Shown: one piece after another, positions 1-54,454 of the stretch
Numbering within the stretch: the first letter of the stretch is position 1
Layout of the letters: each line of letters begins with the position of its first letter
Assembly: GCA_003056285.1 (NCBI GenBank)
Contig: NDWU01000010.1
Coordinates: forward strand, 1 to 54,454
Length of the DNA stretch: 54,454 nucleotides
From: Candidatus Terraquivivens tikiterensis
GTDB taxonomy: Archaea > Thermoproteota > Nitrososphaeria_A > Caldarchaeales > Wolframiiraptoraceae
Reading direction: 5' to 3'
Translations under genes and position numbers: made by a program
The notes under the pieces: model-generated
The model's input: only the letters and a program-made list of their open reading frames with translations
The model's database searches: none
What the model was told of the DNA's origin: nothing

Positions 1-2
1 TG

Positions 3-626
3 ACTAATGTAACAGCGTTGATAGATAACAGAATAAAAAGGTACGATTTAAGGGGACTCTACCACATTCATAGAACCTATGAAATAAAGAGAAAAAGGAT
101 GCAGGAGCTCTCAAAAACCAAGCCCAAAACATCCAAGGGGCTCCTAGAAAAGTACGCGGGCAGGGAGAAGAACAGGGCTAGGGACTTCATGCATAAGCTC
201 ACGACGTCGATAGCAAGGAAGCTTAAAGAGCTAGGAAGCGGAGCGATACTCGAGGACATTAATGACATCAAGGGCAGGGTCTTAAACGGCTCGAAGAAGA
301 ACAACAGGAAGCTCTCGAAGTGGAACGCTAGGCAGTTCCAGTTCATGCTCGAGTACAAGCTGAGGTGGCTCGGCCTACCGGTTAAATACGTAAACCCGAG
401 GAACTCCTCCAAGACCTGCGTCCTCTGCTCCGGCAGGATGTCTGCCTATGGACGCAGGTCTATGAAGTGCAGGAAATGCGGCTTAAGCATGGACAGGGAT
501 GTTGTAGCGGTCTTGAACCTTCAGATGCGGGGAGCGGGGTTCCCCCAAAGGGCCCTCGATGAAATAGTCGAGAGGGAAGGGTTGAGTAGGGATGAAAGTA
601 ACAAAACGTTATGCATCTCTACTTAA
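3..626 (+). CDS. tnpB: TnpB RNA-guided nuclease, N-terminus outside window
   Basis: TnpB is the RNA-guided DNA nuclease of IS200/IS605/IS607 elements and the ancestor of Cas12. The frame is open to the left edge, so the TTG at 18 is not the real start and roughly half of the protein is missing. What remains includes the end of the RuvC-I region, the RuvC-II strand LEDINDIKG with its catalytic Glu, a four-cysteine zinc ribbon (CVLC and CRKC), and Ruv[15 protein letters not shown] with its Asp. All visible catalytic residues are intact, so the protein may be active if the missing N-terminus is. The last codons lie inside the right-end inverted repeat, as in other elements where the omega RNA overlaps the 3' end of tnpB. 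Confidence 0.9.
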
Positions 627-629
627 CCC
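579..629 (+). repeat. Inverted repeat at IS right end, likely omega RNA 3' stem
   Basis: GGGTTGAGTAG (579-589) pairs with CTACTTAACCC (619-629) at 10 of 11 positions, and the mismatch becomes a G-U pair in RNA. The 29-nt loop holds the last codons of tnpB. The position matches the subterminal hairpin of IS605 right ends, which also forms the 3' scaffold of the omega RNA; the sequence that follows would be read as the guide. Here that sequence is acr3. Confidence 0.6.
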
Positions 630-922
630 AGAACCCGCTCCTTTCCTACTTCGTTATAATGTTTCTCATGTCCTTCTTCGTTGGATACCGGTCGGGCCTA
701 GATTACAGTAGGGTTACCTCTTTGGCTTTTACAGCTGCGAGTAACAACTTCGAGCTTGCGATAGCCGTTGCGGTATCCGTTTTCGGTCTAGCCTCTAAGG
801 AAGCTTTCGCGACAGTAATAGGTCCATTGATAGAGGTGCCCGTGATGATCTCGTTGGTAAACCTAGCGCTCTGGTTTAGGAAGCGCCTATACGAGAGAAT
901 GGTCGTACAGCCTACCCGGTAA
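630..922 (+). pseudogene. acr3: acr3 arsenite efflux gene, 3' fragment
   Basis: The frame encodes the last about 95 residues of the ACR3 arsenite permease, including the conserved block [13 protein letters not shown] and the ending [15 protein letters not shown]. Complete ACR3 proteins have about 340-400 residues and ten membrane helices; only about the last three are left. The homology begins right after the transposon end, so the element either inserted into acr3 or removed its 5' part. An ATG at 611 lies within the transposon and does not make this a functional gene. Whether the acr3 5' part lies upstream of the element cannot be seen. No arsR or arsC is present downstream. Confidence 0.85.
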
Positions 923-1117
923 TTCGGAGAGAACATCGACGTATTCCATCAGCAAAAGAAGAAAACGAATCCGATGGCAAAGCTCCTCTTATCTAATAAT
1001 TTTAGAATTTGGATTGGACTTTAACGCCTTCTTGAAGGATGTTTCTTTACAATATCCCGAGAGCTTTTTCGGCGTTACAATTGTGAAGTAAGGATTTAAC
1101 TATTTTAGAGTGAAACG

Positions 1118-1124
1118 TATAAAT
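1118..1124 (+). promoter_or_regulatory. TATA box of structured RNA
   Basis: TATAAAT stands in AT-rich flank, preceded by GTGAAAC as a possible BRE. Its centre lies about 26 bp before the first base of the closing stem of the RNA at 1147-1369, the normal archaeal distance to a transcription start. No plus-strand protein gene follows that it could serve. The stretch 923-1110 otherwise shows nothing I can name. Confidence 0.6.
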
Positions 1125-1146
1125 CTATGGAATTGCAACATTTTAT

Positions 1147-1369
1147 TGCGTCGTCCGGAAAAGGAGAGGCTGGCGCTGAGCAGCGCCTGGGGGAAGCCTC
1201 AGGCGCTGCAGGCGTCAACCCGTACCCAGCGATCCGGGGCTGCTACGGCAGTACCCCTAAAGCTGAGTACGGGTGGGAGGTGCCCACAGGGCATCATGGG
1301 GTTAAACCACGGAGGATGCCCTGGTAGGGAGGCCCGCCGTCTCCGAAAGACGACGCATTCGTAATTTTT
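1147..1369 (+). ncRNA. Unidentified structured RNA, about 215 nt
   Basis: A perfect 8-bp terminal stem (GCGTCGTC 1148-1155 with GACGACGC 1349-1356) encloses three hairpins. Hairpin A has GAGGCT/AGCCTC (1166-1171/1195-1200) capped by GGCGCT-GAGC-AGCGCC. Hairpin B has ACCCGTAC/GTACGGGT (1218-1225/1267-1274), then CAGC/GCTG, then GGGG-CTGC-TACG-GCAG-TA-CCCC. Hairpin C has GGGCATC/GATGCCC (1289-1295/1315-1321) around GGTT-AA-ACC. A TATA box sits about 26 bp before the stem and TTTTT (1365-1369) follows it, so it looks like an independent transcription unit. I do not recognise it: I see neither the SRP helix 8 motif nor the RNase P core motifs. Its 3' third is antisense to the end of the gene at 1294-2001. 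Confidence 0.55.
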
Positions 1370-2001
1370 GCTATGTGACTCATGATTTCGTAATACTCTT
1401 GTGGCGAGAGCTCGTTGACCGTTACGCTTTCGACGTCTATCACATAAAGCATGTAAAGCCTAGCGTTGAGTATTTCCTCGAAGCTAATGGGAGGTTTCGT
1501 GTAATAAAGGTCGCAGATCCTTTTGATGCGAAGCACATCTTCCTCACCCCTATCCCTTGGTGGCTTCAGGAAAACGTATGGAACTTTTACGATATTATGC
1601 GGCGGCGTTCCAATGCCGAACTTTTTTGCGAATGCGCTGTACCTTGCTATCTTGCTGGCGACCCTGGCAAAAAGGTATGTATTTGGGTCGAGGGCGTGCT
1701 CAGGAGGTACGAATCCTGTCTCTATCTCGATTATGAGGTCACCGTCGCCCTTTACGCCGTATACGTCGCAAGTTAGTATTTCGTTTAGCCTGTATTCGAC
1801 GTCCACCTCATAACCCTTGGCTATCAAGTCGGCGGCGCAGACGATCTCCATCACGGAATGGTTTATCTTAACCATGTTGGCTTCGTACAACCTGCATAGT
1901 TTCTTGTACATGCCCTCAAGCTTACATGCCACATCTTTACCGTATCTCTCGCCTATACGAGCAATTGTTCTTGAGAGGTCCTCTTCGAACTTATTCATCA
2001 A
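1294..2001 (-). CDS. Conserved hypothetical protein, PD-(D/E)XK-like
   Basis: A 235-residue soluble protein that I cannot assign to a named family. The first 50 residues look helical. The middle holds CDVYGVKGDGDLIIEIETGF, where an Asp followed by a hydrophobic strand ending in E-x-E resembles the core of PD-(D/E)XK nucleases, though the usual Lys is replaced. There is no signal peptide or membrane segment. The last about 20 residues, rich in Gly and Pro, are encoded opposite hairpin C and the terminal stem of the RNA at 1147-1369, so the two units converge and overlap. The gene stands alone. The start at 2001 is the double Met; the second is equally possible. A nuclease role is only a suggestion. 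Confidence 0.6.
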   Translation of the reverse strand: MMNKFEEDLSRTIARIGERYGKDVACKLEGMYKKLCRLYEANMVKINHSVMEIVCAADLIAKGYEVDVEYRLNEILTCDVYGVKGDGDLIIEIETGFVPPEHALDPNTYLFARVASKIARYSAFAKKFGIGTPPHNIVKVPYVFLKPPRDRGEEDVLRIKRICDLYYTKPPISFEEILNARLYMLYVIDVESVTVNELSPQEYYEIMSHIAKITNASSFGDGGPPYQGILRGLTP

Positions 2002-2101
2002 GACCGTCGAAAAGCTTGGATGAAATAAACTTTTGACACGTAAAAAGGATCCTTCGGAAGAATTGGGGATCTTCCTTGGGTTCTGGCCATCCTATAGCAA
2101 A

Positions 2102-2119
2102 CGCTTAAATCATCGATGA
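2102..2119 (+). promoter_or_regulatory. copA promoter with 10-bp palindrome
   Basis: CGCTTAAAT (2102-2110) is a TATA-like box about 30 bp before the copA ATG, giving a leader of only a few bases. The perfect palindrome TCATCGATGA (2110-2119) starts at its last base and could be a repressor site. A 10-bp palindrome can arise by chance. A second inverted repeat, GGAAGA/TCTTCC, lies upstream at about 2055-2074. Confidence 0.35.
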
Positions 2120-2137
2120 CGACGTTATAAGAGAGAG

Positions 2138-4186
2138 ATGGCAAAAGACCCAGTATGCGGGATGTTCGTGGAAGAGACCGAGGATGCGTTAAAAGCTACC
2201 GTTAGGGGCAGAACGTACTACTTCTGTAGCGAGACGTGCCTCAAGACTTTCCTGATGCCAGAGGTCGAGGTTAGGAATCTAAAAAGGATGACGATCCTTA
2301 GCTTCGCGCTAGGAATACCTGCCCTCATACTGACTTGGTCCATTAGTTTGCCCTTACCGATACCCAACAGCCTCCTGTTATTCTTTTTGGCAACGCCCGT
2401 GCAGTTCGTAGCAGGCTCTTCTTTCTACAGGGGAACGTGGCATGCGATTAGAGCCAAGTCGGCAAACATGGATACGCTCATAGTGGTAGGGACTTCCGCT
2501 GCTTGGCTTTACAGCACGCTCGCGACATTCGTGCCTTCCGCATTCCCTGATGGGCTGTACTACGAAGTATCGGCTTTGATAATAGCCTTCGTACTCCTAG
2601 GAAGGTTACTCGAGCACGCCGTTAGGGTGAGGGCATCCGACGTCGTGAGGAAGCTTATGGAACTCCAGCCAACCACCGCAAGGGTATTGCGGGAAGGTGC
2701 TGAGGTGATGCTTCCGGTCGAGAGGGTAAACGTTGGCGACGTTTTGTTGGTTAAGCCGGGCGAGAAGATACCCGTGGACGGTGTGGTCGTTGAAGGGCAT
2801 TCTGCGGTCGACGAGAAATTGATCACCGGCGAAAGTATCCCCGTTGAGAAGGGAGTGGGTGACGAGGTAATAGGTGGAACGATAAACGAGAGCGGAATCC
2901 TTTTAGTTAAAGCAACAAAGGTTGGAGCTGACACAACGTTGTCCCAGATAGTAAGGCTTGTCGAAGAAGCTCAGGCAGCGCAGGCTCCGATAGAACGCCT
3001 AGCGGATAAGGTGGCCTCCTACTTCGTTCCTGCTGTAGTCGTTATCAGCATCGCCGCATTTTTGACGTGGTACCTCCTTTTTTGGCAACCTACCCAAAGC
3101 CATTACGGCTTTCGTAGCAGTTTTGATAGTGTCCTGCCCATGCGCCTTAGGTTTAGCAACGCCGGCGGCCTTGGTCGTTGGCGTGGGAAAGGGTGCTGAA
3201 AACGGCATATTGATAAAAGGTGGGGAAAACCTTCAAAGGGCTCATAAGGTAACGACCGTGGTCTTTGACAAAACCGGCACGCTCACAAAAGGTGAACCGA
3301 CGGTAACCAGCATCGTCCTCTTGGAGGGCATGGATGAAAAAGATGTCATGATGCTGGCCGCATCCGCTGAGCTCGGCTCGGAGCACCCTTTGGGGGAGGC
3401 CGTCGTTAAGAAAGCAAGGGAGCTTGGGATAGAACCAATCAGGTCGGAAAGGTCGAGTCGGTTCCGGGCAAAGGCATTGTAGCAACCGTGAACGGGAAGC
3501 GGGTTCTGGTAGGCAACAGGAAGCTATTCATCTCGATGGGCCTCGAACTATCATGGCTGGAAGAAACCATAAGGAGGCTTGAGCAAGAAGGCAAGACGGT
3601 ATTGATTGTCTCGGTCGATGAAAGGCCTACTGCCCTGATATGCGTAGAGGATGTTCTAAAGGAGCATGCTGCCGAGGCCGTGGGCCAACTTAGGTCCATG
3701 TATCTCGAAGTCGTAATGCTTACTGGCGACAACGAGAGGGTGGCGAGGGCGGTTGCAAAGCGGCTGGGAATAGAGCACGTGGTAGCAGAGGTTTTACCAT
3801 CCGAAAAGCTTGACATAGTAAAGAGGCTCCAGGGTGAGGGGAAGGTTGTGGCAATGGTCGGTGACGGCGTAAACGATGCACCGGCCCTGGCTCAGGCCGA
3901 CTTGGGTATTGCCATAGGTAGCGGAACCGACGTTGCCTTAGAGGCTGGCGGCATAGTCCTTATGAAAGACGATCTGAGGAACGTCGCGGCGGCGATAAAG
4001 CTCAGCAAAAGCACGATGCGTAAAATAAAGCAGAACCTTTTCTGGGCTTTCGCTTACAACACGACGCTCATACCAGTGGCCGCCATGGGTTACCTTAACC
4101 CGATACTGGCCGGCATAGCCATGGCGCTTAGCTCCGTTAGCGTTGTCACGAATTCCCTAACATTAAAAAGGTTAAGGCTAAGATAA
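2138..4186 (+). pseudogene. copA: Copper-exporting P1B ATPase, two frameshifts
   Basis: The three open segments 2138-3199, 3123-3482 and 3488-4186 together encode one P1B-1 copper ATPase of about 682 residues. In order they show an N-terminal YHS domain (DPVCGM, CSETC) in place of the usual CXXC heavy-metal domain, early membrane helices, actuator motif TGES, ion-site SCPCALG, DKTGT with the phosphorylated Asp, SEHPLG, TGDN, GDGVNDAP, and the C-terminal YN and MALSS signatures of Cu(I) pumps. The first shift is in a run of six T near 3078-3083 (five would restore [10 protein letters not shown]). The second is in an AAA run near 3441-3445 (four would restore RSEKVESVPGKG). The gene is otherwise well conserved, so sequencing error is as likely as decay. 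Confidence 0.85.
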
Positions 4187-4237
4187 AGCACAAACAAAAT
4201 TTTTATCCTAACGATGGAGGTTTAGTCAGAATAAAAT

Positions 4238-5005
4238 ATGAGCGCAGCCAGGAGCTTGCTAAACATCATATACAACAGAAGGACGATCAGGAAGTTCAAA
4301 CCGGTTGATGTACCGGAGGAAATAGTCAACATGATAGTGGAGGCGGGACAGAGAGCACCCTCATACAACCAAGCATACTCGTTCATTCTTGTCAGCGACA
4401 GGGAAAAGAGGAAGGCGTTGGAGGAGATCTGCGATGCAAAGTACGTCTCGAACGCTTCCGTGATAATAGTAGTGTGCAGCGACCTCAACAGGGTCAAGAA
4501 GATGTTCGATTACCTTTCCAATAACCACGTGCTTATGTACGACGAGTACCCGGTCGAGACCATATACAGCATATTTGAGACAGGGCTTGCGACCCAAAAC
4601 ATGATCATAGCCGCTGAGGTTCTCGGGTTCGGTACTGCTTTGCTCGACTGCGCTCTCTTCGAGGCGGAGCGGGTGGCGGCCCTGCTGGAGCTCCCGAAGG
4701 GAGTAGTCCCCATAGGTTTACTGTGTATAGGAGAGAAGGATGAGCTACCGCCTAAGAGACCTAGGTGGCCGTTGCACATGGTGCTTCACAAGAATAAATA
4801 CCGAGAGCCGAACCCATACGAGGTCGCCAACTACGTCGAAGAATCTTCTGAGATGTACGACCAAGAGGGTTATTTGATGAAGTACGGGGGTATCCCGATG
4901 AAGTACAAGGATTATCTGGCCGCGAAGATCGAACGGACAAAAGAGTTAGAGAGGAAGTACGAAAAGCTCTCAAAGTTTCTCAAGAAAGCTGGGTTTAGAA
5001 TATAG
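4238..5005 (+). CDS. Nitroreductase family FMN oxidoreductase
   Basis: A 255-residue member of the nitroreductase fold, homodimeric FMN enzymes that use NAD(P)H to reduce nitro groups, quinones or flavins. The N-terminal block YNRRTIRKFKP binds the FMN phosphate, RAPSYNQAYSF is the second FMN contact, and the GFGT region (about 130) with a later GLLCIGEKDE match the C-terminal half. The last about 60 residues are highly charged and helical (RTKELERKYEKL), a tail beyond the common core. A TATA-like TTTTTAT near 4200 precedes it. The substrate cannot be told from sequence. It stands alone between the copper ATPase and the prenyl synthase. Confidence 0.85.
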   Translation: MSAARSLLNIIYNRRTIRKFKPVDVPEEIVNMIVEAGQRAPSYNQAYSFILVSDREKRKALEEICDAKYVSNASVIIVVCSDLNRVKKMFDYLSNNHVLMYDEYPVETIYSIFETGLATQNMIIAAEVLGFGTALLDCALFEAERVAALLELPKGVVPIGLLCIGEKDELPPKRPRWPLHMVLHKNKYREPNPYEVANYVEESSEMYDQEGYLMKYGGIPMKYKDYLAAKIERTKELERKYEKLSKFLKKAGFRI

Positions 5006-5070
5006 TCGTGAGGACGGATAGTTAGGTCCTAAGCTTTTTATATTATTGATCTAAAAGCGTTCATGAAAGC

Positions 5071-6144
5071 ATGGCGGGAGAAGAGCAGCAAGTATTAAGC
5101 ATGCTAAGGGAATACTCTCGGCTTGTTGAGGAGGCTATAGAGCGCTACGTGCCTAGAAAGTTCACGGAGGAGGAGGCTGCAAGGCTGTTCGGTAGACCAA
5201 GGTTCTCATACGAGCCGGATTCGCTAACCAAGGCCATATCCGATCCTTTCTGGGATTTGATGGATAGGGGCGGAAAGAGGTGGAGGCCCGCCTTACTTCT
5301 AATTACGTATGAGGCGTTAGGCGGCAGGGCCGAGGATGTCGTGGATATAGCCATAATACCCGAGATCGTCCACAATGGCACCCTGATAGTTGACGACATC
5401 GAAGACAACGGGGATTTTAGGCGTGGCAAGGAATGCATACATAGAATTTACGGTATAGACGTAGCGGTCAACGTCGGAAACACGATGTATTACCTCCCGC
5501 TCTTGGGTCTGCTGAAGGACAAAAAAATCCCCCAAGAGAAGAAGCTGGCAATCCTGCAGTGCTACGTCGAGGAGATGCTAAGGCTGAGCTTAGGCCAGGC
5601 CATGGACATAGCTTGGCACAAGGGGCTGGTCAGCGATATCGATGAAGAGCACTACATGCAGATGTGCGCATTCAAAACCGGATCGCTTTCGCGCATGGCC
5701 GTCGGGATAGCTGGTATATTGGCGGATGCCGACCACGAGCTCTTAGAGCGTTTGAAGGACTTTGCTGAATCCCTCAGCATAGCCTTCCAGATACAGGACG
5801 ACATTCTAAACATCATAGGGGATGCGAGGAAGTACGGCAAGGAGATAGGAGGTGATATAAAGGAGGGGAAGAGGACGTTGATGGTGATCTACGCCATGAA
5901 GCACCTACCGAAGGAAGAGGCAGATAGGTTGAAAGAGATCCTTTCAATGCACACGAGCGAGCCCAGCCTGATAGAGGAGGCGATCAGCTTGATAAAGAGG
6001 AGCGGTGCCGTGGAGTATGCAGCCGGAGTTGCCAAGAAGCTCGTGAAGGAATCATGGGATGCATTGGATGCCCTCCTACCGAATACACCTGCGAAGAAGA
6101 AGCTCAAAGCTTTGGCGAATTTTCTAATCGTGCGTGAATTCTAG
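5071..6144 (+). CDS. Geranylgeranyl/polyprenyl diphosphate synthase
   Basis: This trans-prenyltransferase condenses isopentenyl diphosphate with an allylic diphosphate to make the C20 or longer chain for archaeal membrane lipids. GGKRWRP binds IPP. The first Asp-rich motif is DDIEDNGDFRRG (DDxxD), and the second is QIQDDILN, where the usual last Asp is Asn, a common variant. The 357-residue length is at the long end of the family because of about 40 extra N-terminal residues. A TATA-like CTTTTTATATTA near 5034-5045 lies about 30 bp before the ATG, so the leader is very short. The 3' end overlaps the convergent DUF763 gene by 21 bp. Chain length is not certain. Confidence 0.9.
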   Translation: MAGEEQQVLSMLREYSRLVEEAIERYVPRKFTEEEAARLFGRPRFSYEPDSLTKAISDPFWDLMDRGGKRWRPALLLITYEALGGRAEDVVDIAIIPEIVHNGTLIVDDIEDNGDFRRGKECIHRIYGIDVAVNVGNTMYYLPLLGLLKDKKIPQEKKLAILQCYVEEMLRLSLGQAMDIAWHKGLVSDIDEEHYMQMCAFKTGSLSRMAVGIAGILADADHELLERLKDFAESLSIAFQIQDDILNIIGDARKYGKEIGGDIKEGKRTLMVIYAMKHLPKEEADRLKEILSMHTSEPSLIEEAISLIKRSGAVEYAAGVAKKLVKESWDALDALLPNTPAKKKLKALANFLIVREF

Positions 6145-7272
6145 CATCGTCGCTTGCTCAACGCGTGCAAGCCTCCTGAGGGCATCGAGCTTTGCCTCTC
6201 TTTCCAATTCGGCAGCCTCGAGCATCTCTTTCAAGAATTTCGTTGCCTCGTCCATCGTCCTTCTCGAAACAGGATATGGAACGCCGTCCTTCCCTCCTAC
6301 GGCGAAGCTGTACTTTACGGGATCCCTCCAGTCGACCTCCGAGCCAAACACAAGGGAAGCGATCAGGGCCAGCGCCCTGACGGTCGAGGGGCCAACCCCC
6401 CTTATCTCGGCCAGCTCCTCGTAGCTTCTCGGCTGAAGCTCGTACAGTTTTCTCAGCGAATCCCAGTTTACCCTCCTGGGCATTCGGAGGTACGCTGGAA
6501 CCTCTCCGATTTTTGCTACGGGTACATCATCGCCCAGCCACCTCGTTAAGCTCTCCTGTTTTTGAAGGAGGTTGATCATGCGCACGAGCTTGGATGGCGG
6601 CTCGCACGCAAGGTCGAGTGAGGTTTTCCTAGCACCCTCTGACCTTCTCGACGTCATGTTTAGGACGACGTATGAGATACTGTCGCTTACGATGGAGGAG
6701 TGTGGCTCGACCACGAAGCTCTTCACGGCCTCGCCGAGCCAGTGGTATCTCCTAGCATACCCCTCGGTCACGTTCATGCCTTGTTGAACCACCGCCCATT
6801 TTCCTTTTTCGTCTACGAGCATAGCGTGGTGGTAAAGGTCGTAACCGTCCTGGAGGAGCGCGTTGTCAACCTTTGCGGATAACCTGCTTGCTCGTAATAA
6901 ATCTTCTATCCGTCCCTCGTCGAACCCGTAGGAAGCAAGCGCATATTTTAGCTCCTCTGGCGTCTTCTTGCTCTTCGAACCCTTTCCTCCAGCAACCATT
7001 ATGCCGTGCTTCTCAAAACTTAACCCCTCCCTTAGGACCCCGGTTACTACCGTTGTAAGACCGCTCGAGTGCCAGTCGAAGCCAAGGACGCAGCCGAACG
7101 ACTGAAACCAGAATGGGTCTGAAACCCTCCTGAGAAACTCCTCCGTACCGTAGCTCTCAACTATGACGGCAACTATAGCATCGGCAAGCTTCCTCATCCT
7201 CTCCACGAGCCAGCTTGGTGCGTGGCCAGAATGTAGCGGTAACTCTGCGACGCCAGTCTTAGCCGGTACCAT
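6124..7272 (-). CDS. DUF763 family protein
   Basis: The protein matches DUF763, a widespread thermophile family of unknown function, by its N-terminal signature KTGVAELPLHSGHAPSWL and by conserved blocks around GYDLYHHAML and RYHWLG. Residues about 290-325 (ELAEIRGVGPSTVRALALIA) form a helix-hairpin-helix, which suggests nucleic acid binding. I place the start at 7272 rather than at an upstream ATG at 7323: the family begins with this motif, and a TATA-like TTTATTATA at 7296-7304 on the minus strand puts the transcript start almost on this ATG. The final 21 bp overlap the end of the convergent prenyl synthase gene. Function unknown. Confidence 0.85.
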   Translation of the reverse strand: MVPAKTGVAELPLHSGHAPSWLVERMRKLADAIVAVIVESYGTEEFLRRVSDPFWFQSFGCVLGFDWHSSGLTTVVTGVLREGLSFEKHGIMVAGGKGSKSKKTPEELKYALASYGFDEGRIEDLLRASRLSAKVDNALLQDGYDLYHHAMLVDEKGKWAVVQQGMNVTEGYARRYHWLGEAVKSFVVEPHSSIVSDSISYVVLNMTSRRSEGARKTSLDLACEPPSKLVRMINLLQKQESLTRWLGDDVPVAKIGEVPAYLRMPRRVNWDSLRKLYELQPRSYEELAEIRGVGPSTVRALALIASLVFGSEVDWRDPVKYSFAVGGKDGVPYPVSRRTMDEATKFLKEMLEAAELEREAKLDALRRLARVEQATMLEFTHD

Positions 7273-7402
7273 CCATAAAAGTAAGGTGCCAAGGCTATAA
7301 TAAACGTAGCGTGGCAAAACCACAAGGGTGCCGGGACGCTCTACTTCTCCTTTTTTAACGAACGTTTTTAATCAGGCTATATGCCCTCCATAACGCGGGT
7401 GC

Positions 7403-7891
7403 ATGCGATTGAAGATGGAGATAGTTGACATAAAAGTACCTGAGGGGTGTAACGTCATATTCGGCATAACACACTTCATAAAGAGCGTGGAGGATATCTA
7501 CGAGGCGGTAATGAACTCCGTACCTGGGGCGAAGTTTGGCCTGGCCTTCGCCGAGGCGAGCGGGCCGTGCCTCATCAGGCATGAGGGTACGGATGAAGGG
7601 CTGAGGAAGCTTGCCGCCGAAACGCTACTCAGGGTAGGGTGCGGACACACGTTCCTATTGTTCATAAAGGACATGTATCCAATAAACGTGCTGAACAGGC
7701 TGAAAGAGGTGCCTGAGGTTTGCACGATTCTGGCCGCCACTGCAAACCCGTTGCAGATCGTAGTAGTCGAGTCCGAGCAGGGCAGAGGGGTGCTTGGCGT
7801 AATCGATGGTTACAGATCAAAGGGGATCGAGGGTGAGGAGGATATCAGAAAGAGGAAGGAGTTCCTCAGGAAAATAGGGTACAAACTATAG
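7403..7891 (+). CDS. Adenosine-specific kinase
   Basis: This 162-residue protein matches the small archaeal family described as adenosine-specific kinase (PF04008), which phosphorylates adenosine to AMP and is unrelated to the ribokinase and GHMP folds. Family blocks visible are GCNVIFGITHFIKSVEDIYEA, FGLAFAEASGPCLIR and GHTFLLFIKDMYPINVLN, and near the end QGRGVLGVIDG. The length is typical. The start at 7403 follows a TATA-like GTTTTTAAT near 7363-7371; ATG 7415 is an alternative that trims four residues. It stands alone between two minus-strand genes. Confidence 0.85.
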   Translation: MRLKMEIVDIKVPEGCNVIFGITHFIKSVEDIYEAVMNSVPGAKFGLAFAEASGPCLIRHEGTDEGLRKLAAETLLRVGCGHTFLLFIKDMYPINVLNRLKEVPEVCTILAATANPLQIVVVESEQGRGVLGVIDGYRSKGIEGEEDIRKRKEFLRKIGYKL

Positions 7892-7900
7892 AGCGTCGTT

Positions 7901-9268
7901 TCAAAGGGTGCTCTTCGTGAACTCAACGTTAGAAACGAGCGCCCATGGTGCATATACAGGAGTGTTCACTTCCCACCACTCAATCCAGCATCTTTCTGTG
8001 CTTAGAGCAACGATGGAATTCAAGAGCCTTAGCATGTTGCCAACGAGCCTAAGACCTTTGATCGGCGTCTCTATACTGCCGCGCCTTATCAGGAAGAGCC
8101 CATCCCTAGGCACCGTGGAGAAATCCCCCTCCCGATAGTTTGAATACCTAAGGTACCAGTCGTTCGTCACGTAGATCCCCCTATCAACCCCAGAAAGGAG
8201 CTTCTCGAAGCTCCTATCGCCAGCTTCTACAACTAGGTTAAACGGCGTAGGTACGATTATTCCAGCGTTTGCCGTGCTGACCGTTCCGTACCTCTTTGCC
8301 GTCGTGCTGTTGTGAAGGTAAGTCTTCAGCACCCCCTTCTCCACGATAACGTTCCTCCTAGTCGGCAACCCCTCGTCGTCAAACGGCTCAGCGCCATACG
8401 TGTTGCTCAGCGTTGGGTCGTCTGTCAACGTGAAGCTAGACGAAGCAACCTGCCTCCCCAGCATGTCAACCAAGAAGGAGGCCCCGATGTCGACGTTGAA
8501 GGCTGAGGCTGCCGACCCAAGCTCGTCGACGATGTGGGCGAACGTCATGGGCCCGAGGATTGTATCGTAAATGCCAGGTTCACCCTCGACGGGGTTCATG
8601 GCCATCCTCGCTATCTCGCCGGCCATGGAGCCGACCTCTTCCGGCTTAAAATCTGAATCGTCGGCCGCAACCGTGGCAAACTGTCCAGTGGCGTCGTCTG
8701 CCGCGAACGCCCTGACTGAAAGGGCAATCGTGCTCTTCGTGGAGGACGCTTCCACGTTGCCGCTCGTGCAAAGGACGGTTTTACTTACCGTAGCATTAAG
8801 GGAGCCCGCAACCCTCTTAGCGCCAGCCGATATTGCTGAGTTTATGGAGGCTTTCACGTGGTCAACAAGCACCTCCGGCTCTGTCTTAACTTTTCCAACC
8901 CTCAGGAGGCGTCTGTCGTACTTAAACGGCCCCCTCGGGAGGGGTGCGTAAACGTCCGAGGGCTGGACTGTCTTGGCAGCGGATACCAGCCGCTCGACCG
9001 TCTCCTCGATCGAAGGCTGCGAAAGGTCCGTGATCGTTCCCGTAACCCTTCTTTCCTTAAACGCTATGTATATTTCCAGCACAGTCTCCCTAAAAAAATT
9101 CGAGACCGTTATGTCGTTGTTCGAGAACCTAATCATCGTTGAGCTCGAAGCGTTTAGCCTTACCGCGGCATCAGAAGCGCCCGACCTCAAAATCTTTCTA
9201 ACGAGCTTCGTCGGGAGTGCCCGGACCTCCGAGTTGGTCAGCATACCGATTTCATCCGTCGAACACAA
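7901..9268 (-). CDS. TldE/PmbA-type modulator of protease complex
   Basis: A 455-residue member of the TldD/PmbA family. TldD and TldE form a heterodimeric metallopeptidase that trims unfolded peptides inside a closed cavity; TldD carries the HExxxH zinc site and TldE is the non-catalytic partner. No HExxxH is present, and the conserved C-terminal half (FDDEGLPTRRN, KTYLHNSTTAKRYG) fits TldE/PmbA. A TldD partner is not in this window. The start at 9268 faces a divergent nucleotidyltransferase-kinase gene across 43 bp, where GGTTTAAAC can act as a TATA box on either strand. Confidence 0.8.
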   Translation of the reverse strand: MCSTDEIGMLTNSEVRALPTKLVRKILRSGASDAAVRLNASSSTMIRFSNNDITVSNFFRETVLEIYIAFKERRVTGTITDLSQPSIEETVERLVSAAKTVQPSDVYAPLPRGPFKYDRRLLRVGKVKTEPEVLVDHVKASINSAISAGAKRVAGSLNATVSKTVLCTSGNVEASSTKSTIALSVRAFAADDATGQFATVAADDSDFKPEEVGSMAGEIARMAMNPVEGEPGIYDTILGPMTFAHIVDELGSAASAFNVDIGASFLVDMLGRQVASSSFTLTDDPTLSNTYGAEPFDDEGLPTRRNVIVEKGVLKTYLHNSTTAKRYGTVSTANAGIIVPTPFNLVVEAGDRSFEKLLSGVDRGIYVTNDWYLRYSNYREGDFSTVPRDGLFLIRRGSIETPIKGLRLVGNMLRLLNSIVALSTERCWIEWWEVNTPVYAPWALVSNVEFTKSTL

Positions 9269-9311
9269 ATAAAAGTTTAAACCTAATGATCAACCTGCTT
9301 ATTAGACGGCT

Positions 9312-10970
9312 ATGTACGCCATTCCGGAAGAGAGGCTGAATTCGCTCGCAAAGACTGCACTAGATGCTTCAAGAAGCGTCTTTAAGGAGGGTGATGTGTC
9401 GTGCGTTTGCGTCTACGGATCCCAGCTTTCCGGCTACTCTTCCAAGGGTAGCGACCTAGACGTGCTGTGTACCGTCAGAAACTTTCAGGAAGGCATAAAG
9501 TACTACTACTTAAGGGATTTCGAGCCCACCGTTGCCCTCCTTGCCGTCGATGAAAATGCCATGAGGGAAGACGTGACGAAGGGCGCTCTGGGAGAGTTCG
9601 TGGCTGGAAGGCTTTTGACACCTTTCTATCCGGTAGTGGGCACTGATCTCTTAGAGGAATTCGACAAGACGTACAAGAAGAACGTCGTGTTGGAGCTGTG
9701 CGATAACCTCATACTGGAATATAAGATGGCGGCGAGCGAGCTCCTGATACGTCCAGAGTATTTTCTCTTCGAGAAGTTGAGAAGGAGAGCCTCTATCTAT
9801 CCGCCGGCACGATACAGCTACTCAAAAATATTCTCCGGGCATAATATGAGGGCGAACATGGAGGTATGCATGAAAGGGTTCCATGCGGCTTTGGCGGAGC
9901 TGGAATCCGAGGGTTTGTTGCTCAGGGATGGCGATTACTATCGTTTGTCAAGCAAGCTAGTGCTTTCAACAATAAATAGGGTGAGCGCGTTTAACAGGAG
10001 GCTCTACGACTTTGAGAGAATGTTCAAAATGTATCTCGTTCATGGTTATGCGGGGCGCTTCAACCCGCGGATAATAGCAGAGGAGCTGTACTCAAAAATC
10101 AGGAGGTCTCTATTTTCCAAAAGCGAGTATGGGCTTCCAGACCCGGAGGAATACGTATTCATAGAGACGGCCATAGGGAAGCAGCCGCTGAAAGAGCGAT
10201 CCGATATCGTAGATTTCGTAAAGCAGGTTTACAACGTTGATAGGGAGCATATATCTATAAGAAAGGTTGGTCGAACGCTAAACTCGACGTACGTCGTCAC
10301 GATCCGATTAAGGGGTTCGGAAGAGAAGATTTTTGTGAAGAAATACCTTAACTGGACGGACCTCAAATGGGTTGTGGCTAGGATTTGGACAATCGGTGTG
10401 AAGAATTTTTCGGTCGTGGCTGAGAACAGGCTCTCCAACGAAGTTTACTTCGTCAACAAGCTTGCGCAGCTGGGCTTCAAAACGGCCGATATATACCACG
10501 TAAACTGGAAGAGGAAAATGCTTTTTCAGAAGTTCATCGAGGGGCAGGACGTCTTGCAGATATGGATGTCAGAAGTTGGACAGAGCTTACAACAAAGAGC
10601 TGCGTTTATGGCAGGGAGAGAGTTGGCAAGAGTTCACAAACACGACATAACTTTGGGCGATTGTAAGCCTGAAAACTTCATAATCTCTGGCGATGATGTC
10701 TACATAACCGACTTGGAGCAGGCATCGTTCGGTGGCGACAAGGTATGGGACCTAACGGAGGTTATGCTTTACATAGGACATTATCTCGATGTTAATAGAT
10801 CGGCCGAGTACGCGCGCTCGCTTTTGTCCGGGTACTTATCAGTCGGGGATAGGGATGTTCTGAAGGAGGTCCTTAAAAGCAAATACGCCTCGCTCCTATC
10901 GCCCTGGACACCGACTTGGATACAGAAGAGGATGCTCAAGGAGGCCGAGATGCTCCTTCAATCGGGATGA
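9312..10970 (+). CDS. Nucleotidyltransferase fused to Bud32/RIO-like kinase
   Basis: A 552-residue two-domain protein. Residues about 30-55 carry the polymerase-beta-type nucleotidyltransferase signature VYGSQLSGYSSKGSDLDV (G-S followed by D-x-D). Residues about 180-240 look like a winged helix. The C-terminal about 240 residues are a compact kinase fold: a Lys strand (KIFVKKYL), the catalytic loop GDCKPENFI near residue 450 in place of HGDxxxxN, and TDLEQ in place of DFG, as in Bud32 and RIO kinases. Nothing in the operon names a substrate. The 3' end overlaps the next, convergent gene by 35 bp, and that gene and its neighbour are also nucleotidyltransferases. The architecture is clear; the function is unknown. 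Confidence 0.7.
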   Translation: MYAIPEERLNSLAKTALDASRSVFKEGDVSCVCVYGSQLSGYSSKGSDLDVLCTVRNFQEGIKYYYLRDFEPTVALLAVDENAMREDVTKGALGEFVAGRLLTPFYPVVGTDLLEEFDKTYKKNVVLELCDNLILEYKMAASELLIRPEYFLFEKLRRRASIYPPARYSYSKIFSGHNMRANMEVCMKGFHAALAELESEGLLLRDGDYYRLSSKLVLSTINRVSAFNRRLYDFERMFKMYLVHGYAGRFNPRIIAEELYSKIRRSLFSKSEYGLPDPEEYVFIETAIGKQPLKERSDIVDFVKQVYNVDREHISIRKVGRTLNSTYVVTIRLRGSEEKIFVKKYLNWTDLKWVVARIWTIGVKNFSVVAENRLSNEVYFVNKLAQLGFKTADIYHVNWKRKMLFQKFIEGQDVLQIWMSEVGQSLQQRAAFMAGRELARVHKHDITLGDCKPENFIISGDDVYITDLEQASFGGDKVWDLTEVMLYIGHYLDVNRSAEYARSLLSGYLSVGDRDVLKEVLKSKYASLLSPWTPTWIQKRMLKEAEMLLQSG

Positions 10971-11979
10971 TGTATTCTCTGTTCATCCCTTCGAACGTCC
11001 CGATAACCAGCCACTTGGTAGAGCGTTTATCCCTTAGGTCTAAAACCTCTTCGACTTTTCCAAAAGCCTCTATGTACGTGCCACTATCGAACATGGCTGT
11101 AAAAGTCCCGTCGAAGCACGCTAGCGCCTCAACGTCCGTAGCGTACCCCTCGTCTGCCTCGACGTCGGATAGCCTGTAGATGGCTGGCGTGAAGCAAGAC
11201 TCAGATGCGTCAGCGATCTTAGCCCTGATTTTTGCAAGACCCACCTTCCGGTAAATAACCTCTCCATAACTTCTCGTCACTTCCCAATCCAACCTGACGC
11301 CATGGATCGAGAAAGGCGTTCCCTTGTAGATGCGCTTGTTCTTTAAAAATTTCGAAATTTTTGACAGCTCGCCCTTTGGGATCGGATACCTTGCGCTCGC
11401 CCTCTTCACCCACTCGGATAACATAACACCATCGAGGGGCTTAACACCATCTATCGAGTCCAAGCTTTGCATCACTTTCCAGAAGTTCTCCTTTCCATAT
11501 ATCACGATGTCTATGTCAGAGCCTGGATGGTGGATTTTTAAGAGGATGGAGCCCGTTATGCCTAAGTTTTCAAAACCAACGCCAGAGGCATCGGCTATCG
11601 ACTCCACCAATTCTCTAGCTTTGCCCTCAAGCTCATCCAGATCATGCCCTTCAAGAATAGAACGTAATCTTTCGTCGCACCTGTAATGCTTTGATATCCT
11701 GCCAAGCGGAACGCATGACATCTCGACGCCCGTCGTCTCATCGTAAAAAACGTACTCGGGCTTGTTCTTTTTAAGAAATTGTATAGTACTCATCAACTCC
11801 TGCATAGAATAAATGCTTATGGCCCTCCTGAAGCTTTTTCCTTGTCTTGACCACTGCCCATCGCCTGGCAAGTATTTCAAGTACGCGACGAGCTTATCGT
11901 GAGGGTGGCTCTCGCCAACTACGCAGAAAAACCATTCCTCATGCGTTTCGACGTAATCTTTATCTCTGAACCTTCTCAA
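10936..11979 (-). CDS. Nucleotidyltransferase domain protein, paralog 1
   Basis: A 347-residue protein with a nucleotidyltransferase core at about 142-160, GSILLKIHHPGSDIDIVIYG, with the G-S and D-x-D elements that bind NTP and two metals. The first 100 residues form a separate domain ending in FLKKNKPEYVFYDETTG, and the last about 100 residues a beta-rich domain. It is a clear paralog of the next upstream gene: both share the N-terminal FLRKNRP-type block and the core. The two genes overlap by 4 bp and are co-transcribed, this one second. Polymerase-type activity on RNA or protein is likely from the family, but the substrate is not predictable. Confidence 0.75.
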   Translation of the reverse strand: MRRFRDKDYVETHEEWFFCVVGESHPHDKLVAYLKYLPGDGQWSRQGKSFRRAISIYSMQELMSTIQFLKKNKPEYVFYDETTGVEMSCVPLGRISKHYRCDERLRSILEGHDLDELEGKARELVESIADASGVGFENLGITGSILLKIHHPGSDIDIVIYGKENFWKVMQSLDSIDGVKPLDGVMLSEWVKRASARYPIPKGELSKISKFLKNKRIYKGTPFSIHGVRLDWEVTRSYGEVIYRKVGLAKIRAKIADASESCFTPAIYRLSDVEADEGYATDVEALACFDGTFTAMFDSGTYIEAFGKVEEVLDLRDKRSTKWLVIGTFEGMNREYIIPIEGASRPP

Positions 11980-12971
11980 GGTGACTCGACCATCAAAAAA
12001 TCCCTTGGGTCGTTTCCGACGAATAACCTTAACGCCTTGTCGCTCGATACCTCGAGCCTACCAGAAGCTATACCAACTTCCCCTGGACGAAGCTGTTCAG
12101 CGAATCTACTCCTGAAGGATACGATAGATGACACCTTCTTTGAAATGTCCGGCCCTTCTATCACGTTCACTACCTTAACCCCATAACTGCAGGGCGTAAA
12201 GATGCTCTTCGACGCGTCTTTCACTTTAAAGCGCACCGTGCTCCTGCCGATTTCCCTAAAACATCGCTCCCCGTACCTATCCCAAAACTCCTCCGGAAGT
12301 GGGACGAGCTTAAGCGTGTACGGCCTTCCCATGAACACACCGTTAGTGAGCTTTCTCTTTTCGTGCTCTTCCCATACCGTACGCTCCATAAACGTATCCA
12401 GCCTCGAGCCTAAAACCTTCTCCAGAGCCCGCCCAGAAAGGCACTCGGTTATGTTGCTCTCACGCATAAGCCTCAGGGCTTCATATACCTTTAGACAATT
12501 CCTCATACCGTAGATCACGAGGTCTATATCTGACGAGTCGTCATGTATGCCCAAAAGGACGGAGCCGGTTATGCCAACCGCGTCGCTTTCTACTCCGGAG
12601 TGTTCGACAAGCACGTTAACCATCTTAAGGGCAGCGCTCGATACCGCATCCTCTTTCAGGCAATTCTTTCCATCTATTGGATCGTAAACCCGAGCGATCT
12701 CCTTCAAAGGTATGAGCGGTATTTCTTGTCCTAGGCACTCGTCGTAGACCAGAAGATCTGGCCGGTTCTTCCTTAGAAATTCCATAGAGGAACTAAAGCC
12801 TCCCAGCCTGACCGTCGAACCCTTGGACCTCACGTACTTTGGCACCGCTATGATGCCTCCTGGCGGATGGGATACGCCCTTCACCGCAAACACCACATGG
12901 TCTTCCGTCTCGATGTAGCCTCCCTCAATTGGAAGGGGTCTTTTAGCGCCCATGCACCAACCTAACCTCAT
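11976..12971 (-). CDS. Nucleotidyltransferase domain protein, paralog 2
   Basis: A 331-residue paralog of the downstream gene and first in the pair. The core GITGSVLLGIHDDSSDIDLVIYG lies at about 133-155, with both metal-binding aspartates. The N-terminal domain again shows FLRKNRPDLLVYDECLG. The C-terminus ends in a beta-rich segment similar in kind but not in detail to paralog 1. ATG 12953 (seven codons in) may be the true start because the family-like sequence begins there. The pair probably arose by tandem duplication followed by divergence, which suggests a heteromer. Confidence 0.75.
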   Translation of the reverse strand: MRLGWCMGAKRPLPIEGGYIETEDHVVFAVKGVSHPPGGIIAVPKYVRSKGSTVRLGGFSSSMEFLRKNRPDLLVYDECLGQEIPLIPLKEIARVYDPIDGKNCLKEDAVSSAALKMVNVLVEHSGVESDAVGITGSVLLGIHDDSSDIDLVIYGMRNCLKVYEALRLMRESNITECLSGRALEKVLGSRLDTFMERTVWEEHEKRKLTNGVFMGRPYTLKLVPLPEEFWDRYGERCFREIGRSTVRFKVKDASKSIFTPCSYGVKVVNVIEGPDISKKVSSIVSFRSRFAEQLRPGEVGIASGRLEVSSDKALRLFVGNDPRDFLMVESP

Positions 12972-13039
12972 AGGCGCTCACGGATGATAAACCTTTCCCG
13001 AGCAACATTTATTATGGGATTACGATCCATTAGTTCAGC

Positions 13040-14389
13040 TTGAACCCGATAACTTCGCTCGGCGAGCTCATAAAGCAGGCCATAAGCAAGTTCATGTCGG
13101 CACCTGGGGTAGACAAAAATGTCGTCGAGGAACTCATAAGGGGCATACAAAGGGCCCTCCTCGTTTCGGACGTTAACGTTGAGCTCGTGATGAAGCTATC
13201 GGAAAAGATAAGGGAAAGGGCGCTGACGGAAAAGGTTCCGCCAGGGATCTCAAAGAAAGACCAGATGATAAAGATAGTATACGAGGAGCTTGTCGCGCTG
13301 CTCGGTGAGAAGCCCCAAAAGATTGCCATAGACAAATCAAAGCAATACGTAATCATGGTCGTCGGGATACAGGGGCACGGTAAGACGACGACGGTCGCGA
13401 AGTTGGCGAATTATCTTAAAAAGCTGGGCTATTCCGTGGGCGTGGTTTGCGCCGATACTTTCAGGACTGGAGCCTACGAACAGTTGAAACAACTCCTTGA
13501 GGGGAAGAACATACCTGTCTACGGCTTGCCCGGGGAAAAGGATGCAGTTGCTATAGCTCTGAAGGGCGTAGAGTACATATCTAAGGAGCAAAAATGCAAC
13601 GTTATACTGATAGATACTGCTGGGAGGCATAAAGACCAACAATCGCTAATGTTGGAGATGAAGGCGCTCGAGGAAAAGATCAAACCCAACGAGATAATGC
13701 TGGTTTTGGACGGAACGATAGGTCAGCAGGCAGGCGTACATGCCGAGGCATTCCATAAGGCAACGCCAATAGGCTCCATAATCGTAACGAAGATGGATAC
13801 GTCCGCAAAAGGTGGCGGTGCGCTCTCGGCCGTAGCGGCTACAGGGGCAAAGATAAAGTTCATCGGGACCGGCGAGGGGCTTGAGGACATAGAGGTTTTC
13901 AACCCGCAGGGTTTTATCGGTAGGCTTTTGGGCATAGGTGATATAGAAGGGTTGTTGGAAAGGATAAGGATTGCAGAGCTGGAGTTTAGCGAGGAGAGGC
14001 TCAAGAGCTTTACGAGCGGTACGTTTACCTTAGAGGATTTTGTGAGGCAACTCAAAGAGATGAGAAAGCTGGGCCCCCTGAAGAAGATACTATCAAAACT
14101 GCCTTTGCCCGGAATCCCGAACATACCCGAAGAAGAGCTCGATAAGGTTGAAACGCAGATAGATAAATGGTCGGCGATCATCCTTTCTATGACCCCCGAG
14201 GAGAGGAGAAACCCTCACATCATAGATTCATCTAGGATAAGGCGGATAGCCAGGGGTTCGGGCGTCACGGAAAGGGACGTCAAGAACCTCCTGCAGCAGT
14301 ACAACCTGTCAAAGAGGATGATGAAGGCCATGAAAAGGACCCCATGGAAGCTACCCAAGCATATACCCGCCAAAGAATTAGAGGGGTGA
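13040..14389 (+). CDS. srp54: Signal recognition particle protein SRP54
   Basis: SRP54 is the GTPase subunit of the signal recognition particle; it binds signal sequences and SRP RNA in the cytosol and docks to FtsY. It has an N domain (1-90), a G domain with P-loop GIQGHGKTTT (His where Ser is more usual), DTAGRH and TKMD motifs, then the M domain beginning near FTLEDFVRQLKEMRKLGP with SRP RNA-binding helices up to the basic end. At 449 residues it is full length. The start is TTG at 13040; no ATG fits the N domain better. A TATA-like ATTTATTA lies about 30 bp before it. Confidence 0.95.
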   Translation: MNPITSLGELIKQAISKFMSAPGVDKNVVEELIRGIQRALLVSDVNVELVMKLSEKIRERALTEKVPPGISKKDQMIKIVYEELVALLGEKPQKIAIDKSKQYVIMVVGIQGHGKTTTVAKLANYLKKLGYSVGVVCADTFRTGAYEQLKQLLEGKNIPVYGLPGEKDAVAIALKGVEYISKEQKCNVILIDTAGRHKDQQSLMLEMKALEEKIKPNEIMLVLDGTIGQQAGVHAEAFHKATPIGSIIVTKMDTSAKGGGALSAVAATGAKIKFIGTGEGLEDIEVFNPQGFIGRLLGIGDIEGLLERIRIAELEFSEERLKSFTSGTFTLEDFVRQLKEMRKLGPLKKILSKLPLPGIPNIPEEELDKVETQIDKWSAIILSMTPEERRNPHIIDSSRIRRIARGSGVTERDVKNLLQQYNLSKRMMKAMKRTPWKLPKHIPAKELEG

Positions 14390-14648
14390 GCCTCCCATGA
14401 ACGAAGTAATGGGCTTCCGGCGCTCGGCCGGGGCCTTTCACCTCCGGTCATGTCTGCTTGTTCGCAGGGCCCGCTACCCCACCATCCAGCTAAGGCATGG
14501 GCAATCCTTTCCATCCCACCTTGGCCAACACGGCCTCATAGGTCATCCGAGTACCCTCGACCAAAAACTACGTTCGAGCCTGCCACTCATCCAACATTTA
14601 AAAAGGCGTGGTTTTTCTGGGCAACGGCGATAAGCGTTTGAAGAATTC
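14390..14648. other. GC-rich spacer between srp54 and pus10
   Basis: This 259-bp gap has no convincing reading frame. TTTAAAAA (about 14597-14604) lies about 50 bp before pus10 and probably serves it; read on the other strand it is CTTTTTAAATG, so an antisense transcript is possible. Several hairpins are visible, for example CCGGC/GCCGG near 14417-14431 and CCCAT/ATGGG near 14394-14413. Read on the minus strand one stretch loosely recalls RNase P elements (GGAAAG and GGTGAAAGG around short hairpins), but no P4 partner or closing stem exists, so I do not call an RNA. Confidence 0.3.
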
Positions 14649-15992
14649 GTGCGGGTGAAGATGAAAAGTATGCTCGACTTGGTCTATAGGATTTTGCAAA
14701 AATACGCGCTATGCGATTACTGCCTCGGGAGGCAGTTTGCTAGGATACTGCCTGGGGTAGGCAACAAGGCTAGGGGCGAGGCCCTTAAGGTTGCATTGGC
14801 TATGGATGCGAACCTAAGGATCCTCATGAACGACAGAGAGGCCGTGAACGTTTTAAAGGTCGTCGCTGAAAATGGTATGAATAAACATGCGAGGAGGCTC
14901 GCTAAGTCGTTCAATTGCCAAATAGACGAGGGTAAGAAGTGCGACGTGTGCGGGGGTAAATTATCTGAGGAGAACTTCCGCCGTATGGCTGAGGAGATAA
15001 TCGAGGAGCTTAGGAAGTACGAGTTCTCAAACTTTTTGGTCGGCACGTCGGTTCCCGCTCACGTAAAAGAGAGAGATGACCAGATAAAGGCCGAGTTTGC
15101 CTTGACCTTCGGTGAAGAGATAAAGAGCGATATAACGAGAGAGTTGGGGAAAATAATTGAAGGGACCATGAAGAGGCCAGTCGAGTTTGCTACGCCTGAT
15201 GTGACGATACTGGTGGATATTTTTTCGGGAACGTTTACTGTCAAGCCAAACCCTGTATTCGTCAAGGGCTATTATAGGAAGCTACAACCGAACATACCTC
15301 AGGCGCCATGGATATGCAGGAAGTGTAGGGGTAAGGGATGCGAGGCATGCGGACATAGTGGAAGGGAGTACCCGGACTCTATAAGCGAGCTCATAGGAGA
15401 GCCGGCCTTGGGACTCTTTGAGGCAATCGATTATAAGTTTCATGCAGCTGGTAGGGAGGATGTGAACGCAACGGTTCTCGGGACCGGAAGGCCCTTCATC
15501 CTCGAGCTAAAATCTCCAAGGAAGAGGCTCGTTCCACTCGACCAACTCCAAAGAGCCATAAACGAGCACGCAAAGAACAAGGTAGAGGTTCTGTGCCTCT
15601 CTTATGCAACAAAAAAGGACGTAAGGGACATGAAAGCAAAATCGATGGTAGCGTCAAAAACCTATGTCGCACTCGTCGAGTTCGATTCGGAAGTGGACGA
15701 TGAAAAACTGAGGGAGGTCTGCGAGAGGTTCAGGAACGTAATAATAAACCAAAGGACGCCGAGCAGGATTCTTCGTCGCAGAAGCGATAGGGTCCGGAAG
15801 AAGCTCTTATACTTCGTAGAGGCGGAGAAGAAGGGGGATAGGATCGTCGAATTCAAGATAAAGGCGCAGGGAGGGCTTTACATAAAAGAGGTAATAAATG
15901 GGGACGGCGGGAGGACTGTCCCCAATATAGCCGATGTTTTAGGAACCGCACCGATAAATATTACCCTTTCAGTCGTAGAGGTGGAGGGGTAA
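14649..15992 (+). CDS. pus10: tRNA pseudouridine synthase Pus10
   Basis: Archaeal Pus10 converts U54 and U55 in the T-loop of tRNA to pseudouridine, doing the job of bacterial TruB. The N-terminal THUMP-containing part carries cysteine pairs CDYC and CDVC for a structural zinc, and a further CRKC...CEAC pair lies near 220. The catalytic loop is GREDVNATVLGTGRPF with Asp271; the residue two after it is Asn273, where I recall Asp as usual. At 447 residues it is full length. The start is GTG at 14649, with an in-frame ATG four codons later. It heads a run with L21e, RpoF and DUF655, spaced by only a few bases. Confidence 0.92.
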   Translation: MRVKMKSMLDLVYRILQKYALCDYCLGRQFARILPGVGNKARGEALKVALAMDANLRILMNDREAVNVLKVVAENGMNKHARRLAKSFNCQIDEGKKCDVCGGKLSEENFRRMAEEIIEELRKYEFSNFLVGTSVPAHVKERDDQIKAEFALTFGEEIKSDITRELGKIIEGTMKRPVEFATPDVTILVDIFSGTFTVKPNPVFVKGYYRKLQPNIPQAPWICRKCRGKGCEACGHSGREYPDSISELIGEPALGLFEAIDYKFHAAGREDVNATVLGTGRPFILELKSPRKRLVPLDQLQRAINEHAKNKVEVLCLSYATKKDVRDMKAKSMVASKTYVALVEFDSEVDDEKLREVCERFRNVIINQRTPSRILRRRSDRVRKKLLYFVEAEKKGDRIVEFKIKAQGGLYIKEVINGDGGRTVPNIADVLGTAPINITLSVVEVEG

Positions 15993-16000
15993 AGACTGGC

Positions 16001-16297
16001 ATGCCAAGCTCGCACGGCTACAGGGTGAGAACAAGGCAGCTTCTTAAGAAGAGGTACGGCGCACGTAGCGGTCCAAGGCCAGACATATATCTAAAGGAAT
16101 ATAGGCCGGGCGATAAAGTGTTGATAGTAGCAGACCCGGCTGTCCAAAAGGGTATGCCGCACAAAAGGTTTTATGGTAAAATAGGTACTGTAATCTCGAA
16201 GAGGGGTAACGCGTACGAGGTCTCTGTCATGCTTGGGGATAAGCTGAAGAAGCTAACAATACTGGCAGACCATATCAGGCCTTGGGAAGGTGGCTAG
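16001..16297 (+). CDS. rpl21e: Large-subunit ribosomal protein L21e
   Basis: A basic 98-residue protein of the archaeal/eukaryotic 50S/60S subunit. The N-terminus SSHGYRVRTRQLLKK and the SH3-like core YRPGDKVLIVADPAVQKGMPHKRFYGKIGTV are typical of the family; the length is standard. It follows pus10 by 8 bp and overlaps the next gene, rpoF, by 8 bp. The order L21e-RpoF-DUF655 is a conserved archaeal arrangement. Confidence 0.95.
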   Translation: MPSSHGYRVRTRQLLKKRYGARSGPRPDIYLKEYRPGDKVLIVADPAVQKGMPHKRFYGKIGTVISKRGNAYEVSVMLGDKLKKLTILADHIRPWEGG

Positions 16298-16658
16298 ATT
16301 GCCCAGGAGGATAGTTAGCTCTAAGCCGATACCCATAGCCGAAGTCAAGAGGATATTAGAGGAAAGGGAGCAGTATTTGAACTCCCTTCAACTGAGGACG
16401 TTGAGCTATGCGAAAAAGTATTCAAAATTGACGCCTGAACAGGCCGAGATGCTCATCAGTAGACTTATGAACGAGTATGGGCTTGAAAGAGAAGAGGCAG
16501 TTCAGGTTGCTGACATATGCCCCGAGACAATCGATGAGCTTAGAACGGTCTTAAGCGGATACCGTCGTCTCGTGTCCTTTTTGCTATTCTCCGAAGAGAA
16601 GATGCAAAAAATACTGGATCTTGTTAAGCAGGCGTTGGAGGCAAGCAAACAACCCTGA
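16290..16658 (+). CDS. rpoF: RNA polymerase subunit F (Rpo4/Rpb4)
   Basis: Subunit F pairs with subunit E (Rpo7) to form the stalk of archaeal RNA polymerase, which helps promoter opening and binds the nascent RNA. The 122-residue protein has the HRDC-like helical arrangement expected, with LTPEQAEMLISRLMNEYGLEREEAVQVADICPETIDELRTVLSGY being the conserved C-terminal part. The start overlaps the end of L21e, which fits translational coupling. The subunit E gene is not in this window. Confidence 0.9.
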   Translation: MARLPRRIVSSKPIPIAEVKRILEEREQYLNSLQLRTLSYAKKYSKLTPEQAEMLISRLMNEYGLEREEAVQVADICPETIDELRTVLSGYRRLVSFLLFSEEKMQKILDLVKQALEASKQP

Positions 16659-16675
16659 GTCCGTACAACGGTAGA

Positions 16676-17320
16676 ATGATAAAGGGGGATATGTATCTGC
16701 AGAAGCAGAAGAAATACGAGGATTATGCTTATGTGTTGGACGTGGTCGAGGCAACGCTGCTCAGGAGCTCCGGCCGTCATGTAAATCTACACAAGGGCGA
16801 GCTGCTCCTCCAATTACTGGGCGAAGAATATTTCACCCTCCTGGAGGCCGCGATAAACGAGAACTACAGGCCGAGCGTAGGCATAAGACTCTATATAGGC
16901 AAAGACGTCCCGAGGAGCATACTTAGAATACTCGGACGCATAAGCTACGATGAGCTTACTGAGAATGCTAAGATCGAACTGGAGAACGTCGTGCAAAAGA
17001 TAGTTCAGACGAACGAGCAGAAATTCGTAAACTTCTTTAATACATGCACCCCAATATCTCCTAGGCTTCATGCGCTCGAGCTTATACCAAGCATAGGTAA
17101 AAAATCCATGCAAAAGATCCTGGAAGAAAGGGAGAAAAAACCCTTCGAATCTTTCAAGGACTTACATGAGAGGGGCGGGCTCGCCGACCCCGTAAAGGCT
17201 ATTACAAAAAGGATAATGGATGAGCTGACCGGTAAGGATAGCAGGTATTTTTTACTGGTTCGGGAGCCATCAGGGACAATGTCGGAAAAGTTCCCGAAAA
17301 AGGGAGGACCATCTGCTTAA
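16676..17320 (+). CDS. DUF655 family HhH nucleic-acid-binding protein
   Basis: A 214-residue member of the archaeal DUF655 family, normally encoded after rpoF and before the rRNA dimethylase gene ksgA. The N-terminal half is a beta-barrel-like domain (DYAYVLDVVEA, ETLLRSSGR-type spacing); residues about 135-170 (HALELIPSIGKKSMQKILEEREKKPFESF) form two helix-hairpin-helix units, pointing to RNA or DNA binding. The exact role is unknown; the context suggests rRNA handling. A ksgA gene does not follow here: the next 270 bp are a structured non-coding stretch. Confidence 0.88.
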   Translation: MIKGDMYLQKQKKYEDYAYVLDVVEATLLRSSGRHVNLHKGELLLQLLGEEYFTLLEAAINENYRPSVGIRLYIGKDVPRSILRILGRISYDELTENAKIELENVVQKIVQTNEQKFVNFFNTCTPISPRLHALELIPSIGKKSMQKILEEREKKPFESFKDLHERGGLADPVKAITKRIMDELTGKDSRYFLLVREPSGTMSEKFPKKGGPSA

Positions 17321-17321
17321 T

Positions 17322-17500
17322 ATGGGCATTGGCAATATAGGGTATGGAGGAATAGACGTTCCTTGATACTACACAGCCGGCCCACCGGTTCTTGGCTAAT
17401 GACGTGTCAACGAATCCGCATGCCCATCCGGCCTGGAGGTTCTTTCTGCTCTAGGGCATACAGGTCTAAACCGAGCGGCTTCCTGAAGAGGCCTGTCTTT
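17322..17500 (+). ncRNA. Candidate structured RNA after DUF655
   Basis: Starting one base after the DUF655 stop, ATGGGCAT (17322-17329) pairs perfectly with ATGCCCAT (17420-17427). Inside are a hairpin GTAT-GGAA/TTCC-ATAC (17342-17369) with a 3x3 internal loop, CCGG/CCGG around CCCA (17377-17388) and TGAC/GTCA (17400-17409). A further hairpin ACAGGTC/GGCCTGT spans 17460-17496. No reading frame occupies the gap, where other archaea have ksgA. With no TATA box in front it would be the 3' end of the pus10-DUF655 transcript or a processed RNA. Identity unknown. Confidence 0.35.
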
Positions 17501-17594
17501 GCTAAACGGACGTTACGCCTTCTCGTGGAATGTTGTAAGCTAAAACGAAGGTTAATTAGCGACCGAAGTTTTAAGATAGGCAAAGGGACTGTGG

Positions 17595-18110
17595 ATGAAA
17601 GCTAGAAACTACCGTAGAGCAGAGGGCATGCCGTACACAAGGGAGGAATACATCCACGGTGCACCCGAGCCGAGAATATCAAAGTACACGATGGGGACGT
17701 ATAAGGAAGACTACACGCACGAGCTAGAGCTCATAGCGCTGGAGGAGCTCCAGATTAGGGACACGGCCTTGGAGTCGGCCAGGGTGGCGATAGGAAAGAC
17801 CCTTACCGCCAAACTAGGAGAGAACTATTTCTTGGAACTCAAAGCCCACCCGCATATCGTCCTAAGGGAGAACAAGATGATCTTTGGGGCGCATGCGGAT
17901 AGGCTGCAGGAGGGGATGAGGAGGGCATTCGGAAAGCCCATAGGAAGGGCTGCAAGGCTAGAGCCTGGAAAGCCTGTCTTTAGGGTACTGGTCTACGAAA
18001 ACGGCGTTAATGCGGCTAAGGATGCCCTCGAGCTTGCATCGAAGAAGCTTCCTAAGAGCTACAGGATACTCGTCAAGAAGCTAGGAGAATTAAAGACGGT
18101 ATCGAGCTAA
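17595..18110 (+). CDS. rpl10e: Large-subunit ribosomal protein L10e/L16
   Basis: This 171-residue protein is the archaeal/eukaryotic L10e equivalent of bacterial L16, which sits by the tRNA acceptor arms in the large subunit. Visible family features are KARNYRRAEGMPYTREEYIHGAPEPRI at the N-terminus, the core FFLELKAHPHIVLRENKM and the loop GAHADRLQEGMRRAFGKPIGRAAR. Length is normal. The start at 17595 is ATG and matches the family. It stands apart from other ribosomal genes, as in many archaea. Confidence 0.95.
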   Translation: MKARNYRRAEGMPYTREEYIHGAPEPRISKYTMGTYKEDYTHELELIALEELQIRDTALESARVAIGKTLTAKLGENYFLELKAHPHIVLRENKMIFGAHADRLQEGMRRAFGKPIGRAARLEPGKPVFRVLVYENGVNAAKDALELASKKLPKSYRILVKKLGELKTVSS

Positions 18111-18112
18111 AT

Positions 18113-18140
18113 GCTTATAAACTAATTTACTCTAATTAGT
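18113..18140 (+). promoter_or_regulatory. ppsA promoter with operator-like inverted repeat
   Basis: GCTTATAAA (18113-18121) is a TATA box about 30 bp before the ppsA start. The perfect inverted repeat ACTAATT-(6)-AATTAGT (18121-18140) begins at its last base and runs to the expected transcription start, a position where a bound repressor would block polymerase in archaea. The repeat is AT-rich, so chance is possible, but the 7+7 match and the placement are suggestive. The regulator is unknown. Confidence 0.5.
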
Positions 18141-18151
18141 AAGAAAGAAAA

Positions 18152-20530
18152 ATGAGAGAGAACGTGCTTACGCTCGAGCTGGAAGCAGTAAACAAGGATG
18201 ACGTACCTCTCGTTGGGGGCAAGGGTGCAAACTTAGGTGAGATGTTAAGACTGGGCATACCGGTACCGCCTGGTTTTGTTGTAACAGCGTTTGCATACAA
18301 GTACTTCATAGAAAAAGTCGGCATCGTTGATCAAATACGTAAACTCCTAAATGAGATAAACTATTCAAACCCTGACTCTGTGGAGGAGAAAACTAGAGAG
18401 ATAAGGGAGCTCGTATTAAAGCAAGAAATCCCAAAGGAGTTGGAGGCAGAAATAAGGATTGCGTACAATAAGCTCGCCGAGAAAATCGGCATGGTCGACC
18501 CCCCAGTGGCCGTAAGGTCGAGTGCGACCGCCGAAGACCTATCGTCGGCAAGCTTCGCCGGACAGCAGGAGACCTACCTAAACGTCAGGGGTGAGAGGCA
18601 GATTCTGGAGAGCATTAAGAAGTGCTGGGCGAGCTTGTTCACGGCTAGGGCGACGTTTTACAGGCACGAGAAAGGTTTTGACCACATGAGCGTATACCTC
18701 TCCGTTGTCGTTCAGAAGATGGTAAATGCAAAGGCTTCTGGCGTTATGTTCACGCTACATCCAGTCACGGGTGACAGGTCGAAGATAGTCATAGAGGCCA
18801 ACTGGGGGCTTGGTGAGTCTGTCGTCAGCGGGGAGGCCACGCCCGATGTTTACGTCGTAGACAAAAAGACGTTGAAGATAGTTGAAAAGAAGATAGCAAG
18901 GAAAACGGTCGAGGTCGCTTACAGCATGAAGGGCGGTACGGAGAGGCGCGAGGTGCCGCTCTCGAAGCAGAACGTACCATGTCTGACGGATGAGGAGATA
19001 TACAGGCTCGCCGAGCTCGCTATCCGTATCGAGGAGCATTACGGTATGCCTCAGGACATAGAGTGGAGCATAGACATGGACGTACCATTCCCTTACAACG
19101 TGTTCATCGTCCAATCCAGACCCGAGACTGTATGGACCCAGAAGGCTGTTGCGGAAGCCCCTGCCCCGTCGGGGAATGCGATAACGGTCGCCAGGAAAGT
19201 TGTCACGAAGGGGTTGCCAGCGAGTCCCGGCGTTGCCATAGGAACCGCTAGAGTGATCTTAGACGTGAAGAACATAGGACAGATGAGAAAGGGTGACATA
19301 CTGGTTACACGGATGACGTCGCCCGATTGGGTTCCAGCGATGCGTATAGCCTCGGCGATAGTTACATCTGAGGGTGGGATGACTTGTCACGCCGCCATAG
19401 TCTCTAGGGAGCTTGGGATACCCTGTATCGTAGGGACGGGTGATGCAACCGAACGCATGCTCGACGGGCAAATCTATACTGTCGATGCAAAATCCGGCGT
19501 GGTGTACGAGGGTGCCGTAGAGGAGTTGGTGGCTAAACAACCGACGCCTACGCCAGCCCCTTCTGGCGTAGCCGCACCGTCTGTTAGCATACCAGTCACG
19601 GCCACGAAGATCATGATGAACCTCGGCGTTCCAGAAAAGATAGACGACTACGTAGACCTTCCATTCGATGGAATAGGCTTGATGCGCATAGAGTTCATAC
19701 TGGCCTCGTACATAGGCGAGCACCCGAACTACCTCATCGAGATAGGGCAACCAGAGAAGTTCGTAGATAAGTTGGCGGAGGGCATCGTGAAGGTCGCTAG
19801 GGCGATACAGCCAAGGCCTGTCGTGGTAAGGTTCTCGGACTTCAAGACGAACGAGTACAGGCAGCTGAAGGGCGGGGAGAAGTACGAGGTAGAGGAGGCA
19901 AACCCGATGATGGGATGGAGGGGCGCGGCCAGATACATTAGCAAAGAATACGAAAAGGCGTTCAGGCTAGAGTGCAGGGCCATCAAAAAAGTTAGGGAGG
20001 AGTGGGGCTTAAAGAACGTTTGGGTCATGATACCGATGGCCAGGACCGTATGGGAGATAAGGAGGGTCCTGGAGATAATGAGGGAGGAGGGCCTCGAAAG
20101 GGGAAGGGACTTCAAGGTTTGGCTTATGGCAGAAGTCCCGAGTACCATACTCATGGCAGACGAGTTCAGCAAGTTGTGCGACGGTTTCAGCATAGGCTCC
20201 AACGACCTTACGCAGTTCATTTTGGCGACGGATAGGGATTCTGCCATACTGCCCAGCATAGATGCCAGGTACTTCGACGAGAGGGACCCGGCCATCCTAA
20301 GAGCCATAGAGCACCTGATAAGGGTTGCGCACGAGAACGGCGTAACGGTCTCTATCTGCGGACAGGCACCTAGCGTTTACCCAGAGTTCACGGAGTTCCT
20401 CGTCAGGTGCGGTATAGATTCGATAAGCGTTAACCCGGACATGGTTGTCAAGACAAAGCAACTCGTTGCCAGCATAGAGCAGAAAATAATCTTAGAAAAG
20501 CTAAGCGAGCTGACGAAATCTAAAAACTGA
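18152..20530 (+). CDS. ppsA: Phosphoenolpyruvate synthase
   Basis: PpsA (pyruvate, water dikinase) makes PEP from pyruvate and ATP, the entry to gluconeogenesis, and in some hyperthermophiles runs toward pyruvate. The N-terminal ATP-grasp domain (1-335) has [11 protein letters not shown] and [10 protein letters not shown]. The swivelling domain carries the phosphorylated His413 in [15 protein letters not shown]. The C-terminal barrel binds PEP with [14 protein letters not shown] and the proton-donor Cys in ICGQAPS. At 792 residues it is full length. A Pro/Ala-rich linker (about 463-482) joins the swivel to the barrel. Single-gene transcript with a likely repressor site at its start. Confidence 0.96.
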
Positions 20531-20689
20531 TTTAGGCCTATATGTCGGATTTTTCCTACGCCATGCCTATGAGGGCGTAAGAGGGTTTCTATTCATGAAA
20601 AGGGAGAAGGGCCTCCGATTGCTCGGCATGCTTCTATCCCTAAATCTTTCCGGAGAACTTGGGATCGGATACGAATAACGATAGGAGCG

Positions 20690-20880
20690 TAACGGCTTGT
20701 TTAAACACCGTGGGCGGGAATCACACCATACTGTTACTTTTGGTGTAGGCTGGGCGGCCCGAAGTTATGCTCGCGGAGACTGGGCTTCCGTAACCTGCGT
20801 TCTGGATGTGCAGGACCAGGTCAGGTCGCTGAAGCAGGAAGCCCACTGGCTTATGGCCGTGGGCAGCTCGCACACGCTAA
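20690..20880 (+). ncRNA. Candidate structured RNA, SRP S-domain-like
   Basis: The gap 20531-20920 has no gene. Its second half folds well: TGGGCTTCC (20781-20789) pairs with GGAAGCCCA (20837-20845). Between them sit a hairpin CCTGC/GCAGG (20794-20814) and then ACCAGGTCAGGTC (20815-20827) followed by AAGCAG (20832-20837). That order recalls SRP helix 5, helix 6, helix 8, and CAGGTC...AGCAG is shared with SRP helix 8, but the GGAA tetraloop is missing and the RNA would be short. GTTTAAAC near 20699-20706 could be its TATA box. A further hairpin is at 20841-20864. In the first half, 20531-20690, I see nothing. Confidence 0.3.
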
Positions 20881-20920
20881 AAAGGATAATGCCCTAAGGA
20901 TCTGCCAAGGTTAAGATCGC

Positions 20921-21343
20921 TTGACATCAAAAAATAGCATCCGAGGGGTTGCAGAGGTCAAGGTTTACGTCGACGGTGCGTCCAGGGGCAACCCTGGGCC
21001 AGCCGGTATCGGCGTGGTCCTCAGGTTTAACTCGGAGACGGTACGTTTCAAGAAGTTCGTCGGAAATAGGACGAACAACGAGGCCGAGTATTTGGCGCTC
21101 TTGGAGGGTTTAAAGCTAGCCGTAAAGATCAACGCCAAGAAAGTAAGGGTTTTCTCCGACAGCGAGCTGATGGTGAAGCAGCTCAGGGGCGAGTTTGAAG
21201 TCAAGGAAGCGAGGCTCAGCAAGCTTTACTCCGAGGTAAAGGAGCTGGAGAGGCTCCTGGATGTCGATTATTTTTACATCCCCAGAGAATTAAACAAGCT
21301 GGCCGATAAGCTCGCCAACGAGGCAATAGATGAAAACCGTTAA
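20921..21343 (+). CDS. rnhA: Ribonuclease HI
   Basis: RNase HI cuts the RNA strand of RNA-DNA hybrids such as R-loops and primers. The DEDD catalytic set is visible: Asp in VYVDGASRGNPG, Glu in NNEAEY, Asp in SDSELMVKQL and the last Asp in LADKLANEA. The 140-residue length matches the archaeal/Sulfolobus-type enzyme without the basic handle region. The start is TTG at 20921, with TATA-like CTAAAAAGG about 40 bp upstream. It stands alone on the plus strand before the disulfide oxidoreductase. Confidence 0.92.
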   Translation: MTSKNSIRGVAEVKVYVDGASRGNPGPAGIGVVLRFNSETVRFKKFVGNRTNNEAEYLALLEGLKLAVKINAKKVRVFSDSELMVKQLRGEFEVKEARLSKLYSEVKELERLLDVDYFYIPRELNKLADKLANEAIDENR

Positions 21344-21373
21344 GCTTATAAATTCTGCACGCATTAAAAATGC

Positions 21374-22045
21374 TTGATGCCAATCCTGAAAGAAAAAGAG
21401 AAAAAAATTGTTGCAGAAAAGCTTGGCAGAAATATGGAGAACGAAGTAAAGCTCGTTGTGTTTACGCAAGACTTTGAGTGCGAATACTGTGCCACAAACA
21501 GGGAATTGATGGAGGATTTGGCATCCCTCTCTGATAAGATAAGGCTTGAAGTTTTTGACTTCGAAAAGGATTACGAGAAGGCTCAAAGATGGGGTATCGA
21601 CAAGATACCCGCGACTGCAGTATTCGGTACCCGCGAGTACGGTATAAGGTTCTTCGGCCTGCCTACGGGTTACGAGTTTCCGGCTTTCCTGGATACCATA
21701 GTGGATGCATCAAGGGGGACGACGAATCTTCAACCTGCGACAAAAGAGAAGATCAAGGGCGTGAAAGAGCCAGTACACATTCAGGTATTCGTAACGCCTA
21801 CGTGCCCGTACTGTCCTAGAGCCGTAAGGGTTGCGCATCAGCTGGCTGTCGAGAACGAGTTCATAAAGGCGGACATGATAGACGCTATCGAATTCCCCCA
21901 GCTTGCGAACAAATACGACGTCATGGCGGTTCCTAAGATAGTAATAAACGACGTTCTTTCATTCGAGGGTGCCTTACCAGAGCCTCACTTCGTTGAGTAC
22001 ATCCTTTTGGCGATTAAGCCTGACAGGACCATAAGCTACAGGTGA
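21374..22045 (+). CDS. Protein disulfide oxidoreductase (PDO), glutaredoxin-like
   Basis: PDO is the two-domain thioredoxin-fold protein of thermophilic archaea that forms, reduces and shuffles intracellular protein disulfides. Each half is a thioredoxin unit with its own active site: CEYC near residue 36 and CPYC near residue 143, the latter matching the C-terminal CPYC of characterised PDOs. The 223-residue length is typical. GCTTATAAAT (21344-21353) is a TATA box about 26 bp before the TTG at 21374, so the mRNA is probably leaderless; ATG at 21377 directly follows. There is no signal peptide, which agrees with a cytosolic role. Confidence 0.92.
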   Translation: MMPILKEKEKKIVAEKLGRNMENEVKLVVFTQDFECEYCATNRELMEDLASLSDKIRLEVFDFEKDYEKAQRWGIDKIPATAVFGTREYGIRFFGLPTGYEFPAFLDTIVDASRGTTNLQPATKEKIKGVKEPVHIQVFVTPTCPYCPRAVRVAHQLAVENEFIKADMIDAIEFPQLANKYDVMAVPKIVINDVLSFEGALPEPHFVEYILLAIKPDRTISYR

Positions 22046-22926
22046 ACCGGAAAGTAAACGTCGAGGACCATGCTCGTGAATAGCACGGCCAGGTAAGGGC
22101 TTGACGTCTTGAACACCAACCACGTCTTCTTAGGATCCGGTCGGATAACGAGCGAGAAGTTGAGGGCTAAGATCCCTATGCCGAAAACGGATGCTGTCGC
22201 TGCATATATTCCTCTAAAAATGCCCATAAGAGCCGGTAGTATGCTGAAGACGACCATCAAGACGCTGGTTGACGCTATGCACCTTATGGCGGCCCTTTCG
22301 GGCACGACTACTGGGAGCATGGGAACCCTTACCCTTGCGTAGTCCTCCTTGTACCTTAGCGCGAGGCTCCAAATGTGCGTAGGTATCCATAGGACGACGA
22401 GCGCGGCTATTAACAAGCCGAGCGCGATGTTTTCTGTCGTAGCCGCTGAGTAGCCTATCATCGCGGGCGCGCCTCCGGAGAAACCGCCGGCTATTATGTT
22501 GATCGGATTTCGACGCTTTAGCCACTTGCTGTAAACCAGGATGTTGTCAAGAAGCCCAAAGACCATTAGGCCGAAGCACAGCGGGTTGAGCATTATGGAC
22601 GTGGAAAGGCCTAACGCAGAAAGGCCGAGCCCTAGGTAGAGCGCCTTTTCGGCTGGCCTTATCCTACCGGACGGCAGAGGCCTCATCTTGGTCCTATCCA
22701 TCAAAGCGTCGATATCCCTGTCTATGTAGCACGTGATTGCGTTGGCTCCGGCCGAGCCGAAAGCTATTGCCAAAGTCGCTAGCGTGACAACGCACCAATC
22801 TACGCTCTTTCCGTGCATTCCGAAACCGACTATCGCGCTGCAGAACCCAGTGAAGGTTAGGAGAAACCATGTTCGTGGTTTTGTAACTTGCCAATAACTC
22901 ACTAGGGCTGACCACGTCCCATCCAA
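22036..22926 (-). CDS. ctaB: Heme O synthase (protoheme IX farnesyltransferase)
   Basis: This UbiA-family membrane enzyme attaches farnesyl to heme b to make heme O for haem-copper terminal oxidases, which suggests oxygen respiration. The signature NAITCYIDRDIDALMDRTKMRPLPSG holds the NxxxDxxxD site for the prenyl diphosphate; a second Asp-containing loop follows near LALRYKEDYARVRVPMLP. About nine hydrophobic segments span 296 residues, the normal length. The end overlaps the convergent PDO gene by 10 bp. Oxidase genes are not in this window. The 130-bp region upstream is shared with the divergent dehydrogenase gene. Confidence 0.92.
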   Translation of the reverse strand: MDGTWSALVSYWQVTKPRTWFLLTFTGFCSAIVGFGMHGKSVDWCVVTLATLAIAFGSAGANAITCYIDRDIDALMDRTKMRPLPSGRIRPAEKALYLGLGLSALGLSTSIMLNPLCFGLMVFGLLDNILVYSKWLKRRNPINIIAGGFSGGAPAMIGYSAATTENIALGLLIAALVVLWIPTHIWSLALRYKEDYARVRVPMLPVVVPERAAIRCIASTSVLMVVFSILPALMGIFRGIYAATASVFGIGILALNFSLVIRPDPKKTWLVFKTSSPYLAVLFTSMVLDVYFPVHL

Positions 22927-23025
22927 TCCGTCTCACCAAATTTTTGTCTATCTATGTCTTCACAAGTTTGCTATAAGCTCGTAATAAATTTATCAAAAAC
23001 TAACGAAAAAAGAAAACCTAAAAGC

Positions 23026-23047
23026 TTTTTAAAACCGACCGTCGGTT
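23026..23047 (+). promoter_or_regulatory. Dehydrogenase promoter with 15-bp palindromic operator
   Basis: TTTTTAAAA (23026-23034) is a TATA box about 27 bp before the ATG at 23056. The perfect palindrome AACCGAC-C-GTCGGTT (23033-23047) overlaps its end and fills the space to the expected transcription start. A GC-containing 7+1+7 perfect repeat in this place is a strong candidate for a repressor binding site, perhaps responding to the amine substrate of the downstream enzyme. The regulator cannot be named. Confidence 0.6.
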
Positions 23048-23055
23048 CTAAGAGC

Positions 23056-24852
23056 ATGACGAATTTACGCGTTAAAGAGCCGGGGGTAGCTCGTAAGGGA
23101 GAAGCAGTATCCATTAACGTTGACGGTGCAATCGTGGAAGGGTTTACTTCAGAGCCCGTGAGCGTGGTGTTGTATGCTAACGGGATCAGGTCTTTCGATA
23201 GGAGCAAAAAGCTGTACAGACCTCGTGGGTTCTTCAGCCTACACCCGCAGGCCAGAACGGCTACTGTAATCGTGAACGGCATACCGGCCGTTAACCCATC
23301 CGAAATATATCCGACAGACGGGATGAAGGTTCGTACGCAGCAGAGGAGGCCCCTGTTCATTCGCTTCTTCGAGTCTATGGTAGATACGAGCCTGCTCCAT
23401 AAGCCAATCGTAAGGAACAGGCTAGTCTGGCCCATAGCCCTCAAGCTCATCGGAAAAAGCATCAACAACCCAGAACCGGTCGAATACGAAGTAAAGCATG
23501 GAGCATCCACTGTCGTGGAAAATGCTGACCTGGTAGTGGTTGGCGGTGGTGTGGCAGGGCTTTCGGCGGCCGTCGAGGCAAGAAAGTACGGCCTTGAGGT
23601 TCTCCAGATAGACGACGGCCTTGAACCCGGCGGTGAGATGTTATGCGACGAATTGGAGCCGCCTGGCATGTCCGAGCCAGGCTACGTATTCGTAAGGAGA
23701 CTTAGGGAAAAAGCCGTCGAGCTTGGCGTGAAGACCCTCCCAAAAACCACCCTTGTCGGATTCTTCGAAGACGCCGTGCTAGCCTTCTCGCCCTATCCGC
23801 TCGGCAGCGGAACTTCCTACGTGATATCTGCTAAGGCGTACGTTTGCGCAACGGGATCCGTAGATTTACCGTGCATATTCGCCAACAACGACCTACCGGG
23901 AATAATGGACGCTTCATCTGCGATTAGGATGCTCACGCTGCACGGCGTAGTTGCAGGAAGGAACGTTGCGATACTGGGAGCCACGGAGCGTGGCTTAAGG
24001 GTGGCAGAGCACCTTAGGAGGCATGCCGTCAACACCATCATCCTCGACAAGTCAAAAAGCAGCTCCGGCAAACATGACATCATAGGTGGCGTGAGGGAAG
24101 TCATCGCCGTAGGAAAAAATAGGCTTACAGCCATCGAGGTGAGGTGTGAAGGCGAGAGCCTTAGGTTGAACGTCGACTGCGTAGTTTGTGCGGCCTCCGT
24201 AAACCCAGACGTAAAGGTTCCTGCCCAAGCGGGCGCCAGGGTAGCTTACTTTAAGGGGCTCGGCTTCGTACCGGTCCACGATTGCTTCATGAGGACGAAG
24301 AAGGACGGCCTTTTCGTCGCTGGGGGTGCCTCTGGATCGCCCTACGGTGTCCTACACGCGATCGAGGGGAGGATAGCGGGACTTTCTGCCGCCGTTGCCT
24401 TGAACAAGACCGGTGCTGAGTCGGATCGGGAAGTGCTCGTGAAGGAATACAGGTCGGTACTCAAAAAGCTCGGCATAAGCGACATTAAGGAGAGCGTGTT
24501 TAAGTCTTTTGAGACAGACTCCTTACCGGAAGAAAAAATATCCGAGCCGCCTACTTTGTTCTGCATGGAACCCAGAAGGGATGCCTTCGTTTGCTTTTGC
24601 GAAGACATAAGGTTATGGGACCTATACCGTTCCGTAACCGTTTACGGCTTCACCAGCCTCGAGAAAGTTAAGCGGAGTACAGGAGTCGGCACGGCGAGGT
24701 GCCAGGGTAGGCTCTGCCTCGTTAACTCCGCGCTCTATGTAGCGTACGTCGCCGGCCTGAGCCCTAACTCGGTCGGCATAGCGAGGCAAAGGCCGCTTAC
24801 ACTATCCATGCCCATTAACGTACTGGCCGCGATAGGTGTGGGCGGAAATTGA
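23056..24852 (+). CDS. Amine dehydrogenase, SoxA/HcnB-like FAD subunit
   Basis: A NAD(P)/FAD Rossmann protein of the family that includes sarcosine oxidase alpha, HcnB and opine/proline dehydrogenase subunits. The N-terminal 100 residues resemble the Fer2_4 domain (YRPRGFFSLHPQ...VNGIPAVNP) but lack its cluster cysteines. The FAD site DLVVVGGGVAGLSAAVEA comes next, then a second Rossmann segment NVAILGATERGLRVAEHL. The C-terminal CFCED with TGVGTARCQGRLC is a BFD-like [2Fe-2S] site. The frame is open from 22954, but ATG 23056 is preferred because of the TATA box and because homology begins there. It overlaps the next gene by 4 bp, forming a two-subunit enzyme. Substrate unknown. Confidence 0.82.
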   Translation: MTNLRVKEPGVARKGEAVSINVDGAIVEGFTSEPVSVVLYANGIRSFDRSKKLYRPRGFFSLHPQARTATVIVNGIPAVNPSEIYPTDGMKVRTQQRRPLFIRFFESMVDTSLLHKPIVRNRLVWPIALKLIGKSINNPEPVEYEVKHGASTVVENADLVVVGGGVAGLSAAVEARKYGLEVLQIDDGLEPGGEMLCDELEPPGMSEPGYVFVRRLREKAVELGVKTLPKTTLVGFFEDAVLAFSPYPLGSGTSYVISAKAYVCATGSVDLPCIFANNDLPGIMDASSAIRMLTLHGVVAGRNVAILGATERGLRVAEHLRRHAVNTIILDKSKSSSGKHDIIGGVREVIAVGKNRLTAIEVRCEGESLRLNVDCVVCAASVNPDVKVPAQAGARVAYFKGLGFVPVHDCFMRTKKDGLFVAGGASGSPYGVLHAIEGRIAGLSAAVALNKTGAESDREVLVKEYRSVLKKLGISDIKESVFKSFETDSLPEEKISEPPTLFCMEPRRDAFVCFCEDIRLWDLYRSVTVYGFTSLEKVKRSTGVGTARCQGRLCLVNSALYVAYVAGLSPNSVGIARQRPLTLSMPINVLAAIGVGGN

Positions 24853-25985
24853 GGGTTGTTGTAGTCGGCTCGGGCGTCATAGGGTTATCCTCTGCGTACA
24901 ATTTGGCGAGGATGGGAGCTAAGGACGTCGTTATCTTGGAAAAGGAGTACCTATCGTATGGTTCCACCGTAAGGTCTGCCAGTAGGTTTAGGGTTCACTT
25001 CTGGGCTGAGGAGAATTCTAAGTTTGCTTTGGAGTCGAAGAAGATCATGGTCAGGCTGCCTTCGATTACTGGCTGGAATATCCTGGTAACGACTGGCGGC
25101 TACCTTTGGTTGCTTTTTAACGAGGATGAGGTAAAGGTATTCCGTAAAAAGAACAAGATGTGGGATAGGCTTGGAATAGCCGGAAAATTTCTCTCACCCT
25201 CGGAAATTAAGGAAAGGTACCCTTACGTATACGTGGACGACGTCCTCGAGGGCTTCTTCGGCCCCCAGAATGGGAGTTGCTTCCATAACTACGTGGCATT
25301 CGGCTACTACAAAGCCGCCGCAAAGCTTGGTGCCAGGCTCTTCGAAAAATCTCCCGTAGAAAAGGTGCTCGTCGAGGACAACAGGGTCGTAGGGGTCGAG
25401 CTCCCCGGTGGTAAGGTAGAGGCTGACGTCGTCTTATTGGCCGCTGGCGCCTGGACAGATGGGCTCCTAAGAAACTTAGGCATAAACTTGCCGACGGAGC
25501 CCGAAAGGAAGGAGGTTGCGCTGACGGAAGCCTATAGGTACTTCATCGAGCCCCTGATCATAGACTTTGGAACCTCGGCCTACATCGGTCAGGCGCTCAA
25601 GGGCGAGATACTAGGAAGCCTGGAAGTTCCGGTGAAGAGCGGCCTTTTGCCTTTGGAGAACACCCTGGATTTCTTGGTAAAGTGGGCAAGGGCGGTGTAC
25701 AAAAGGTTCCCCTTGCTCAGGGGAGCCAGGGTCATGAGGTGCTGGAGCGGCTACTATTCCATGTCCGCGGACTCTAGCCATATCATGGGAAGGGATCCTG
25801 ATTGGCCAAGGGGTCTTTACGTGGCTTATGGCGACAGCGGCCATGGCTTCATGATGGCACCCCTCATCGGCAAGCTGCTAGCCAAGAACATCCTGTACGA
25901 CGAGGTGGATGAGCTTATGAGGCCATTCTTGCCTACTAGGTTCAAAGAGGGGAGGCTGATACCCGAGAAGTTGGTTATAGGTTAG
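24849..25985 (+). CDS. Amine dehydrogenase, SoxB/DAO-like FAD subunit
   Basis: A 378-residue D-amino-acid-oxidase-family flavoprotein. The dinucleotide fold is at the very start, VVVGSGVIGLSSAYNLA, then a flavin contact region GSTVRSASRFRVHF, and at the end the GYYSMSADSSHIMGRDP and YGDSGHGFMMAP blocks that close over FAD. In heteromeric sarcosine, proline or opine dehydrogenases this subunit oxidises the amine and passes electrons to the SoxA-like partner, whose gene overlaps its start (GTG/TTG-type start inside the TGA junction). It likely feeds amino-acid-derived electrons to the respiratory chain. Confidence 0.85.
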   Translation: MRVVVVGSGVIGLSSAYNLARMGAKDVVILEKEYLSYGSTVRSASRFRVHFWAEENSKFALESKKIMVRLPSITGWNILVTTGGYLWLLFNEDEVKVFRKKNKMWDRLGIAGKFLSPSEIKERYPYVYVDDVLEGFFGPQNGSCFHNYVAFGYYKAAAKLGARLFEKSPVEKVLVEDNRVVGVELPGGKVEADVVLLAAGAWTDGLLRNLGINLPTEPERKEVALTEAYRYFIEPLIIDFGTSAYIGQALKGEILGSLEVPVKSGLLPLENTLDFLVKWARAVYKRFPLLRGARVMRCWSGYYSMSADSSHIMGRDPDWPRGLYVAYGDSGHGFMMAPLIGKLLAKNILYDEVDELMRPFLPTRFKEGRLIPEKLVIG

Positions 25986-25996
25986 ATAAGGGTTCC

Positions 25997-26035
25997 GGGC
26001 TAAGTGTAGATGCGCACGGGCTCCACGCTTAGCCC
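25997..26035. repeat. Long hairpin 12 bp after dehydrogenase operon
   Basis: GGGCTAAGTGTAGA (25997-26010) pairs with TCCACGCTTAGCCC (26022-26035) at 13 of 14 positions counting one G-U, around an 11-nt loop. It may be a 3' UTR or processing signal of the dehydrogenase mRNA. On the other strand CTATTAAATG (about 26071-26080) could be a TATA box for a small RNA of about 60 nt containing the same hairpin. A second fold, CCCG-GCAC/GTGC-CGGG, lies at about 26164-26195, just past the end of feoB. No gene is visible in 25986-26222. Confidence 0.4.
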
Positions 26036-26222
26036 CTGAGCTCCACCATACACCTCTGGGTTCATCGGAAGCATTTAATAGGGCTCTGCTCCTTTTAGGG
26101 TCGAACACCCCATACGTTCTCTCCTAGGCCTTTTCGAGTACAATGTCATCCATATGGGTTAGATCCCGCACACTAAAGTGCCTGCTCCTTCGGGTCTTTA
26201 TCGTGGTACCCACAGCCGGACG

Positions 26223-28186
26223 TCAAACGAAACCGTTGAATACGGCGTCAAGGGCCCTGTAGAATAGCCCTCCGAGGAGCATGGCGAACGCAACCTCGAA
26301 TAGCGTGATGTAGCAAGCCGTCTTCCACCCGAATTCCTTCTTTAACATTATGAATGTGGCGGCGCACGGTACGTAGTACATCGCTACGAACGCAAACGTC
26401 ATCATCTGGACCGGTGTGAACATGGATGCAAAGTTCGTCGTCCCGAAAACTATGGCCGGAATGATTATGACCATCTCCTTCCTCACTACGCCGAAAAGCA
26501 AAGCCGTGCCTGCGTAAGCCGGCAACCCTAACCAGCCGACTGTTAGCGGTGTTAGAAACCCTTCTACTGGCTGCAAAACGTTGAACGAGTATAGCACGGC
26601 CAGGATTCCACCTCCAAAGATATAGACGGGAAAAACTACGCGGATGATCGATTTGGCACTGTTCCATGTCTGGGCCAAGACGACCCTAACGGTAGGCAAC
26701 CTTAGCGGCGGGACCTCCATGATAAGACCCATGGATTCTCCTGGGCAGACCTTGAACGCTAACCTCGCCATACCCATAACGATTACCAGGTTTACCAACA
26801 GCAAAGCGTATGCCCACTCTATACCAACGAACGAGCCCACCAATCCGTATACCACGACGAGCCGTGCAGCGCACGGGATGAACGTAACGGCGAATGCCGA
26901 TATCAGGCGTTCCCTCTGGGTTTCCATGATCCTACACGCGTAACATGCTGGAACGTTACAGCCGTAGCCCATGATCAGCGGTATGATAGCTTTCCCGTGT
27001 AGCCCCACTTTGTGCATGACGTTATCGAGGAGGAATGCAACCCTTGGAAGGTACCCCGTATCCTCCAACACCGGGAGGAACAGGTAGAACGGAAGGACGA
27101 AGGGGGAGCAATAGGGTAACTCCTGCCACGAATCCGCCGAAGAAGCCTTCCCACAGTACCTCACCCGTTATACCGACTATCGTTGGTTTTAGCGCATCAA
27201 ACGCATCCGAGAGCACTCTGGAGACGTAATCCCCAAAGGTGAATATCGCATAAAAGGAGGAAAGGAATACGGCAGCCATTATCAAATAGCCCAGGATTTT
27301 ATGCGTAAGTAGCTTGTCAACTTTTTCTACCAGGCCGACTTTGTAAGGAGCTAAAATTCTCTGGGACTCTTTTATTACCCTGCTTATGATCGCGTACCTT
27401 TCGGAGGCCATAACGATCGGGGCTGGCATGCCCCTTATATCCTCGATCTCTTTCGCAAGCTTCTCGGCAGCCTCTACAACCTCTTTGTCCACCCTTTTCT
27501 TGATGTCCTCGTCCCCTTCGAGGAGCTTTACGGCAACGAAGCGGGGCGGATAATCGACGTCGTGATTCTTAAGAAGCTCGGTCAGCCTTTCCACCCTTTC
27601 TTCGACATCCTTGCTGTATACTACGTTCATGGGTCTTAGCTCTGTCCTGTTTCTAGCTATGCCGATGGCCTGTCGGATTAGCTCATAAACGCCTATTGCC
27701 CTTGCTCGCAACGGTAGGGACGACGGGTACGCCGAGTATCTCGCTTAGCCTTTTGTCATCCACCCGCAATCCCCTTTCCTCGGCCAGGTCGACCATGTTC
27801 AGGGCTACGACCATGGGCGTCTGGAGCTCCAGAAGCTGTAGCGTGAAAAACAGGTTCCTTTCCAAGCCGGAGGCATCCACGACGTCTATCACGACGTCCG
27901 GTTTCTCGAGCACGATGTACTCCCGGGATATGAGCTCTTCTATAGAGAACGTTGACAAAGAATATATGCCGGGCAGGTCCACGACGTCTATCACGTACCC
28001 ATCCACTACCAGGCTCCCCTCAAACTTCTCGACCGTCTTGCCGGGCCAGTTTCCCACGTGCTGGTGTAGCCCTGTAAGCTGGTTGAAAAGCGTACTCTTA
28101 CCGACGTTCGCGTTGCTGGCTAACGCGAAGACAAAGTCTGCCCTACCTTTCCTTTTGGCGCTCGAGGCGGCATGGCATGAGCTCAT
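26223..28186 (-). pseudogene. feoB: Ferrous iron transporter FeoB, two frameshifts
   Basis: Three open segments (28186-27683, 27711-27022, 27164-26223) together encode one FeoB of about 654 residues. The N-terminal G domain has [12 protein letters not shown] (Ser replaces the first Gly of G1), DLPG, and NMVD. The membrane part includes the gate helices with PFVLPFYLFLPVLEDTGYLPRVAF and the GYGCNVPAC motif. The first break is in GGG near 27704-27710 (two G would give [11 protein letters not shown]); the second is in CCCCC near 27103-27110 (four C would give LLLPFVLPFYLF). Both are single-base homopolymer changes in an otherwise well-kept gene, so sequencing error is at least as likely as true inactivation. 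It follows feoA by 2 bp. Confidence 0.87.
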
Positions 28187-28188
28187 GC

Positions 28189-28413
28189 TCAGCCCTCTTC
28201 TACGCGGACCAGTATCCCCCTTGCGACCTCCCTTCCTATAGCAAGCCTGCTCCCCCTTACGAGTACCTCGACAGGCCCGCCGAGGGGCGCAGAATTTATG
28301 ACCTCCACGACCGTATCGGGCACTATGCCTAGCTCCGAAAGCCTTTGGACGACCTTCTTGTTCCCTTGGAGTAGGGCCACTACGCCCCTTTGACCATTCT
28401 TGAGCTCTAGCAA
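28189..28413 (-). CDS. feoA: Ferrous iron transport protein FeoA
   Basis: A 74-residue SH3-like protein that binds and tunes FeoB at the cytosolic face. It shows [64 protein letters not shown]-type spacing of the family, notably [10 protein letters not shown] and the G-S-R-L-A-I-G-R-E turn. Length is standard. It is the first gene of the feoAB operon and has an about 100-nt leader behind an iron-box promoter. Confidence 0.92.
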
Positions 28414-28434
28414 AGAAACTAACGCCCCAAAACG

Positions 28435-28481
28435 GTGACGGTGCCTATGCCTATGGGGTCCGCAGTGCCCGAAATCGTCAC
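28435..28481 (-). other. Stem in feoA leader
   Basis: GTGACG (28435-28440) and CGTCAC (28476-28481) pair perfectly and enclose 35 nt in the feoA 5' UTR. The enclosed part contains GGGCACTGC and a short tandem TGCCTA repeat but no obvious second stem. An archaeal operon with a long leader is unusual in this window, where most genes are nearly leaderless, so the stem may have a regulatory or stability role. I see no match to fluoride or NiCo riboswitch cores. Confidence 0.25.
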
Positions 28482-28516
28482 TGTCTATATTCTTTAAGCA
28501 CCATTTTTTCCGAAAA

Positions 28517-28542
28517 TTAGGTTAGCCTAACTAATATTTAAT
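28517..28542 (-). promoter_or_regulatory. feoAB promoter with DtxR/IdeR-type iron box
   Basis: TTAGGTTAGCCTAACTAA (28517-28534) matches 15 consecutive bases of the 19-bp DtxR/IdeR consensus TTAGGTTAGCCTAACCTAA and then loses one C. On the minus strand it lies directly downstream of the TATA-like CATTAAATA (28535-28543) and upstream of feoA. Iron-loaded DtxR-family repressors, present in archaea as MDR1-like proteins, would bind here and shut off ferrous iron uptake when iron is plentiful. The regulator gene is not in the window. Confidence 0.75.
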
Positions 28543-28561
28543 GGTTTTAATAAAATTGGTT

Positions 28562-29851
28562 CTACCCTAGCTCGAATTTTGCGCCCAGCCCGCCTAGGTC
28601 TTTTAGGAAATTCGGGTAGGAGACGCTTGCCGATTCGGCTCCTAACACGACGCAACCGTCCTTCAAGACAAGCCCTAGAAGACAGTATGCCATGAAGAGC
28701 CTATGGTCTCCCTTCGGGTCGAGTACTGCGCTCCCTGCCAGCTTACCTTGCGTTATGATCAGGCCGTCCGGCCTCTCCCTTACGTTCATCCCTATCTTGG
28801 AAAGGGCGCAGGCGAGGGCGCCGACCCTGTCGCTCTCCTTAACCCTCGCGTGCCCAACGCCCGTGATCTCGACCGGCCCGTCGCACTTGGTAGCCAGGGC
28901 TGCTAAAACCGGCAAAAGGTCCGGAGAGTCTGATAGGTTGAAGCTACCGCCTCTGAGCCTACCGCCTCCGTCCACGGTTACCCTCCCAGAAACATAATCC
29001 AGCTTAACTTTGGCTCCCATACTGGTAAGTATATCAATTATGGCCGAGTCGGCTTGCGGTAAATCCTGGCTTAGCCCCTCTACGGTAACCGAGCCATCGG
29101 TCATTAGAGCCGCGGCCATCATGAAGGATGCGAGCCCAAAATCTCCGGGCACCGTGAAACGCGTGGGCTTAAAATTCTGCTGCGAGGGGATGCGAAAAAC
29201 GGCGTACCCTTCGTTTTCCACGCGGACGCCGAACCGTTCTAGGACGCTGATCGTCGCATCGACGAAGGGTCTCGAGACGAGGCTCCCCCGAATCCTGAGC
29301 ACGGTATCTCTCAGTGCTTTTGTTGAGGAGAAAAGTATGGATGAGACGAATTGGGAAGATAAGCTGCCGTCCATCCATGCCTCACCACCCTTGAGCCCGC
29401 CACCCTTGACGACTATGGGCGCGCAGCCGTTAAGCCTCGTAGACCAGCACTCGCCCCCAAGCATGTTAAGCGCGTCGAGGAGCGGCTGCATCGGCCTCCT
29501 CCTCAGGCTCTCGTCACCCGTTAGGACGACGTACCCATCTTGAACTAGGCAGCTTACGCCCGTCATTATCCTCAACGTCGTCCCCGAGTTCTGGGCGTTC
29601 AGGACATCGTCGGGTGCCTTAGGTGTTGAGAAGCCGTTGACGAAAAGCGTGCTCTCCTCTTTCACGATGCTCGCGCCGAGCTTTTCGCATACGTTGATCG
29701 TGGCGCGTACGTCGTCTGATTCCGAAACGTTCTCCACGACGCACCTGCCATCTGTCATGGAGGCGGCTATGATCGCCCTGTGGCTGTAGCTTTTGCTAGG
29801 GGGTGCCCGGACCTTGCCGTATATTACAGAGGGCCTAACCGAGACCTTCAA
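28562..29851 (-). CDS. aroA: EPSP synthase (3-phosphoshikimate 1-carboxyvinyltransferase)
   Basis: AroA transfers the enolpyruvyl group of PEP to shikimate 3-phosphate, the sixth step of the shikimate pathway. KSYSHRAI at the N-terminus binds phosphate, LNAQNSGTTLR is the PEP-binding loop (LGNAGT-like), then SSQFVSSILF, and near the end VKESDRVGALACALS and DHRLFMAYCLL. At 429 residues it is normal. It is the last gene of the eight-gene operon and overlaps aroK by 17 bp. A chorismate synthase gene, the next step, does not follow. Confidence 0.95.
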   Translation of the reverse strand: MKVSVRPSVIYGKVRAPPSKSYSHRAIIAASMTDGRCVVENVSESDDVRATINVCEKLGASIVKEESTLFVNGFSTPKAPDDVLNAQNSGTTLRIMTGVSCLVQDGYVVLTGDESLRRRPMQPLLDALNMLGGECWSTRLNGCAPIVVKGGGLKGGEAWMDGSLSSQFVSSILFSSTKALRDTVLRIRGSLVSRPFVDATISVLERFGVRVENEGYAVFRIPSQQNFKPTRFTVPGDFGLASFMMAAALMTDGSVTVEGLSQDLPQADSAIIDILTSMGAKVKLDYVSGRVTVDGGGRLRGGSFNLSDSPDLLPVLAALATKCDGPVEITGVGHARVKESDRVGALACALSKIGMNVRERPDGLIITQGKLAGSAVLDPKGDHRLFMAYCLLGLVLKDGCVVLGAESASVSYPNFLKDLGGLGAKFELG

Positions 29852-30713
29852 CAGGGTCCCCAGCCCAGGAGTATGCCTTCTTATTGTTTGGCTTGGCGAT
29901 TATAAGCTCATACCCATCCTCGTCCAGAGCCTCAGCAACATCTTTCACGGCCTCCTCTTTGCAAACGGCAGCGACGGCTGGTCCCGTGCCGGATAGGCCG
30001 GCGGCTAGGGCTCCAGCTTTTATAGCTTCCAAGGCCTTCCTGGCGCTAATGTTTAAAGCCGCAGAGTGGAGTATGCCGTTAAGGGTTAAGGCCTTCCAGT
30101 ACTCTCCCTCCATGGCCAGCCTATAAGCTTCCTCGACGAGCGGTGCTATGGGCTTGAGCACATCTTTGTCGAAAAACTTAGTGTAGCTTTTCCATTCCGG
30201 GACGAGCAGCACGACGGCTAGCCCCTCAGGAGCTTCAACCCTTTTTACCAGCTGCCTCTCAAGGTTTTTTGTGACCACTATACCGCCGTAGAAGCTAGCG
30301 CACGCGTCGTCGTATGCGCCGGTTATCGTGACGCCAGCCTCGATGGCAGCGTCGACGGCCATGTTCAGTGCGTCGACGTCGCTCAATCTTAGATTTGCAG
30401 CCCTAGCCGTAGCCAGGACTATGGCGTTAGCGGCCGCGCTAGAGCTCTTCAACCCCCTGCCTATGGGTATGTTCGAGCTTACCTTAACGTATGCCCCACA
30501 GTCCATGCCAGCCATTTTTAAGACCCTTCGGGCCGCCGCGATAGCCAACGAGGTATCCTCTTCGGGGCTTCCCTCTATCGCTACCTCTACGTTCTTACCG
30601 CCGACCTCTACGGTAGCCTCAGTATAAAGGTCGATGCCCATGGCAGCTCCCTTACCGATCGATATGGCGTTAACGATCGTTATAGCTCCGTGCGCCCTAG
30701 CCGTCGCCTTCAT
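29835..30713 (-). CDS. aroK: Archaeal shikimate kinase, GHMP family
   Basis: In archaea shikimate is phosphorylated by a GHMP-type kinase unrelated to bacterial AroK. The ATP loop is IPIGRGLKSSSAAANAIVLA, the N-terminal block is AHGAITIVNAISIGKGAAMGIDLYTEA, and the C-terminal glycine motif is AGLSGTGPAVAAVC. The frame is open far upstream, but the family begins at MKATARAHG, so I use ATG 30713, which overlaps the aroE stop in an ATGA junction. That gives 292 residues, the normal size. Confidence 0.93.
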   Translation of the reverse strand: MKATARAHGAITIVNAISIGKGAAMGIDLYTEATVEVGGKNVEVAIEGSPEEDTSLAIAAARRVLKMAGMDCGAYVKVSSNIPIGRGLKSSSAAANAIVLATARAANLRLSDVDALNMAVDAAIEAGVTITGAYDDACASFYGGIVVTKNLERQLVKRVEAPEGLAVVLLVPEWKSYTKFFDKDVLKPIAPLVEEAYRLAMEGEYWKALTLNGILHSAALNISARKALEAIKAGALAAGLSGTGPAVAAVCKEEAVKDVAEALDEDGYELIIAKPNNKKAYSWAGDPVEGLG

Positions 30714-31588
30714 GCAAAACGACCTACTGCCTCGAGGGCAGCAGCCTTCATAACCTCTATCGGCGGGTCCAAAGAAGTCCATAGCCTGAAGGATTCCGCA
30801 GCCTGAAATACCAGCATCTCTAGTCCAGAAACGCAGGAAGCACCGGCGAGCCTTGCCTCTTTTAGGAGGAGGGTCTCTGGGGGGTTGTACACCATGTCCA
30901 TCACGACAGAGCCGCTTCTTATCTGCTCCTTCCTGAGCAGCGAGCGGCCGTCGTTCGGCCACATGCCAACAGGCGTGGCGTTAACGATAACGTTGCAAGT
31001 TTTTGCTACGTCGGACAGGTTGCTGGCAGAGAGGCCTAAACCGTTTGTAGAGACATTTAACCTCCTCCTGAAGAAGTTTGCAAGCCTACGGGCCTTCGAT
31101 CGTACACGGCCGACGAATGTTATGCAACCGCATCCAAGCCTAGCCAAGGCCAAAGCAGCAGCCGAGGCCCCTCCGCCTGTCCCGAGTATTAGCGCGTTGC
31201 AGCCGTTAAGGACGTCCTTGTATGGCAAGAGGGCTTTCATTACGCCCAAAACGTCCGTGTTGTACCCAACCATCCTATCCTTTTCTATGACGACCGTGTT
31301 AACTGCCTTTATGACTTCGGCATCGTCCACAAGCCTATCCAAAAATTTTACGACCGCCTGCTTGTACGGTATCGTTACGTTGAAGCCTACGGCTCCCAGG
31401 GCCCTAAGCCCTTTGACGGCAGGCCCTAGGGCATCCTCCTTCACCTCGAAGGCGACGTAGAGATAGTCAAGGCCAAGATGGTCGAATGCGGCATTGTGGA
31501 TATCCGGGGATACAGAATGCTTTACGGGCCGGCCGATGAGGCCTACGAGCCTTTTGTTGCCAAGGCTCTTCCTTCTTGGTATGCTCAA
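30710..31588 (-). CDS. aroE: Shikimate dehydrogenase
   Basis: AroE reduces 3-dehydroshikimate to shikimate with NADPH. The substrate domain has LIGRPVKHSVSPDIHNAAF and FNVTIPYKQAVVKFLD with the catalytic Lys; the NADPH domain has ALILGTGGGASAAALALARLG, and VNATPVGMWP and SVVMDMVYNPPETLLL follow. The 292-residue length is slightly above the E. coli enzyme. The start and stop both use ATGA overlaps with aroD and aroK, indicating translational coupling. Confidence 0.95.
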   Translation of the reverse strand: MSIPRRKSLGNKRLVGLIGRPVKHSVSPDIHNAAFDHLGLDYLYVAFEVKEDALGPAVKGLRALGAVGFNVTIPYKQAVVKFLDRLVDDAEVIKAVNTVVIEKDRMVGYNTDVLGVMKALLPYKDVLNGCNALILGTGGGASAAALALARLGCGCITFVGRVRSKARRLANFFRRRLNVSTNGLGLSASNLSDVAKTCNVIVNATPVGMWPNDGRSLLRKEQIRSGSVVMDMVYNPPETLLLKEARLAGASCVSGLEMLVFQAAESFRLWTSLDPPIEVMKAAALEAVGRFA

Positions 31589-32289
31589 CGACCCCCGGAA
31601 AGCCTTAGTGATAGCAAGCGGAGAAGCTCCCTAGCCTCGAGTATGCTGGGCTGGCCGGGCGCAGTAGGCCTTCCGGGCAATGAGACGTACATGAAGGGCG
31701 CTCCTAGCAGTACAGATAGGAACCTGGACAAAACCCCTTCAGGCCCCATGCAGAAGGCCACGAGCCTGTCCTGAGCGCCCATGTTATAGAGCGAGAGGAC
31801 TCTGGCGTTATCGCCGAAAGATTTTGCCATCGTTACGACCTTTGCGACGTTTCCGCTATCCATGGCTAAGCTGGCTACCTGCCGAAGCTCGCACGTCTCC
31901 GGCGTCTTCTCGAAGTCGTGCCATGAGATTATGACGGGCGTGCCTGACCTCATCAGGTATTTTGATAAACTTTCTGATATGGGGGAGCGGAGTTCTACGT
32001 CGACGTACGCCGGACCTTCCCTAGCTAATCTCTTGAGGATCTCCGCCCTCTCCTCTTCCTTCCCGATGAATAGCCCGCCCTCGTATTCCGGCCTGAGGGC
32101 TACAACAAGCTTGCCCATGTACGGCCTTAGTTCAGATGCTAAGGTTTCAGCGTCCAACTCATCCAGGTAGTCGAGCCTAACCTCCACGAGGTCTGCACCG
32201 CTCTCGAACGCTTTAACCACAGAGCCCTTTAGGGAGGGCATATCCCTTCCAAAAGTTGATACGCATAGCCTGCACAACATCTTCGCCAC
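31585..32289 (-). CDS. aroD: 3-dehydroquinate dehydratase, type I
   Basis: Type I enzymes dehydrate 3-dehydroquinate to 3-dehydroshikimate through a Schiff base. The residues expected are visible: EVRLDYL near 36-42, catalytic His in ISWHDF near residue 120, Schiff-base Lys in VAKVVTMAKS near 145, and the C-terminal SLPGRPTAPGQPS loop. 234 residues is typical of archaea. ATG 32280 is an alternative start three codons in. It follows aroB' by 16 bp and overlaps aroE by 4 bp. Confidence 0.94.
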   Translation of the reverse strand: MAKMLCRLCVSTFGRDMPSLKGSVVKAFESGADLVEVRLDYLDELDAETLASELRPYMGKLVVALRPEYEGGLFIGKEEERAEILKRLAREGPAYVDVELRSPISESLSKYLMRSGTPVIISWHDFEKTPETCELRQVASLAMDSGNVAKVVTMAKSFGDNARVLSLYNMGAQDRLVAFCMGPEGVLSRFLSVLLGAPFMYVSLPGRPTAPGQPSILEARELLRLLSLRLSGGR

Positions 32290-32305
32290 GCTGGCTATGT
32301 TTTCT

Positions 32306-33349
32306 CTACCGCTCTATTATGAACTCGTCGACTGTTAAACCAAAATGCCTGGCTTTCTCCTTCGTCGTGTACACCAGCACCTTGTCGCCTGGCTTAACCT
32401 CCGTTACGGGTACAAGGTCTCCGTCAAGCCTCACGAGCCTTATGGTCTCTGCGCTCTGCAGTATGACGGAGCCTTCCTCGTCGCCGACCTTAGCCTTAAC
32501 GAGCCTTAAGGGCCTCCTCTCTATCTTCGTCCTTCCTACGGCCGTCGGCCTTGCCGAGCCCTGCGAGCTTACGATCAGCACCCTATCTCCCGCCTTTATC
32601 TCAGATAGGTATTTCGTTCTACCGTCGGGTGTTAGGATATAGCTATGTATTGCGCCCGCGTTCACCCTGAAAGGCCTAGGCTCCGTGAACGAGGAGCCTA
32701 AAGATTCGTTATGGATTAGGAATAGGAAGCTTGCCTTGCTCCCGACAAGCATGCCCTCTCCGACGGATAGGATGGAAACGGTATCGATGCAGGCCCTATC
32801 ACCCATCCCGACGTCCTTCACCTCTGTAACTTCTGCCGTTGAAAGCTGAACCCTCGTAATGTAGTTAACAACCTCGAACACTCTGGACACATCATCCTTG
32901 CTCCTAGGTTTAAACAAAACGACGTCAACGCCTTTCTCCAAAACACCGTATAACGTTTCGACCTCATCGGGACTGCTTGCCTTCGCGATGAGCCTCGTCG
33001 ATGTTTTTTGTAGATAGGCGATTATGTTCTCTAAGGGAATTATCCTCCAGTCCCTTGTGTCGACTATCAAGGCCTCGGCACCCAGCTTTGCTGCATGGAC
33101 CAACCTTTCAACGTCCTCATGGCTTTGTACGGGTGCGTATATGGCAAACCTTCTTCCCATGGGCACCTCTCCTCCGAGAGGTACGACAAGTACGTCGCCT
33201 TCTGGCGAGTCCGAGTATACCGTAACCATCCGCTTGGATTCTGGAGGGACTTTTGCTGGGTCGCAGTAGTAGGATCTGATCCCCCTGGATAAGGCTTCCT
33301 TGAAGATCTCGTCATCCCATTCCCTTAAGTCTATGCAAACTTCCTTCTT
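32306..33349 (-). CDS. aroB': Archaeal 3-dehydroquinate synthase II, no clear start codon
   Basis: This NAD-dependent enzyme turns 2-amino-3,7-dideoxy-D-threo-hept-6-ulosonate (ADTH) into 3-dehydroquinate in archaea lacking DAHP synthase. Conserved parts include IVDTRDWRIIPLENIIA, GMGDRACIDTVSIL, FLIHNESL and INAGAIHSYI-like NAGAIHSYIL. The only canonical in-frame start is ATG 33229, but coding sequence continues 40 codons further upstream (KEVCIDLREWDDEIFKEAL...), matching the first strand and helix of the family, up to the stop of aroA'. No ATG, GTG or TTG lies there, and an in-frame TGA follows shortly before. I therefore set an approximate start at the AAG codon 33347-33349. See findings. 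Confidence 0.85.
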   Translation of the reverse strand, partial: KKEVCIDLREWDDEIFKEALSRGIRSYYCDPAKVPPESKRMVTVYSDSPEGDVLVVPLGGEVPMGRRFAIYAPVQSHEDVERLVHAAKLGAEALIVDTRDWRIIPLENIIAYLQKTSTRLIAKASSPDEVETLYGVLEKGVDVVLFKPRSKDDVSRVFEVVNYITRVQLSTAEVTEVKDVGMGDRACIDTVSILSVGEGMLVGSKASFLFLIHNESLGSSFTEPRPFRVNAGAIHSYILTPDGRTKYLSEIKAGDRVLIVSSQGSARPTAVGRTKIERRPLRLVKAKVGDEEGSVILQSAETIRLVRLDGDLVPVTEVKPGDKVLVYTTKEKARHFGLTVDEFIIER

Positions 33350-34145
33350 ACCCGGCGGAAGCGTCCTTGAGCACCTCCAGCGCCTCTTTCACCGTACAGT
33401 CCTCGATTATGATGGCCCTGAGCGCCTTGGTTATAGCAAACGGGTTGTCGTGCTGGAACACGTTCCTGCCTATGGCCGCACCGACGGCGCCGGCATCCAT
33501 CGCCTCCCTTACCATCCTCAAAACCTCTAAGTCGCTTTCGGCCTTTGGCCCGCCGGCGATGACAATGGGAACTGGACACCCATCGACGACCTTCCTAAAG
33601 GCCTCCGGGCTTCCGATGTAGGGCGTCTTCACTATGTCTGCCCCGAGCTCGGCGCCTATCCTCGCTACGTGTGCGGCGATTTCGGGGTCGTTAGGGTTCT
33701 TTATGTTCTCACCCCTCGGGTACATCATAGCTATGAAAGGGACCTGCCACCTGTCACACTCGTCAGCAAGCATCCCGAGCTTCTTGAGCATCTTTGGCTC
33801 ATCTCCGCAACCTATGTTTACATGTACTGAGACTGCGTCGGCTCCGAGCCTAAGTGCCTCTTCCACGCCCGAGACCCTTACCTTGAAGTTGGGAGAAGGT
33901 CCCAGGGACGTGCTCGCGGATACGTGCATTATGGTCCCGACGTTTACTGGCTTTGGCATCATCCTAAGTATGCCCTTGTGCATCAGGACGGCGGTTGCCC
34001 CTCCGAGGCTGACCTTCTCCACCGTATCGAATATCCTATCCAAACCCTTGACAGGGCCTATCGTAACCCCGTGGTCCATCGGTATGCAGAGCATCCTTCC
34101 TTTCTCCGTTATCCTGTTTAGCCTAACTTGCTTCCCGAAAACCAA
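33348..34145 (-). CDS. aroA': ADTH synthase (class I aldolase-like, AroA')
   Basis: AroA' condenses L-aspartate semialdehyde with 6-deoxy-5-ketofructose 1-phosphate (DKFP) to give ADTH, the archaeal entry to aromatic biosynthesis. It has the DhnA/FbaB aldolase fold: MDHGVTIGPVKGL near residue 25, HVNIGCGDE, AMMYPRGENIKNP, VKTPYIGSPEAFR with the Schiff-base Lys, and IVIAGGPKAESDLEVL then GAIGRNVFQH-like AAIGRNVFQHD. A plain fructose-bisphosphate aldolase is the alternative, but the position between asd and aroB' argues for AroA'. 265 residues; normal for the family. Confidence 0.9.
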   Translation of the reverse strand: MVFGKQVRLNRITEKGRMLCIPMDHGVTIGPVKGLDRIFDTVEKVSLGGATAVLMHKGILRMMPKPVNVGTIMHVSASTSLGPSPNFKVRVSGVEEALRLGADAVSVHVNIGCGDEPKMLKKLGMLADECDRWQVPFIAMMYPRGENIKNPNDPEIAAHVARIGAELGADIVKTPYIGSPEAFRKVVDGCPVPIVIAGGPKAESDLEVLRMVREAMDAGAVGAAIGRNVFQHDNPFAITKALRAIIIEDCTVKEALEVLKDASAG

Positions 34146-34147
34146 GC

Positions 34148-35203
34148 CTAATCTATCCTCCCAGTTGCATGCAGGAGCTCGGCCGTCAGTATCGCGATGC
34201 CGGCGGCACCCCTTATCGTGTTGTGGCTAAGGACGAAGAACTTCAAGGCTTTCTCGTCTTTTGCGGCCCTTAACCTCCCGACGACTGCGCTCATTCCAGG
34301 AACGCTTCCGGCGTAGATGTCGAGCCTCGGCTGCGGCCTGTCTTCCTCCTCCATGACGATTATGGGTCTATCGGGAGCCGTGGGAAGTTTCAAATCCTGC
34401 GGAAGGCCTTTGAACTCCGCCAGCGTCCTCTTAGCACCGTCTACGCTTACGGCCTTCTCGGTCTCGACGTAAACAGATTCTAGGTGCCCATCTATCGTTG
34501 GAACCCTAGTACAGCTGGCCTCGATTGTTATCCGGGCAGGTTCGACGGCCCCATCCTTAAAATTCCCCAGTATCTTCAGGGTTTCTCTCTCAACCTTACC
34601 CTCCTCGCCCGATATGTAGGGTATTACGTTTCCGAGTATGGAGAGCGAGGGTACGCCTGGAAAACCAGCCCCCGATACTGCCTGCATCGTTGTGACGACG
34701 ACCTTCTTGAGAACATAGGCGTCGTGTAGGGGTTTGAGGGGCATGACCAAGCCTACGGTAGTGCAGTTGGGCGTGGTTACGATGTACCCATCCCACTTCC
34801 TGTTCCTTCTCTGGATGTCTATCAGTTCCATGTGCTCGGGGTTTATCTCCGGTACGATGAGCGGAACGTCCCTTTCCATCCTGTGGGCGGATGCGTCGCT
34901 CACGACGCTGAAGCCTTCTTTGGCAAAAAGCGGCTCCGACTCGTGCGCTGCTTCTGTTGGTAGTGGGGAGAAGACAAGGTCTGCGTCAACGTACTTCGGC
35001 TCCGTCGGAACGACCTCCATATCCGCTATGCTGGACGGGATGTCAACTGGGTTGCCCCTTACTGCCTCCCCGTACTTCTTGCCGATCGATTCCTTTCCCG
35101 TGAGACACGAGAGCTTGAACCATGGATGCCTAGAGAGCATGCTCACGTACCGCTGACCGACCATCCCCGTAGCTCCTAGCACTGCGACCTTAATTTGTTT
35201 CAT
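34148..35203 (-). CDS. asd: Aspartate-semialdehyde dehydrogenase
   Basis: Asd reduces aspartyl phosphate to aspartate semialdehyde with NADPH, the branch metabolite for lysine, threonine, methionine and, here, aromatic amino acids. The NADP motif is GATGMVGQRYVSML; the catalytic Cys is in VTTPNCTTVGLVMPL near residue 150; SGAGFPGVPS and the acid/base His region RVPTIDGHLESVYVE follow. It is the archaeal/fungal-type enzyme of 351 residues. It overlaps lysC by 14 bp and is followed by aroA' after 2 bp. Confidence 0.95.
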   Translation of the reverse strand: MKQIKVAVLGATGMVGQRYVSMLSRHPWFKLSCLTGKESIGKKYGEAVRGNPVDIPSSIADMEVVPTEPKYVDADLVFSPLPTEAAHESEPLFAKEGFSVVSDASAHRMERDVPLIVPEINPEHMELIDIQRRNRKWDGYIVTTPNCTTVGLVMPLKPLHDAYVLKKVVVTTMQAVSGAGFPGVPSLSILGNVIPYISGEEGKVERETLKILGNFKDGAVEPARITIEASCTRVPTIDGHLESVYVETEKAVSVDGAKRTLAEFKGLPQDLKLPTAPDRPIIVMEEEDRPQPRLDIYAGSVPGMSAVVGRLRAAKDEKALKFFVLSHNTIRGAAGIAILTAELLHATGRID

Positions 35204-36413
35204 TCAATCCCACCTCCAGGTTCGACTTCACTAGAGAGGCGGCTCTGTCCGCATCCTTTGCGGACACGAAAATCCTTATGGATGAGCTTATCGTCACTAA
35301 GCCGTAGATGTTTATGCCATGAGACGCCAGCGGTGCGACAACTTTATGGATCACGCCCGGGCTAGTCTCGAGTAGCCTTCCGCTTATGCTTATCACCGAT
35401 AGGCCTTCGAAGAAGCTTATGGCCTTGCCGATACCAGACTCCACGACCTCCTTGTGCAGCTCATCCATCAGCTTACCGGCCAGGTCTGCGTAGACGATGA
35501 TAGACCTTTCGCCCGTCGTGATGTTGAGGATTTCTCCTCCGTGTTTTTGGATGAAATCCACGATGGGCCTGACCATCGACGCTCCGTCCGAGTTTCTCGA
35601 GAGTATCGTTATCATAGTTACTTTAGCCGGATGCTTGCTTACCTCGAGTTTTGGGAGGGTGCCGATTATGACCGTTCCAGACCTTCCCAGACCTTCCATG
35701 CTTGATATCCTCAGCCTGAGACCTTCCGACAGGTACCTTAGCGCCTTTGAGTGGATGACCTTCGCGCCTCCCTCCGTCAGAAGCCTGGCCTCCTCAACGT
35801 TCAGTGTCTCGAGCATCTCAGCCTTGCTGACCTTATCCGGGTCTCCAGAATAGATGCCCTCGACATCCTTGACCAGGACGACCTCGGCGGCCTTAAGGCA
35901 GCTACCGAGGAGTATGGCGGTCGTGTCGCTCCCCCCTCTGCCCAGCGTTGTTATCTTACCGGATGCCGTCACCCCGATGTATCCGCACACCACGGGGACC
36001 TTGCCGGCCTCGATTAGGGGCAGGAGTTTCTCTTTGCACCTTTTCTCCGTTTCTTGGTATATAGGGTTTGCGTCAAGGTGCGCCTCGTCCGTTACTATGG
36101 GCCAGTACTCGGTGCTCGGGTCTACCAAGACGGCATCGACGCCGAACCTATTTAGGGCAGCCGTGAAAAGCCTGGCGCTCGTCCTCTCACCCATTGCAAG
36201 GACCTCGTCGAGCATGTCCGGTCGAATATCCGGATTCACTTCCTTTGCGATCTTCAACAGCTCGTCCGTCATCCCCTTCAGCGCCGAGACGACCACGACT
36301 AGCCCGTGCTCCTTCAGCAGATCCTTTACCCAAGATGCGGCCCTCTCGAGAGCCTTAGAGTCTTGGAGGACAGAGCCACCGAGCTTTACTACCATTATAT
36401 CTTTTATGGGCAT
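35190..36413 (-). CDS. lysC: Aspartokinase
   Basis: Aspartokinase phosphorylates aspartate, committing carbon to the aspartate-semialdehyde pool. The kinase domain has VVKLGGSVLQD, ALKGMTDELL, GRGGSDTTAILL and the KDVEGIYSGDP loop; two ACT domains at the end (MITILSRNSDGASMV and VISISGRLLETSPGVIHKV) allow feedback control by amino acids. 407 residues. It is the first gene of the aspartate-to-EPSP operon, with SD GGGAGG just before the ATG and a structured 130-nt leader. Placement here ties precursor supply to aromatic biosynthesis. Confidence 0.95.
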   Translation of the reverse strand: MPIKDIMVVKLGGSVLQDSKALERAASWVKDLLKEHGLVVVVSALKGMTDELLKIAKEVNPDIRPDMLDEVLAMGERTSARLFTAALNRFGVDAVLVDPSTEYWPIVTDEAHLDANPIYQETEKRCKEKLLPLIEAGKVPVVCGYIGVTASGKITTLGRGGSDTTAILLGSCLKAAEVVLVKDVEGIYSGDPDKVSKAEMLETLNVEEARLLTEGGAKVIHSKALRYLSEGLRLRISSMEGLGRSGTVIIGTLPKLEVSKHPAKVTMITILSRNSDGASMVRPIVDFIQKHGGEILNITTGERSIIVYADLAGKLMDELHKEVVESGIGKAISFFEGLSVISISGRLLETSPGVIHKVVAPLASHGINIYGLVTISSSIRIFVSAKDADRAASLVKSNLEVGLNETN

Positions 36414-36415
36414 GA

Positions 36416-36545
36416 CCTCCCCCCAAAGCTGGAAAAACCATCGGAGAAAAGAGAGCTTCAGAGAGAGGCGTCCAGCTCGCTATAGCGATAATAGCTATAG
36501 CCGCTCGTGAGGAAAAGGCAATCCCTCACGTTCGCCGCCTCTCTT
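36416..36545 (-). ncRNA. Candidate riboswitch leader of lysC-aro operon
   Basis: On the minus strand AGAGAGGCG (36544-36536) and CGCCTCTCT (36470-36462) form a perfect 9-bp P1. Inside are P2 CGTGAGG/CCTCACG (36530-36524/36512-36506, 11-nt loop) and P3 GCTATAGC/GCTATAGC (36501-36494/36486-36479, 7-nt loop), joined by GCGAA, AGCG and GAGCTGGA. The TATA box puts the transcript start at P1. AGCTGGA (36477-36471), in the last joining strand, is perfectly complementary to TCCAGCT (36433-36427), which directly precedes the SD GGGGGGAGG (36424-36416). A switch between the junction and this helix could control translation. It does not match lysine, TPP or other classes I can recall. Confidence 0.6.
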
Positions 36546-36567
36546 TAGATTATCTGCATCTACGTTT

Positions 36568-36578
36568 GTTATTTAAGC
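36568..36578 (-). promoter_or_regulatory. TATA box of lysC-aro operon
   Basis: Read on the minus strand the sequence is GCTTAAATAAC. Its centre lies about 26-28 bp before P1 of the leader RNA, so transcription should begin at about 36545-36548. It is the only good TATA box before the eight co-directional, overlapping genes. The motif is nearly symmetric and could also fire on the plus strand. Confidence 0.65.
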
Positions 36579-36619
36579 GTTTCGATTGAGCGAGGCCGTG
36601 CCAAGATTAATGCTTCAAC

Positions 36620-36657
36620 GTAAACGAGCGTTGGCCAAGCGTTCCTAACGCGTTTAC
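36620..36657 (+). repeat. Bulged hairpin in the lysC/mobA intergenic region
   Basis: GTAAAC (36620-36625) pairs with GTTTAC (36652-36657) and, after a 2-nt bulge, GCGTT (36628-36632) pairs with AACGC (36647-36651), around a 14-nt loop. It lies in the 464-bp gap 36414-36877, outside the lysC leader. Another stem GGGGA/TCCCC is at 36750-36766, and AT-rich GTTAAATATTTATATT (about 36787-36802) is the likely promoter of the MobA-like gene. No protein gene is visible in the gap. Whether the hairpin is transcribed is unknown. Confidence 0.35.
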
Positions 36658-36877
36658 ATCCCTTATGGGTTAAGCGGAGGTGCATAGTGTTTTGTTACTC
36701 TCGTCCCTACACAACCCTTACCTCCCGATCATCCCATCGAGGGGCCTTCGGGGAAGCATGCTCCCCGTAGCGGTTTCTCACGACGTGTTAAATATTTATA
36801 TTAAAGAATGCGATGGATGTTTTGGCTCTTAAGTTAAGCCATGAACGCGCTTCTGAAAAGAGGTGTGATCAGCTTTC

Positions 36878-37507
36878 ATGTCCAAAAGTAGAACGAGGGG
36901 CTATGCCTGCGTCGTTCTCGTAAACGGGAGGGGGATGGGCGATAAAAAAGGCCTAACGAGGATAGCGGGTAGGCCCATGATCGAGTACGTCCTCGACAGC
37001 GTGCCCGACGAGGTTACGGACCTGTTCGTATCCGTCGAGAACGAAGCGCAAGCCGCCGCTTACGGGCCAATATGCGAGAAGTATTTTGCATCCGTCATGA
37101 GGATGGAGAAAGCACAGTACCCGAACGAGTCCGAAAAGGTAAAGGAGGTTTTGGAGAACGTTCCGGGTTCTAACGTACTCATCCTTCCGTGCGACATGCC
37201 TTGCCTTACGTTAGAGTTTACTTGCTTTCTTCTAGAGGCCTCCAAAAAGTTTACGGCCGTTCTGCCGAGGATGCTGGACAACAGCGTTGACTTTACCCTG
37301 GCATCCTACCAGGCCGAGCCTTTTATCGAGGCCTTCAGAAAATATCCCGACATGCGCATGCCCGAGCTTATCAAGAAGGTTCGGAACGTCCTTTACATGT
37401 CAACCAACTCCCTCAAAATGTTTGACAGCAAGCTTAGCATCCTATACAGGGTCTCTTCCTTTGCGGACATACCTAAAGTGGAAAACGTGATCCGCAATAA
37501 GCTGTGA
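36878..37507 (+). CDS. MobA-like NTP transferase
   Basis: A 209-residue nucleotidyltransferase of the NTP_transf_3 type (MobA, CobY). The N-terminal pyrophosphorylase motif is VNGRGMGDKKGLTRIAGRPMIEYVLD, followed by ILPCDMPCLT with the metal-binding Asp. Archaeal relatives transfer GMP to adenosylcobinamide phosphate (CobY) or to molybdopterin (MobA), and this sequence alone does not decide. No cobalamin or molybdopterin genes are beside it. Transcription probably starts at the AT-rich box near 36790. The next gene, HypE-like, starts 36 bp downstream. Confidence 0.8.
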   Translation: MSKSRTRGYACVVLVNGRGMGDKKGLTRIAGRPMIEYVLDSVPDEVTDLFVSVENEAQAAAYGPICEKYFASVMRMEKAQYPNESEKVKEVLENVPGSNVLILPCDMPCLTLEFTCFLLEASKKFTAVLPRMLDNSVDFTLASYQAEPFIEAFRKYPDMRMPELIKKVRNVLYMSTNSLKMFDSKLSILYRVSSFADIPKVENVIRNKL

Positions 37508-37543
37508 GGTTCGTTACGTTAACGCACATGACAGGGTTATGGT

Positions 37544-38563
37544 ATGAAAATAAGGTTTGGCAAGCTGCCAAAAGAAGTATTAGAGAAAACTGTCTTTAAG
37601 TGGTTAGGGGCTAGGAGGGGTGACGTCCTCCTATGGCCGGCATACGGTGAGGATGCCGCGGTCGTCTGCGTGCCAAAGGGTCGCTTGGTTGTTGCCTGCG
37701 ATCCCATCACCGGTTCGAGGAGGCTGGCCGGATGGTTGTCAGTCCACATAAACGCTAACGACGTAGCGGTCTGCGGAGCAAAACCCGCTTGGTTCTCATC
37801 CTGTATTTTGCTACCTGAATACGATGAGCGCGCTTTCGCATCCATAGCTAAACAGATTCACAAAGCGGCATCCGAGCTCCGCGTCTCTGTCGTCACGGGC
37901 CATTCTGAGGTCGCGCCTTGCGTCTCCGAGCCGATCATAATAGGTACGATGATGGGCATGCTTGAAGGGAAGAAGTACTATACAACCGGAGGCGCAAAAC
38001 CGGGTGACATGATAATAATGACGAAGACTGCCGGTATAGAGGGTACTGCAATCCTTGCGACGGACTTCTCGGGTGTGCTAAGTTCTAAGGTAGACGCTTC
38101 CATGCTAAGAAGGGCCTCCTCTTTTTACAGGAGGATAAGCGTCGTAGAGGATGCCCTTAGGATAGCCTCAACAGGTCTTGCAACGGCGATGCACGACCCT
38201 ACGGAGGGAGGCATCCTGGGTGGGCTTTACGAGCTGGCGGAAGCATCAGGGACGGGGTTTGTGGTCTACGAGGATGCAATACCCGTCGCCAAGGAAACAA
38301 GGATGCTCTGCGAGGCTCTCGATTGCGACCCCCTGAAGCTGATCAGCTCGGGCACGCTCATAGCGTCCGTCAGGGCCAGCCGTAAGGGACTCCTTAAGGC
38401 CCTTAAGAAGACGGGCGTAAAAGCTGCGATCATAGGCGAGGTAGTACGTAAAAAGGAGGGTAGAAAATTGATAAGGTCTGGGGGCGTCGTCGAGAGCATC
38501 AGGTCGTCGGTTACAGATGAGTTGTGGAGGATCTTATCCGAGATACCTTTGGAACGCCAATAG
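37544..38563 (+). CDS. AIR synthase-related protein (HypE-like)
   Basis: A 339-residue member of the PurM/HypE/SelD/ThiL superfamily. The N-terminal half has GEDAAVVCVPKGRLVVACDPITG, SVHINANDVAVCGAKPAWF and the phosphate-binding TGHSEVAP; the C-terminal half has AMHDPTEGGILGGLYELAEASG and SSGTLIASV. It is closest in look to archaeal HypE paralogs seen in organisms without other hydrogenase genes. HypE ends in a conserved Cys that is thiocarboxamidated; the C-terminus here, IPLERQ, lacks it, so a hydrogenase maturation role is unlikely. Function unknown. Confidence 0.8.
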   Translation: MKIRFGKLPKEVLEKTVFKWLGARRGDVLLWPAYGEDAAVVCVPKGRLVVACDPITGSRRLAGWLSVHINANDVAVCGAKPAWFSSCILLPEYDERAFASIAKQIHKAASELRVSVVTGHSEVAPCVSEPIIIGTMMGMLEGKKYYTTGGAKPGDMIIMTKTAGIEGTAILATDFSGVLSSKVDASMLRRASSFYRRISVVEDALRIASTGLATAMHDPTEGGILGGLYELAEASGTGFVVYEDAIPVAKETRMLCEALDCDPLKLISSGTLIASVRASRKGLLKALKKTGVKAAIIGEVVRKKEGRKLIRSGGVVESIRSSVTDELWRILSEIPLERQ

Positions 38564-38571
38564 TTTAAATA
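38562..38571 (+). promoter_or_regulatory. TATA box of rtcB
   Basis: AGTTTAAATA overlaps the stop codon of the preceding gene and is about 29 bp before the rtcB ATG, which gives an almost leaderless mRNA. Confidence 0.55.
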
Positions 38572-38595
38572 CATCGACAGCTAAGTATCGACGGT

Positions 38596-41454
38596 ATGAA
38601 CAACATACCGTTAAAGAGGCTGGAGGAGAACGTCTGGGTTATAGAGAAGAATTTTAAGCAGGGTATGAGGGTACCCGTTACCATATTCGCATCGCAGAAA
38701 TTGCTCCAAAAGATGATGCAGGACAGGACGCTCGACCAGGGTGCGAACGTCGCCATGCTTCCGGGCATATACAAGGCCAGCATAGTGCTTCCGGATGCGC
38801 ACGAGGGCTATGGATTTCCTATAGGAGGTGTGGCAGCCATGGACGCAAGCGATGGTGTTATATCGCCAGGTGGCGTAGGGTACGATATAAACTGCATTCC
38901 GGCGGGAACCAGGATACTAACGAGGTACGGTGCGACTAGGCCGATAGAGGAGCTTCGGATAGGAGACGAGGTCTTATGCATTAGGGGGTGCACCGCAGAA
39001 GAGGCCAAGGTAATTCTTCGAATGAGTAGGCGCGATAAAATTGTACTTAAGATTAGGACTAAGAGCGGGTTCGATATTAAAGTAACGCCGGATCATCCTA
39101 TACTCACACCAATGGGTATGGTTGAGGCAAGGCTGCTAAGAATTGGGGATAGGGTTGCGACCTACCCCTTCGAGGGTGTGGCGTATGAGGAGCACGAGGA
39201 AAGGGTGATCCTCCCAGAGAACGTTTTTGAGAGGAAAGTTTCTTCTGAGCTGAAAAAGCGCGACCTACTTCCCTTAACCTCTAAAAACAAAAAACTGCCG
39301 GTGCTGATAAAGCTCCTTGGATACTTCACAGGAGATGGGACATTCGATGGGAAGAAAGTTATCTTTTACGGAAGTAAGGAGGGGCTTAAAAAGCTTCAAG
39401 AAGACATAAGGCTCCTAGGCTATACCCCCTCGAAGATCCACGTAAGGAAACGGGTTAGTGTAATAAATGGCAAGAGCACGGTTGGAAGAGAGTATTCCGT
39501 TCACGTTCCAGCCAGAAGCTTTAAAGAGCTTCTTATAAAGCTCGGCGCACCTTCTGGTAATAAGGTCGAGACGGCCTACGAGGTGCCCAGCTGGCTTTTC
39601 AGCCTGCCAGCTTGGATGAAGAGGCTATATTTGGCATCGCTTTTCGGAGCCGAGCTAGACAAGCCTCGGACAGTAAATGGTTATAATTTCGAACCTCCCC
39701 AGCTGACGCTAACAAAAGTCGAAGAGCTCGAGGATAACGGAAGGTTGTTCCTAAGTCAGATTACGAAGCTCTTAAGAGAATTCGGGGTTGAGGTATGCGG
39801 GATAAACGTTATCAGGATGGATAAGAAGGTTAAACTTGGGTTAACGATCTCAGAGAAGCCCTCAAACCTAGTAAACCTCTGGAGCAGGATAGGCTATGAG
39901 TATTCACCAGAGAGGATGAGGCTAGCATTAGCAGCCGTCGCTTGGCTTAAACTCAAGGAAAAGGTACCCAGGAGCAGGGAAGAGGCAGAGGCTAAAGCCA
40001 TTTTGATGCTCGCCTCAGGAACCTCCGGGGGTACAATAATAGAGCAGACCACGTCGGAATACGTTGACCAGAGATCCACCGAGCGACAAATCTACGAAGG
40101 TAGGTTAAGCTCTCCCATGGATCCTACAAGCTTTCCAAAGTTTGAGGAGTGGGCCGAAAAGACATTAGAGGGCGATATCGTGTGGGACGAGATAGAAAGC
40201 ATCGAGCCGATCGAGTTCGAAGGGGAAGTGTATGACTTTACAGTAGATAACGAAGGGCATAGCTTCGTCGCGGAAGGGTTTGTTGTTTCAAACTGCGGCG
40301 TCAGGCTCATGGTAACAAACCTTACCGTGAAGGACGTGATGCCTAAGCTAAGGGAGCTCGTCGATTCGATTTTCAAGAACGTTCCCGCAGGCCTTGGAAG
40401 CAGGCGGAGAGACTTTAGGGTAAGCTCCTCCGACCTGGATAGGATAGCCGTAGAGGGCGCGCGTTACATCATAGAAAAGTACGGGCTCGGATGGAGCGAG
40501 GACATAAAGCATATAGAGGAGGAGGGGACGTTAGAGGGAGCAGACCCGTCTAAGGTTTCGCCGACAGCCAAGAGCAGGGGCGAGCCGCAGATAGGCACAC
40601 TCGGTAGCGGCAACCACTTCCTCGAGGTACAGAGGGTTGACAAAATATTTGACCGAGAGGCCGCGAAGCTCATGGGGATAACCCAGGAGAACCAGATTAC
40701 GGTCCTGGTTCACACAGGTAGTAGGGGATACGGTCACCAGATATGTAGCGACTACCTGAAGGTTATGGAGAGGGCGGCCCACAAGTATGGTATCAAGCTA
40801 CCGGACAGGGAGCTAGCGTGCGCGCCCGCAAACACGCCAGAGGCCGACCAGTACCTTAAGGCTTTTGCCTGCGCCGTTAACTTTGCGTTCGCGAACAGGC
40901 AGGCGATCAGCCATTGGGTAAGGCAGAGCTTCGAGGAGGTGTTCAGAGAGCCTGCAGAGTCGCTAGGCATGAAGGTCGTGTACGACGTAGCCCACAACAT
41001 AGTAAAGCTCGAAAAGCATAAGGTAAACGGTGAGACGAAGGACGTTTACGTTCACAGGAAGGGAGCTACGAGGAGCTTTCCAGCTGGACACCCGCTCGTG
41101 CCCAGCGACTACAGGAGCATAGGGCAGCCGGTTATAATCCCTGGTTCGATGGGAACAGCCAGCTGGCTTCTCTTGGGAAACCCGAGGGCCATGGAGCTTA
41201 GCTTCGGCAGCACGGCCCACGGAGCGGGAAGGGAAATGAGCAGGGCAGGGGCGAAGAGGAAGTACACTGGCCTGACAATCATGAAGGAGATGGAGAGCAA
41301 GGGAATAATTGTCAGGAGCGATAGTACTGAGACCTTGGTGGAGGAGGCAGACGAGGCCTATAAGAACGTTGACGACGTCGTAGAGGTTAGCCACGCGGTA
41401 GGTATAGCGACGAAGGTCGCCAGGATGGTTCCTATAGGGGTAATCAAGGGTTAA
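38596..41454 (+). CDS. rtcB: RtcB RNA-splicing ligase with intein
   Basis: RtcB joins RNA 2',3'-cyclic phosphate ends to 5'-OH ends, the ligation step of archaeal tRNA splicing, using GTP and Mn2+. The 952-residue precursor contains a 467-residue intein after Asn99; the mature ligase would have 485 residues. N-extein block LPDAHEGYGFPIGG and ISPGGVGYDIN meet the C-extein CGVRLM, so the intein splits the metal-binding Cys site. Further active-site elements are GSGNHFLEVQ, LVHTGSRGYGHQI, YDVAHNIVK and the guanylylated His in STAHGAGREMSR. All are intact, so splicing should give active enzyme. The promoter is a TATA box 29 bp upstream. Confidence 0.96.
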   Translation: MNNIPLKRLEENVWVIEKNFKQGMRVPVTIFASQKLLQKMMQDRTLDQGANVAMLPGIYKASIVLPDAHEGYGFPIGGVAAMDASDGVISPGGVGYDINCIPAGTRILTRYGATRPIEELRIGDEVLCIRGCTAEEAKVILRMSRRDKIVLKIRTKSGFDIKVTPDHPILTPMGMVEARLLRIGDRVATYPFEGVAYEEHEERVILPENVFERKVSSELKKRDLLPLTSKNKKLPVLIKLLGYFTGDGTFDGKKVIFYGSKEGLKKLQEDIRLLGYTPSKIHVRKRVSVINGKSTVGREYSVHVPARSFKELLIKLGAPSGNKVETAYEVPSWLFSLPAWMKRLYLASLFGAELDKPRTVNGYNFEPPQLTLTKVEELEDNGRLFLSQITKLLREFGVEVCGINVIRMDKKVKLGLTISEKPSNLVNLWSRIGYEYSPERMRLALAAVAWLKLKEKVPRSREEAEAKAILMLASGTSGGTIIEQTTSEYVDQRSTERQIYEGRLSSPMDPTSFPKFEEWAEKTLEGDIVWDEIESIEPIEFEGEVYDFTVDNEGHSFVAEGFVVSNCGVRLMVTNLTVKDVMPKLRELVDSIFKNVPAGLGSRRRDFRVSSSDLDRIAVEGARYIIEKYGLGWSEDIKHIEEEGTLEGADPSKVSPTAKSRGEPQIGTLGSGNHFLEVQRVDKIFDREAAKLMGITQENQITVLVHTGSRGYGHQICSDYLKVMERAAHKYGIKLPDRELACAPANTPEADQYLKAFACAVNFAFANRQAISHWVRQSFEEVFREPAESLGMKVVYDVAHNIVKLEKHKVNGETKDVYVHRKGATRSFPAGHPLVPSDYRSIGQPVIIPGSMGTASWLLLGNPRAMELSFGSTAHGAGREMSRAGAKRKYTGLTIMKEMESKGIIVRSDSTETLVEEADEAYKNVDDVVEVSHAVGIATKVARMVPIGVIKG
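38893..40293 (+). other. RtcB intein with LAGLIDADG homing domain
   Basis: The intein begins with Cys (CIPAGTRILTRYGATRPIEEL, block A), has block B VTPDHPILT with its TxxH, a homing endonuclease with two LAGLIDADG-type helices (LLGYFTGDGTF and LYLASLFGAEL), block F VYDFTVDNEGHSFVAEG and ends FVVSN before extein Cys. Both endonuclease acidic positions (Asp, Glu) are present. The penultimate residue is Ser, not the usual His, which is tolerated in some inteins. The insertion site equals that of the intein I recall in Pyrococcus horikoshii RtcB. The coding sequence looks intact, so it may be mobile. Confidence 0.93.
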
Positions 41455-41494
41455 AAAGGCAAAGAATTTAATATTAACAATGCAACTCGCTTGA

Positions 41495-43684
<2,190 letters not shown>

Positions 43685-43687
43685 AGG

Positions 43688-44650
43688 TTAACCCCTTCCC
43701 TTCAATCCCTTGATTGTGCTGACGAGGGCCGGTAGAACCTTGTATAGGTCGTTTACTATGCTGTAGTCGGACTCCCTGTGCATCGGTGCGTTCGGGTCGT
43801 TGTTTATGCACACGACGACCTTCGATTCCCTCATGCCTACCACGTGCTGTATCTGCCCCGATATGCCCACCGCAACGTAAAGCTTTGGTTTCACGCGTTT
43901 TCCGGACAGGCCTATGTGCCTGTCCTCGGGAAGCCACTTTAGGTCTCCTGATATAGGCCTCGTGCAACCAAGCTCAGCACCTAACGCCCCCGCGAGCTCC
44001 TCTGCCAGCTTCAGGTCCTCCTTTCTCTTCAGACCCCTACCTACAGCTACCACGGCCTCTGCCTCCTCCAGCTTGACGCCGCTTTTCTCTACGGGCCGGA
44101 TGCCGACCTTCGACAACCTCTTCTGTACTGTAACCTTTACCTTCTCCACGGTACCCTCCCCTCTTGATGGGATCGCCTGAAACCTGTGGGGCGGTACGGT
44201 GATCACTGCCGGATACCTCATAAAAACGATCCTAGCCAAAAAGCCGCCGCCCATCACGAGCCTCGTAACCTCGACCTGAGAATCCCTAAGCGAGACGTCC
44301 AGGCATTCGGATGCGCACCCAGTGCGTAGGCTCTGCGCCACGTACGCCGCGACCTCCTTGCCCATCTTCGTCGCTGCCATCAAGACTATACTCGGCATCG
44401 TACTAGAGATAACTTGCGAAACAGCCTCGGCGACAGCATCCGGCCCGTCCTTTCTTGGGTCGACTCCTAAAACCACGAAGATTTTATCGGCGCCGTACTC
44501 TGCGTACTTAGCAACAACATCCTCGCTATCGCCCAGAACTATGGCGCCCGTCCAAGAGCCGAGCTCGCCTGCCAATCTTTTGGCCATGCCGAGGAGCTCC
44601 AGCGCGAGGCTGTCCTCTTCTGAGAAGACGACGACCGCCTTGCCCGTCAT
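43688..44650 (-). CDS. etfA: Electron transfer flavoprotein alpha subunit
   Basis: EtfA binds FAD and, with EtfB, carries electrons from acyl-CoA or similar dehydrogenases to a membrane quinone reductase. The C-terminal FAD domain shows VVAVGRGLKRKEDLKLAEELA, GCTRPISGDLKWLP, GLSGKRVKPKLYVAVGISGQIQHVVGM and CINNDPNAPMHRESDYSIVNDL. The N-terminal part is divergent. 320 residues is normal. It overlaps etfB by 4 bp and is the last gene of a minus-strand run with the Fe-S oxidoreductase. Confidence 0.94.
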   Translation of the reverse strand: MTGKAVVVFSEEDSLALELLGMAKRLAGELGSWTGAIVLGDSEDVVAKYAEYGADKIFVVLGVDPRKDGPDAVAEAVSQVISSTMPSIVLMAATKMGKEVAAYVAQSLRTGCASECLDVSLRDSQVEVTRLVMGGGFLARIVFMRYPAVITVPPHRFQAIPSRGEGTVEKVKVTVQKRLSKVGIRPVEKSGVKLEEAEAVVAVGRGLKRKEDLKLAEELAGALGAELGCTRPISGDLKWLPEDRHIGLSGKRVKPKLYVAVGISGQIQHVVGMRESKVVVCINNDPNAPMHRESDYSIVNDLYKVLPALVSTIKGLKGRG

Positions 44651-45420
44651 CCCTTTATAACACCATCCCTCAACAGAATCGTTACCAGCTTTTCTGCCGC
44701 CTCCTCTGGGTTACCCTCTATCACTATGTTCTTCCTCTCGCTCTTCACAGCCTTCACCTCTACCGTCCTCAAAGCTGGCTCGGCCGCGACCCCAAGATCC
44801 TTTAAGCTCCAGTACGTTATAGGCTTCTTGGATGATGCTTTAATCATAAGCAGGCTCGGAATCCTAGGCGTGTTTATCTCCAGACCTACAGTGAGCAACG
44901 CTGGCAACGGTACTTCGTACGTTTCGAAAACGTCCTCCAATGCCCTTTCGGCCAACAGCCTACCCGATCTTATTTCCAGCTTCGTCACATGGGCAAGAAA
45001 AGGTATGCCCAGCTCCTTGGCTAATCTTGGACCGACCTGGTAGCCGGCCTCATCGGAGGACGCTTCCCCGCATAGGATGATTTCCCACCCTTTTATCCTC
45101 CTTGCCATCTCCGCCAAGAGCATGGCAGTAACCAGCCCGTCGGAACCTTCTATCGCAGGGTCGGAGACGACGTAAGCCTCATCGGCACCCATGGCGAGCG
45201 CCTCCCTTATCAGCATAGGTTTGACGTCGGGGCCGACGCTTAGAACCGTTACCTTACCCCCATGCTTTTCTTTTAACCTTACGGCCTCCTCCAACGCATT
45301 CAAGTCAAATTCGCTGATCTTCCTTGGTGCTTGCTGCATCGCCTCTTGAACAGGGGCATCGGAGGCTTTGAGCTGGCTTACGTCTATAACTTGCTTTACG
45401 CATACGAGAGCGTTCACCAT
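44647..45420 (-). CDS. etfB: Electron transfer flavoprotein beta subunit
   Basis: EtfB is the AMP- or second-FAD-binding partner of EtfA. The 257-residue protein shows NALVCVKQVID, the DLNALEEAVRLKEKHGGKVTVLSVGP block, ALAMGADEAYVVSD, and ILCGEASSDEAGYQVGPRLAKELGIP. Sequence alone does not settle whether this is a bifurcating ETF. A TATA-like TTTTAAAAA (about 45449-45457, minus) precedes it, so etfBA can be transcribed apart from the upstream Fe-S gene. Confidence 0.94.
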   Translation of the reverse strand: MVNALVCVKQVIDVSQLKASDAPVQEAMQQAPRKISEFDLNALEEAVRLKEKHGGKVTVLSVGPDVKPMLIREALAMGADEAYVVSDPAIEGSDGLVTAMLLAEMARRIKGWEIILCGEASSDEAGYQVGPRLAKELGIPFLAHVTKLEIRSGRLLAERALEDVFETYEVPLPALLTVGLEINTPRIPSLLMIKASSKKPITYWSLKDLGVAAEPALRTVEVKAVKSERKNIVIEGNPEEAAEKLVTILLRDGVIKG

Positions 45421-45460
45421 GATTTATCGTAAAATACGCAGGCTTTAGTGTTTTTAAAAT

Positions 45461-47482
45461 TTACTCAACGAAGACTGATTCTTCCAAGACCTCTGCAACG
45501 TCAACTATCGCGAAGCCTTCCAATTCCATAACCCTTGCAGCGTCATCGAACATGGATAGGCAGTATGGGCACTCTGTAACGAGCATTCTCGCACCTACCG
45601 AGGTAGCCTCTCCAAGCCTTATCAGGGATTCTCTTTTTTTCCTGGGCATGCTGTACCAGTAGTTGCAACCGCCCGCACCGCAGCAGAAGCTTTTTTCCTT
45701 TGAGCGCGGAAGCTCTATAAGTCTATTCGAGAGCGCAGCGGATAGCACGTGCCTTGGCTCAGCGTAAACCCCGTTTACACGGCCGAGGTAGCACGAGTCA
45801 TGCAGGACGGCGAGGCTTTCAAGCCTCTTCTTTATACGAAGCCTCCCCTCGCTTAACAACCTGCTCAGCAGCTGGGTGTGGTGGACGACGTCAGCGCTTA
45901 GCCCAAACTCCCTATACTCGTTCTTCAGGGCGTTGTAGCAGTGTGGGCAGTGCGTAACTACTTTTTTTACGTTGAGCGCCATGATCTTCTCGACGTTACC
46001 ATAGGCCTGTTCTTGGAACCTACCTTCCTCGCCAACCCTCCTGGCTGGGTCACCGCAGCACCCTTCGTCGCCGAGTATCCCGACGCTTAGTCCAGCCTCC
46101 CTCAGCAGCCTGAAGACCGCCTTGGCCACCTTTCCAACCCTTGGGTCGTAGAATGCTGCACAGCCAAGCCAGTAGAGATATTCGACCTCGCCATCCTCTG
46201 GCAGGACTTTTGCACCCATGCTCCTAAGTTCCTCTATAAGCCTTTCCCTTTCGTACGCAGGCATGCCGAACGGGTTAGAGGTCCTGGCTATGTTAGAAAC
46301 CAACGGATAAACCCTTTCGTCCATCTTCCCCTCGAATATTATCGCCCTTCTCATCTCCACCACATACTTTAATGGGCTTATGAGGACGGGGCAATTCCAG
46401 AAGCATGCGTAGCATGTGGTGCATGCCCATACCGCCTCCTCCTTTACCGCTCCGTCGGCCAGCACATCACGGTCCCCAAGACCCTTCTCGAGTAGGGACC
46501 TCAACGATTGGACGATCCCTCTAGGCGACAATGCCGAGCCTGCCTCGTACGCCGGACAGGATGTCTCGCACCTCCCGCAGTCCGTGCAGGCATAGAGGCC
46601 GAGCGCATCCCTCCAGCCGATGTCACCAACTCTCCTAAAACCCAGGCGTATCTCAACCTCTTCACTTTCTTCCAAGGCCTTTATGTTAAAGGGCGTGGTC
46701 AGCTTTCCGATATGCTCTGCCGGCCTCGATAGGTACACATTCATTGGCGAGGTTAAGATGTGTACAAGGTTAGAGTAGGGCAAAGCGGCTATTAGCGTAA
46801 GAGCAACGAGTGCGTGGCTCCACCAGAGGATAACGTACAAGCCATACGTTAGCTCCGAATGGGCACCTAGGTACGAGAGCACGTTTGCGATTGCCTTACC
46901 CACGAAAGAGTAGCCCGACCAAGGCACGTCCTCGAGAAGCAGCCTAAGCCCCTCTACGAGAAATCCGGATATGCCCACGTACAGCAACCCTACCAGCACA
47001 AGCGTGTATTGGATGCGTACACCGATCCTAGACGGGTACCTAAAGACCCTCGACGCGAGAAGGATGGCAACGCTCAATACGAACAGCAAACCAAAGAAGT
47101 CCAGTAGCGATTCAAGGGCCAGGTAAACATCGCCTACTAACAACTTCCCTCCAAACTTTTCGATAATATGGTCAACGAATACTATGCACGTGCCTATGAA
47201 GAGGGCGATGACTCCGGCGAAGAGCGTCGCGTGCAGACCACCCCTAAATGGGTCGGAGAGTACCTTAGCTTGGAGCAGGCCGTACCTAAGCAGAGCCTTT
47301 AGCCTTTCTCCAGCATGCCTAGTAGCCTCTTTTACCAAATACCGTCCGTAAAGCCTATAATGCTTGTACAGACCCACCAGGAATGCTGCTACGAACGGTA
47401 CCAAGGCTAAGTAAAAAATAGGTTCCGTGTATTGTGGAAGCAGCGCAAAGCTCTCCCTGAAGGGCTGGAGCAAGCTAAACAC
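45461..47482 (-). CDS. Membrane Fe-S oxidoreductase, ETF:quinone reductase type
   Basis: A 673-residue fusion. The N-terminal about 240 residues hold five to six membrane helices of the NarI/HdrE type with His residues able to bind heme b. Next come two ferredoxin-like clusters (CTDCGRCETSCP and CTTCYACFWNCP) and then two CCG domains of HdrD/GlpC type (GDEGCCGDPARR...HCPHC; DSCYLG...FCCGAGGC...ECPYC). Proteins of this design next to etfBA act as ETF:menaquinone oxidoreductases in anaerobes. It is upstream of etfB by 40 bp on the same strand, which supports that role. Methanogen-like heterodisulfide reduction is less likely, since no HdrABC is present. Confidence 0.85.
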   Translation of the reverse strand: MFSLLQPFRESFALLPQYTEPIFYLALVPFVAAFLVGLYKHYRLYGRYLVKEATRHAGERLKALLRYGLLQAKVLSDPFRGGLHATLFAGVIALFIGTCIVFVDHIIEKFGGKLLVGDVYLALESLLDFFGLLFVLSVAILLASRVFRYPSRIGVRIQYTLVLVGLLYVGISGFLVEGLRLLLEDVPWSGYSFVGKAIANVLSYLGAHSELTYGLYVILWWSHALVALTLIAALPYSNLVHILTSPMNVYLSRPAEHIGKLTTPFNIKALEESEEVEIRLGFRRVGDIGWRDALGLYACTDCGRCETSCPAYEAGSALSPRGIVQSLRSLLEKGLGDRDVLADGAVKEEAVWACTTCYACFWNCPVLISPLKYVVEMRRAIIFEGKMDERVYPLVSNIARTSNPFGMPAYERERLIEELRSMGAKVLPEDGEVEYLYWLGCAAFYDPRVGKVAKAVFRLLREAGLSVGILGDEGCCGDPARRVGEEGRFQEQAYGNVEKIMALNVKKVVTHCPHCYNALKNEYREFGLSADVVHHTQLLSRLLSEGRLRIKKRLESLAVLHDSCYLGRVNGVYAEPRHVLSAALSNRLIELPRSKEKSFCCGAGGCNYWYSMPRKKRESLIRLGEATSVGARMLVTECPYCLSMFDDAARVMELEGFAIVDVAEVLEESVFVE

Positions 47483-47575
47483 CTTTTGTCGTTATGCGGG
47501 CCTGTGTTAGGGTAACGTTAATATAAAGTTGTCTTCCCCGTTAGATCGTACCCGAAAATCGGCGGGGTTTGAGCG

Positions 47576-47812
47576 TTGCGCGGAGAGTACAAGGTCGTAT
47601 CGTGTCCCAACTGCGGCCACCTACAGATAACTTTTGCCGAGCGTTATTTCGTGTGTCGTGGTTGCGGTAGGAAGAATTCCATAAGCTCTAAATGCGTACT
47701 CTACAAATCTGAGGATCATGGGGATGCGAGAGAAGTTCTGCTTTCCTTAAAGATGAAGGGATGCTCAAGCCCTAACAACTTATTCAAATTCTCTCGAGCG
47801 GGCGATACGTGA
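47576..47812 (+). CDS. DUF1922 zinc-ribbon protein
   Basis: A 78-residue protein with one zinc ribbon: CPNCGHLQITFAERYFVCRGCGRKN, two CxxC knuckles 15-20 residues apart, as in the archaeal DUF1922 family. The tail is basic and hydrophilic. The start is TTG at 47576 after a short AT-rich region. It stands divergently from the Fe-S oxidoreductase gene across 93 bp. Nucleic acid or protein binding is likely; no function is known. Confidence 0.75.
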   Translation: MRGEYKVVSCPNCGHLQITFAERYFVCRGCGRKNSISSKCVLYKSEDHGDAREVLLSLKMKGCSSPNNLFKFSRAGDT

Positions 47813-47979
47813 ACTGTGTGGAAATTTTCTGCCGCTATTCTTTTCTTATGAAAAATTTCTGCGTGGCGTAACGAAATCTCCTGCTAAGTAAACGTTGCTA
47901 ACCGAATGCCGTGATGGCTTCCCGTCCCCTGGGATAGATTCGGCAAATGCTTTTCTATGGGTCGCTAAGGCGTAATAAC

Positions 47980-48834
47980 ATGACACAAGGCCCTATCCTT
48001 GGGGCGCATGTCTCCATAGCAGGCTCCATCGATAAAGCCGTCGACAGGGCTGCGGAAATAGGCTGCGTCGGAACCTTCCAGATATTCACGAGAAACCCTA
48101 GGGGGTGGAAATTCAAAAAGCTCAACGCAGAAGAGGTGAGGCTGTTCAAAGAGAAGGCCGTAGATAAAGGGTTCTTCGTGCCCGTCGGCCACATGCCCTA
48201 CTTGCCCAACATAGCATCGCCATCGAAGCAGCTCTTCTTAAAGTCCCTCAAAGTATTGATGGCTGAGCTGGAAAGGTGCGGCGAGCTGAACATAAAGTTC
48301 CTTGCGGTACACCTTGGAAGCCACATGGGCAAGGGCGTTGAGGTTGGCATGCAGAGGGTTGCCGAGGCCTGCAGGACTGCGCTGGAAAAGGTCCAGAACG
48401 ATGTCACGATACTGTTGGAGAACATGGCTGGGCAGAAGAACAGCGTCGGTTCGAGCTTCGAGGAGCTGAGGAAGATTTTGGACCTGATAGGTGATGAAAG
48501 GCGCGTCGCCGTATGCCTCGATACGTGCCACGCATTCGCAGCCGGATACGACCTAAGAAACGAGGAGGCGGTAGAGAGGACGGTAGAGCAGTTCGATAAC
48601 GTCGTAGGCCTAAGGCACCTTAAGGTCGTTCACATAAACGACTCGAAAGGCACGCTCGGAAGCCATCTGGACAGGCACGAGCACATAGGAATGGGTATGA
48701 TAGGCGAGGAAGGCTTCAGGGCGATATTTCACCATAAAGCTTTGAGGAGCCTTCCGTTCATCCTGGAAACGCCAGAGGACAAGAGGGGGAACTTCAGGAC
48801 AAACATAATTAAGTCTAAGGAACTATACGGGTGA
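47980..48834 (+). CDS. nfo: Endonuclease IV (apurinic/apyrimidinic endonuclease)
   Basis: Nfo incises DNA 5' of abasic sites and blocked 3' ends in base excision repair, with three zinc ions. Family blocks: GAHVSIAGSIDKAVDRAAEIGC, FQIFTRNPRGW, AVHLGSHMGKG, LENMAGQKNSVGSSFEEL, VCLDTCHAFAAGYDLRN, HINDSKGTLGSHLDRHEHIGMGMIG and ETPED. The metal ligands His, Glu, Asp and His residues are all present. The frame is open from 47947, but homology begins at MTQGPILGAH, so I use ATG 47980. That gives 284 residues, the usual size. Confidence 0.95.
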   Translation: MTQGPILGAHVSIAGSIDKAVDRAAEIGCVGTFQIFTRNPRGWKFKKLNAEEVRLFKEKAVDKGFFVPVGHMPYLPNIASPSKQLFLKSLKVLMAELERCGELNIKFLAVHLGSHMGKGVEVGMQRVAEACRTALEKVQNDVTILLENMAGQKNSVGSSFEELRKILDLIGDERRVAVCLDTCHAFAAGYDLRNEEAVERTVEQFDNVVGLRHLKVVHINDSKGTLGSHLDRHEHIGMGMIGEEGFRAIFHHKALRSLPFILETPEDKRGNFRTNIIKSKELYG

Positions 48835-48888
48835 GTCGCTACGCAAAGATCTGAAATAAGGGCGCTGGTTCTAAGGCTTGTAAGGAGC

Positions 48889-49269
48889 GTGCTCTCGTTA
48901 AGGTTCTTGGAGTTCAGCATTGTCGGCGCCATCGGTGTCCTCGTCAACGAAGCTGTGCTCTTTCTCCTATCTGAATTTTTAAAAATCTACTATCTCCTAT
49001 CGGCCACGTTCAGCTTCGAGCTGGCACTCCTCAACAACTTCGCCCTTAACGAGTTATGGACTTTCAGGAAAAGGAACGCATCCTCGCCCCGTTGGCTCAG
49101 GCTCGTTAAGTTTCATGTCTCCAGGATACTCGGGTTCGCTACATCCATGCTTACGCTATTCCTCATAACGGAGCTCTTGGGCGTACACTACCTAGTATCC
49201 AATGTGATAGCAATAGGCGTTGGTACATTTATTAATTATTTTACAAGTGACTTATGGGTCTGGAGGTAA
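48889..49269 (+). CDS. GtrA-family membrane protein
   Basis: A 126-residue protein with four membrane segments typical of GtrA/DPMS, small flippase-like partners in polyprenyl-phosphate sugar transfer. Visible: RFLEFSIVGAIGVLVNEAVLFLL, the NNFALNELWTFR loop between helices 2 and 3, then RILGFATSML and the ending GVGTFINYFTSDLWVWR, which is the family's tail. The start GTG at 48889 is a guess; no ATG fits. A glycosyltransferase gene is not adjacent. Confidence 0.85.
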   Translation: MLSLRFLEFSIVGAIGVLVNEAVLFLLSEFLKIYYLLSATFSFELALLNNFALNELWTFRKRNASSPRWLRLVKFHVSRILGFATSMLTLFLITELLGVHYLVSNVIAIGVGTFINYFTSDLWVWR

Positions 49270-49295
49270 ACGTTATTATAACACGATGAAAACCC

Positions 49296-49883
49296 ATGTC
49301 TTCCGTGAAAGCAGAACACAAGGCTGGGCTATCGAGAAAGGTCGCCCTTACGGCAACGTTTTCAGCCCTGGGCGTCGTGCTGGCACCGTTCTTCTGGTTC
49401 CCTTTTCTGGGAACGAAGGCCTATCCTGGGCAGCACCTCATCAACTCGTTGGCCGGCGTAACGCTAGGTCCATGGTGGGCAGCGCTCGTGGCGGTAATAA
49501 TCGGTCTCGTAAGGAACGCGCTAGGTCTTGGTACGATATTCGCCTTTCCAGGAGGAGTACCAGGAGCTATCGTCGTAGGCCTCGCTTACCGGCTTACCTC
49601 ACGCACGAGAACGAGGCGCTTAAAATACGTAGCAGCGCTCTTTGAGCCTATCGGTACTGTTCTCGTCGGAGGGACCGTATCCTTATTCTTGGTAGCACCC
49701 TGGGCTGCTGGCTACCTGAAGCCTGCCCAGGACCTGCTGATGCGCATACAGGAGCTTGGTGCCTTTACAGCGCTGCTCACGCTGTGGAGCGGATGGGCTA
49801 TAAGCTCGTTCATGGGCAGCATAATAGGTTTCGTAACGTTGTTGGCGCTTGAAAGGTTCGGTGTACTTTCAGAAAGGAGTTAG
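49296..49883 (+). CDS. thiW: ThiW, ECF transporter S component for thiazole
   Basis: ThiW is the substrate-binding membrane subunit of an ECF transporter for hydroxyethylthiazole, the thiamine precursor. The signature block near residue 33-60, PFLGTKAYPGQHLINSLAGVTLGP, and the later RNALGLGTIFAFPGG are typical; five to six hydrophobic segments follow in 195 residues. ECF energising subunits (EcfA, EcfT) are not in the window and may be shared. The location two genes before thiDN fits thiamine salvage. It is followed after 2 bp by a P-loop protein. Confidence 0.87.
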   Translation: MSSVKAEHKAGLSRKVALTATFSALGVVLAPFFWFPFLGTKAYPGQHLINSLAGVTLGPWWAALVAVIIGLVRNALGLGTIFAFPGGVPGAIVVGLAYRLTSRTRTRRLKYVAALFEPIGTVLVGGTVSLFLVAPWAAGYLKPAQDLLMRIQELGAFTALLTLWSGWAISSFMGSIIGFVTLLALERFGVLSERS

Positions 49884-49885
49884 GG

Positions 49886-50437
49886 TTGAGCATAAGGCTT
49901 AAGGAAATCGTCGGGAAAAAGGTTCTGATAGTGGGCGAGGCTGGATCGGGTAAGACTATGCTTTTGGCCAGGCTGCTAGAAGAGGCGATGGTGCTAGGTC
50001 TTTCTGAGGAGGTAACGCTGATAGACTTGGCTCCAAAAAAGCTGGACGGGCTCGGCGGCAGGGTCACGGACTACCTGCATCCAGTCGGTAACGTAAGGTT
50101 GCTTATGCCTAAAAACGTTCACGCACCAAGACTCTCTGGTAAGACGAAGAAAGAGGTCCTGATGCTGGCTGAGAAGAACAGGGAAACCATCCAACCCTTG
50201 CTGGAGGAGTATATCAACAAGCCTACGAGGGTGCTCTTCATAAACGACGTCACGATTTACCTTCACGCCGGTGATCCGGACTTGCTGGAAAGGTGTATTG
50301 AGCTATCCGAGACGTTCGTAGGAACGGCTTACTACGGAACGAGGCTTCGGGATGACAAGGGTTCTGGCATAACTGTCAGGGAAAGGGCGCTCACGGAAAG
50401 GATTATGGGAAAGGTTGACAGGGTAATCTTCTTGTAG
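49886..50437 (+). CDS. P-loop ATP/GTP-binding protein of thiamine locus
   Basis: A 183-residue protein with Walker A GEAGSGKTMLLARLLEEA at residues 17-34 and Walker B-like RVLFINDVTIYLH near 112-124. It lacks the ABC signature LSGGQ, so it is not an EcfA subunit. The start (TTG/GTG type at 49886) directly follows the thiW stop, so the two are co-translated. No family name comes to mind. Genetic linkage to thiW and thiDN suggests a role in thiamine precursor uptake or in its regulation, but the sequence gives no direct evidence. Confidence 0.65.
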   Translation: MSIRLKEIVGKKVLIVGEAGSGKTMLLARLLEEAMVLGLSEEVTLIDLAPKKLDGLGGRVTDYLHPVGNVRLLMPKNVHAPRLSGKTKKEVLMLAEKNRETIQPLLEEYINKPTRVLFINDVTIYLHAGDPDLLERCIELSETFVGTAYYGTRLRDDKGSGITVRERALTERIMGKVDRVIFL

Positions 50438-50483
50438 CCGTTACCAGCACCTGAAGGGTATTCCGCCCGCGGGCCTAACGCAC

Positions 50484-50493
50484 GTATATAAGC
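50484..50493 (+). promoter_or_regulatory. TATA box of thiDN
   Basis: GTATATAAGC lies about 33 bp before the thiDN ATG, giving a leader of under 12 nt. A TPP riboswitch, known upstream of thiamine genes in some archaea, therefore cannot be present in this leader. Confidence 0.6.
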
Positions 50494-50521
50494 TTGAGCG
50501 TCCCACTTTTAGCGAAAAACG

Positions 50522-51874
50522 ATGAGGGCGTTCAGGGCACGTGCCCTTACGGTCGCTGGCTCAGATTCAGGAGGGGGAGCGGGCATACAGGCTGACCTTA
50601 AGACCTTCGCGGCCCTTGGCGTTCACGGGATGTGCGCCATAACCGCGATTACGGCCCAGAACACCGTCGGGGTATATGCCGTCCAGGACGTTGACGTGGA
50701 GGTCATCAGAAGCCAGATAAGGGTAGTAGCTGAAGACATAGGGGTCGATGCTGTCAAGACGGGAATGCTGCATACATCCCAGATAATAGAGGCGGTCGCA
50801 GAGGAGCTATCCAAGCTTTCTAAACCCATAGTCGTGGACCCAGTTATGGTTGCGAAGAGCGGTGCGGAGCTACTAAAGCAAGACGCAGTAAAGAGCTTGA
50901 TCGAGAAAATGCTCCCGATCGCCACGGTTCTAACGCCGAATGCTTTGGAAGCATCGAAGCTGGTAGGCTTTGCCGTGAAGACCTTGGAGGATGCGAAGAG
51001 GGCGGCGAGGGCGATAGCCGAGATGGGGCCGAGGGCGGTAGTAGTGAAGGGGGGGCACATACTCTCGGAAAAATCCGTCGACACCCTATACTACGACGGA
51101 GAGGTCAGGCTAATAGAGTCCCCAAGGGTTAATACCAAGAACACGCACGGCACCGGATGCGTCTTCGCATCTGCAATAGCAGCCGAAATGGCAAAAGGTG
51201 CTGACATCTTAAGCGCAGTCTCTACGGCCAAGCAGTTCGTCTTAAGCGCCATCAAAAAAGGAACTAGTATCGGAAAGGGGCATGGGCCGGTGAACCCTTC
51301 CGCCTCCGTATACGAGGCCGCCATGAAGTTTGAGGCTCTTGAATGTCTCAAGGAGGCCGTCAGGATGCTCGAGTCCAACCCAGCGGTCGCGAGGCTTATA
51401 CCGGAGTCGCAGTCCAACATCGCCATGGCCATACCCTATGCGGAAAGCAGGGAAGAGGTCGTCGCGATACCGGGAAGGATGGTGAGGCTACCATGGGGGG
51501 TTAGAGCCTCCGGGTGTCCAGAGTTCGGAGCGTCACGACACGTAGCGGATGCCATACTGACCGTGATGGAGTACAACCCGAACGTAAGGGCTGCCATGAA
51601 CGTAAGGCTGGGCGAGGACGTATTGGATGCCGTTAGGTCTTTGAACCTCAGTGTATCGCGGTACGACAGAAGGCTAGAGCCCGAGGAGGTTAAGAGGGCT
51701 GAGGGCATGAGCGTGAGGTGGGGAATGAGCCAGGCCGTAAAGCTCCACGGCGGGGTACCGAACGTCGTATACCATGAGGGGGATTGGGGAAAGGAGCCGA
51801 TGGTCACTGTATTTGGAAGGGATGCTGTAGAGGTTGCCTCTTTGGTTATTAGGCTGGCCGAAAAAATTAGGTGA
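50522..51874 (+). CDS. thiDN: Bifunctional HMP(-P) kinase / thiamine-phosphate synthase ThiDN
   Basis: The N-terminal about 265 residues are ThiD, which phosphorylates hydroxymethylpyrimidine twice: [52 protein letters not shown] and [20 protein letters not shown] with its catalytic Asp/Cys region. The C-terminal about 180 residues are ThiN, the archaeal thiamine-phosphate synthase that replaces Thi[32 protein letters not shown] and [11 protein letters not shown]. Full length at 450 residues. It ends close to a convergent membrane-protein gene. Confidence 0.95.
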
Positions 51875-51876
51875 GC

Positions 51877-52113
51877 TCAGCGCTTAAGCAGCAGCATCAT
51901 CAGGTAGATTAGGACTGCCGCCAGAATGATGGCTGGGGAGGTGCCTACCGTTACGCCGTTAACCCTGAACCACCAGAAGATGAAAGGGTGAACCTCCTCG
52001 AGCTTCGGCACGATTTTTAGCAGGAGGGGCATTGCCACCAGAATGACGCCGACGATTATGAGAAGTATGCCAAAGAATACTACGGGTGACGTCAAGCTGC
52101 CCTCCCTTATCAT
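51877..52113 (-). CDS. Small membrane protein, TIGR00304/DUF131-like
   Basis: A 78-residue protein with two membrane helices (VVFFGILLIIVGVILVAMPLLL and IILAAVLIYLMMLLL) joined by a loop with PKLEEVHPF and an FWWFRVNG stretch. It resembles the archaeal TIGR00304 membrane family. I prefer ATG 52113 over the ATG at 52122 because it forms an ATGA overlap with the stop of the preceding phosphoribosyltransferase. Function unknown; co-transcribed with that gene. Confidence 0.7.
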   Translation of the reverse strand: MIREGSLTSPVVFFGILLIIVGVILVAMPLLLKIVPKLEEVHPFIFWWFRVNGVTVGTSPAIILAAVLIYLMMLLLKR

Positions 52114-52751
52114 GCAGCACACCTCCTAGCTGAAAGAAGCCTTATGACCTCTTCGTCCTCAACCTGCTCGAACTCCTCGTAAAACTGGCCTATGGCGTAA
52201 AAGGGCTCCGGGGTGTATAAGCATACAACTTTATCCACCTCCTGCCTCAAACTTTTAACGGTCTCCGGCGGTGCTACTGGCACGGCTACCACGATGGCCC
52301 TCGGTCCGAGCTTCTTGACGTATTTGACCGCAGCCCTCATCGTAGCCCCGGTTGCAAGGCCATCGTCAACGAGCACCACGATCTTATCCTTTACGGGTAT
52401 CGCCTCTTTCCCAGACCTGTAGAGCGCTATCCGTCTCTTTATCTCCGCGACCTCCTCCTTGACCTTCCTTTCTATGTACTGTTCCGACACACCCATCGAG
52501 TTTACCAAATCCTCGTTCAGCACCGTCGTACCATCCTCCGCCACTGCCCCTATGGCCAGCTCTGGCTGGAACGGCGCACCTAGCTTCCTGGGGACTATGA
52601 CGTCCAGCGGACAACCCAGCTCCTCCGCGACGTAGTAGCCGATCACGACGCCGCCCCTAGGAACGGCTAAGACGACCACGTCGCATCCCTTATACTCAAT
52701 GAGCGCTTTTGCCAATAACCTGCCGGCTTCCGTCCTATTCTTAAAAATCAT
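52110..52751 (-). CDS. Phosphoribosyltransferase family protein
   Basis: A 213-residue type I PRTase. The PRPP-binding loop is IVVLVDDGLATGATMRAAVKYVKK near residues 120-143, with the two acidic residues before the flexible loop. The N-terminal FKNRTEAGRLLAKAL and the VAVPRGGVVIGYYVAEELGCPLDVIVPRKLGAP block place it in the family of uncharacterised archaeal/bacterial PRTases related to ComF and the C-terminal half of erythromycin-esterase-linked PRTases. No nucleobase specificity can be read. First gene of a two-gene unit. Confidence 0.85.
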   Translation of the reverse strand: MIFKNRTEAGRLLAKALIEYKGCDVVVLAVPRGGVVIGYYVAEELGCPLDVIVPRKLGAPFQPELAIGAVAEDGTTVLNEDLVNSMGVSEQYIERKVKEEVAEIKRRIALYRSGKEAIPVKDKIVVLVDDGLATGATMRAAVKYVKKLGPRAIVVAVPVAPPETVKSLRQEVDKVVCLYTPEPFYAIGQFYEEFEQVEDEEVIRLLSARRCAA

Positions 52752-52814
52752 GCCGAATATAGTACTCGGTTGGTGCTTATAAATACTGCAGCAGCCCGTT
52801 CTGGTTGAATTCGC

Positions 52815-54281
52815 TCACCGGGATAGAAGGGAGCTTGCGACAGCTTTTGCCGTTTCTAAGAAGGGCGATGGGTATATTCCTATGAGTATACCAAGGCCGG
52901 CAAGGGCTATGACCGGTGCTATCATGACTGGGCTGGCTTCGCGTGCCCTCTCAGAGAAGGGCGTCAAGGGCTTTAGGAATATTACCTGTACGAGCCTTAG
53001 GTAGTAGGCAACGCCGATTAGAACGTTTAGTATCATTATGACAGTAAAGGGCAACATACCCGCTTCTAGGCTAGCCGTTATGATCTGGAACTCGCTTACG
53101 AATGCGCTCAGCCCCGGTATCCCAGCGAGCGAGAATGCTCCTATGGCAAAACTCACGCCGCTTATTGGCATCCTACGACCTATACCAGAGAGCTCATCCA
53201 GGCTTCTTGTCCCAGCCGCGTGTATGAAGGCTCCAGCCGATAAGAAGAGCAGGCCCTTCATGGTCGCATGATTTAGGACATGGAGGAGACCTCCAGCTAA
53301 GCCGTTAGTGCTAGCTACGGATATGCCGAAGACTATGTACCCTATATGTGCTATGCTGCTGAACGCAAGCAAGCGTTTTATGTCCTCCTGGAGCATTGCC
53401 ATCAGGTTGCCCACAGTCATCGTGACAACGGCGTACAAAGCCAGAGCTGCCCTCCAATCATAAACCGTAGGAGGGAACATGGTTGTCAGGACCCTGAACA
53501 TCGCGTAAACCCCCGTCTTTATCACCACGCCCGATAGCATGGCGCTTATCGGGCTTGGCGCAGCCGGGTGAGCGTCGGGTAGCCAGCTGTGGAACGGAAC
53601 CATCGCGGCGTTAACACCGAGCCCTGCCAGAAGGAATGCCAGAATGGCATAACTCCAAACCTCACCCCTCATATCTTTAAGGCCAAAGATTGCTGAGAGG
53701 GCTTTTATGTTGAGCGTCCCCGCTACACCGTACATGAGCGAGAGCGCGAAGAGTATGGCAGCAGTGCCTGCGGAGCTTATTATGAGATACTTTAACGATG
53801 CCTCTACGGCCTCCCAGCTCTTGTACCTAAAGGCTACGAGGGCATAAGCCGAGATGCTCATCACCTCCCAGAAGACGAAGAAGGTCAAAAAGTCGCCTGA
53901 GGATGCCACGCCTACCATTCCGGTTATCATGGTAAGCAGGAGGGGATAGTACTCCGCCTTCCGCTCTTCTATGTACCCGATTGAGAAAAGCGCAGATGCT
54001 AGGCCGACGAGTACGAAGACGAGGCTCGCATAAGCAGACAGCTTATCGATAAAGATTATTGAGGCCGTTTCTCTAGGTGTGGAGTTAAACGTTAACGTAG
54101 CATCCTGGGACAAAACGTACAGCAGCTGAGCTACTGCAAGGTAGACCACGACAGCAAGGCCTACTAGCGTATAAACGTCCATTACGCGCTCTACACGAAG
54201 CCTCCTTGATACGTATGCCAAGATGGGCGAAATCGCTGTTAGAATTATAAGAATGGATAAGGGTGATACGATGAAATCCAC
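52815..54281 (-). CDS. nuoN: NADH-quinone oxidoreductase subunit N-like / Mrp-type antiporter
   Basis: A 488-residue membrane protein with about 14 helices, one of the antiporter-like proton channels of complex I, Fpo or Mrp. Key residues: Glu in FWEVMSISAYALVAF (helix 5), a Lys after LKYLIISSAGTAA, PFHSWLPDAHPAAPSPISAMLSGVVIKTGVY with the channel Lys, and LLHVLNHATMKGLLFLSAGAF. NuoM, NuoN and MrpD share these, and NuoN is favoured only weakly. Start GTG 54281 with SD GGAGGGAGG 8-9 bp before it. Other subunits presumably lie upstream, beyond the right edge. Confidence 0.82.
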   Translation of the reverse strand: MDFIVSPLSILIILTAISPILAYVSRRLRVERVMDVYTLVGLAVVVYLAVAQLLYVLSQDATLTFNSTPRETASIIFIDKLSAYASLVFVLVGLASALFSIGYIEERKAEYYPLLLTMITGMVGVASSGDFLTFFVFWEVMSISAYALVAFRYKSWEAVEASLKYLIISSAGTAAILFALSLMYGVAGTLNIKALSAIFGLKDMRGEVWSYAILAFLLAGLGVNAAMVPFHSWLPDAHPAAPSPISAMLSGVVIKTGVYAMFRVLTTMFPPTVYDWRAALALYAVVTMTVGNLMAMLQEDIKRLLAFSSIAHIGYIVFGISVASTNGLAGGLLHVLNHATMKGLLFLSAGAFIHAAGTRSLDELSGIGRRMPISGVSFAIGAFSLAGIPGLSAFVSEFQIITASLEAGMLPFTVIMILNVLIGVAYYLRLVQVIFLKPLTPFSERAREASPVMIAPVIALAGLGILIGIYPSPFLETAKAVASSLLSR

Positions 54282-54294
54282 AACAACCTCCCTC

Positions 54295-54408
54295 CTAATG
54301 GAGCTGTGAGCTCTCCATGGCTATAAGCCCGTGACCTCCCTGCTCGGCTGCTGTTGCCGGTGTATAAGCCATCAGGGGCTCCGCCTCGGCAGGCATGTCC
54401 CTCACCAT
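54295..54408 (-). CDS. Possible 37-residue small ORF before nuoN
   Basis: An ATG at 54408 opens a 37-codon frame that ends with TAG 13 bp before the nuoN start, inside whose ribosome site the spacing fits a small upstream gene. The product (MVRDMPAEAEPLMAY...) is hydrophilic, has no motif and resembles no subunit I know. An in-frame TAG a few codons upstream means it is not the end of a larger gene. It may be spurious. From 54409 to the right edge I see nothing. Confidence 0.25.
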   Translation of the reverse strand: MVRDMPAEAEPLMAYTPATAAEQGGHGLIAMESSQLH

Positions 54409-54454
54409 TATATCCAATACCTATAAGGGTTTTCGTGGCCTAGCCCCTCGGATG

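Follow-up and report, generated by a model that had tools for sequence, protein, structure and literature searches.

In bacteria, the trpL, pheL, hisL and ilvB leaders place a short open reading frame (ORF), rich in codons for the product of the pathway, between the promoter and the first gene, together with mutually exclusive RNA helices. The archaeal regulators described for aromatic amino-acid genes include TrpY and Tar (TK0271) (PMC6737238). Almost no Crenarchaeota have either protein, and a third mechanism was raised as a possibility in 2019 (PMC6737238). TrpY and Tar are DNA-binding proteins that act at euryarchaeal promoters, whereas the locus described here has an RNA leader and belongs to another phylum.

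According to a 2021 paper, all known transcriptional activation and repression in archaea targeted promoter recruitment (PMC8448881). Ribo-seq of Methanosarcina mazei has revealed small ORFs within 5' UTRs that were missing from the annotation (PMC11456600). The introduction of the uORF4u paper counts archaea among the organisms that use leader peptides, and the passages covered contain no archaeal example (PMC10219788). The same passages describe the ermC leader (ermCL), translation of which decides whether the Shine-Dalgarno (SD) sequence of the next gene is free (PMC10219788). No precedent for an archaeal leader peptide or attenuator was found in the literature searched, which was mostly without subscription papers.

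The window, meaning the whole 54,454-nt stretch of DNA analysed, carries an eight-gene operon on its minus strand. With NCBIfam models, the order is lysC-asd-ADTHS-DHQ synthase II-aroD-aroE-archaeal shikimate kinase (aroK)-aroA, in agreement with the aspartate-to-EPSP operon named in the preliminary description of this DNA. The first structural gene, lysC, encodes aspartate kinase (35190-36413; NCBIfam aspartate kinase models). Behind it are asd, for aspartate-semialdehyde dehydrogenase (34148-35203; TIGR00978 over cut-off), and the genes for 2-amino-3,7-dideoxy-D-threo-hept-6-ulosonate synthase (ADTHS; 33348-34145; TIGR01949 over cut-off) and 3-dehydroquinate synthase II (32306-33229; PRK02290 family models, below equivalog cut-offs). 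The genes aroD, aroE, archaeal shikimate kinase and aroA, for EPSP synthase, complete the operon (28562-32289; NCBIfam). A second aspartate kinase, more distant than the lysC of the shikimate operon, is encoded elsewhere in the genome. A conserved aromatic leader on this operon would suggest that its aspartate kinase serves aromatic synthesis, and not lysine or threonine.

Two other genes in the window deserve mention. On the minus strand, feoB (26223-28186) is seemingly spread over several reading frames, as if frameshifted or split, with separate feoB model matches for the N-terminal portion (27683-28186) and for the C-terminal one (26223-27164). On the plus strand, an RtcB family RNA ligase gene with an intein lies at 38596-41454 (NF038162 over cut-off).

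Upstream of lysC is a leader (36415-36560, minus strand) that holds an SD, a GTG start, a 23-codon frame and a TGA stop. A TATA-like box, TTAAATAA (36569-36576, minus strand), is the likely operon promoter. The same (C)TTAAATAA box, or a variant such as CGTTTAAATAAC, stands at equal distance in other members of the genus. The predicted leader ORF runs on the minus strand from the GTG at 36529 to the TGA at 36458 and would encode MRDCLFLTSGYSYYRYSELDASL. Region 1, located 13-15 nt before the GTG, is the leader SD AGAGAGGCG (36536-36544, minus strand) and is invariant in six species; the SD-like sequence ahead of the GTG reads AGAGAGG.

Across six species of the genus, all 24 leader codons, the SD, the start and the stop (retained as TGA or TAA) aligned without gaps. 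Codons 6, 11, 13, 14 and 16 are aromatic in 6/6 species, and ten others (4, 7-10, 12, 15 and 18-20) vary. The five codons therefore stay aromatic while the remainder of the peptide drifts, as expected of regulatory codons. Tyr13 is replaced by Trp in two of the six species through a double change (TAT to TGG), and one species has TAC for TAT at a conserved aromatic codon. Within the genus, leader pN is 0.117 and pS is 0.104, making dN/dS uninformative, which is expected if only the aromatic codons matter. A predicted leader gene rich in Tyr, Phe and Trp codons is well supported.

Two helices would compete for a segment at the leader stop. This segment, region 2 (36454-36470, minus strand), contains the 3' strand of stem P1 (36462-36470) and the 5' strand of helix S (36454-36469). 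P1 pairs region 1, as its 5' strand, with CGCCTCTCT over 9 bp. Helix S joins GCCUCUCUCUGAAGC, at the leader stop, to GCUUUGGAGGGAGGU, which holds the lysC SD, in an uninterrupted run of 16 bp in the window, with G-U pairs allowed; it is far longer than the AGCTGGA/TCCAGCT pairing of the preliminary description, which does not mention it. The 3' strand of S is region 3 (36415-36430, minus strand), the complement of region 2, where the lysC SD GGGGGGAGGT lies within AGCTTTGGGGGGAGGT. Since both helices use region 2, P1 and S are mutually exclusive. Helices were scored as contiguous runs; a looser duplex statistic was uninformative, as it merged separate helices. By this measure, S is 15-18 bp long in 6/6 species of the genus (p 0.02 each), with pairing in 95.8% of cells. 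Covariation support within the genus is nevertheless weak, because P1 does not vary and the changes in S are one-sided only.

Family f4 has the same arrangement in other sequences, with S helices of 9-14 bp that have a strand in common with P1. They are AAGCCGCCTCCGGG/TCTGGGGGTGGTTT in L010 (14 bp), 11-bp helices in L009 and L011, and CCTCCGGCC/GGTCGGAGG in L020 (9 bp). L011, L020 and family f2 (15 bp in L203, 14 bp in L206) have clear P1-type helices; the P1-type helix of L009 is not the top helix. When P1 was enforced instead of blocked, the chance that the SD of the first gene is unpaired rose at 10/10 loci (partition function, 37 and 70 °C). Even with P1, the SD is mostly paired at equilibrium in several species, since it finds a further partner in a second pyrimidine tract. 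In equilibrium folding, the SD opened when the ribosome was masked over the leader stop and not when it was masked on the Tyr codons, which counts against the attenuation model proposed below; such masking alone gives no ON/OFF direction, so the direction hangs on the order of folding. For the genus and family f4, mutually exclusive helices were thus shown computationally, from sequence and predicted energy. The predicted SD-hiding helix is tied to the leader region, as it is in translational attenuators.

We consider it probable that this archaeal shikimate operon is under ribosome-mediated attenuation by its leader, acting on translation initiation. A ribosome would load at region 1 and translate the 23-codon peptide rich in Tyr, Trp and Phe. 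Region 2 has two possible partners, region 1 (giving P1) and the lysC SD in region 3 (giving S). If charged aromatic tRNA were scarce, the ribosome would stall between regions 1 and 2, P1 would close once region 2 had been made, and the lysC SD would be comparatively open (ON). If charged aromatic tRNA were plentiful, the ribosome would reach the stop and cover region 2 until region 3 had been made. S would then form and hide the lysC SD (OFF). We infer leader translation, the aromatic-starvation signal, the ON/OFF direction, the level of the output and the effects on downstream genes. Aromatic amino acids as one candidate signal and access to the lysC SD as the output had been proposed in the preliminary description; both are plausible.

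An aromatic leader would also fit with an output at the level of transcription, where premature termination before lysC, at an archaeal U-tract or through FttA/aCPSF1, would change as the leader is stalled on or completed and would take the place of SD access. Archaeal polarity has been ascribed to FttA (PMC12548453), and several leaders have pyrimidine-rich spacers with T runs. However, these runs are not conserved in the genus, where the TTTTT of the window shortens to TTTT or TTT in other members, and the 15-18 bp helix is aimed at the lysC SD itself. A scan with bacterial consensus, which archaeal U-tract termination may escape, found 0 terminator-like sites between the leader and the first gene. 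As no terminator was found, a translational output is favoured, and we regard the transcriptional one as unlikely.

The leader had first been described as a candidate riboswitch. Its described parts are all present on the minus strand: the TATA-like box about 28 bp before P1, the 9-bp P1, a 7-bp P2 hairpin (CGTGAGG/CCTCACG, 36506-36530), an 8-bp P3 (GCTATAGC/GCTATAGC in the window sequence) and the complementarity of AGCTGGA (36471-36477) to TCCAGCT (36427-36433). P2 covers the start of the leader ORF, and P3 is the run of aromatic codons Y11-S-Y13-Y14-R-Y16 (36482-36499, minus strand), aromatic in six species. P2 and P3, with their loops, thus lie inside or at the edge of the translated-looking ORF.

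A riboswitch would consist of a three-way-junction aptamer that controls the lysC SD and has as its ligand an aromatic amino acid or an intermediate of the pathway. Consistent with this, the leader folds better than shuffled sequences (z -2.6; 1/200 shuffles equally good), P1 is invariant in the six species, and P2 is retained, being paired in 97.6% of cells with one-sided changes only. However, P3 is broken in two of the six species (L005 and L006), and AGCTGGA/TCCAGCT, the proposed switch, keeps its pairing in just 76% of cells in the genus. Other families retain the aromatic codons and not the three-way junction. Zero pairs with a two-sided change were found in the genus and the junction does not covary, arguing against a new riboswitch class. 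Rfam covariance models gave 0 matches for the window at gathering thresholds and none for the leader up to an E-value of 10, in keeping with the earlier view that this is not the lysine riboswitch. What stands of the riboswitch proposal is a conserved cis-regulatory leader; a ligand-binding junction, the three-way junction being largely codons, is not supported. Because the codon run that makes up P3 is not maintained as a stem while its aromatic codons are, the sensor is more likely a translating ribosome than a ligand-binding RNA. Most of the stem structure upstream of lysC reflects a short predicted gene, and we judge riboswitch control very improbable.

Elsewhere in the phylum, the aromatic leader is accompanied by other helices. 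In genera g2, g3 and g5 of the same family, and in Bathyarchaeota, the leader is present with a different helix pair. This alternative pair, seen in L207-L209 and L008-L019 (same family) and in L120-L152 (Bathyarchaeota), joins the leader SD region to mid-leader aromatic codons and adds a hairpin situated at the leader stop or immediately behind it. Among 22 Bathyarchaeota leaders, we found two conserved helices. The first spans the start region of the leader and the SFDY codons, the second directly follows the stop, and three pairs have two-sided changes.

These lineages also bear on whether the product is a small peptide with a role in the cell or an arrest peptide, with the nascent chain and not codon starvation sensing a small molecule. 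Some C-terminal motifs are indeed shared within lineages (FWSYxYFALA; SFDYGFYYFGYFP). However, in those same lineages the residues in common fall where RNA helices form, and between lineages the sequences are wholly different while the aromatic content persists. With pN close to pS in the genus as well, we give this explanation very little credence.

Relatives across the phylum were gathered by whole-genome searches with LysC, a search for the ADTHS family and a scan of named genomes; the sampled shikimate operons are headed by lysC, asd or ADTHS. The best short ORF upstream of these operons was rich in Phe, Tyr and Trp at a shuffle p ≤ 0.01 for 51/79 loci and at p ≤ 0.05 for 56/79, two genomes being counted twice among the 79 (L035/L145 and L036/L127). 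By comparison, 0/15 paralogous aspartate-kinase operons without shikimate genes had an aromatic leader at p ≤ 0.05. The curated set of 74 leaders, which includes weak ones, has 34% aromatic residues and a median length of 25; examples are MSSTAYFKELNTFNPYYYYYYYCFF (L114), MASEGSRKKVFGFFYGFYFYFYFGP (L123), MRSLTVYCWQLYAFKAYRYYYRFF (L116) and MTSATPKKESLTSRFFSFDYYFYYFN (L120). The leader tracks the first gene of the operon, whether lysC, asd (L203, L206) or ADTHS (L207-L209). The predicted aromatic leader and its selective association with shikimate operons were shown computationally in this comparison.

Leaders are weak in families f10, f17 and f39, and a recognisable leader is absent from the related operons f3, f16, f58 and L018. 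No consistent leader was found in relatives upstream of trpE (30 loci) or hisG (30 loci). In families f7, f45 and f41 the ADTHS genes have no leader, and neither do DAHP-synthase genes elsewhere in the phylum (0/30), a gene that may not head its operon. Within the window alone the leader ORF, with a score of 1.3 (p 0.02), does not stand out from the aromatic-rich short ORFs of similar score upstream of other genes, so the inference is comparative. Recurrence at shikimate operons in many families, against 0/15 matched controls, leaves almost no likelihood that the ORF arose by chance and has no role in an ordinary untranslated region.

Several other short ORFs were noted. MWGMCLWQ, before trpE in the genus, was dropped as a leader since it overlaps the likely trpE start, and MMWMDYFFMHN of Jordarchaeia (L033) was set aside because it is weak (p 0.11) and has no shikimate genes next to it. 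A possible Trp leader in another family is MRDIIWHYWFNR of L224, a short ORF that lies about 90 nt ahead of trpE and has a strong SD, AAAAGGGGATTTAAAATG. In family f10 (L028, L029, L115 and L119), only 6-7 nt separate the leader's end, FYxMFHYY/C or similar, from the lysC SD, and translation of lysC may be coupled to that of the leader. Family f14 (L118, L127 and L130) has lysC-DHQS with an aromatic leader and a divergent ADTHS gene upstream; a single intergenic region may therefore serve both directions.

For the phylum as a whole, we lean towards the view that aromatic leader-peptide attenuation exists in Archaea, extends phylum-wide to include Bathyarchaeota, and is a main control of the shikimate operon that starts from aspartate semialdehyde. 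In the genus and family f4, it would take a terminator-free form in which a single anti-SD segment is contested by the SD of the leader and that of the structural gene. If true, a conserved aromatic leader peptide would bring the classic control by a ribosome as sensor to archaea. It would also offer an answer to the question of a third mechanism for those lineages of the phylum that start from aspartate semialdehyde.

Like the lysine riboswitch and the T-box, the leader described here is a cis-acting RNA of amino-acid genes, but its sensor would be a coding sequence and it matches no Rfam family. The closer resemblance in form is to trpL, pheL, hisL and ilvB, with which it shares a short ORF rich in product codons and mutually exclusive helices. 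In contrast to those attenuators, the host is an archaeon, the operon serves the common aromatic pathway, and the leader has all three kinds of aromatic codon. No intrinsic terminator was found here, and the predicted helix instead hides an SD. As for ermCL, translation of the leader is proposed to govern the SD of the next gene; here, however, the signal would be aminoacyl-tRNA supply and not a drug, and the competing strand is the leader's own SD.
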